Shown piece after piece: positions 1-29,657 of a DNA stretch of 29,657 nucleotides; position 1 is the stretch's first letter; every line of letters begins with the position of its first letter. Where the stretch lies: positions 1 through 29,657 of IMG/VR virus record IMGVR_UViG_3300030002_000088. One strand, written 5' to 3'. The stretch comes from a virus. The notes beneath the pieces were generated by a model. The model saw only the letters and a list, made by a program, of their open reading frames with translations, searched no databases and was not told the DNA's origin. Made by a program: the position numbers and the translations under genes.

Positions 1-105
1 AAAGAACGCTTATTTATCGCTTTAGAAAGTAAGTTGGAATGGTTTGAGGTTTATTATCTATTATCTCATCCCGACAATGGTCGCTTCGAACTCGCAGGAG
101 TCTAA
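1..105 (+). CDS. 3' end of a gene cut by the window edge
   Basis: Frame 1 is open from the first base to a TAA at 103-105 and encodes 34 residues ending in RFELAGV. The composition looks like a real protein (mixed charged, aromatic and hydrophobic residues), but 34 open codons can occur by chance. No domain can be recognised from this fragment. It lies on the same strand as everything downstream. Confidence 0.45.
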   Translation, partial: KERLFIALESKLEWFEVYYLLSHPDNGRFELAGV

Positions 106-261
106 TCTTTTTTAGGCTTGCTGATAATGTACGAGGCTATGATTTTGCCTCTTTGAAAATGTCCAATTTGGGGGCAAAATGATAGGCGTATGTTAGGCGT
201 ATGTGGCTTCTTTCTTTTCTTTCGTAAAAAACTTATTTTAAACAATTTAATAACAAACAAA
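106..261. other. Intergenic stretch with inverted-repeat half-site
   Basis: This gap holds a short inverted repeat (GAGGC ... GCCTC near 134-152) and the motif ATGTTAGGCGTA at 189-200. An inverted copy, TACGCCTAACAT, lies at 629-640 just past the next gene, so the pair brackets that gene. An upstream ATG at 190 is in frame with the gene at 262, but the translation between them (LFFRKK...) looks like an untranslated leader. No TAnnTTTG promoter is obvious. Confidence 0.5.
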
Positions 262-618
262 ATGAAAAACTTAAAAGTAGTAAAAGTAGATTCAGATTCA
301 GTTGAATTTGAAAACGGAGTAAAATTATACTCAAACCATGACCAAGACTGTTGCGAAAGCCATTATCTTGATTTTAGCGATTTGAAAATTGAAGACTTTA
401 AAGATTTAGAGTTCGACTTAACTAATGACGATTTCTTTGAAAGAATCGAAGATTACGGAATCGCATTAAAACCTATTAATGGTTTTCCTGTAAGAATACC
501 AGGATATGGCTCAAATAACGGTTATTATTCATCCAACATAGATTTAATAGTAACTAATGACAAAGACTTCACGAAAACTTATGACATTTCAGAATGTCAG
601 GATTACGAGCCTTGCTGA
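262..618 (+). CDS. Small acidic protein of unknown function
   Basis: This is a 118-aa soluble, acidic protein. I chose the ATG at 262 because it follows an A-rich leader (TAACAAACAAA) typical of Bacteroidota starts; the in-frame ATG at 190 would add 24 improbable residues. Visible features are DQDCCESHYLDF near residues 34-45, an Asp/Glu-rich middle, and IPGYGSNNGYYS in the C-terminal half. The adjacent Cys pair with His could bind metal, but that is inference. No signal peptide or membrane segment is seen. The gene is bracketed by the inverted repeat 189-200 / 629-640, which suggests a separately acquired unit. Confidence 0.75.
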   Translation: MKNLKVVKVDSDSVEFENGVKLYSNHDQDCCESHYLDFSDLKIEDFKDLEFDLTNDDFFERIEDYGIALKPINGFPVRIPGYGSNNGYYSSNIDLIVTNDKDFTKTYDISECQDYEPC

Positions 619-686
619 TTTTTTGCCATTACGCCTAACATCTAATATCCTTCAAATGACCTAACTATATTTAATTGATTATCAGT

Positions 687-944
687 ATGAAACAATTAAG
701 AAAAGAAGTTATTTATACTTTTAAATGGCAATTGGATTTCAACCACGATTATAAAATTACTGAATGCAAAAAAGTAATAAATGCGCGTACTAAAAACATA
801 ATCAAAGAAACGGTAGTGGGTTATACGGTTGGCTATTGGATCGGCAGAAAATTCATTGCAAAGAAGCGATTGAATGATTATTGTGAGATAATAGAAAGCT
901 TATCGCTTAAGAAACTAAAAGATTTATATCAAAACATATTTTAA
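687..944 (+). CDS. Small basic protein of unknown function
   Basis: This 85-aa Lys/Arg-rich protein begins MKQLRKEVIYTFKWQ. The ATG at 687 is preferred to the in-frame TTG at 675. The sequence alternates aromatic and basic residues and contains GYTVGYWIGRKF around residues 45-56. There is no signal peptide and no clear transmembrane helix. A near-consensus -7 box (TATATTTA, 666-673) sits 13 bp before the start. It is followed after 9 bp by the small lipoprotein gene, so the two are probably co-transcribed. The basic charge would suit nucleic acid binding, but no motif supports a specific role. Confidence 0.65.
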   Translation: MKQLRKEVIYTFKWQLDFNHDYKITECKKVINARTKNIIKETVVGYTVGYWIGRKFIAKKRLNDYCEIIESLSLKKLKDLYQNIF

Positions 945-953
945 AAACATAAA

Positions 954-1109
954 ATGAAAAAACTAACGCTATTTATCGCAATTTGCATATTATCGAGTTG
1001 CGGAATCCTAAATGATCCCGGCTGCCATTCAATCGGGAAAAATAAACCAGAGCAAATGTATCGCACATATCATAACCAAAATGGAAAGATATTTAAAATC
1101 GGTGAATGA
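954..1109 (+). CDS. Short lipoprotein (51 aa)
   Basis: The ORF runs from ATG 954 to TGA 1107-1109. The N-terminus MKKLTLFIAICILSSCG has a Lys pair, a hydrophobic core and a lipobox (LSSC, Cys16), so the product should be lipid-anchored by signal peptidase II. The mature part is about 36 residues, contains one further Cys and ends KIFKIGE. Phage-borne lipoproteins can act in superinfection exclusion or lysis; here its position just before the terminase genes and far from the lysis cassette suggests accessory cargo. No specific function is assigned. Confidence 0.6.
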   Translation: MKKLTLFIAICILSSCGILNDPGCHSIGKNKPEQMYRTYHNQNGKIFKIGE

Positions 1110-1139
1110 TATTTTATTGAAAATATTAGCCACTATATG

Positions 1140-1158
1140 CAAATATGTTGTATATTTG
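1140..1158 (+). promoter_or_regulatory. Promoter -7 box inside a perfect inverted repeat, upstream of terminase
   Basis: TATATTTG at 1151-1158 matches the Bacteroidota -7 consensus TAnnTTTG and lies 28 bp before the terminase small subunit start. It overlaps a perfect inverted repeat, CAAATAT (1140-1146) / ATATTTG (1152-1158), with spacer GTTGT. A protein bound to this repeat would cover the promoter. The first ten bases, CAAATATGTT, recur at 12508-12517, upstream of the capsid-module promoter. Confidence 0.6.
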
Positions 1159-1186
1159 TGGTTTAAAAACAGTAAGTTATAAATAA

Positions 1187-1741
1187 ATGGGAGCACCAAC
1201 AGGTAATCAATTTTGGAAACTTAGATCCGAACACGGAAGAGATAAATTATTCGCGACCCCTTCGCTGATGTGGGATGCTGCGTGTGAGTACTTCCAGTGG
1301 TGTGAAGATAATCCGTATTATGAAGTAGAGCAAAAAAAAGGGAACACCAACGTAAGGCTAGAAGCTGGAGTTTCAGCAGATGGAATTTCAGATATACTAG
1401 ACGAGTTGAGAGATAGTACAATTGATTTGCCTAAAATTAGACCATTCACAATGCACGGCTTATGCCTATACTTGGATTGCAATACAGGTTATTTTAATGA
1501 TTTTAAGGATGGATTAAAAGGGAAAGATGATTCTTTATCTAAAGATTTTTCCTTAGTCGTTACGCGTATACAAGAAACGGTTTATAATCAAAAGTTTAGC
1601 GGGGCTGCTGTTGGGTTCTTTAATGCAAGCATAATAGCGAGCGATTTAGGTCTTAGAAATAAGTCAGACATCACAACAAATGGCGAAAAACTCGAAAGCA
1701 AAACTGTGATCCAATGGGGAGACAAGCAAATACCTATCTAA
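1187..1741 (+). CDS. Terminase small subunit (P22 gp3-like DNA-packaging protein)
   Basis: This 184-aa protein fits the small terminase that recognises phage DNA and presents it to the large subunit at the portal. It shows the family pattern KIRPFTMHGLCLYLDCNTGYF (centre; helix-turn-helix-like) followed by IQETVYNQKFSGAAVGFFNA and a DLGLRNK segment in the C-terminal half, as in GP3_package-type small terminases. It lies directly upstream of the large terminase, as expected. The TATATTTG promoter at 1151 makes it the first gene of the late transcription unit. Confidence 0.85.
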   Translation: MGAPTGNQFWKLRSEHGRDKLFATPSLMWDAACEYFQWCEDNPYYEVEQKKGNTNVRLEAGVSADGISDILDELRDSTIDLPKIRPFTMHGLCLYLDCNTGYFNDFKDGLKGKDDSLSKDFSLVVTRIQETVYNQKFSGAAVGFFNASIIASDLGLRNKSDITTNGEKLESKTVIQWGDKQIPI

Positions 1742-1815
1742 TTCTTTCTTTTTGACACAATATTCTTTACAAAATGAGGAATCTTCCGAGGAAAAATAAT
1801 CATAATGGCAAATAA

Positions 1816-3204
1816 ATGCAATTGACCCCAAAACAATCCGAAGCGATGGAAGCGTTGGCTTCTGAAAAGTTTAATTTTATTTTGTACGGAGGTGCAATTC
1901 GTGGGGGTAAATCTGTTTGGGGCCTTTCTGCTTTATTAGTCCTATGTCAGATATTCCCTCATTCACGATGGTGTGTCATTCGTGAAGATATGGAAAAGAT
2001 ACGAACAACAACAATACCATCGTTTAAAAAATTAGAACCTAGTGGGAGCCTAAGACAAAGCCCATACGAATACACCCATCCAAATGGATCGGTTATATTA
2101 TTTAAGTCTGAAAATTACGCACAAGATAAGGACTTAGATTGGATGAAAGGACTTGAAGTAAATGGTTTTTTACTTGAAGAAATAAACGAGGAGCAACAAC
2201 AAACGTTTTACAAGGCTTTTGAACGTGCGGGTGCGTGGATAATTCCAAATACAGACATTCAGCCAGAGCCTATAATCTTGGCAACATGTAACCCTACATT
2301 TGGGTGGGTGAAGGAGCTGATTTATGATAGATGGAAAAATAATACATTACCTGAAAAATGGCTGTATATCCCTGCGAAGATAACAGATAACCCACATCTG
2401 CCGGAAGCCTATATTGCAAATTTAAAAAATTTACCTCGATTTGAGTACATGGTCTTTGTTGAGGGAAACTGGGATATTCAACTAAAAACAGGTGGTGAGT
2501 TTTACAGTTCGTTTGAATTATTTAAACATGTTTGTTTTGCGAGGCGAGAAGAAACGACAATTCACATCTCCTTAGATTCAAATGTATATCCATATATCGC
2601 AATAATAGTTTTCCAGCTCATTAAAAAAGAAAATGGTTGGGTTATACGTCAGATAGATGAACTTCCTGCACGAGAACCGGAAAACTCAGCGAATAAAGCG
2701 GGAAAAAAAATAGCTAACTATTTAAAAAAAATAGGATATAATCAGCCCGTTTATCTTTATGGCGATAGGTCAACAAAGAATCGAAACAACATAGATGATG
2801 ATAAACGTTCATTTTTTAAAATAGTTGATGAGGCGATAAAAACAAGCGGATTTATAACGCATGATAAGATGGATACAAAAGCCCCTCCTGTTGCTTCTAT
2901 AGCTGGATTTGTGAATGCTATTTTTGAAGGAAATATAAAAGGATTGTCAATCGAAATAGGTGAGCACTGCAAAGAGTCTATTTCTGATTACATTGAAACA
3001 AAAACAGACAAAGATGGGGGAATGCTAAAAAAACGTATTAGCGACCCAAAAACAGGAGTTAGCTATGAGCCTAATGGTCACATTTCTGACTGTTTAAAAG
3101 ACTTCGTTTATCAAGCATTTAGAAATGAATATGAGGTTTGGCTGAACAGATTTAGAAATGTTGCGCCTTTGGTTGGAAAAAATATCTCAAAAAACAGCTA
3201 TTGA
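1816..3204 (+). CDS. terL: Terminase large subunit (packaging ATPase/nuclease)
   Basis: This 462-aa motor protein translocates DNA into the prohead and cuts the concatemer. The N-terminal ATPase shows a Walker A-like GGAIRGGKS at residues 25-33, Walker B GFLLEEINE at 117-125 and coupling motif ILATCNPT at 154-161. The C-terminal RNase H-like nuclease shows HISLDSN (Asp254), VYLYGDRST (Asp317) and GHISDCLKDF (Asp425), a plausible acidic triad. Length is normal for the family. It follows the small subunit after a 74-bp gap. The start at 1816 puts the Walker A motif at the usual distance from the N-terminus. Confidence 0.93.
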   Translation: MQLTPKQSEAMEALASEKFNFILYGGAIRGGKSVWGLSALLVLCQIFPHSRWCVIREDMEKIRTTTIPSFKKLEPSGSLRQSPYEYTHPNGSVILFKSENYAQDKDLDWMKGLEVNGFLLEEINEEQQQTFYKAFERAGAWIIPNTDIQPEPIILATCNPTFGWVKELIYDRWKNNTLPEKWLYIPAKITDNPHLPEAYIANLKNLPRFEYMVFVEGNWDIQLKTGGEFYSSFELFKHVCFARREETTIHISLDSNVYPYIAIIVFQLIKKENGWVIRQIDELPAREPENSANKAGKKIANYLKKIGYNQPVYLYGDRSTKNRNNIDDDKRSFFKIVDEAIKTSGFITHDKMDTKAPPVASIAGFVNAIFEGNIKGLSIEIGEHCKESISDYIETKTDKDGGMLKKRISDPKTGVSYEPNGHISDCLKDFVYQAFRNEYEVWLNRFRNVAPLVGKNISKNSY

Positions 3205-3219
3205 ATCAAAATAAATACT

Positions 3220-3227
3220 TATATTTG
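3220..3227 (+). promoter_or_regulatory. TAnnTTTG promoter box upstream of the adaptor gene
   Basis: TATATTTG at 3220-3227 lies 14 bp before the ATG at 3242, in the 37-bp gap after the large terminase. A TTG at 3201-3203 is a possible -33 element but is somewhat closer than the usual spacing of about 19 bp. Confidence 0.5.
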
Positions 3228-3241
3228 GCAAATTTTATATT

Positions 3242-4186
3242 ATGGATGCATTTTTATATTCCGGTGACTATTACAGGCAAATCCAAGCCGACAATTTAAG
3301 CCAAATAATTGGCAATAATAACAAGCGATTGGATGAGGCTACTCAAACCGCTATGCTTGAAGTATCTGATTTGCTGAAAGGCAAATATGATATGTTGACC
3401 GCTTTTGCTCCAATAACGCAACACGATAAAACAAAAGTCTACAAAGCAGGTGCAACCGTTTATTTGAACGCTCCTGCTTATTCTGCAACAGCTACTTATC
3501 CGACTATTGGAACGCAAGTTTTACAAGCCGGATATGTTTATTCAAGCAACACAGTTATTTCAGCACACGAAGCATTTACTATTGGGCATTGGACATTAAT
3601 TGGTGAACAATACGAAATTTACAACGCAATGCAGCCAAATTATACTTTCGATTATCTCACTTATTATCGGGTTGGGGCTGTTGTTTTTTGGAATGACAAA
3701 ATTTGTACTGCGTTAAAAGAAACACAGGTATTAGATCATCAAGCGAAATTAAACATAGGCGTTCAAATGCCAAGCGATATTTTAAATATTTTCCCAGACG
3801 ATCCGATTTATGGCTCATTATATTGGTCAAGTGCTGCATATACAGTTCCCGCAACCACATTAATCACAAATGCAACTTATTGGCAATTAGGGGACAATAG
3901 AGATCAAAAACTTTTACAGGTCTGCATTGATATTGCTCTTTATCACTTGCACAGCAGAATTTCACCAAGAAACATTCCTGATTTGAGGATTACCCGGTAC
4001 ATGGGCGAGCCAAACGACCGTATAGCCACAAAAAACAAAATAATCTATCCGATGTACAGTGCTTTAGGTTGGTGCCAAAATACACGAACAGGTGACGATA
4101 TTACACCATCTATGCCGGAAATTCAACCAAAGAGTGGGCAACGCATTTTGGCAAGTTCAAACGCTAAAAATAACAATTCATACTAA
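3242..4186 (+). CDS. Mu gp36-like (DUF1320) head-tail adaptor with inserted beta modules
   Basis: This is a 314-aa protein. Residues 1-55 (including NNKRLDEATQTAMLEVSDLL) and 218-262 (DIALYHLHSRISP ... LRITRYMGEP) look like the two halves of a Mu gp36/DUF1320 connector protein, which closes the head-tail interface below the portal. Between them is an insertion of about 160 residues with two related aromatic modules: YKAGATVYLNAPAY (67-80) ending HWTLIG, and YRVGAVVFWNDKI (142-154) ending YWQLGD. These resemble small carbohydrate-binding (CBM5/12-like) beta folds. The stop overlaps the portal start, so translation is probably coupled. The family call rests on motif memory and position. Confidence 0.65.
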   Translation: MDAFLYSGDYYRQIQADNLSQIIGNNNKRLDEATQTAMLEVSDLLKGKYDMLTAFAPITQHDKTKVYKAGATVYLNAPAYSATATYPTIGTQVLQAGYVYSSNTVISAHEAFTIGHWTLIGEQYEIYNAMQPNYTFDYLTYYRVGAVVFWNDKICTALKETQVLDHQAKLNIGVQMPSDILNIFPDDPIYGSLYWSSAAYTVPATTLITNATYWQLGDNRDQKLLQVCIDIALYHLHSRISPRNIPDLRITRYMGEPNDRIATKNKIIYPMYSALGWCQNTRTGDDITPSMPEIQPKSGQRILASSNAKNNNSY

Positions 4187-5526
4187 TGGCAAATAATCAA
4201 ACTCAATCGTGGTTACAAAAGCTTAATCCATTCACAGGAAGTCAAGCCGACCCGAAAAAGAATATGGGGAACTATATTTCAAGGGTTCAGCTACAGCGAT
4301 ATAAACAGGATGCACAAACATGGCGTGAAGGAGTTACCGAAGCGGAAAACGCATTTTATCCACACCGGGTAAAGATGCAACGATTGTTTATTGACACGGC
4401 TTTGAATGGCTATGTAGCTGCTTGTATGGAAAGGCGCAAAGATTTAACCCTATTGAGAAAGTTTGAATTTATAAACACAAAAGGCGAAATAGACAAAAAA
4501 ACAACCGAATACTTTTTGGATGCTGTAAAAGGGCAGGAACAAAACAAAGAATGGTTTTCAAAATTCATTGAGTATAATTTGGATGCAATTTTCTTTGGTT
4601 ACTCACTCATTTCGTTGGGGGATGTTGTTAATGATAGCTTCCCAAATATCGACATTGTAAAACGTTGGAATGTTTCACCTGATAGACTTTGTGTAAACAG
4701 CCTTGTTTATTCTTTAAGTGGAATAAAATGGGATGATGATGAGTACAAAGATTGGCATATTTACACGCCAACGATTAATGAAATAGGAACATCCCGCTGC
4801 GGATATGGACTTTTTTATAAGATTGGTATTTATGAAATTCTTTTGCGAAATATTCAGGCTTTTAACTCTGATTGGGTAGAACTTTTTGCTGCACCAATGA
4901 GGGTAGGAAGAACGACTAAGACAGATGACGAAAGGAGTAGCTATTTCAAAGATTTGGTTGGAATGGGTAGCTCAGGCGTTCTTGTTTTAGACCCACAAGA
5001 TGAAATTGAGTTTGTTGAGTCGAAAAATAGCGGGACGGCATACAAAGGATATGAGGATTTTGAAAAAAGACTACAGTCCAAAATTGCAATGATGGCTTTA
5101 GGTCATGCGGATGCACTTGAATCTATACCGGGAAAGCTCGGAAATGACAGCGCAAAAAGCCCTGCACAAATTGCACTTCAAGACAAACAGACCAAAGACG
5201 GTCAAATGATAAGCGCAATCGTGAATAACGAGTTATTGCCTCGAATGCGTAAATTAGGTTTTTCAATTCCTGACGATGTAAAAGCTGTTTTGAAAAATGA
5301 TTCTGAAATAGAAGAAATTCACAACAACGTAATAGCTCAGGCGGTTGAAATAAAAAAAGCAGGGTTGCAAATGGATTCTGATTACTTCACCGAAAAGACA
5401 GGAATAAAAGTTAGTCAGGAAGTAACGCCACTTAAGCCAACTATTCCGTTAACTGATTCAGTAAAAAACAAACTCGATAAACTTTATGGAAAAACAGAAA
5501 AATGTAATTGCGGAAACGTCCACTGA
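4186..5526 (+). CDS. Portal protein (DUF935, Mu gp29-like)
   Basis: This 446-aa protein is expected to form the dodecameric ring at the head vertex that passes DNA and seats the terminase. Diagnostic stretches are DTALNGYVAACMERRKDL near residues 65-82, GYSLISLG near 139-146, and the C-terminal region ALESIPGKLGNDSAKSPAQIA, as in DUF935 portals. The last residues, KCNCGNVH, form a small Cys/His cluster of unknown role. The start overlaps the upstream adaptor gene by one base. The end overlaps the small gene at 5486 by 41 bp. Confidence 0.88.
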   Translation: MANNQTQSWLQKLNPFTGSQADPKKNMGNYISRVQLQRYKQDAQTWREGVTEAENAFYPHRVKMQRLFIDTALNGYVAACMERRKDLTLLRKFEFINTKGEIDKKTTEYFLDAVKGQEQNKEWFSKFIEYNLDAIFFGYSLISLGDVVNDSFPNIDIVKRWNVSPDRLCVNSLVYSLSGIKWDDDEYKDWHIYTPTINEIGTSRCGYGLFYKIGIYEILLRNIQAFNSDWVELFAAPMRVGRTTKTDDERSSYFKDLVGMGSSGVLVLDPQDEIEFVESKNSGTAYKGYEDFEKRLQSKIAMMALGHADALESIPGKLGNDSAKSPAQIALQDKQTKDGQMISAIVNNELLPRMRKLGFSIPDDVKAVLKNDSEIEEIHNNVIAQAVEIKKAGLQMDSDYFTEKTGIKVSQEVTPLKPTIPLTDSVKNKLDKLYGKTEKCNCGNVH

Positions 5527-5713
5527 AAAGATGTGGGATAATGTGGAGGTTTTTGTTTCGGGTAAAAGAGTTAAATGCAACTCAATGGAGTACTTTAATA
5601 GAGAGATATTGCAAAATAACAAAGTAAAAGATGTTGTTATAAATGTGCACAAATACACACCTAGCGCAGCGCAATATATAACTGCATTTATTGAAGTAAC
5701 AAATAAATTGTAA
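5486..5713 (+). CDS. Small protein of unknown function overlapping the portal gene
   Basis: This 75-aa protein begins MEKQKNVIAETSTEKMWD and has a mixed charged and beta-type composition (VEVFVSGKRVKCNS), with no signal peptide or membrane helix. It starts inside the last 41 bp of the portal gene in another frame, which suggests coupled translation. The next gene follows after 2 bp. That packing supports a real gene of the head operon, but I recognise no family. Confidence 0.6.
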   Translation: MEKQKNVIAETSTEKMWDNVEVFVSGKRVKCNSMEYFNREILQNNKVKDVVINVHKYTPSAAQYITAFIEVTNKL

Positions 5714-5715
5714 TT

Positions 5716-6108
5716 ATGGAAGCAAAGAAAGATATTAAAGACATGAATTTTGAAAGGGCAAGCGTAGATGTCATGTTGGATGGCAAAAAGATTGAGGGCA
5801 TTGTCCCAATTGAATATACACCGACTGATAAAAAAGAATACACAGAACAGGAAGCTTATGACATGGCAATTGAATACGTTAATACTTCGGGAAAGAAAGC
5901 CGAAATAATGGCGAAGTTTGAAGCTGCTTTTGGAAAAAATGCAAAGGTTAGGACACGCAAACAATGGAAAAATCTTGTAAGAGTTTATGGTGTGGAATGC
6001 GTTTCATTAACGGAACATTTGACAGTTGAGGAGTTGGACTTGAAATGCAACGAAACATTGAGTCAACGATTGAGCAGGGTTAACAGATTGAGAAACACAA
6101 TAAAATAA
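5716..6108 (+). CDS. Unknown protein in the head operon
   Basis: This 130-aa basic protein begins MEAKKDIKDMNFERAS. The middle is helical with YTEQEAYDMAIEYVNTSGKK, then a Lys/Arg-rich part (KVRTRKQWKNLVRVYG), and the C-terminus ends LSQRLSRVNRLRNTIK. It lies between portal and Mu F-like head protein, a position often held by small head-assembly or portal-associated proteins, but nothing in the sequence proves that role. A short hairpin (6113-6129) follows its stop. Confidence 0.65.
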   Translation: MEAKKDIKDMNFERASVDVMLDGKKIEGIVPIEYTPTDKKEYTEQEAYDMAIEYVNTSGKKAEIMAKFEAAFGKNAKVRTRKQWKNLVRVYGVECVSLTEHLTVEELDLKCNETLSQRLSRVNRLRNTIK

Positions 6109-6112
6109 ATTC

Positions 6113-6129
6113 ATTGCGGTTGTCGCAAT
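6113..6129 (+). other. Short perfect hairpin after the gene at 5716
   Basis: ATTGCG (6113-6118) and CGCAAT (6124-6129) form a 6-bp stem with a 5-base loop just after the stop at 6106-6108. No T-run follows, so it is not a normal intrinsic terminator. An alternative pairing is TGCGG (6115-6119) with CCGCA (6155-6159). It may stabilise or help process mRNA between the two head genes. Confidence 0.4.
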
Positions 6130-6168
6130 CAAATTGCATTAAATTCGTAAAGAAGCCGCAGTAATAAT

Positions 6169-6963
6169 ATGGCAGATAAATTTGAATATTCAGACGAACA
6201 ATTAAAATCGTTACTCGCTGGAATTTATGCGGATGAGATTACTCAATACGATTTACCAGTTGATTTATACGAAGCAATAGTTAAACAACTCACTAGCGGA
6301 CTTTATAAAGGCTATGGCGGCAATTTAGCGGACTTTGAGGGGAAAGATTTAGAGCTTTTAAATGAGCTGAGAGAGTCAGTCTATATGTTTTCAGCCGCAA
6401 AAACCTATCAAGAGGTTGGAACTATAAGAGATTTAATGTTTGATTCAAATGGTGATTTGGTCGGACAGAGAGAATTTAATCAGTTAGGGGCTGCGACGTC
6501 CGAGAACTGGAATGACAATTGGGGCTCAACGGAATACAACACAACGATTCAGCAAGCCCAAACAGCCAGTAAATGGAATGAAATAGAAAAGAATAAGGAT
6601 TTATTGCCTTATGTCCAATTTCAAACAACTGGAGGCGGCAATGTTTGTGAAATATGCGCCCCGTTGGATGGTTTGACCGCTCGAGTAGATGATCCAATTT
6701 GGGACGAAGCAACACCCTGCTTGCATTTTAATGATGAATGTATCATTATTCAACTAGGAGAAGATGAAGCGACAGAATCAAGCAAAGAAGAAATTGATAA
6801 CATACAATCGCATATTGATGATAAGGTTTCAGACGTTTTTCGTATGAACCCAGCCAAAGATGGTTATATCTTTTCTGATGCACATCCATATTTCCAAGTT
6901 GCAGAAAAAGATGCTGCATTTGCGAAAAATAATTTTGGGTTGCCGTTGCCTGAATCAGATTAA
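6169..6963 (+). CDS. Minor head protein, Mu F-like head morphogenesis
   Basis: This 264-aa protein belongs to the Mu gpF type that binds near the portal and is needed for head assembly. The family signature is in the middle: WNDNWGSTEYNTTIQQAQ, then QTTGGGNVCEICAPLDG (CxxC), then ATPCLHFNDEC with the second Cys/His pair. The Cys/His spacing suggests a structural metal site. The C-terminus (AHPYFQVAEKDAAFAKNNF) is typical of Bacteroidota phage versions. It is shorter than Mu gpF itself. The homing endonuclease starts 17 bp downstream. Confidence 0.82.
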   Translation: MADKFEYSDEQLKSLLAGIYADEITQYDLPVDLYEAIVKQLTSGLYKGYGGNLADFEGKDLELLNELRESVYMFSAAKTYQEVGTIRDLMFDSNGDLVGQREFNQLGAATSENWNDNWGSTEYNTTIQQAQTASKWNEIEKNKDLLPYVQFQTTGGGNVCEICAPLDGLTARVDDPIWDEATPCLHFNDECIIIQLGEDEATESSKEEIDNIQSHIDDKVSDVFRMNPAKDGYIFSDAHPYFQVAEKDAAFAKNNFGLPLPESD

Positions 6964-6968
6964 TTTTG

Positions 6969-6976
6969 TATCTTTG
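6969..6976 (+). promoter_or_regulatory. TAnnTTTG promoter box of the homing endonuclease
   Basis: TATCTTTG at 6969-6976 ends only 3 bp before the ATG at 6980. With a start point about 7 bp after the box, the transcript would begin at or just inside the start codon. This would be a leaderless message, unless the gene is read from upstream transcripts. Confidence 0.5.
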
Positions 6977-6979
6977 AGT

Positions 6980-7723
6980 ATGAATAATGCATACGTTTAT
7001 AGACATATAAGGTTAGATTCTGATACAGTATTTTATATTGGTATTGGAAAGGGTCGGAATTACGAAAGAGCAAAAAGTAATCGAAGTCGAAATAAACATT
7101 GGAACGGAGTTGTAAACAAATATGGATATAAAGTTGAAATTGTCTTCGATAACCTTACATGGGAAGATGCCTGTAAGAGGGAAATTGAACAAATAAATTT
7201 ATATGGCAGAATTGACTTAGGAACTGGCACGCTTGTAAATCTATGTGATGGTGGATGGGGTGGCTCTGTTGGTAGAAAAGTTTCAGAAGAAACACGAAAA
7301 AAAATATCTGATTTTCACAAAGGCAATACATACACTTTAGGTGTAAAAAGAAGTGAAGAAACAAAAGAAAAATTAAGGATTGCCTTTAAAGGTAGGATAG
7401 TATCGGCGGAAACGAAACAAAAACTAAGTAAGGCGTTAAAAGGCAGGACAATACCAGAAGAGCAAAGAGAAAAATCATCAAAAGGTTTAATTGAATATTA
7501 TAAAACACATCAAAATCCAATGACGGGCAGGACTCACACAAAAGAAGCTCGAGAAAAAATAGGACTTGCACAAAAGGGCAAAATTGAATCCGCAGAAACG
7601 ATTCGCAAAAAAGCAGATGGGCATAGGGGAAATAAACACACACCCGAAACATTAGAAAAAATGAGTATTGCAAGAAAAGCCTATTACGCAAATAAAAAGA
7701 AACAGGAATTATCCGAAGAATAG
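6980..7723 (+). CDS. GIY-YIG homing endonuclease with NUMOD3-type repeats
   Basis: This 247-aa free-standing endonuclease is expected to cut phage DNA lacking the gene and so promote its own spread. The GIY-YIG domain covers residues 5-90: YVYRHIR, then FYIGIGKG (18-25), Arg/Asn-rich RSRNKHW, probable catalytic Glu68 in REIEQINLYGR, and LVNLCDGGWGG. The rest is about seven tandem DNA-binding NUMOD3-like repeats (core G-x-x-h-S-x-E-T-x-x-K-h), from residue 98 to 234. I start at 6980 because the GIY strand begins at Tyr5 and upstream codons overlap the head gene. It splits the head genes and carries its own promoter box. Confidence 0.88.
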   Translation: MNNAYVYRHIRLDSDTVFYIGIGKGRNYERAKSNRSRNKHWNGVVNKYGYKVEIVFDNLTWEDACKREIEQINLYGRIDLGTGTLVNLCDGGWGGSVGRKVSEETRKKISDFHKGNTYTLGVKRSEETKEKLRIAFKGRIVSAETKQKLSKALKGRTIPEEQREKSSKGLIEYYKTHQNPMTGRTHTKEAREKIGLAQKGKIESAETIRKKADGHRGNKHTPETLEKMSIARKAYYANKKKQELSEE

Positions 7724-7727
7724 TTTG

Positions 7728-7735
7728 TATATTTG
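7728..7735 (+). promoter_or_regulatory. TAnnTTTG promoter box for the small gene at 7758
   Basis: TATATTTG at 7728-7735 lies 22 bp before ATG 7758. The leader contains AAAAAACAGAAA (7744-7755), which recurs at 9299-9310 and 17476-17487. Confidence 0.6.
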
Positions 7736-7757
7736 TATTTATTAAAAAACAGAAAGC

Positions 7758-7934
7758 ATGAAAGTAGGGGATAAATGTAAAAGAGCAATAGCATGGAATA
7801 ATAGCGATGTCGCTATTATGTGGAGTGATGATACTTACACAATTGATGGCATAGATAAAGATACAGTTCATCTACTCGATTCGGACGGAAATATTTATGT
7901 ATCATTTGACATTAAAGATATAAAACTTATATGA
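7758..7934 (+). CDS. Small beta-strand protein (58 aa)
   Basis: The ORF runs from ATG 7758 to TGA 7932-7934 and overlaps the next start by four bases (ATGA). The product begins MKVGDKCKRAIAWNN and continues with YTIDGIDKDTVHLLDSDG and IYVSFDIKDIKLI. This looks like a single small SH3- or KOW-like beta barrel: a KVGD turn followed by alternating strands. Such tiny proteins are frequent cargo in Bacteroidota phages, but their function is unknown. It has its own promoter and an A-rich leader. Confidence 0.65.
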   Translation: MKVGDKCKRAIAWNNSDVAIMWSDDTYTIDGIDKDTVHLLDSDGNIYVSFDIKDIKLI

Positions 7935-8293
7935 CACCACTAAAAGTAAAACAAAAGCTGCAAAGCGTTCTGATTCAAATTAAAGACCAACACTGGAACT
8001 TAGTTGATTTTGAACATAAATACCTCGGTGAATTTTACGACTCATTCAATGATTTGGTCGATTCATTTATCGAAACGTATGCCGGTAAATATGGGAGACA
8101 AGTTTTTCAGGGTTATATCTATTTGGATTCAAACACATCCGACAATTGGAGAACGATTCTTAATGATTTAATGGTGTATTTGAATACAGACATTGAAGTA
8201 ATTATTGACCCGGCTTTAGACAGCGACTTGCAAAACATTATTGCGGACATGAAAGCATTAGTTAATCACACGTTTTATTTTTTACCGAAATGA
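7931..8293 (+). CDS. DUF5856-like helical protein, ferritin/Dps-like appearance
   Basis: This 120-aa protein has the pattern KDQHWNLVDFEHKYLGEFYD followed by SFNDLVDSFIETYAGKYGR. That is the signature I associate with DUF5856 proteins of tailed phages and, more distantly, with the helix-His-Trp start of Dps-like four-helix bundles. His, Glu and Asp residues on these helices could bind metal, but this cannot be shown by eye. The gene is coupled by ATGA overlaps to the genes before and after it, so 7758-8409 forms one small unit. A protective, Dps-like role is inference. Confidence 0.55.
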   Translation: MTPLKVKQKLQSVLIQIKDQHWNLVDFEHKYLGEFYDSFNDLVDSFIETYAGKYGRQVFQGYIYLDSNTSDNWRTILNDLMVYLNTDIEVIIDPALDSDLQNIIADMKALVNHTFYFLPK

Positions 8294-8409
8294 CAAATAA
8301 TAAAATTGATATATTATGGTATTGGGCAACAATCGCATTTTGTATAATGGATTTAATCGTTGTTTTGTCAATATTAGGATATGTTTTAATAAACGAATTA
8401 TCAAAATAA
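8290..8409 (+). CDS. Single-pass membrane miniprotein (39 aa)
   Basis: This ORF overlaps the end of the preceding gene (ATGA) and stops at TAA 8407-8409. Residues 9-35 (LWYWATIAFCIMDLIVVLSI and on through GYVLI) form one long hydrophobic helix, flanked by KID on the N-side and NELSK at the C-terminus. It is probably an inner-membrane miniprotein. It is too short for a family call, but tight coupling to its neighbour supports translation. Confidence 0.5.
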   Translation: MTNNKIDILWYWATIAFCIMDLIVVLSILGYVLINELSK

Positions 8410-8432
8410 ATTAACCCTTAAATAAATAGATT

Positions 8433-8738
8433 ATGCCTTGGAAATGGTGGAAGCGGACAAAAGAAGATTACGAGATAGAGCAACGAGATTTGCAACGGAT
8501 ATTTATTCAGCCGAATATAGCTGCACCAAAACACCCTATTGATGAAATTACCGATTCAATAAGAAATGCAGCAAGAAATGGGAGGTTCGGATTAGCATCG
8601 GATTTGTGTGACATTCTGAAAAAAGAAGTTGAAAGATTGGAAAAAGAACCGCCTTTTAAAGCATCGGATTTTATTAAAGATGTTACTAAAGTAGTAGGCC
8701 CTAAACCAGTCAAAAAGACACTTGAAAAAATGCACTAA
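8433..8738 (+). CDS. Small helical protein before the virion morphogenesis gene
   Basis: This 101-aa charged protein begins MPWKWWKRTKEDYEIEQRD. A helical centre (DSIRNAARNGRFGLASDLCD, then ILKKEVERLEKEPPF) suggests a short coiled coil. No signal or membrane segment is seen. The stop codon shares a base with the next ATG (TAATG at 8736-8740), so it is probably co-translated with the G-like protein and may act in head-tail joining. I recognise no family. Confidence 0.6.
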   Translation: MPWKWWKRTKEDYEIEQRDLQRIFIQPNIAAPKHPIDEITDSIRNAARNGRFGLASDLCDILKKEVERLEKEPPFKASDFIKDVTKVVGPKPVKKTLEKMH

Positions 8739-9280
8739 TGGACTTACTCGGACTTGACAAAGCAAAAGCGCAAATCGCACAGGCTAATCGGGAAATTCTC
8801 GTTAACTGTGGTAATGCAGCGCAAAACTATTTTGCAAAAGCTTTTAGGAATCAAGGATGGGATGGTACACCGTGGAAAGAATCATTGAGAAGAAAAAAGA
8901 AGCCCGCAACAAATTGGAGTGAAAAACCAACATTAGTACAAAGGGGAACTTTGAGACGTTCTGTTTCAAATATGATGAAAACACATCAAATAAATGGTAC
9001 TTCTATAAAAATGATAGTTGATTTACCTTATGCAGCAATTCAAAACAGCGGGGGGATGATTAGCAAAAAAGCAAGAACACAAGTTAATCATTTTACATTT
9101 GCCGAAAATGGCTCAATGCGATTTTCAAAAAAGAAAAACGCTACTCATGCACAAAAGAATACAATAGGAGCGCATGACATTACAATTCCTAAACGCCAGT
9201 TTATCGGGCAAACACAGGAGCTAACCGATAAGCAACAAAAGATAATCAAAACAACGATTGACCGAGTTTTCAAAAAATAA
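8738..9280 (+). CDS. Phage virion morphogenesis protein (Mu gpG / tail-completion family)
   Basis: This 180-aa basic protein matches the family that finishes the head-tail interface. Typical features are NYFAKAFRNQGWDGTPWKE near the N-terminus, a LVQRGTLRRSV segment, LPYAAIQNSGG in the middle, and IPKRQFIGQTQEL near the C-terminus. It sits in the expected place, after the Mu F-like protein and before the neck and tail genes. Its start overlaps the previous stop. The stop at 9278-9280 comes just before an inserted promoter and small gene. Confidence 0.8.
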   Translation: MDLLGLDKAKAQIAQANREILVNCGNAAQNYFAKAFRNQGWDGTPWKESLRRKKKPATNWSEKPTLVQRGTLRRSVSNMMKTHQINGTSIKMIVDLPYAAIQNSGGMISKKARTQVNHFTFAENGSMRFSKKKNATHAQKNTIGAHDITIPKRQFIGQTQELTDKQQKIIKTTIDRVFKK

Positions 9281-9283
9281 TTG

Positions 9284-9291
9284 TACATTTG
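9284..9291 (+). promoter_or_regulatory. TAnnTTTG promoter box for the small gene at 9314
   Basis: TACATTTG at 9284-9291 begins 3 bp after the upstream stop and lies 22 bp before ATG 9314. The leader carries AAAAAACAGAAA at 9299-9310, as before the genes at 7758 and 17489. Confidence 0.6.
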
Positions 9292-9313
9292 TCGAAATAA
9301 AAAACAGAAAATT

Positions 9314-9535
9314 ATGAACGTTTTATATTTAGAATTTGACCCAAGGTTTTTTAATAATGATTTATTGTTTTTCTTGAATAATATTAAAGATACTTATTAT
9401 AATGAGAGTGCAATTATGCAACTATCAGATATTGAAATTTGCAAATGCAAAGTAAATGCAGAACTACACTTTATTCGTATAAAAGTCAAAAAAGAGGATT
9501 TAAAAGAAAAATATCAAAACGATTTTATTGAATAG
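9314..9535 (+). CDS. Small cargo (moron-like) protein of unknown function
   Basis: This 73-aa protein begins MNVLYLEFDPRFFNNDLLFF. An in-frame TTG at 9281 exists, but the ATG at 9314 follows a promoter box and an A-rich leader at standard distance. The composition is aromatic-rich and charged (IRIKVKKEDLKEKYQ near the end), with no clear membrane helix. It sits between virion morphogenesis and neck genes with its own promoter, the hallmark of a phage moron. No family is recognised. Confidence 0.6.
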   Translation: MNVLYLEFDPRFFNNDLLFFLNNIKDTYYNESAIMQLSDIEICKCKVNAELHFIRIKVKKEDLKEKYQNDFIE

Positions 9536-9537
9536 AA

Positions 9538-10092
9538 ATGTCAGGAATAAAAGCACCGATTTTAGACGTATTAACCCGATTAGCTGCAATACAGGTAGTA
9601 AATGCCGAATTGCAGACAGTTGGTTTATTTACTCGTATTTGGAATAATCAAATAGCACGTCAAGACGATGGCTCTGGTTATGCTTTCGCACGTCCTGCGG
9701 CTTTTGTTGAGGTCATAAATGACGCTCAATTTGAACAAGCGGGGCTTGGTATTCGTTCGGTTGATTTGGTGTTTAAAATCCATTTAGTACACGACTATTA
9801 TAACGGCGATGGATCAATGGAGCAAGACCTTGTTATCTTTGATTTGAGGGATAAAATACTTGCACCCGATAAAGGATTAAGCCAATTTATCCCGACATCA
9901 TGTAGCCCATTGAATTGCGTAAGGGAGGAGCAGGAATACGACCACGACAATACTTATCATTATGTAATGGATTTCGTTTGTAATTTCATTGACTCAAAAG
10001 GCAGCCCATTTGACGAAGGACAGGGCATTGTTTACGAAATAACACCCGATTTAGATTTAACCGAAGAAGTAACATTTAATATACCACAATAA
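9538..10092 (+). CDS. Probable neck / tail-completion protein
   Basis: This 184-aa acidic protein contains FTRIWNNQIARQDDGSGYAF, then RPAAFVEVIND, VFKIHLVHDYY and a C-terminal YHYVMDFVCNFIDSKG. The alternation of beta strands with a conserved-looking RPAAFVEV segment resembles small tail-terminator proteins. It follows the G-like protein and precedes the baseplate J-like gene, the usual place for a neck protein. The assignment is by position and fold impression, not by a diagnostic motif. Its stop overlaps the next ATG (TAATG). Confidence 0.5.
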   Translation: MSGIKAPILDVLTRLAAIQVVNAELQTVGLFTRIWNNQIARQDDGSGYAFARPAAFVEVINDAQFEQAGLGIRSVDLVFKIHLVHDYYNGDGSMEQDLVIFDLRDKILAPDKGLSQFIPTSCSPLNCVREEQEYDHDNTYHYVMDFVCNFIDSKGSPFDEGQGIVYEITPDLDLTEEVTFNIPQ

Positions 10093-10955
10093 TGGCAAGA
10101 TCAGTAGCCGATATAAATACCGCCTTAGTGCAAACGTTAGTTGATAATTTTGCAGGAGCAGGAATAACAATCACCCCCACTACATGGAGCAAACGAAACA
10201 TAATGCGCTTAATGTGCTATTCTTTTTCTATTGCAGCCGCATTTATTGAGCAGTTAATGGATATAATGAAGGGCGATATTGAAACAATCGCAGCGCAGAC
10301 ACCCGCAATGAGTGCGTTGCACATTCAAAAGAAAATGTTTGAGTTTCAATACTCGGCTACAAATCCTCAATTCTTGACAGTAACAGGGGCAGTTCCTTCT
10401 TATGCGATAATCGACCCAACATTAAGGATTATAACAGCATGTTCGGTAACTTCGACCATTCCAAATGAAGTACTTGTAAAAGTTGCTAAAAGCGACCCAT
10501 TCACAGCCTTAGACCCATCTACAGAACTTGCATCAGCACAATCATATTTAAACCAAATTGGCACGGCAGGTATCCAGTACTTTGCAAAATCAACAGACCC
10601 CGATTTACTTTATATCCAAGCGGATATTTATTACAACGGACAATACACAGGGATGAAAGATACTGTTGTAGCTACGTTGAAAGACTTTCTAAAAAGCCTA
10701 TCTGTAACTAATTTCAACGGAGCTTTAAAAGTTTCAGATGTTGAGAGACTGATAAGAGATATTCCGGGAGTGAATGACGTTGTTATTCAAAACATGAAAG
10801 CCCGAAATTGGGATTTACCTTTTGCCTCTGCTATTCCTTTGGTAACTGATGGTGATGTTGTAGCACGTCAATGGATGCCAGTTGCAGGGTATTTAGTGGA
10901 GGAAACCACATCAGGGCAAGATTTTGCTACAAACATAACCTTACATGCCGAATAA
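10092..10955 (+). CDS. Baseplate J-like wedge protein
   Basis: This 287-aa protein resembles gpJ/Mu gp47-type wedge components that surround the central hub of contractile tails. The C-terminal part is most telling: LLYIQADIYYNGQYTG, DTVVATLKDFLKSLS, FNGALKVSDVERLIRDIPGV and NDVVIQNMKAR, the strand-helix-strand pattern of J-like C-terminal domains. The N-terminal half is helical. It is coupled to the next gene by a shared base (TAATG at 10953-10957), matching the J-I order of P2-like phages. It lies before the capsid genes, apart from the rest of the baseplate genes. Confidence 0.65.
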   Translation: MARSVADINTALVQTLVDNFAGAGITITPTTWSKRNIMRLMCYSFSIAAAFIEQLMDIMKGDIETIAAQTPAMSALHIQKKMFEFQYSATNPQFLTVTGAVPSYAIIDPTLRIITACSVTSTIPNEVLVKVAKSDPFTALDPSTELASAQSYLNQIGTAGIQYFAKSTDPDLLYIQADIYYNGQYTGMKDTVVATLKDFLKSLSVTNFNGALKVSDVERLIRDIPGVNDVVIQNMKARNWDLPFASAIPLVTDGDVVARQWMPVAGYLVEETTSGQDFATNITLHAE

Positions 10956-11440
10956 TGAATTTTAATTTCAATCTAAATACAGCCGCTTTAAATAATTTGC
11001 CACCCGATAAAAGGTTGCCAAAAAACACGGCTCTAATTCAAGCGTTATTATCACCGCTTCAAATAGCAAGTGATGTGTTTTTTCTAACTTATTATCAGAA
11101 TGATTTAAAGGAGCGCATTCTTTACAACGGACAAAAATTAGTACTTGAATATGCTTTGAATAAAAAGTTCGGAGGAGTGTTCAGGCAATTGCCCGGAGTA
11201 AGTGATATTTACATCACGAACGGAGCGACACAAAGAAGTTTTTTAATCGGGACATCAAGTGCTGAAAGTTCGTTTATCGGATTGACAAGCTCTGGATATG
11301 TTGGGCTTTCCGCAAGTACATTAAGTGGCTCAAACTTCGTTATAAATGTACCAACCGGATTAGCAACAATAATAAACATAACCAAATTTACAAATATCTA
11401 TATTCCAGAATCATTATTATTCACAATAGCATTTTATTAA
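10955..11440 (+). CDS. Probable baseplate protein in the gpI position
   Basis: This is a 161-aa protein. The ATG at 10955 overlaps the J-like stop, so I prefer it to an upstream in-frame ATG at 10871 that would run inside the J-like gene. The N-terminus is helical (LLSPLQIASDVFFLTYYQ, then NDLKERILYNGQKLVLEY) with FGGVFRQLPGVSDIY in the middle. The C-terminus is Ser/Thr/Gly-rich (FIGLTSSGYVGLSASTLSGS), like a wedge-to-fibre connector. Function follows from gene order only. Confidence 0.5.
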   Translation: MNFNFNLNTAALNNLPPDKRLPKNTALIQALLSPLQIASDVFFLTYYQNDLKERILYNGQKLVLEYALNKKFGGVFRQLPGVSDIYITNGATQRSFLIGTSSAESSFIGLTSSGYVGLSASTLSGSNFVINVPTGLATIINITKFTNIYIPESLLFTIAFY

Positions 11441-11441
11441 T

Positions 11442-12179
11442 ATGAAAAGAGTTGAAACAAGCGCAATAACTGACTCGGTAAGATTGCCACTTAAGAAAAC
11501 CGTTTTGGACTATCTTCAGGACATGACAAAAGAGATTTTCAAAGAAATGATTATTTCAATGATTGGCTCGGCTTACTCCACTTCTACGGTTTATATTTTA
11601 GAAGGAGTTGTGAACACTTCGGCAAACATATTTACAGCCGGATCGATTTTTTATAACGGAGTTGTTTATTTGGTTGATGCCGTTACTTTGACTGCCGGAA
11701 CGCCCTATTTTAGTTTGGTTGATGTAGTTGACGAAAGTGTAGCTTATTCGGATGGCAGTTTTCACGACACACTTATTTCTCACAAAGCTCAATTACTGAT
11801 TACTGGAGGCACGACAATAGGTAATTATTCGGCAGCCGTAAGGATATATTCGATAAAAGAATATACAGGAGGGGTTAAAACAAAAGTCGTAAATATCGGT
11901 GCATGGAATATGGACACGACCGATTCCGTAATAGTAGAGATTGGAGTGGTTGCGGCTAAAATAAGAGGCATATCAGTCGTGATAAGTAACGATGCTGGTA
12001 GTGCGGTATTTCCTCTAAACTACACAAACGATGCTACAGGGCTATGTGATGGGAGCTGGGTAAGCATAACCGCAGATACGAGGGTTTCTTTGTTCAGACT
12101 TATTGCGGGTTCATTTGATGGAGCAGGATATACGACATTGGCAAATAGAGGTTATATAACCATTCAATACGTTGACTAA
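11442..12179 (+). CDS. Tail fibre-like or baseplate-distal protein
   Basis: This 245-aa protein starts 2 bp after the gpI-position gene. The N-terminal 40 residues are helical and could attach it to the baseplate. Then comes a beta-rich part with VYILEGVVNTSANIFTAGSI and FYNGVVYLVDAVTLTAG, a pattern common in short tail-fibre proteins of Bacteroidota phages. The C-terminal domain (DGSWVSITADTRVSLFRLIA to YITIQYVD) is also beta-rich. It probably contacts the host surface or links fibres to the wedge. There are no enzymatic motifs. Confidence 0.55.
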   Translation: MKRVETSAITDSVRLPLKKTVLDYLQDMTKEIFKEMIISMIGSAYSTSTVYILEGVVNTSANIFTAGSIFYNGVVYLVDAVTLTAGTPYFSLVDVVDESVAYSDGSFHDTLISHKAQLLITGGTTIGNYSAAVRIYSIKEYTGGVKTKVVNIGAWNMDTTDSVIVEIGVVAAKIRGISVVISNDAGSAVFPLNYTNDATGLCDGSWVSITADTRVSLFRLIAGSFDGAGYTTLANRGYITIQYVD

Positions 12180-12349
12180 TGGCAAGAAATAACAGAATAT
12201 TTACAACATTAAGCCCTGTTCATTGTAGACTTATAAAAGCTACGTCTGAATTGACTGGGAAAACGCAATCCGCTATAGTTGCGGAGGCTGTAAAACAACG
12301 TTTCGATAGCTTAACTCAGAGCGAAAAAGAACGGCTTTTGAATAAATAA
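12179..12349 (+). CDS. Ribbon-helix-helix (Arc/CopG-like) small protein
   Basis: This 56-aa ORF starts in the TAATG overlap with the upstream gene and ends at TAA 12347-12349. The sequence NRIFTTLSPVHCRLIKATSE, then LTGKTQSAIVAEAVKQRF, fits one beta strand followed by two helices: the small dimeric DNA-binding fold of Arc and CopG. The end is Lys/Glu-rich. It is the last gene before the terminator at 12361-12398, so its dose follows transcription of the upstream late unit. It could bind the palindromic sites in the next intergenic region; that is inference. Confidence 0.6.
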   Translation: MARNNRIFTTLSPVHCRLIKATSELTGKTQSAIVAEAVKQRFDSLTQSEKERLLNK

Positions 12350-12360
12350 AATATTACAAT

Positions 12361-12398
12361 AAAAAAAAAGACACTCAAATTAATGGGTGTCTTTTTTT
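12361..12398 (+). terminator. Rho-independent terminator, possibly bidirectional
   Basis: GACACTC (12370-12376) pairs with GGGTGTC (12385-12391), with one T-G pair and loop AAATTAAT. It is flanked by nine A on the left and seven T on the right, which can extend the stem. It closes the transcription unit ending with the ribbon-helix-helix gene. Confidence 0.85.
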
Positions 12399-12594
12399 GT
12401 GTCTTGAAATGAAAACACTGATAATCTTAGCTATGTCCGGCACTGGTTCGATTATCGATGTTTCCAGTCGCAAAGTAAATCAATTAATCCATTCTACACA
12501 ATATCCCCAAATATGTTATACAACATAAAAATGGTTACACATTTATAAAAGTAGAATATATCATAATTATATTTGCATCAAAATAAAGTTAACT
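12399..12594 (+). promoter_or_regulatory. Regulatory intergenic region with promoter and palindromes
   Basis: This gap separates the head/tail-completion and capsid units. It contains an imperfect inverted repeat (12411-12426 / 12450-12465), a compact palindrome CGATTATCG (12449-12457), and TATGTT-ATAC-AACATA (12512-12527). The latter overlaps CAAATATGTT (12508-12517), also found at the terminase promoter. A -7 box TATATTTG (12568-12575) lies 19 bp before ATG 12595. No ORF of note is present. Confidence 0.55.
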
Positions 12595-13755
12595 ATGATT
12601 TATTGCATCGACCCATCGGCAGACGAACCAATTCTTTTAATCAATAAGCATATCGGATATGATGCTGACGAAGGGCAAGGTATTGACGGGGCTATTTTTC
12701 AGGCGGAATTATTACAGCTCGATGCAATGGGTAAAAAGAGAATCCAAGTGTGGATAAACTCTGTTGGCGGATTAGTAATGGATGGATATGACATTTATAC
12801 ATCCATTTTAAAAAGCAAAACTCCTGTTGATACTTATGCTGTTGGAGGAGTTGCTTCTATAGCAGCCGTAATCTTTCAGGCAGGACGCAAGAGAATAATG
12901 ACTGACTACGCATGGCTTATGTATCACAACCCGTTTGGAAGCGATAATAAGAGCTTAATTGAAACAATGCGTAAAAGTATTGTAACAATGATTGAGCAAC
13001 GTTGCGGAATGTCGGAGGCACAAGTAACCGATATGCTTAACCGAACATCTTACATACCCGCAGCCGAGGCGTTAACTTTAAAGCTTTGCGATACAATAGA
13101 TGAAAGCAAATTTGAAAACTCAAAATACTTACGGAAAATCACTGATACAGCAAATTTTCATAAAGAATGCAATAACGTATTAAATAGTATATTAAATAAT
13201 CAAAACACAAACGCGATGAAATTAGTAACAAACCGTTTAAAATTGAACGATGCCGCTACCGAAGAAAATATGGTAAAAGCAATTGATGCAATTGAGGACA
13301 ACGCCAAGGCTCGCGAAAGAGAATTGAGCGAGGAACTTGAAAAGGTTCAAAACAAAGCGAAAGCCGATGAATCCGAAATGGATAAGTTGAAAGCCAAAAT
13401 GAAAAAACTGGAAGAAGACAAAGCCAAGAATGATGCCGAATTGGAAGACTGCAAGTCTAAAATTGACGCTTACGAAAAAGACAAATTAAAAGCAGAAGAC
13501 GAAGCCAAAGCCGACAAAGCTAAAAACATGGTTGAAGATTTTGCTAAAATTGGTCGTATCAAAAACGAAGAAACTGTAAAATTGCAATGGGTTAATCTTG
13601 CAAAAAATGATTTTGATGGAGTAAAAGCCATGATTGAAGCTCTTCCACTTAATAAAAAAGCCGAAGACATTAAAAAAGTTATTAACAAAATAGATGTTCC
13701 AACTACTGCTGTAGGTTTAGCAGCTAAATTGAGAGCAGAACGCAACAATAAATAA
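12595..13755 (+). CDS. Prohead protease (ClpP-like) fused to scaffold-like domain
   Basis: This 386-aa protein combines an S14-type (ClpP-like) maturation protease with a coiled-coil scaffold. The protease spans about residues 1-190: WINSVGGLVMDGYDIY (oxyanion-side loop), AVGGVASIAAVIF with nucleophile Ser88, and LMYHNPFG with His111. The ClpP Asp position appears to be Thr151 in NRTSYIPAAEAL, so the third catalytic residue may differ. From Met208 to about residue 320 the sequence is Lys/Glu/Ala-rich coiled coil; the end (VPTTAVGLAAKLRAERNNK) may bind capsid subunits. Met208 (ATG 13216) could be an internal start for a separate scaffold, as in lambda C/Nu3. The major capsid gene follows. Confidence 0.82.
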   Translation: MIYCIDPSADEPILLINKHIGYDADEGQGIDGAIFQAELLQLDAMGKKRIQVWINSVGGLVMDGYDIYTSILKSKTPVDTYAVGGVASIAAVIFQAGRKRIMTDYAWLMYHNPFGSDNKSLIETMRKSIVTMIEQRCGMSEAQVTDMLNRTSYIPAAEALTLKLCDTIDESKFENSKYLRKITDTANFHKECNNVLNSILNNQNTNAMKLVTNRLKLNDAATEENMVKAIDAIEDNAKARERELSEELEKVQNKAKADESEMDKLKAKMKKLEEDKAKNDAELEDCKSKIDAYEKDKLKAEDEAKADKAKNMVEDFAKIGRIKNEETVKLQWVNLAKNDFDGVKAMIEALPLNKKAEDIKKVINKIDVPTTAVGLAAKLRAERNNK

Positions 13756-13757
13756 TT

Positions 13758-14783
13758 ATGGCATTAGTATTAAATGACACCCAGTACGCAGGTGATGTAG
13801 CTCAATATTTCATCCTGCCAGCGACTTTCGGACTTGACACAATTGTCAAAGGATGTATTTATGTGAAAGACGGCATCGGAAAGAAACACACAATTGATCG
13901 TGTTGATTTCGCACGTCCTTTACAAGCTCGTAAAGCAACGCCAACTTCTTCGGATGGTGGAGATATTACCATCGATGGTCGTACCCTTACCCCATTGGAT
14001 GTAATGGTTTACGCTGAATTTAACCCTCGTTTGTTTGAAGATGCTTGGCAAGTTGTTGAACAAATGGAAGAACACCCTGCTCTTTTGGCTCGTGAACTTC
14101 CGGTTACTGCTGAAAGCTACATTATGCAAATTGCGCTTTCTCGTGCTTTTGAACAAATCGAATTAGGCATTTGGAATGGCTCTGTAGATTATACCGCCGC
14201 CGATGGTACTGCCGGAAATGGTCAAATTAAGTACTTTGATGGATTCTTGAAGAAAATGGTAAATGATGCAGCCGTTAAAAAAGTTGCTTCGCCACTTCCT
14301 TTGGTTTCGACTGCCTCTGTAGGCTCAACTTCTACCAACATTTTGGAAGCTTTCAATTCGTTGATTTCTTTGGCTACTTCTAACAACCGGGCATTATTCG
14401 CAGATCCTAACCGTTTCAAAAAATTGAAATTCTTAGTATCTATTGAAGATGAGCAGGTTTATCAGGCTGCAAGTATTAACTTGACTTTCAAAGGTCAAAT
14501 CACCACTTCGGGCGAAACTCAACCTTGGAAAGGATTTCAAGTTGTTGCTCTTGCAGGTATTCCTAAAGATACTATCTTATTCACAATCGCAACCGATGAC
14601 GTTGAGTCAAACTTGTGGTTAGGCATGAATAGTGTTCTTGACGAAAACTTGATGTTAGCTCGTTTGTTCCCAAATTCAGAACTTTTCTTCTTGAAAGGGC
14701 TTTTGAAATTTGATGTTCAATATGGTTACTCTGAAAAAGCGTTCTTGTACACTACGAAAGTTGCAGGAGACTTTACAGCCTAA
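13758..14783 (+). CDS. Major capsid protein (HK97-fold type, by context)
   Basis: This 341-aa protein follows the protease/scaffold by 2 bp and ends just before a strong terminator, the standard capsid position. The N-terminus (MALVLNDTQYAGDVAQYFIL) is helical. Other segments include RPLQARKATPTSSDGGDIT and, at the C-terminus, FLKGLLKFDVQYGYSEKAFLYTT. It uses CGT, GCT and GGT codons more than its neighbours, in line with high expression. I see no single diagnostic motif, so the call rests on size, position and codon bias. An alternative would be a capsid vertex protein, but no other capsid candidate exists in the window. Confidence 0.8.
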   Translation: MALVLNDTQYAGDVAQYFILPATFGLDTIVKGCIYVKDGIGKKHTIDRVDFARPLQARKATPTSSDGGDITIDGRTLTPLDVMVYAEFNPRLFEDAWQVVEQMEEHPALLARELPVTAESYIMQIALSRAFEQIELGIWNGSVDYTAADGTAGNGQIKYFDGFLKKMVNDAAVKKVASPLPLVSTASVGSTSTNILEAFNSLISLATSNNRALFADPNRFKKLKFLVSIEDEQVYQAASINLTFKGQITTSGETQPWKGFQVVALAGIPKDTILFTIATDDVESNLWLGMNSVLDENLMLARLFPNSELFFLKGLLKFDVQYGYSEKAFLYTTKVAGDFTA

Positions 14784-14792
14784 AAAATAACC

Positions 14793-14822
14793 GGGGGTTG
14801 ATTCAGGTTAACCCCCTTTTTT
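14793..14822 (+). terminator. Rho-independent terminator after the capsid gene
   Basis: GGGGGTT (14793-14799) and AACCCCC (14810-14816) form a perfect 7-bp stem with a 10-base loop, followed by TTTTTT. It sits 9 bp after the capsid stop and should limit read-through into the tail genes, giving an excess of capsid mRNA. Confidence 0.9.
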
Positions 14823-14845
14823 AAACCCAATTAAAACAACACAAA

Positions 14846-15280
14846 ATGAAAAAGTTTTTTGCAATTATAGTATTGATGCTTGCCGTTGCCGTTGCTTCGG
14901 CTCAATCGACAACCCCACGTTTTGGGACTTTGAAAAGTCAGGATAACACCGGACGTAATTTGACTTATGGTTATATTGTTGCAACCGATGCAGCAGGCTT
15001 TGATAGTTTGAAAACAGCCCCAAAAAACTACGAAACAATTTACAACTTGACAATCTCAACCGATAGTTTGCGTTTTGGCTCGCCATCGCTTACTCAATGT
15101 TATACTGGTGATATTATCAAAATAATTGTACAGGGCACAGCAACCGGGAAAAAACTAACATTCAAATCGCCTAACATTGTCGGGCAAGGGACATTAACCA
15201 CTACTACAAAATTAAAAGCGGTTGTTGCGTTCATTTTTGACGGCGCAAAGTGGATTGAAATGTACAGACTAGCTCAATAA
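14846..15280 (+). CDS. Exported beta-rich protein between capsid and tail genes
   Basis: This 144-aa protein has a clear Sec signal peptide, MKKFFAIIVLMLAVAVASAQ, with a likely cut after ASA (residue 19). There is no lipobox Cys. The mature protein is Thr/Gly-rich; GDIIKIIVQGTATGKKLTFK followed later by VVAFIFDGAKWIEMYR resembles the C-terminal beta domain of fibre or decoration proteins. An exported product in the middle of the virion genes is odd. It could be a host-surface modifier or exclusion factor, or a decoration protein whose signal-like N-terminus has another use. Confidence 0.7.
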   Translation: MKKFFAIIVLMLAVAVASAQSTTPRFGTLKSQDNTGRNLTYGYIVATDAAGFDSLKTAPKNYETIYNLTISTDSLRFGSPSLTQCYTGDIIKIIVQGTATGKKLTFKSPNIVGQGTLTTTTKLKAVVAFIFDGAKWIEMYRLAQ

Positions 15281-15282
15281 CC

Positions 15283-15480
15283 ATGAATACGAAAGCAATC
15301 TTTGAGGCATTGCCTCACGTAAACGTTATTTGGGTGAAAGATGGCGAGTTCCATCTACACCCTCATAATGGTGGCGAAAAGATTGAGCGTGGAGAGGAAA
15401 AAACAGAAACAATCAATCAAATCGCAGAAAATGAACCTGTCGACCTGAAACCAATAGGAAGACCTAAAAAAATACAATAA
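15283..15480 (+). CDS. Small protein before the tail sheath
   Basis: This 65-aa protein begins MNTKAIFEALPHVNVIWVKD, continues GEFHLHPHNGGEKIERG, and ends in a Pro/Lys tail (PIGRPKKIQ). Proteins with this IWVxDGEFHLHP pattern occur before the sheath gene in Bacteroidota phages as far as I recall, but I know no function. It sits 2 bp after the exported protein gene and its stop shares a base with the sheath start (TAATG). The His-rich stretch could bind metal; this is speculative. Confidence 0.6.
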   Translation: MNTKAIFEALPHVNVIWVKDGEFHLHPHNGGEKIERGEEKTETINQIAENEPVDLKPIGRPKKIQ

Positions 15481-16997
15481 TGAGAGGCGATATAACATTT
15501 ATTAAAGGTACTGGTTCAAATCGAAGAGTGGCAGCAGGACAGGACTATCTTTCGGGATTAGTTCTTTATACCGGAACGCTACCTTCAGGATTTACTACGA
15601 CTAAAAATATCATCCCGTTTTACTCAATTGTTGACGCTGAAAATGCAGGCATAGTCAATACTTATGCAGACGAAACGAAGGCATCAGGCTCTTATACTGT
15701 TTCAGCAGTTGGGGCGAATGGCGATACCGCTACTGTAAAAGTAACCGAAGCGGATGGTGCGATTGTAAATTTTGGAACTTATACAAAAGTTTCAGGTGAT
15801 ACGACAGTGACTAAGGTGGGTGATGCAATTACCCTTTTGATCAACAACGGCACAAACGTACACGGTTATACGGCTTCAAACAATGCGGGAGCAGTAACAA
15901 TTACCGCGCGCCCATCGTTGGGAGTTTCACTAAACGCAGGAACGCCAATTTCGGTGACATTATCGGCAGGAGCAACTTTAGCGGGTACAATTGTTCAATT
16001 CTCTGCGGGTGTTGGTTCGCCTCTTGCGATGTATCACTATCACATTTCAGAGTTTTTCAGAGCCAATCCGAGCGGGGTGCTTTATGTTGGGATTTTCCCT
16101 GTACCAAGTACCTACACTTTCACTGAGATTACAAGCGTTCAAAACTTTGCAGACGGCTTACTTCGCCAAATCGGGGTTTTCAAAGATGCTGTTTATGCAA
16201 GTGCGGATTTGACTGCTATTCAAGCGGAGGTTTTGGCTAATTGTGACGCAAAACACAAGCCTGTTTCTGTTCTTTATGCAGCTAACTTGAAAGCTACGGC
16301 AGATATAACCGCAATTGCGGACGTGTCAACACTAACAGCCTATAAAACTAGTTCTATTATTGGACAAGACGGAGGCGGTTTAGGTTATCATTTGTATTTG
16401 TCTTTGGGCAAATCAATTACTAACTTAGGAATCGCATTAGGCATGTTGAGTAAATCGGCAGCAAGTGAAGACTTCGGACAACCAATTGATAAGTTTAATT
16501 TGTCGAACGGAACTGAAAACGAAATTCCTGCTTTTGCAAATGGTCAATTGGTATCTTATTTTACTGATACAGCACTTGATGCAATTGATTTGAAACGTCA
16601 TATTTTTGGTATGAAATACACTGGTTACTCAGGGACTTATTTCAACGAAAATCATACTTCGATAACCGTTGCAAGCGATTACGCTTATATTAACGATAAC
16701 CGGGTAATTGATAAAGCAATCAGAGGTATTTATTCGGCTTTGATACCTACGTTAAAAGGCAAATTATATAAGAATGCTGATGGAACATTAATTTCAAGTA
16801 CTATTGCTTATTTGCAGACATTGGCTTTACAGCCACTTTATCAAATGGAACGTGATACTGATTTAAGTGTTGTTTCAGAAAGTGACGTATATATTGATCC
16901 TACTCAGAACGTGAATAACGGAACTTTAATTATTAACATCGTGCTAAATGAAAATGGTATTGCCCGCAATATCACTGTTCCAATTAGCTTTAAATAA
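15480..16997 (+). CDS. Tail sheath protein (DUF2586 type)
   Basis: This 505-aa protein is expected to form the contractile sheath around the tail tube. It has the DUF2586 layout: short N-terminal arm (MRGDITFIKGTGSNRRVA), LVLYTGTLPSG, an inserted Thr/Val/Ala-rich beta domain (residues about 60-175), then the core with YHYHISEFFRANPSGVLYVG, SSIIGQDGGGLG and FNENHTSITVASDYAYINDN. The C-terminal part (RVIDKAIRGIYSALIPTLKG) is the conserved strand-and-helix region used for subunit linkage. It is followed directly by the tube protein, as in all myoviruses. The inserted domain probably faces outward. Confidence 0.85.
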   Translation: MRGDITFIKGTGSNRRVAAGQDYLSGLVLYTGTLPSGFTTTKNIIPFYSIVDAENAGIVNTYADETKASGSYTVSAVGANGDTATVKVTEADGAIVNFGTYTKVSGDTTVTKVGDAITLLINNGTNVHGYTASNNAGAVTITARPSLGVSLNAGTPISVTLSAGATLAGTIVQFSAGVGSPLAMYHYHISEFFRANPSGVLYVGIFPVPSTYTFTEITSVQNFADGLLRQIGVFKDAVYASADLTAIQAEVLANCDAKHKPVSVLYAANLKATADITAIADVSTLTAYKTSSIIGQDGGGLGYHLYLSLGKSITNLGIALGMLSKSAASEDFGQPIDKFNLSNGTENEIPAFANGQLVSYFTDTALDAIDLKRHIFGMKYTGYSGTYFNENHTSITVASDYAYINDNRVIDKAIRGIYSALIPTLKGKLYKNADGTLISSTIAYLQTLALQPLYQMERDTDLSVVSESDVYIDPTQNVNNGTLIINIVLNENGIARNITVPISFK

Positions 16998-17003
16998 AAT
17001 ATT

Positions 17004-17414
17004 ATGGCACTTATAAACGGAGTTAATTATTCATGGTCGAGTATTCAGGTTGTTTTATTCGGTGTTCCGGTTCAAGGTATCGTTTCAATTGAATACAAGA
17101 AGAAACAAGCGAAAACTAACAACTACGGAGCAGGGAAGAAACCTGTAAGTCGTGGTTACGGACGTGAGGAGTATGATGGTTCAATTGAAATCTACACGGA
17201 CGAATGGAAAAAAATCATTGCAGCTTCACCAAATCGCAACCCTTTGGAGATTAGCTGGTTCGATATTCCAGTACTTTACGGAAATTCTTTGGCAGATGCA
17301 ACAAGTGATACCCTTTTAGCGGTTGAATTTATGGAAGACCCATTTTCAGCAAAAGAAGGCGACACCAAGCTAACAGTGAAAATCCCTTTAATAATAGGGG
17401 ACATTAAAAAATAA
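17004..17414 (+). CDS. Tail tube protein
   Basis: This 136-aa protein directly follows the sheath. It shows GVPVQGIVSIEYKKKQAKTN, NYGAGKKPVSRGYGREEYDG and SIEIYTDEW, a pattern typical of contractile-tail tube proteins with a beta-sandwich fold and a long loop. It ends with a strand-rich LTVKIPLIIGDIKK. Length is normal for tube proteins. A small terminator-like hairpin (17434-17461) follows, which would reduce transcription of the chaperone gene relative to the tube gene. Confidence 0.82.
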   Translation: MALINGVNYSWSSIQVVLFGVPVQGIVSIEYKKKQAKTNNYGAGKKPVSRGYGREEYDGSIEIYTDEWKKIIAASPNRNPLEISWFDIPVLYGNSLADATSDTLLAVEFMEDPFSAKEGDTKLTVKIPLIIGDIKK

Positions 17415-17433
17415 CTTTCCTTGCTTTCTGTTT

Positions 17434-17461
17434 CCGTCACTCTTTCGGGGGTGGCGGTTTT
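17434..17461 (+). terminator. Weak Rho-independent terminator or attenuating hairpin
   Basis: CCGTCAC (17434-17440) pairs with GTGGCGG (17451-17457), including one T-G pair, with loop TCTTTCGGGG and only four T after the stem. It probably gives partial termination between the highly expressed tube gene and the chaperone gene. Confidence 0.65.
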
Positions 17462-17488
17462 CAGAAAACAAATTTAAAAAACAGAAAA

Positions 17489-18105
17489 ATGAAAAAAACA
17501 GAAAACATTCAAGAAATTACAGCAGAAGAAATTAACGTTGTAAATCCATCGGAAGAAATTGCATTAACGGTAAGTTTGCCTGTTGAATTGGTGGAGAAGG
17601 AAATCGCCACATTAGAGCAGAATTGCGTTACTTTAGCAGCAAAACACAAAGTATCAAAAGTACATGTTTATGTAGGTTTGGGTGCAAATAACGAGCGTGT
17701 AGTTGGCTATTTGAAAGAACCAAGTTACTTGCAGAAAATTTACGCAATGGATAAAATGAACTCACAAGGTTTATTTTCATCATCCGAAGAAATGCGTAGT
17801 ACCTTGACCTTGAAAGAAGAGTCAGATCCTCGTACTTATTCAGAAGAAAATGATTGCGATGTTTTCCGTTTAGGAATGGCATCAACCGCAATGAGTATTA
17901 TAAACGTTGCAGCAAACGCATTTAAAAAAAAATAGTTGATTCGGAAGCACAGGTTGCACAATCAACTTATCATCAAATGGCAGCCCTCATTCAGGGCTGC
18001 TTGCATATAAACCCAAGCGAACTTACAGAAGATGAATTTTGCGAGGCGTGGGCAAAATCAAAATACCTTGCAGAAGTTTTTTATCAGGCAAAATTTGAAG
18101 AATAG
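17489..18105 (+). CDS. Tail assembly chaperone, with -1 frameshift extension (G/GT type)
   Basis: The 0-frame product is 148 aa and stops at TAG 17933-17935 straight after nine A (17924-17932). The heptamer A-AAA-AAA (17926-17932) is in the correct 0-frame register. A slip of -1 there gives ATA GTT GAT ... and 57 more residues (VDSEAQVAQSTYHQMAALIQ to VFYQAKFEE) to TAG 18103-18105, so the fusion has 205 aa. Position before the tape measure is diagnostic of G/GT chaperones, which coat the tape measure and recruit tube protein. A perfect hairpin lies 47 bases after the slip site. The leader carries AAAAAACAGAAA. Confidence 0.85.
17926..17932 (+). promoter_or_regulatory. Slippery heptamer for -1 programmed frameshift
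   Basis: A AAA AAA lies immediately before the 0-frame TAG in tail-chaperone gene context, and the -1 frame is open to 18105. Both tRNALys can re-pair after the shift. Confidence 0.8.
17980..18000 (+). other. Perfect hairpin downstream of the slippery site
   Basis: GCAGCCCT (17980-17987) and AGGGCTGC (17993-18000) form an 8-bp perfect GC-rich stem with loop CATTC. It is coding sequence in the -1 frame. It starts right after an in-frame ATG (17977-17979) and lies 47 bases beyond the slip site, much further than the usual 5-9. Confidence 0.65.
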
Positions 18106-18108
18106 AGT

Positions 18109-19809
18109 ATGACTAATATAGTAGATTATGTGTTAAATTTAAAGGGGAATCTTGCAGGGGGGTTATCACAAGCCACTTCGCAAGCTACTCAATTAGAATC
18201 AACTCTCGGAGCTGTAAAAGGCATTGCATCCGCTATTGGTTTATCATTTGCCGCTTATCAGGGATTTGCTTTCGTAAAAGAAGGCGTTGAAAAATTCCAT
18301 GAACTTGAACAAGTAACCGCAAAGGTCGAAGCCAACCTCACGGCAACAGGCGAAAAAGCGGGAATGTCAATGGAAGATTTGAAAACAATGGCGAAAGATT
18401 TGTCCTCGAAAATTCAAGCCAGTAGGGTTGATATTACCGACATGCAATCACAGCTTTTGACTTTCCCCTCAATCACAAAGGATGTATTTAATCAATCTAT
18501 GGGATTGGTTGCGGACATTGCTAAACAAACAGGACATGAATTGAAAGAAACGGCAATCATGTACGGTAAGGCATTAGCAGACCCAACAGAGGGGCTTCAA
18601 AAAATGCAACGCTATGGGGTTATTTTGTCCGAACAAGAAAAGACCCGTATCAAACAAATACAGGCAAGCGGTGACTTAATCGGAGCGCAAAAATTCATGA
18701 TGGATGCAATCGCTCATTCCGGTTATGCCGGAGTTGCGGAGGCGATGTTTAACGCTGATCCAATAGCACGATTCAATAAATTAATGGGTAGTGCAAAATT
18801 GGCGATTGGTGAGTATGTAATGGGTATCATCAAAGATGTTATGCCTGCGTTGGAATCATTTGCGGGTGGTGTTAAAGATATTGTTGGATTTATGAAAGAG
18901 CATAGTACTATTATTGGGACTGTGTTAACTTTATATGCGACATATAAAGGCATTATGATAGGGTTAATTGCCTTAGAGAAATTAAATGTCTTTTGGAAAG
19001 GATTGAGTGTAACTGCTAGTGAATTATTATTGGGTTGGGATATGGCACGAGCTACTGGGCTAGGTGTATTAACTTCTGCTCAGTGGGCTTTAAATTTGGC
19101 AATGAATGCAAATCCGATTGGGTTAATTGTAATTGGTGTTGCGGCTTTGATTACTGGAATAATTGCGCTTGTTCGTCATTTTGGAAGTTTCGGGAATGCG
19201 ATGAAACAAATGTGGGAAATAACAAAATCGGTGGTATATAATGTTGTTAAAGTTTTTGCGGGGCTGGGAGGTGTAATATTGGGAGCTGTGACATTGCAAC
19301 CTGACATTATAAAAAGAGGGCTTGATATGGTTATAAGTGCCACTCAGCACGCATCAAGAGAAATATCAACAGCGTGGAATAACACAACCGATAATGTAAT
19401 AGCGAAAGAGGAGTCAAAAGCGAAAAAACTTTCTGATTTGGTGTCTAAAAATAAAATAACTGCCGGGGCGTTATCGAATGCAACATGGCATTTATCACAA
19501 GAATTAGATGCAGAGATAAAAAAGGGAATGATTACGAAAGATGATAAATCTTCGATTATGTCATTAATTCCCAAAAAAACAGGCGCAGCAGGTAATGATG
19601 GGAAAGATGGCAAAGCTGCACCCGCCCCCAAAACAAAAGCCGAAGGGCAAAAGACAATCAACATTCACGTAGCCTATAACGCTCCTTTAATTAAAGATTT
19701 TACAATCTCAACAACGAACATACAAGAAGGACTTGGAAGTCTCAAAGAAAAAGTGAGCGCAATCTTAGTAGGTGCAACGCATGATTCATTAATGGTGGCA
19801 GATTATTAA
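18109..19809 (+). CDS. Tail tape measure protein
   Basis: This 566-aa protein sets tail length and probably leaves the tube during DNA delivery. Helical, Ala/Gln-rich N-terminal segments (GGLSQATSQATQLESTLGAV) are typical. Residues 136-220 (DIAKQTGHELKETAIMYGKA, then PTEGLQKMQRYGVILSE) are the conserved tape-measure core. Hydrophobic segments at about 267-290, 336-356 and 374-397 may insert in the host membrane. The tail end is Lys/Ala/Pro-rich. At roughly 0.15 nm per residue, the tail would be about 85 nm. It begins 3 bp after the frameshift product stop. Confidence 0.9.
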   Translation: MTNIVDYVLNLKGNLAGGLSQATSQATQLESTLGAVKGIASAIGLSFAAYQGFAFVKEGVEKFHELEQVTAKVEANLTATGEKAGMSMEDLKTMAKDLSSKIQASRVDITDMQSQLLTFPSITKDVFNQSMGLVADIAKQTGHELKETAIMYGKALADPTEGLQKMQRYGVILSEQEKTRIKQIQASGDLIGAQKFMMDAIAHSGYAGVAEAMFNADPIARFNKLMGSAKLAIGEYVMGIIKDVMPALESFAGGVKDIVGFMKEHSTIIGTVLTLYATYKGIMIGLIALEKLNVFWKGLSVTASELLLGWDMARATGLGVLTSAQWALNLAMNANPIGLIVIGVAALITGIIALVRHFGSFGNAMKQMWEITKSVVYNVVKVFAGLGGVILGAVTLQPDIIKRGLDMVISATQHASREISTAWNNTTDNVIAKEESKAKKLSDLVSKNKITAGALSNATWHLSQELDAEIKKGMITKDDKSSIMSLIPKKTGAAGNDGKDGKAAPAPKTKAEGQKTINIHVAYNAPLIKDFTISTTNIQEGLGSLKEKVSAILVGATHDSLMVADY

Positions 19810-19811
19810 TT

Positions 19812-20471
19812 ATGAAAAACTATATAATAGACCATAAAAAGCCCATTGGCTTAGCTTTGAATGTTATTAGTGGTTTAAATGAATCATTAGTTCCGAAACG
19901 CCAACCGAGCGAACAACAACAATCTACGAATAAAGATTATGAAATTCCGATTGTAATTACTGACGACGTTCAAAACAATGTCATTAATTACGGAAAATCA
20001 GAGCTTGGAACTGATGTATACTCACAAGTGACATTTGGTACTAGAGCTGGACAAACAGGAAATACGACTTATACCGGTATTGATGGCGTTGTTTACGTTT
20101 TGCCGATTATCACATTTCAAGCTATTCTCGTTTCAGTTTCGTTCCCTCGCAATATCGTTAAGACAGAAATACAAGGGCGAAACGGAACGGTAAAGGAGTA
20201 CATCGGAGAAGGCGATGCAATGATTTCATTCAGAGGTGTTATCACAGGCAAAAACGGACATTATCCCAAAGACGAAGTTAATGCTTTGAAAATGCTTATC
20301 AAAGCCCCTGTTTCTATTCCCGTTGTATCTGATTATCTGAATAATCTTGATATTTACAATATCGTTTTTGATGATCGAAGTTTAGAGCAAGAAGAAGGTG
20401 GTTACTCTTATCAGACATTTAGTTTAAATGCAATGAGTGATTACCCTGTAGAATTACATATTACACAATAA
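19812..20471 (+). CDS. DUF6046 tail/baseplate protein
   Basis: This 219-aa protein matches DUF6046, found after the tape measure in Bacteroidota contractile phages. Signature stretches are VSVSFPRNIVKTEIQGRNGT, VKEYIGEGDAMISFRGVITG, GHYPKDEVNALKMLIKAP and the C-terminal GGYSYQTFSLNAMSDYPVEL. By position it replaces the LysM-containing hub-adaptor proteins (T4 gp53-like, Mu gp43-like) that join tube and hub. It starts 2 bp after the tape measure stop. The hub role is inference. Confidence 0.75.
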   Translation: MKNYIIDHKKPIGLALNVISGLNESLVPKRQPSEQQQSTNKDYEIPIVITDDVQNNVINYGKSELGTDVYSQVTFGTRAGQTGNTTYTGIDGVVYVLPIITFQAILVSVSFPRNIVKTEIQGRNGTVKEYIGEGDAMISFRGVITGKNGHYPKDEVNALKMLIKAPVSIPVVSDYLNNLDIYNIVFDDRSLEQEEGGYSYQTFSLNAMSDYPVELHITQ

Positions 20472-20472
20472 C

Positions 20473-21684
20473 ATGTTTCGAGTAAAAAGCAAAATAATCA
20501 TCACTCAAAAAACACCTTTAAGCGGTGTAGTCAGAAACAAAACATTGCGTTTTGATTTTTGCCATGAGTTATCATGCTCGGATTCTTGGAGGGATTTTAC
20601 CAACGAAGGTAAAGTAATACTTCCAAAAAACATCATTGCTATAAACGATACAAACGGATCAAAAGAGAATTTAAGCGGTTTTAATGTAAATATCGGAGGC
20701 ATTGATTCACCTCTTTTAATGCGGGGGGATGCTATAACAATGGATTACTACTATGTTTATACGCGTAATGGGCAGGAAGTAACAGAGGGGACAGAAACAG
20801 CCACAAGCCACTTGTTTAGCGGGTATATTTCGGAAATTTCATCTAAAAAACCGATTGAGTTTAAATGCGAGGATAATTTTTGGAAGTTAAAACAATTACC
20901 CGCACCGATAAAGACATATCCAAACGGCACGACATTAAAGGCTATTTTAGAGGATTTATTGAAACCTTGGAACAACGCAAACCCAACTAATAAATTCTCC
21001 GTGAAAGAGCTTGGAAGCACGACATTTGGAGAGTTTCGAGTTGGCAATGAGACGGTAGCCGAAGTATTGGGTAGGTTACGCAAAACATATCACTTTGAAA
21101 GCTATTTTAGAGAAAACGTTTTATATATTGGGATTTTTGTTTATGACGAAAGCAAAGCAAATACGCACGTTTTTAAATTTCAAGAAAATATCATTTCTGA
21201 CGAACTTCAATACAAGCGAAAAGAAGATATGGTTCTTTCTATTCTTGCATCAAATCATATTGAAGAAGAAACAGGGCAGACCACAAAAGACGGACACGCA
21301 AAGACAAAAAAGAAACGTATTGAAGTACTGCTCACATTAGAAAACGATAGTGATAAGCCTAGAGAATTTCATAAGCCAGCCGGGGGAGATTATCCGCCAA
21401 ACAGCGGAGGCGAAAGAATGACCATGCAATACCCAATGGCTAAAAATATGGCTGAACTTGTGAACTTGGCAACACAAGAATTAAAAAAGTACTATTATTC
21501 AGGATTTAAAGGAAAATTCACTACCTTTGGCATACCATTCGTTAAGACAGGAGACAATATCAAAATCATTGATCCGGTGCTCAAAGAAAGAAACGGAACT
21601 TATAAATGTAAAAGTGTGAATTATACTTGTGGAATGAATGGCATTAGGCAGGAAATCCAACTGGACTATTTAATAAGAACATGA
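20473..21684 (+). CDS. Baseplate hub protein (gpD/Mu gp44-like)
   Basis: This 403-aa protein follows DUF6046 by one base and overlaps the spike gene (ATGA at 21681). N-terminal beta strands (KTLRFDFCHELSCSDSW) are followed by HLFSGYISEISSKKPIEFKC, which resembles the barrel domains of gpD-type hubs, then GTTLKAILEDLLKPWN, and AEVLGRLRKTYHFESYFREN. The C-terminal half has GIPFVKTGDNIKIIDPVLKE and ends in QEIQLDYLIRT. The fold order supports the trimeric hub that sits under the tube and holds the spike. No lysozyme domain is seen. Confidence 0.75.
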   Translation: MFRVKSKIIITQKTPLSGVVRNKTLRFDFCHELSCSDSWRDFTNEGKVILPKNIIAINDTNGSKENLSGFNVNIGGIDSPLLMRGDAITMDYYYVYTRNGQEVTEGTETATSHLFSGYISEISSKKPIEFKCEDNFWKLKQLPAPIKTYPNGTTLKAILEDLLKPWNNANPTNKFSVKELGSTTFGEFRVGNETVAEVLGRLRKTYHFESYFRENVLYIGIFVYDESKANTHVFKFQENIISDELQYKRKEDMVLSILASNHIEEETGQTTKDGHAKTKKKRIEVLLTLENDSDKPREFHKPAGGDYPPNSGGERMTMQYPMAKNMAELVNLATQELKKYYYSGFKGKFTTFGIPFVKTGDNIKIIDPVLKERNGTYKCKSVNYTCGMNGIRQEIQLDYLIRT

Positions 21685-22220
21685 GCGATAGATCGATTAT
21701 AGAAGCAATTGTAAAAATGTGCGGACTTCATAAAGTCGACAACGTGGTTTATGCGGATGCCTCTGTTGATTCTGTTGATTTACCCACAAGGTCGTGCGCT
21801 TGTACGGTTATAGCAGGACACACAGAATATAAATTGCCAACAGTCAAATTAATGGCAAGTGTTGACGATGGTTTTCTGATTGAGCCTGAATTAAACTCAA
21901 CTGTAAAAGTGATTTTCTCTGTAAATGTAGAGCCTTTTGTCGTACAGTTTTCAGAAATAAAAAATATAACTATATTTGCAAATACAAAGATACAATTTCA
22001 GGATGGTACTTTTGGTGGATTGGTGAAAGCGGGTGAATTAAAAACTCAATTAACCAATCTAAAAAATACAGTCACAGGTATAATAACAGCATTAACAGCG
22101 ATGCAAGCAACATCTTTTGTTGATGCGGGTGCAAGTTGGACAACGGCAAAAGCGACAATCCCAAATATAAGTAATTTTGATTCACTCGAAAATTTAACCG
22201 TTACGCATGGTACGAATTGA
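21681..22220 (+). CDS. Baseplate spike protein (gpV/Mu gp45-like)
   Basis: This 179-aa protein has an OB-fold-like N-terminal part (CACTVIAGHTEYKLPTVKLM, STVKVIFSV) and then KIQFQDGTFGGLVKAGELKT, characteristic of spike proteins of Bacteroidota phages. A helical stretch (QLTNLKNTVTGIITALTAMQ) is followed by a Thr/Asn-rich end. It would form the trimeric needle that pierces the outer membrane. It overlaps both the hub gene (4 bp) and the wedge gene (14 bp). A TATATTTGCAAATA sequence (21971-21984) lies within it and looks like an internal promoter box. Confidence 0.72.
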   Translation: MSDRSIIEAIVKMCGLHKVDNVVYADASVDSVDLPTRSCACTVIAGHTEYKLPTVKLMASVDDGFLIEPELNSTVKVIFSVNVEPFVVQFSEIKNITIFANTKIQFQDGTFGGLVKAGELKTQLTNLKNTVTGIITALTAMQATSFVDAGASWTTAKATIPNISNFDSLENLTVTHGTN

Positions 22221-22500
22221 CCTACAATTACAGGATAACGACATTGTTGTTTTAGACAACGATTTTGTATTGGCTGAGAGCGATTCGCAGCACGTAGAAG
22301 ACACTATTAGCGCAAATGTAGGTTGGTGGAAAGAAAACTATACCGATGGGGTTGGAATTAAGCAATATCTCAAAAGTAAAGATTCGGCAGCATTGATTCG
22401 GGCAATTAAAATGCAATTGTCAAGCGATGGTTATGTTTGCAACCCGATTGTAAGTTTTGAAAATGGACAATTAATAATTAATCCAAATGTTAGTTTATAA
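22207..22500 (+). CDS. gp25/Mu gp46-like baseplate wedge protein
   Basis: This 97-aa protein belongs to the gp25/gpW wedge family. The pattern DNDFVLAESDSQHVEDTISA, then NVGWWKENYTDGVGIKQYLK, then IKMQLSSDGYVCNP is characteristic of Mu gp46-like proteins. It initiates sheath assembly at the baseplate. It overlaps the spike gene by 14 bp and the next gene by 14 bp, so the three are translationally coupled. Size is normal for the family. Confidence 0.85.
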   Translation: MVRIDLQLQDNDIVVLDNDFVLAESDSQHVEDTISANVGWWKENYTDGVGIKQYLKSKDSAALIRAIKMQLSSDGYVCNPIVSFENGQLIINPNVSL

Positions 22501-23197
22501 GGCATTAGAGGGGCAAAGTATTTATGACGTGTGTTTAATGACATACGGCAGACTTGACTTTTTATCCAAACTTATGACTGATAATGGAATTGAAAGCATT
22601 GATTCGCATTTAGTAGGGCAAGATATTAATTATGATGAATCTTTATGTGCGGATTTGCAAACAAATCAATACCTTCAAAACAACAAAATAAATATTTCAA
22701 CTTTGGTGGCTTTGAAAACAAGCTATGAAAATACACTTGGTAGCGGAGATAGATTTTCTTTAATTATATACTCGCAACAAGGGGACATATTTACACATTA
22801 CCCCTTATTGGGAAAGTCTTTTTTAGATGGCATATATGCTACCTATGCAGAAATAGGCGGATATATAAATGGGGATGTTCTAAATTGCTGGTTTAAATTT
22901 GATTTCGGGAGTCGAAAAATAGTTCAAGAAGTAAAATTATATCAAGATATACTTGGCACTCATGGGTACTGGCAATGGCAGGGTAGTGATGATGATATTG
23001 CTTGGGAAAATATTGGAGACAGATTTATTTTAGGGGTAACAGACCCTACAATAGTGCCTATAAAAGGATGTGTGGCGCAAACAATGACAGAATTAAATAA
23101 AAACACAACCGAATATCGTTATTATCGATGTATTGGTTTAAGCGGTAGTGCAAGTGGCGGAGCATATTTAATCGAAATGGAATTTAAAATAAATTGA
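22487..23197 (+). CDS. gpX/LysM-like baseplate protein with C-terminal discoidin-like domain
   Basis: This is a 236-aa two-domain protein. Residues 1-70 (YKALEGQSIYDVCLMTYGRL to QDINYDE) form a small LysM/gpX-like module of the kind that binds the baseplate. Residues about 85-236 look like a F5/8 type C (discoidin) beta-sandwich: WFKFDFGSRKIVQEVKLYQD, GYWQWQGSDDDIAWENIGD, YRYYRCIGLSGSASGG and LIEMEFKIN. Such domains bind sugars. The next gene repeats the first module without the second. The protein may carry a host-glycan-binding tip on the baseplate. Confidence 0.7.
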   Translation: MLVYKALEGQSIYDVCLMTYGRLDFLSKLMTDNGIESIDSHLVGQDINYDESLCADLQTNQYLQNNKINISTLVALKTSYENTLGSGDRFSLIIYSQQGDIFTHYPLLGKSFLDGIYATYAEIGGYINGDVLNCWFKFDFGSRKIVQEVKLYQDILGTHGYWQWQGSDDDIAWENIGDRFILGVTDPTIVPIKGCVAQTMTELNKNTTEYRYYRCIGLSGSASGGAYLIEMEFKIN

Positions 23198-23198
23198 A

Positions 23199-23480
23199 AT
23201 GATTTACACAGCTATAAAAAACCAATCACTATATGATATATGCCTATTAACTTACGGTGTATTCGATGGGTTATCTAAATTAATCAATGACAATTCAGGA
23301 CTAGACATTAATTCAGAAATAAAATTTGGCACAAATATCTATTGGGATGAAACTTATCAATTTGATAAAAAAAACAATATCACAAAAACAGCAAGTGTTT
23401 TGAATCTTTCAACAGCTGCAAGACAAGAAAGAGCGCAAGGGCTACCTTATAAATTACCGTTTCATTTTCTTCAATACTAA
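23199..23480 (+). CDS. gpX/LysM-like paralogue of the preceding gene
   Basis: This 93-aa protein aligns with the N-terminal module of the upstream gene: YTAIKNQSLYDICLLTYGVF here against YKALEGQSIYDVCLMTYGRL there, followed in both by a Leu-Ser-Lys-Leu segment, then NIYWDET against INYDES. The C-terminus is a short tail, GLPYKLPFHFLQY, in place of a discoidin domain. One base separates the two genes. The pair is best explained by tandem duplication followed by gain or loss of the glycan-binding domain. It is probably a baseplate part near the fibre gene. Confidence 0.7.
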   Translation: MIYTAIKNQSLYDICLLTYGVFDGLSKLINDNSGLDINSEIKFGTNIYWDETYQFDKKNNITKTASVLNLSTAARQERAQGLPYKLPFHFLQY

Positions 23481-23486
23481 AACACA

Positions 23487-25427
23487 ATGGCTAAAATACC
23501 TTACGCAGACAAAACTGGATATGATACCGGATCACTTGAGTGGTTAGACCCATCAGATGCCAATTCAATAAAAAATGTTGTAAACGAAAATGACGATTTA
23601 TCGAGAGGAGTGGGAGTTGCCGAAGATGCCATTTCAGCGGATGACACAGTTAATTTTACTCAGGCGATCGGTGGGGCTATCAAGAAAATAAAAATACTAG
23701 CATGGGTGATTGGACTGTTTGTGCAGAAAAATACCCCCATAACCGGAGCAACCAAAACAAAAATAACTTATGATTCAAAGGGATTGGTTACAAGTGGAGC
23801 AGATGCAACAACAGCCGATATTACTGCGAGTACAGACAAAAACTATGTTACCGATGCGCAACAATCGGCACTACATACATCAGGTAGCGATTCTACCTTA
23901 AAAAGTCCAGACCTTACAAAGTCTATTAATTTAGATAATGCAGGAGTATTACATGTTGAGAGTATTTCACAAACAGGTAGTTCTTATGAAACTCATGCAG
24001 AACAAATCTATACCACTAAAGACGAAATAATACTTCGTGATGGAGCTGTTGCGGGACTTGCTACAGGTGCGTTTGTTGGCATTCGTGCTAAATTATATGA
24101 TGGCGTAAACGATGGTCGCTTAGTATTCGATAAAGACGGTTTTGCTAGAGTAGGGGATGTGGGGTACGAACTGAAAATAGCAACAATTCAAGAAACTCCA
24201 ACAGATAGCCAGTTTACTTATTACGATGCTGCAACGTTAAGTCTAAAGACCCGTGCGATAGCATTAAGTCATTTGCCATCAGGATTAGTTCTTACCGACC
24301 AAACAGTAAGTCAAATAATAGGAGCAACAGGATCCCGACTTACAAAGCTGTGGGCGACTGATGGCGAATTTACCAATATACCTACGGTTGGAGGAGCTGC
24401 AATTATTTCCTCTTTAACAGACCCTTCATTTTCATCAAGTTTAACTGTCCCTTTGCTGGTAGGGGGTTCATCCGTTGGTTCAAATATAACATATAAATCT
24501 ACAACTGGCATCGGAACTACTACAGGAATTGCACATCAATGGCTTGGAGGAACTAACGGAGCAACCATACTAGGAACGCTGCTTAATAATGCTAGATTAG
24601 GACTTGGTACCGTAACCAATCCATTAGTCACTTTAGATGTTGGTGGAACTATAAGGGCTACAGGAGGGTTCTCCATACATTCAAATGGATATTTCTACGC
24701 TCACTCAGAAACAGCGAGTGCGGGTATTTTAATGGAAGCGAATGGACTAGGATCCAACATGACAATTGGCGAGATTTCAGCCGGAGTTTACGCACTCGGA
24801 AATAATGCGTCTACGCACGGAGCACAGTCAGGTACATTGTATTGGACATCTACGCACAGAGTGGGGCTCATGGTATCTGCGCCAACGGCACTTTTACACT
24901 TAGCGGCAGGGTCAGATGTTGCAAACGGAGCACCTCTAAAATTAAATTCAGGGGCGTTAACTACTGGCGCAAATATAACCGCTGGATCAGTTGAATTTCT
25001 AACCGATGCATTTTATGGAACAATAACAACAAACACAGTACGAAGGATGTTTGTTATGTCCCAAACAGGGCGGGCAACAGCACAAACGGCAGCGAATGCA
25101 AATGTACATTCATTTACTTTGCCTGCAACAGATGGTTCTTATCAAATATGTGCGAATGTATTAGTAACTACATCTAGTGCCGAGGCATTCACAGTGACTG
25201 TCGCATATACAGACGAAGGCAATACAGCAAGAACGGCAACGCTTAACTTACAATTGGTAAATGGAACAATCGGGACTAATATCGCCTTTGCAAATGGAGC
25301 AGTAGCTTATATGGGCATTCCTTTAAATATCCGTTGTAAAGCCTCAACATCGATAACCGTTGCAACGACCGGAACATTTACCGGTTGTACCTATAATGTC
25401 GAAACTATATTTAAAAAAGTAGCATAA
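23487..25427 (+). CDS. Tail fibre protein
   Basis: This 646-aa Thr/Ser/Gly-rich protein is typical of long or side tail fibres. The N-terminal part (DKTGYDTGSLEWLDPSDANS) has a helix-rich attachment region with a hydrophobic stretch near residues 66-78. It is followed by fibre-like TKITYDSKGLVTSGADATTA and long beta-repetitive stretches (GGSSVGSNITYKSTTGIGTT). The C-terminal domain from about residue 535 (VHSFTLPATDGSYQICANVL to CTYNVETIFKKVA) looks like a receptor-binding beta sandwich. There are no catalytic motifs and no chaperone gene directly downstream. Confidence 0.8.
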   Translation: MAKIPYADKTGYDTGSLEWLDPSDANSIKNVVNENDDLSRGVGVAEDAISADDTVNFTQAIGGAIKKIKILAWVIGLFVQKNTPITGATKTKITYDSKGLVTSGADATTADITASTDKNYVTDAQQSALHTSGSDSTLKSPDLTKSINLDNAGVLHVESISQTGSSYETHAEQIYTTKDEIILRDGAVAGLATGAFVGIRAKLYDGVNDGRLVFDKDGFARVGDVGYELKIATIQETPTDSQFTYYDAATLSLKTRAIALSHLPSGLVLTDQTVSQIIGATGSRLTKLWATDGEFTNIPTVGGAAIISSLTDPSFSSSLTVPLLVGGSSVGSNITYKSTTGIGTTTGIAHQWLGGTNGATILGTLLNNARLGLGTVTNPLVTLDVGGTIRATGGFSIHSNGYFYAHSETASAGILMEANGLGSNMTIGEISAGVYALGNNASTHGAQSGTLYWTSTHRVGLMVSAPTALLHLAAGSDVANGAPLKLNSGALTTGANITAGSVEFLTDAFYGTITTNTVRRMFVMSQTGRATAQTAANANVHSFTLPATDGSYQICANVLVTTSSAEAFTVTVAYTDEGNTARTATLNLQLVNGTIGTNIAFANGAVAYMGIPLNIRCKASTSITVATTGTFTGCTYNVETIFKKVA

Positions 25428-25442
25428 TTGCCAATAAATCAT

Positions 25443-25450
25443 TATATTTG
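25443..25450 (+). promoter_or_regulatory. TAnnTTTG promoter box before the lysis cassette
   Basis: TATATTTG at 25443-25450 lies 27 bp before ATG 25478 and 15 bp after the tail fibre stop. It can drive 25478 and the membrane/lysis genes beyond. Confidence 0.6.
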
Positions 25451-25477
25451 CAACTTAATAAATTAAAAAATAAAAAT

Positions 25478-25768
25478 ATGAAATCAATTCAGACAAAAGA
25501 AGTATTAGTAAATTTCAAAGGTGAAGATTTAAAGACAGAAAACAATGCTTCGCTGACTACTGGCGAAGCATTATCAAACATCGTCCTATCAAATAAAGAA
25601 GGAGGAAAACTAAAATGCTTTTCCTTAGCTCAAAGATTATTTACAGAACCATTTGTTGAGGTGGACGATGCCGACTTTAAACTGATTGAAGATGCGGTAT
25701 TGAATACCGAAATCTACGGTGTGATTGTATCCGGTCAATTACTATCGATCTTAGGAGGCATAAAATGA
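25478..25768 (+). CDS. Small protein at the head of the lysis cassette
   Basis: This 96-aa protein begins MKSIQTKEVLVNFKGEDLKT. An in-frame TTG at 25448 exists, but it overlaps the promoter box, so ATG 25478 with its A-rich leader is preferred. The middle contains KLKCFSLAQRLFTEPFVEVD and the end is YGVIVSGQLLSILGGIK. It is soluble in appearance. Similar short proteins occur next to holins in Bacteroidota phages; function unknown to me. Its stop overlaps the next start (ATGA at 25765). Confidence 0.65.
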   Translation: MKSIQTKEVLVNFKGEDLKTENNASLTTGEALSNIVLSNKEGGKLKCFSLAQRLFTEPFVEVDDADFKLIEDAVLNTEIYGVIVSGQLLSILGGIK

Positions 25769-26076
25769 AAGCAGACAACTGGTTTATCACGCTAATAAAA
25801 TGGCTCGCAGGATTTTTCCAAGATCAAAAAGGCGAGGCAAGCCGAAAGGCTATAACTCTATACATTTGCCTTTGGTACTTTTACAAATTAATGGTTGGAA
25901 GCATGGAAGGTAAGACAGTTAATGAAACCGTGCTACTGTACCTATTCTTAATTATTCTTTTTTGTATCGGGGCTATTGCAGCAGAATTTTTTAAATCTTT
26001 TCCAACTAGCTCTAAATCAACTACTACAACAAAAGAAACGAGCGTAGAAGTTGACAAAAAAGAAAATAATCCATAA
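25765..26076 (+). CDS. Membrane protein, holin candidate
   Basis: This 103-aa protein has two hydrophobic helices: about residues 30-46 (ITLYICLWYFYKLMVG) and 54-75 (ETVLLYLFLIILFCIGAIAA), then a charged Ser/Thr/Lys-rich tail (SKSTTTTKETSVEVDKKENN). Size, two helices, a charged C-terminus and the location upstream of the endolysin all fit a class II-like holin that lets the endolysin reach the cell wall. The next gene also encodes a small membrane protein, so which one is the holin (or whether one is an antiholin) is open. Confidence 0.6.
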   Translation: MKADNWFITLIKWLAGFFQDQKGEASRKAITLYICLWYFYKLMVGSMEGKTVNETVLLYLFLIILFCIGAIAAEFFKSFPTSSKSTTTTKETSVEVDKKENNP

Positions 26077-26115
26077 ATAAATCAGTAAAAAGTTTTCTAA
26101 AAAGAAAATTATCTT

Positions 26116-26123
26116 TATATTTA
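26116..26123 (+). promoter_or_regulatory. Near-consensus promoter box before the second membrane gene
   Basis: TATATTTA at 26116-26123 differs from TAnnTTTG at the last base and lies 21 bp before ATG 26145. An inverted repeat TTTTCT-AAAA-AGAAAA lies just upstream at 26093-26108. Confidence 0.35.
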
Positions 26124-26144
26124 CGGAATAAAAAGTTATCAATT

Positions 26145-26456
26145 ATGAGTATATTGGACGCAGCCACACAAATAGTTAATGAACTAAATTCGACATCCGA
26201 TCAAATAAATAGAGGATTAGTTATTTTGGGTTGGATGATAGTCGTAGTTATAGCATTAATTGGCGTAATTTGGGCTAATTCAGAGCGAAGGAATAACAAG
26301 ACAGAGGACAAAGTAGATAAATTGGCTGAGCAGGTAACTAGATTAATAACCTTGATGGAATTTGTTCTTCCTGAAACAAAGGAAAATAGCACTAAAATAA
26401 ATGAAATTAATCAAAATTGTGCAACTAACGGACATCAAAAAAGAAAAATAGCATGA
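26145..26456 (+). CDS. Single-pass membrane protein with coiled coil, lysis-associated
   Basis: This is a 103-aa protein. Residues 25-44 (LVILGWMIVVVIALIGVIWA) form one transmembrane helix. The following part (KTEDKVDKLAEQVTRLITLM, then PETKENSTKINEINQN) is a predicted coiled coil with heptad-like hydrophobics. This is the layout of pinholin, antiholin or inner-membrane accessory lysis proteins. The stop overlaps the endolysin start (ATGA at 26453), showing that they work as a pair. It may regulate the holin candidate upstream. Confidence 0.6.
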   Translation: MSILDAATQIVNELNSTSDQINRGLVILGWMIVVVIALIGVIWANSERRNNKTEDKVDKLAEQVTRLITLMEFVLPETKENSTKINEINQNCATNGHQKRKIA

Positions 26457-26986
26457 CACGCTCAGAAAAATTTATCCGAAAAATACTTGTAAATGAAGGT
26501 GGCGCAAAAGTTACCAATGATTCTGCCGATGCAGGTGGTTTGACAAAATATGGGATTTGCCAAAAGTCATTTCCTAATTTGGATATTCAGAACTTGACAG
26601 AAAGACAGGCAATTGATATTTACACGAAAGAATATTGCATTCCGTGTAAAGTAGATGCTTTTACCGATGAATTATTGGCTCTTCATTTATTTGATTTTGC
26701 GGTTAATTCAGGAGTTACCCATTCAATTAAAACGCTTCAAACAATTCTAAACGTTGTATCTGATGGCATTTTAGGCAACATATCAATAAACGCAGCCAAT
26801 AATGACAAAACAACGTGTTCAAAGTTTATTATAGCTAGAGAAGATTTTTATTGTAAGTTAGCAGCGCAATCACTACAGCATTTTGAATCCGCTCACGGAA
26901 AAGCCACTTATGACGAAAAAATGACACAGACAAATTACAAATTTCTTAATGGATGGATTAACCGGGTAAAAAACCTATATGTATGA
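26453..26986 (+). CDS. Endolysin, glycoside hydrolase family 108 (muramidase)
   Basis: This 177-aa enzyme should cleave the peptidoglycan glycan backbone. The N-terminal GH108 signature is ILVNEGGAKVTNDSADAGG with likely catalytic Glu15 in NEGG, followed by LTKYGICQKSFPNLDIQNLT and LHLFDFAVNSGVTHSIKTLQ. The C-terminal half is a peptidoglycan-binding-like helical part with DGILGNISINAA, and it ends in the family-typical LNGWINRVKNLYV. No signal peptide is seen, so a holin is needed for access to the wall. It is translationally coupled to the coiled-coil membrane gene upstream. Confidence 0.9.
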   Translation: MTRSEKFIRKILVNEGGAKVTNDSADAGGLTKYGICQKSFPNLDIQNLTERQAIDIYTKEYCIPCKVDAFTDELLALHLFDFAVNSGVTHSIKTLQTILNVVSDGILGNISINAANNDKTTCSKFIIAREDFYCKLAAQSLQHFESAHGKATYDEKMTQTNYKFLNGWINRVKNLYV

Positions 26987-27042
26987 CCTACGAAGAAATA
27001 ATTCTTGAAATACAGAGAACATATAATTTAGCATTTGTCTAA
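26983..27042 (+). CDS. Possible 19-aa leader-type ORF
   Basis: An ATG overlaps the endolysin stop (ATGA at 26983-26986) and opens MTYEEIILEIQRTYNLAFV before TAA 27040-27042. The overlap is the same coupling used by true gene pairs here, but the product is very short. It may be the 5' remnant of a lost gene or a fortuitous ORF. Confidence 0.25.
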   Translation: MTYEEIILEIQRTYNLAFV

Positions 27043-27093
27043 ACGTTAAGCAATTATTTTGCAGTTAGACGTAAATTTAGACCATTTTTAGAC
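27037..27093 (+). repeat. Phased TTAGAC repeats upstream of the spanin genes
   Basis: TTAGAC occurs at 27065-27070, 27077-27082 and 27088-27093 (steps of 12 and 11 bp), with one inverted copy GTCTAA at 27037-27042. Spacing near one helical turn suggests binding sites on one face of the DNA. The ATG at 27103 follows 9 bp later. Confidence 0.45.
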
Positions 27094-27102
27094 ATACACT
27101 AA

Positions 27103-27231
27103 ATGGAAACACCTTTTATTCAATCAATTATACTTATCCTGTCTATATTCGTAATTGTACGGATAAAAAGATTTGCCCAAACAAGGCGAATAACAAAAGC
27201 AATGAAAAACTTTAAAATAAAACAACAATGA
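27103..27231 (+). CDS. Single-pass membrane miniprotein (42 aa)
   Basis: The ORF runs from ATG 27103 to TGA 27229-27231. Residues 4-20 (PFIQSIILILSIFVIVR) form one membrane helix followed by a strongly basic tail (KRFAQTRRITKAMKNFK). The end overlaps the start of the spanin-like gene (ATGA at 27228), so the two are coupled. It could be a small inner-membrane partner in lysis. It is too short for a family assignment. Confidence 0.5.
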   Translation: METPFIQSIILILSIFVIVRIKRFAQTRRITKAMKNFKIKQQ

Positions 27232-27674
27232 AAAAAACATATTTAATTGGCTTATTAGCCATTATTTTATTATTCGGGTGCAAACCCATACACGACACGC
27301 AATATATCGACAGGTGGCACGACAGTATAGTTAGAATAACTGTAAAAGATACAGTTGTAAAGTACTTACCACAAAAACAAAGTGTTATTGCTGTAAAGTA
27401 TTCATTCTTGACAACTGATTTAGCCTTTTCCTATGCTTCGATTGATTCGCTAGGACTATTGCACCACTCGATCGAGAATAAAGGCTTTATTCCTGCGAAA
27501 GTTTCAACTATTGAAACGAAGGTACATGATAGGAAAGAACTTGTAAAAACAACATACAAAACGGTTACTGTCTATAAAACCGTATCTAAAACAAAATGGT
27601 TCGGGTGGGCCGATTATGCAATATTAGCATTAGCCGTTATTTATGGCATTTTTAAGTGGAGAAAGATAATTTGA
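27228..27674 (+). CDS. Lipoprotein with C-terminal membrane helix: probable u-spanin
   Basis: This 148-aa protein has a lipoprotein signal MKKTYLIGLLAIILLFGCK (lipobox LFGC, Cys18) and a C-terminal transmembrane helix near residues 127-142 (WADYAILALAVIYGIF) followed by KWRKII. The middle is periplasmic and Thr/Lys/Val-rich (ELVKTTYKTVTVYKTVSKTK). An outer-membrane lipid anchor plus an inner-membrane helix in one chain is the architecture of unimolecular spanins such as T1 gp11, which fuse the two membranes in the last lysis step. Location after the endolysin supports this. A strong terminator follows. Confidence 0.72.
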   Translation: MKKTYLIGLLAIILLFGCKPIHDTQYIDRWHDSIVRITVKDTVVKYLPQKQSVIAVKYSFLTTDLAFSYASIDSLGLLHHSIENKGFIPAKVSTIETKVHDRKELVKTTYKTVTVYKTVSKTKWFGWADYAILALAVIYGIFKWRKII

Positions 27675-27710
27675 TTCATGTTTTCGTACATAGTTTTAAG
27701 GTTAATCGAT

Positions 27711-27748
27711 AATATCAGCTGCTTGTGAAAGTAGTTGATATTTTTTTT
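27711..27748 (+). terminator. Strong Rho-independent terminator ending the late operon
   Basis: ATATCAGCTGCTT (27712-27724) pairs with AAGTAGTTGATAT (27729-27741) over 13 bp with two G-T pairs and tetraloop GTGA, followed by a run of eight T (27741-27748). It closes the lysis and virion transcription unit. Confidence 0.9.
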
Positions 27749-27758
27749 GTTCAAAAGA

Positions 27759-27788
27759 TTGTTTATTTGAAAACTTGTTTTATCTTTG
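27759..27788 (+). promoter_or_regulatory. Promoter of the structured RNA candidate
   Basis: A -7 box TATCTTTG at 27781-27788 has a TTG at 27759-27761, 19 bp upstream, the usual Bacteroidota -33/-7 spacing. The promoter starts 10 bp after the late-operon terminator, so it is independent of it. Transcription should begin near 27794-27796. Confidence 0.6.
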
Positions 27789-27789
27789 T

Positions 27790-27886
27790 AGCACAATTCG
27801 AGGGTGAGAGCTTGAATTTATTCATGCTTTCCCTCGTTTTTGTGTAAAACCTCGAAGCGTATCTCACCCCGCTTTGGGGTTTTTTC
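27790..27886 (+). ncRNA. Candidate structured small RNA or attenuator, about 95 nt
   Basis: A long hairpin is built from CACAA (27792-27796)/TTGTG (27840-27844), CGAGGG (27799-27804)/CCCTCG (27831-27836), AGC/GCT and TGAA/TTCA around a short loop. A terminator follows: ACCCC (27866-27870)/GGGGT (27876-27880) then T-run to 27885. GGGTGAGA (27802-27809) is also perfectly complementary to TCTCACCC (27862-27869), a pairing that excludes both hairpins. The unit has its own promoter and no convincing ORF. It matches no RNA class I know. It may act in trans, or control read-through toward the gene at 28238. Confidence 0.6.
27866..27886 (+). terminator. Terminator of the RNA candidate
   Basis: ACCCC/GGGGT forms a 5-bp stem with loop GCTTT followed by six T (27880-27885). 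Its 5' arm overlaps TCTCACCC, which can pair with 27802-27809 instead. Confidence 0.7.
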
Positions 27887-28237
27887 ATTTTATGCCATTA
27901 ATCCATTTGGCAATCCACAAAATGATATTTGAGTTTTAATTCATACTCAAAATAGTTTAGACAATTTGAACTATAAGAAAAATGATTGAGTAGTATAATC
28001 CATAACGCAAATAGCCCGCAATGTCCCACAACTGACGAACACAACTGATTAAATGAATACGTTATGCCATGTGGAGATGGGTCGGTTATACTGCTTTGTG
28101 TGAGCCAAAATTGTTTTTAAAGGCTTATTCATACTACATTCTTAATTGTTTGGATATCGAACACTAAGAGTTGTGGAGATAATGTTGCATATCTATTAAT
28201 AGTTAAATATAAATTATTCACTTTAAATTAAAAAAAC
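27887..28237. other. Non-coding stretch with several repeats
   Basis: No ORF with coding character is seen. The stretch has an inverted repeat TTTGAGT (27928-27934)/ACTCAAA (27945-27951), an isolated TTAGAC (27957-27962), a CATAACG...CGTTATG element (28001-28066), and the palindrome CTATTAATAG (28193-28202) about 36 bp before the next ATG. There is no clear TAnnTTTG box for that gene. Confidence 0.5.
28001..28066. repeat. CATAACG...CGTTATG inverted-repeat element A (attC-like ends)
   Basis: Perfect 7-bp ends CATAACG (28001-28007) and CGTTATG (28060-28066) enclose 52 bp. Inside is a direct tandem of 13-bp units, CACAACTGACGAA (28027-28039) and CACAACTGATTAA (28040-28052). The AAC/GTT ends and size resemble a short integron attC site, but the inner arms pair poorly. 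Confidence 0.45.
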
Positions 28238-28882
28238 ATGAACACTTACTCTAAATTTACAGCAAACGTTTTTATTGCAAAATGCACTGAAAAACACGAA
28301 AAGGGAGAAACTATTTTAGTCGAAACGAAGTACGGAAAAGAAAATGAATGTATCGTCTTTAATCTCATGGGCGAAACGAAAGAGGGATTTTACTTTTATT
28401 CAATTGTCCGGGCTGACGGGTTTAACGCTCAGGAATTTGCAAAACGTAAAATTGAAAGACTTCAAACCGCTTCATCAAATGCAGAAAATAAAAGCGATTC
28501 TTATTGGAAAGCATCGCACGAAGGAGCTGATTTTCTCGCACTGGGCGAACCTATTAAAGCAGGACACCATTCGGAACGCAGACACCGGGCACCAATCGAA
28601 CGTAACCACAATAGAATGAGTAAAGCTGTTGAATTGTCAGAAAAAGCAAAGGGATATGATGATAGGGTTGCGTATTGGGCAAATAAAGCACTCACAATTA
28701 ATTTGTCAATGCCGGAAAGTTTGGAGTTTTACGAATTTGAACTTGAAAAAGCAAAAGTAAAGCACGAAGGATTAAAAAATGGAACTATTGAAAGATCACA
28801 TTCTTTTTCATTGACCTACGCAAAAAAGGAATTAAACGATATTGAAGCTAAATTAAAACTAGCCAATAAACTTTGGGCATAA
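28238..28882 (+). CDS. DUF3560 family protein
   Basis: This 214-aa protein has the DUF3560 signature: ERLQTASSNAENKSDSYWKA, then GEPIKAGHHSERRHRAPIER, NHNRMSKAVELSEKAKGYDD and a C-terminal helix pair. DUF3560 proteins are widespread on plasmids, conjugative elements and phages; their biochemical role is not settled. The N-terminal 60 residues are beta-rich and hydrophilic, and the C-terminal third is coiled-coil-like (YEFELEKAKVKHEGLKNG). A terminator follows at once, so the gene is probably its own transcription unit. It is not linked to virion assembly. Confidence 0.78.
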   Translation: MNTYSKFTANVFIAKCTEKHEKGETILVETKYGKENECIVFNLMGETKEGFYFYSIVRADGFNAQEFAKRKIERLQTASSNAENKSDSYWKASHEGADFLALGEPIKAGHHSERRHRAPIERNHNRMSKAVELSEKAKGYDDRVAYWANKALTINLSMPESLEFYEFELEKAKVKHEGLKNGTIERSHSFSLTYAKKELNDIEAKLKLANKLWA

Positions 28883-28888
28883 AATCAC

Positions 28889-28925
28889 AAGCCGTCTAAG
28901 TCGTGAGATTTGGGCGGTTTTTTTT
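28889..28925 (+). terminator. Rho-independent terminator after the DUF3560 gene
   Basis: AAGCCGTC (28889-28896) pairs with GGCGGTTT (28913-28920), including two G-T pairs, followed by T through 28925. It begins 6 bp after the stop at 28880-28882. Confidence 0.8.
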
Positions 28926-28977
28926 ATTCGTGTAAGTTAAAAGATTAATCCATTTCAAACATTTAACTAACAATATA

Positions 28978-29007
28978 ATTCATATATGAATAGTTTATGT
29001 ACTTTTG
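28978..29007 (+). promoter_or_regulatory. Palindrome plus TAnnTTTG promoter box
   Basis: ATTCATATATGAAT (28978-28991) is a perfect 14-bp palindrome. TACTTTTG at 29000-29007 fits the -7 consensus. Transcription would start at about 29013, at the left end of repeat element B, and lead into the gene at 29187. The palindrome is placed where an operator would overlap the promoter. Confidence 0.5.
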
Positions 29008-29011
29008 TATC

Positions 29012-29142
29012 CATAACGGCATATTTCTATGTGCAATAGCCCAAATGCGGGAACTTCGCTTTAGTAATTCGATGTCGTTCATGCGGAAGTATAGCCTCCA
29101 AATACCACGTCAGCGGGCTGATTTGCTTAGGAGTGTGTTATG
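29012..29142. repeat. CATAAC...GTTATG imperfect inverted repeat B (attC-like)
   Basis: Ends CATAAC (29012-29017) and GTTATG (29137-29142) are perfect inverted repeats. An inner arm GCAA-T-AGCCC (29033-29042) pairs with GGGCT-GAT-TTGC (29115-29125, with unpaired bases). Unpaired bases in otherwise complementary arms are a feature of attC sites. It is 131 bp long and noncoding, and contains AAATGCGGGA, also present in element C. Confidence 0.5.
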
Positions 29143-29186
29143 CGCTTGCATTTCTTTCTTAAATTATCCATTCAAAAAAAATAAAT

Positions 29187-29525
29187 ATGAAATCAGAATC
29201 AGAAATTTATGTCGAAGCTGAAATTTACGCTAAGACAGAAAAAGAAAAAAGATTATTTGGTCAAAGAGTTTCCCGCTGCATAAGCACAGAAGAGTTTCAA
29301 TCCGAAGCGTATACCGCTGGATTTTTGAAATGCCAAAAGGAATATGAAGAAAAACTTCGTTGGATTCCAGTTGACGAAAAAATGCCAGAGCAATTAACTT
29401 ACATCGAATTAAAAGATTCATGTGATAGAATTTTTTCAGGAAGTCTAAATATGCAGAATGAATTTAGAGATAGACTTCATAATGATAGACTTCACTTCAT
29501 AGTTAGTTGGCGTTCTTTTTTATAA
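29187..29525 (+). CDS. Small accessory protein with DUF551-like start of motif, probably degenerate
   Basis: This 112-aa protein begins MKSESEIYVEAEIYAKTEKE and has a helical, charged N-terminal half. LRWIPVDEKMPEQ at residues 58-69 is the opening motif of DUF551-type phage proteins (WIPV-x-E-x-x-PE), but the rest of that domain does not follow, so it may be truncated or rearranged. A 15-bp in-frame duplication (GATAGACTTCA at 29469 and 29484) repeats DRLHNDRLHF. The gene sits exactly between elements B and C, like a gene cassette. The leader is A-rich. Confidence 0.6.
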   Translation: MKSESEIYVEAEIYAKTEKEKRLFGQRVSRCISTEEFQSEAYTAGFLKCQKEYEEKLRWIPVDEKMPEQLTYIELKDSCDRIFSGSLNMQNEFRDRLHNDRLHFIVSWRSFL

Positions 29526-29530
29526 TGCCA

Positions 29531-29657
29531 CATAACGCATACAGCCATGAGCATGTGGCGAAATGCGGGAGCTGACTTGTCAGACAGGCGATGAAGCCAA
29601 TGCGGGTGGCAAACCTCCGAAATGCGATGAACTCGCCACTGATTATGGGTGCATGTT
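29531..29657. repeat. Imperfect inverted repeat C (attC-like), cut by the window end
   Basis: Starting 5 bp after the gene stop, CATAACGCATACAGCCATGA pairs imperfectly with TATGGGTGCATGTT (29644-29657). The inner arm GTGGCGA (29555-29561) pairs perfectly with TCGCCAC (29633-29639). The segment is clearly GC-richer than the phage genes. The right end stops at GTT, so the final ATG expected by comparison with elements A and B would fall outside the window. Confidence 0.5.

Follow-up and report, generated by a model that had tools for sequence, protein, structure and literature searches.

A putative family of kissing-loop terminator RNAs in the replication-module leaders of Bacteroidota phages

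Bacteroidota are dominant bacteria in the gut, in freshwater and in the sea, and RNA regulation in their phages seems, in our impression, to be poorly known. The phage element described here, a short leader RNA whose terminator loop is complementary to the loop of a preceding hairpin, can be set against several described systems. Terminator-type riboswitches and T-boxes place a 5' structure and an intrinsic terminator between a promoter and a gene, and some aptamers contain kissing loops; the phage element, in contrast, has neither a conserved aptamer nor a match in Rfam, and its loops are free to vary provided that they remain complementary. The put RNA of phage HK022 is a leader of two hairpins transcribed right after an early promoter, which targets RNA polymerase without being a terminator of its own; we know of no description of loop-loop complementarity in put, and its likeness to the phage element as a two-hairpin leader was judged by description. 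The small pRNA of phage phi29 likewise has complementary loops, but these pair between molecules in the packaging ring, whereas one loop of the phage element lies in a terminator before replication genes. Antisense RNAs also attenuate the transcription of plasmid replication genes, as in pT181 and pAMbeta1. In a further plasmid of this type, pIP501, the antisense RNAIII controls repR by loop-loop-dependent attenuation within the repR leader (PMC4981023). Like the phage element, this system combines the leader of a replication-initiation gene, an intrinsic terminator in that leader and complementary hairpin loops. However, the pIP501 partners reside in separate RNAs from opposite strands, while the phage element holds both in one short RNA, one of them being the terminator loop. 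Although its single parts are known, the use of a terminator loop as kissing partner in a phage replication leader is, to our knowledge, a combination not known from elsewhere, and no description of the element was found in the open-access literature searched, subscription papers and preprints lying outside the search.

The element was recognised in a 29.7-kb viral contig (29,657 nucleotides), analysed over its whole length and referred to below as the window. At the gathering thresholds of Rfam 15, the window, two uncultivated phages with the same layout (L151 and L158) and the loci of six other members gave no match except one tRNA, in agreement with the original prediction, which knew of no family with such a layout. 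Three Bacteroidota small RNAs, FopS, GibS and BTnc231, matched weakly near the RNA (26.6, 20.5, and 12.9-14.2 bits against gathering scores of 56, 115, and 80.4, respectively), and these matches fall mostly on the upstream terminator (27678-27750).

The structured RNA and its setting in the window

The window encodes a Mu-type head and a contractile tail module (Mu-like portal, DUF2586 sheath), and the relatives of its sheath are found in Winoviridae phages of Flavobacterium and Winogradskyella. A NUMOD3 homing-endonuclease-like gene (6860-7723) overlaps the end of the Mu F-like head gene. At the end of the late region, an endolysin gene is followed by a small lipoprotein-like gene, an intrinsic terminator, a promoter and the structured RNA (Table 1); a close relative, L002, has a different terminator at the position matching the upstream one. 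Since the -7 consensus of Flavobacterium sigma-A, TAnnTTTG, spans -12 to -5 (PMC9723704), the +1 of the transcript is expected near 27793.

Table 1. Features of the RNA locus in the window, with positions, strand and basis or remarks.
Feature	Position	Strand	Basis or remark
Intrinsic terminator preceding the RNA, after the lysis/late operon	27711-27742	+	14-bp stem and U-tract
Sigma-A type Bacteroidota promoter, TTG-N19-TATCTTTG	27759-27788	+	TTG 27759-27761, N19, TATCTTTG 27781-27788
Predicted RNA, about 94 nt	27793-27886	+	Fold and promoter position
Alternative longer 5' hairpin (predicted MFE)	27791-27845	+	Would bury GGGTGAGA in its 5' arm; peculiar to the window copy
HP1, 8-bp hairpin AATTCGAG[GGTGAGAG]CTTGAATT	27795-27818	+	GGTGAGA in loop; form seen in relatives
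5' kissing segment GGGTGAGA	27802-27809	+	Exact complement of TCTCACCC
HP2, terminator hairpin, 14-bp stem and 10-nt loop TATCTCACCC	27846-27883	+	Arms 27846-27859 / 27870-27883
3' kissing segment TCTCACCC	27862-27869	+	In the terminator (HP2) loop
Terminator U-tract	27880-27885	+	Sequence
15-codon ORF MPLIHLAIHKMIFEF	27892-27939	+	Starts +9 from the terminator, a spacing at which other members have a real gene
DUF3560 ORF, first real ORF downstream	28238-28882	+	About 350 nt from the RNA

The original prediction, a structured RNA of about 95 nt with its own promoter between two terminators and with two perfectly complementary segments, stood in these respects. The promoter, the flanking terminators and the exact complement are all present in the sequence, and the region folded to -42.1 kcal/mol compared with a shuffle mean of -20.9 (z = -7.0). 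Each of the two 8-nt segments is found a single time on the + strand of the window, against a chance expectation of 0.27 matches, and two matches to the 8-mer were reached in 5 of 100 shuffles. What had to be revised was the anatomy of the terminator, which had been placed at 27866-27885. The 6-bp hairpin at 27866-27880 has a pair probability of 0.0 in the partition function, while the stem of HP2 pairs with probabilities of 0.70-1.0. Since TCTCACCC thus forms the loop of HP2 and not the 5' arm of a terminator, its pairing with GGGTGAGA would be loop-to-loop and leave the terminator stem intact, contrary to the proposal that this pairing removes that arm. The nested switch originally proposed was rejected, as the GGGTGAGA/TCTCACCC pairing in an ordinary nested fold is 17.7 kcal/mol worse than the MFE.

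The long interrupted hairpin of the original prediction does appear at the 5' side of the predicted MFE; relatives, however, use the HP1-type form, and the long hairpin is absent from L151 and L158. Folded from 27793, the nested MFE is -37.2 kcal/mol against -24.7 kcal/mol for the HP1 state with the loop-loop helix uncounted, and the longer hairpin is 11-16 kcal/mol stabler than HP1 before that helix is considered. As the helix alone is worth about -10 kcal/mol by a rough estimate, the two states may be close in energy in the window copy. Mutual exclusion, which had been proposed for the hairpins, is possible between the long 5' hairpin and the loop pairing in this copy alone, and does not extend to disruption of the terminator.

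The loop TATCTCACCC was also considered as a conserved motif in its own right and rejected: it gave 119 matches in viral contigs and 19 in bacterial genomes, the latter without a long hairpin. It lies in hairpins in two other records, L109 (8-bp stem, within background) and L033 (14-bp stem), both probably by coincidence. The L033 hairpin (171-188, - strand), located just upstream of an HNH-like gene in a high-GC phage, shares the 10-nt loop and the GCG/CGC closing pairs with the window terminator and is the longest of its kind among 18,598 positions.

Relatives and covariation of the loop pair

A search pattern containing both complementary segments retrieved L151 (also L153) and L158, which are uncultivated AT-rich phages sharing the layout of the window: a TATATTTG promoter, a GAAG[GGUGAGAA]CUUC hairpin, a short linker and a terminator hairpin with loop AAUCUCACCC. 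Cultured isolates were reached by tblastn with a gene downstream of the element in L158. When the corresponding gaps were inspected in Cellulophaga phi19:3 and phi13:2, Polaribacter Danklef_1 and Flavobacterium elemoA, the layout proved to be kept, with loops that are wholly different yet complementary. We then scanned 1.04 Mb for a TAnnTTTG box in intergenic position followed by a terminator hairpin and scored pairing of at least 6 bp with at least 3 GC. Twelve of the 29 candidates were complementary, against 1.0 expected when each 5' end was paired with the loops of other phages' elements; kissing was here both found and scored by complementarity, which this cross-pairing control handles only statistically. 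When four decoy motifs took the place of the promoter box, the scanner recovered no elements beyond those already known, and 1.72 Mb of other phage loci yielded no element.

An extended scan covered 1.74 Mb in 34 records, mostly Bacteroidota phages, and compared the RNA start with the interior of the terminator hairpin at a threshold of at least 7 bp with at least 3 GC. Among 99 candidates with promoter and terminator, 15 were complementary, compared with 1.25 expected from pairing 5' ends with the loops of other elements; two of the 15 are near-identical, and the lotta8 match (AAGCGCTT, self-complementary and at +35) is probably due to chance and was not counted as a member. A 6-bp match in B124-14 was likewise not counted. 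When the promoter was dropped as a requirement, 825 intergenic terminators gave 49 matches against 22.6 expected, recovering the same elements as well as one in Polaribacter P12002L. The two elements of hemulen9-1 are also present in Sniff9-2. No element was found in these scans in the nearest relatives of the window phage (the Winoviridae FPSV-S1, lotta8 and Peternella, and L002), and a 159-kb Spirosoma plasmid yielded no candidate whose promoter was correctly spaced.

In total, 15 phages, which are uncultivated or infect Cellulophaga, Flavobacterium or Polaribacter, carry 12 distinct loop pairs: GGGUGAGA, CUCUCACAA, CCUUCAC, CUUCUGAC, GUACGAC, GUCGUCG, GUGAGACG, GGUGGAA, UGAGAGC, CGGGCAGG, CAUCCAC, and GGUCGUAG. 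Because the letters differ on both sides while complementarity persists, the loop pairing covaries, and by this criterion a function of the loop complementarity is supported. Covariation of both pairings had been named in the original prediction as a check to make; the loop-loop pairing thus varies in concert across the 12 pairs, while the long 5' hairpin does not recur in L151 or L158. An alignment of 15 elements revealed no conserved core apart from the AU-rich linker. Blastn against phages and plasmids gave chance matches only, and neither of two covariance models (R1 and R2) turned up a convincing relative, apart from the sequences used to train it and, in the case of R1, matches already selected by its loop. 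Since the sequence of the element is not conserved, homology searches based on it fail.

In every element accepted in the extended scan, the pairing segment begins +9 to +14 nt from the -7 box, the window copy lying at +13 with a loop pair of 8 bp (GGGUGAGA/UCUCACCC) where the family threshold is at least 7 bp. The HP1 stem is only 3-4 bp in a few members. An internal loop separating an outer stem from a kissing stem in HP2 is visible in L151, L158 and, by inspection, most other members, and is lacking from the continuous 14-bp stem of the window. Some U-tracts are weak, e.g., CUUUUCGC in L158, so that termination may be partial. The linker between HP1 and HP2 often carries an AU-rich motif like AAAAATATT (e.g., in L277 and L310), a possible binding site for the U-tail or for a protein. 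Three genomes (phi19:3, phi18:3, and hemulen9-1) each hold two elements with different loops.

Genes behind the element

In all 14 other phages, a copy of the element lies in the leader of the replication module, either directly or one small or homing-endonuclease gene away, the module of Danklef_1 being assigned from Freya_8 because their RNAs are identical; the Danklef_1 copy precedes a GIY-YIG-like gene and the Freya_8 copy a replication gene. The first or second gene behind the RNA encodes a DUF6291/phrog_19415 protein in phi19:3, hemulen9-1, 11b, elemoA and L158, a DnaD-like loader or replisome organiser in phi18:3 and Freya_8, a replication initiation protein in FCL-2, a primosomal protein in phi19:1 and a primase-helicase in L151; in P12002L, the downstream protein was judged by inspection to resemble a helix-turn-helix replication protein. 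Outside the window, nearly every member has, by inspection, an ORF beginning 5-52 nt past its terminator, and no TAnnTTTG box intervenes. The second elements precede other genes, a YopX-like gene (by inspection) in phi19:3 and a NUMOD4/HNH-like gene in hemulen9-1.

Homing-endonuclease genes (NUMOD4/HNH or GIY-YIG-like) stand directly behind the RNA in several records (L158, 10967-11464; L252, downstream of 9065; L264, downstream of 13734). In L158, where the gene is of the NUMOD4-HNH type, and apparently in Danklef_1, such a gene separates the RNA from the replication module, so that the leader looks like a favoured insertion point. In hemulen9-1, phi18:3 and phi19:1, the gene that separates the RNA from the replication gene encodes a small protein of ~70 aa; the three proteins look alike and share an LDVSTAIRLAK-like segment (L264, 14915-15124; L310, 2820-3026, - strand; L277, 10495-10710).

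The window copy is an outlier. Promoter, pairing position, loop pairing and terminator are all present; however, HP2 has no internal loop, the linker is longer, a 5' hairpin competes with HP1, and the start codon found 5-52 nt after the terminator in other members is represented by that of a 15-codon ORF, which is probably not a gene. No replication module was recognised within the contig, which ends at 29657. Around the DUF3560 gene and a 112-aa ORF lie three repeats (28000-28067, 29013-29144, and 29531-29657) that resemble integron attC sites, having CATAAC...GTTATG ends and complementary arms further inside; the contig stops inside the third, which is complete in the related phage record G001 (L242). 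Their single-strand folding was no better than that of shuffles, so their identity as attC sites is unproven. Since one of them lies between the RNA with its 15-codon ORF and the DUF3560 gene, inserted cassettes may have split the leader from the gene it formerly preceded. The window copy probably yields a short RNA only, or else controls the DUF3560 genes behind it.

Proposed mechanism and its alternatives

We favour, with a probability of about 0.6, the reading that the family is a transcription attenuator with a kissing-loop terminator, i.e., a leader RNA of Bacteroidota phages, because the terminator sits just before the start codon of genes that the phage must express. This attenuator logic was part of the original prediction and fits the relatives; a metabolite riboswitch, which had been suggested alongside it, does not, there being no conserved sequence core and the loops varying freely while matching each other. 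Each element would begin with a sigma-A promoter and a small HP1, the loop of which is found 9-14 nt past the -7 box, and continue through a short AU-rich linker to the HP2 terminator. The apical loop of HP2 is the exact complement of that of HP1; the two are predicted to kiss, their pairing being kept by compensatory change. Transcripts from the promoter would stop at HP2 unless HP2 is delayed or bypassed. HP1, made first, could capture the nascent HP2 loop at the polymerase exit and thereby set the fraction of read-through, although we infer both the direction and the size of the effect: closure of HP2 might be delayed, giving more read-through, or pre-organised, giving less. In this manner, the element probably sets how often the replication genes behind it are switched on. 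The released RNA of ~95 nt might, by way of these loops, also affect nascent leaders in trans.

This last property leads to a tentative and rather unlikely alternative, in which the RNA controls copy number by sensing itself: terminated RNA would scale with the number of phage genomes, kiss nascent leaders and favour termination before the replication genes, its HP2 loop pairing with a nascent HP1 and the reverse, by analogy with plasmid antisense RNAs. The location before replication-initiation genes in the 14 other phages (with the Danklef_1 module assigned as above) is consistent with such control, as are the element-specific loops, by which each RNA would recognise only itself, and the presence of two differently looped elements in phi19:3, phi18:3, and hemulen9-1; loop-loop-dependent attenuation of repR by pIP501 RNAIII provides a precedent (PMC4981023). 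It would require no antisense gene on the opposite strand. However, pairing within one molecule would compete strongly, and lytic phages have no obvious need for copy control. If true, a one-RNA feedback device, whose short terminated RNA would recognise nascent leaders of the gene that it precedes, would let the number of phage genomes control replication genes via matched kissing loops, and free divergence of these loops would give many mutually independent versions, even two per genome. We consider such a device improbable.

Somewhat more doubtful is a stand-alone small regulatory RNA, released at a complete terminator, whose terminator loop pairs with host or phage mRNAs and is capped by HP1. 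The window copy, with no close downstream gene, a strong terminator and a stable fold, would suit this role, and C-rich loops are frequent as seeds of small RNAs; yet the loops of members vary freely, the window contains no other match to its loop, and elsewhere the element is conserved as a leader of replication genes. That the locus is a double terminator insulating the late operon, with a fortuitous promoter and complementarity, is very improbable after the scans, for although tandem terminators are common and the window copy directly follows the lysis genes, 12 covarying loop pairs lie at a fixed distance from the promoter.

Judged from its sequences, the proposed kissing-loop attenuator is an undescribed RNA family of Bacteroidota viruses. 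Since several host-phage pairs are in culture, compensatory mutation is a practical test, made easy by loops that are matched yet vary freely; the same property could make them independent terminator switches for the engineering of Bacteroidota. The element is common to unrelated phages of Cellulophaga, Flavobacterium and Polaribacter whose replication genes are diverse, which suggests that it represents a shared regulatory solution for DNA replication.
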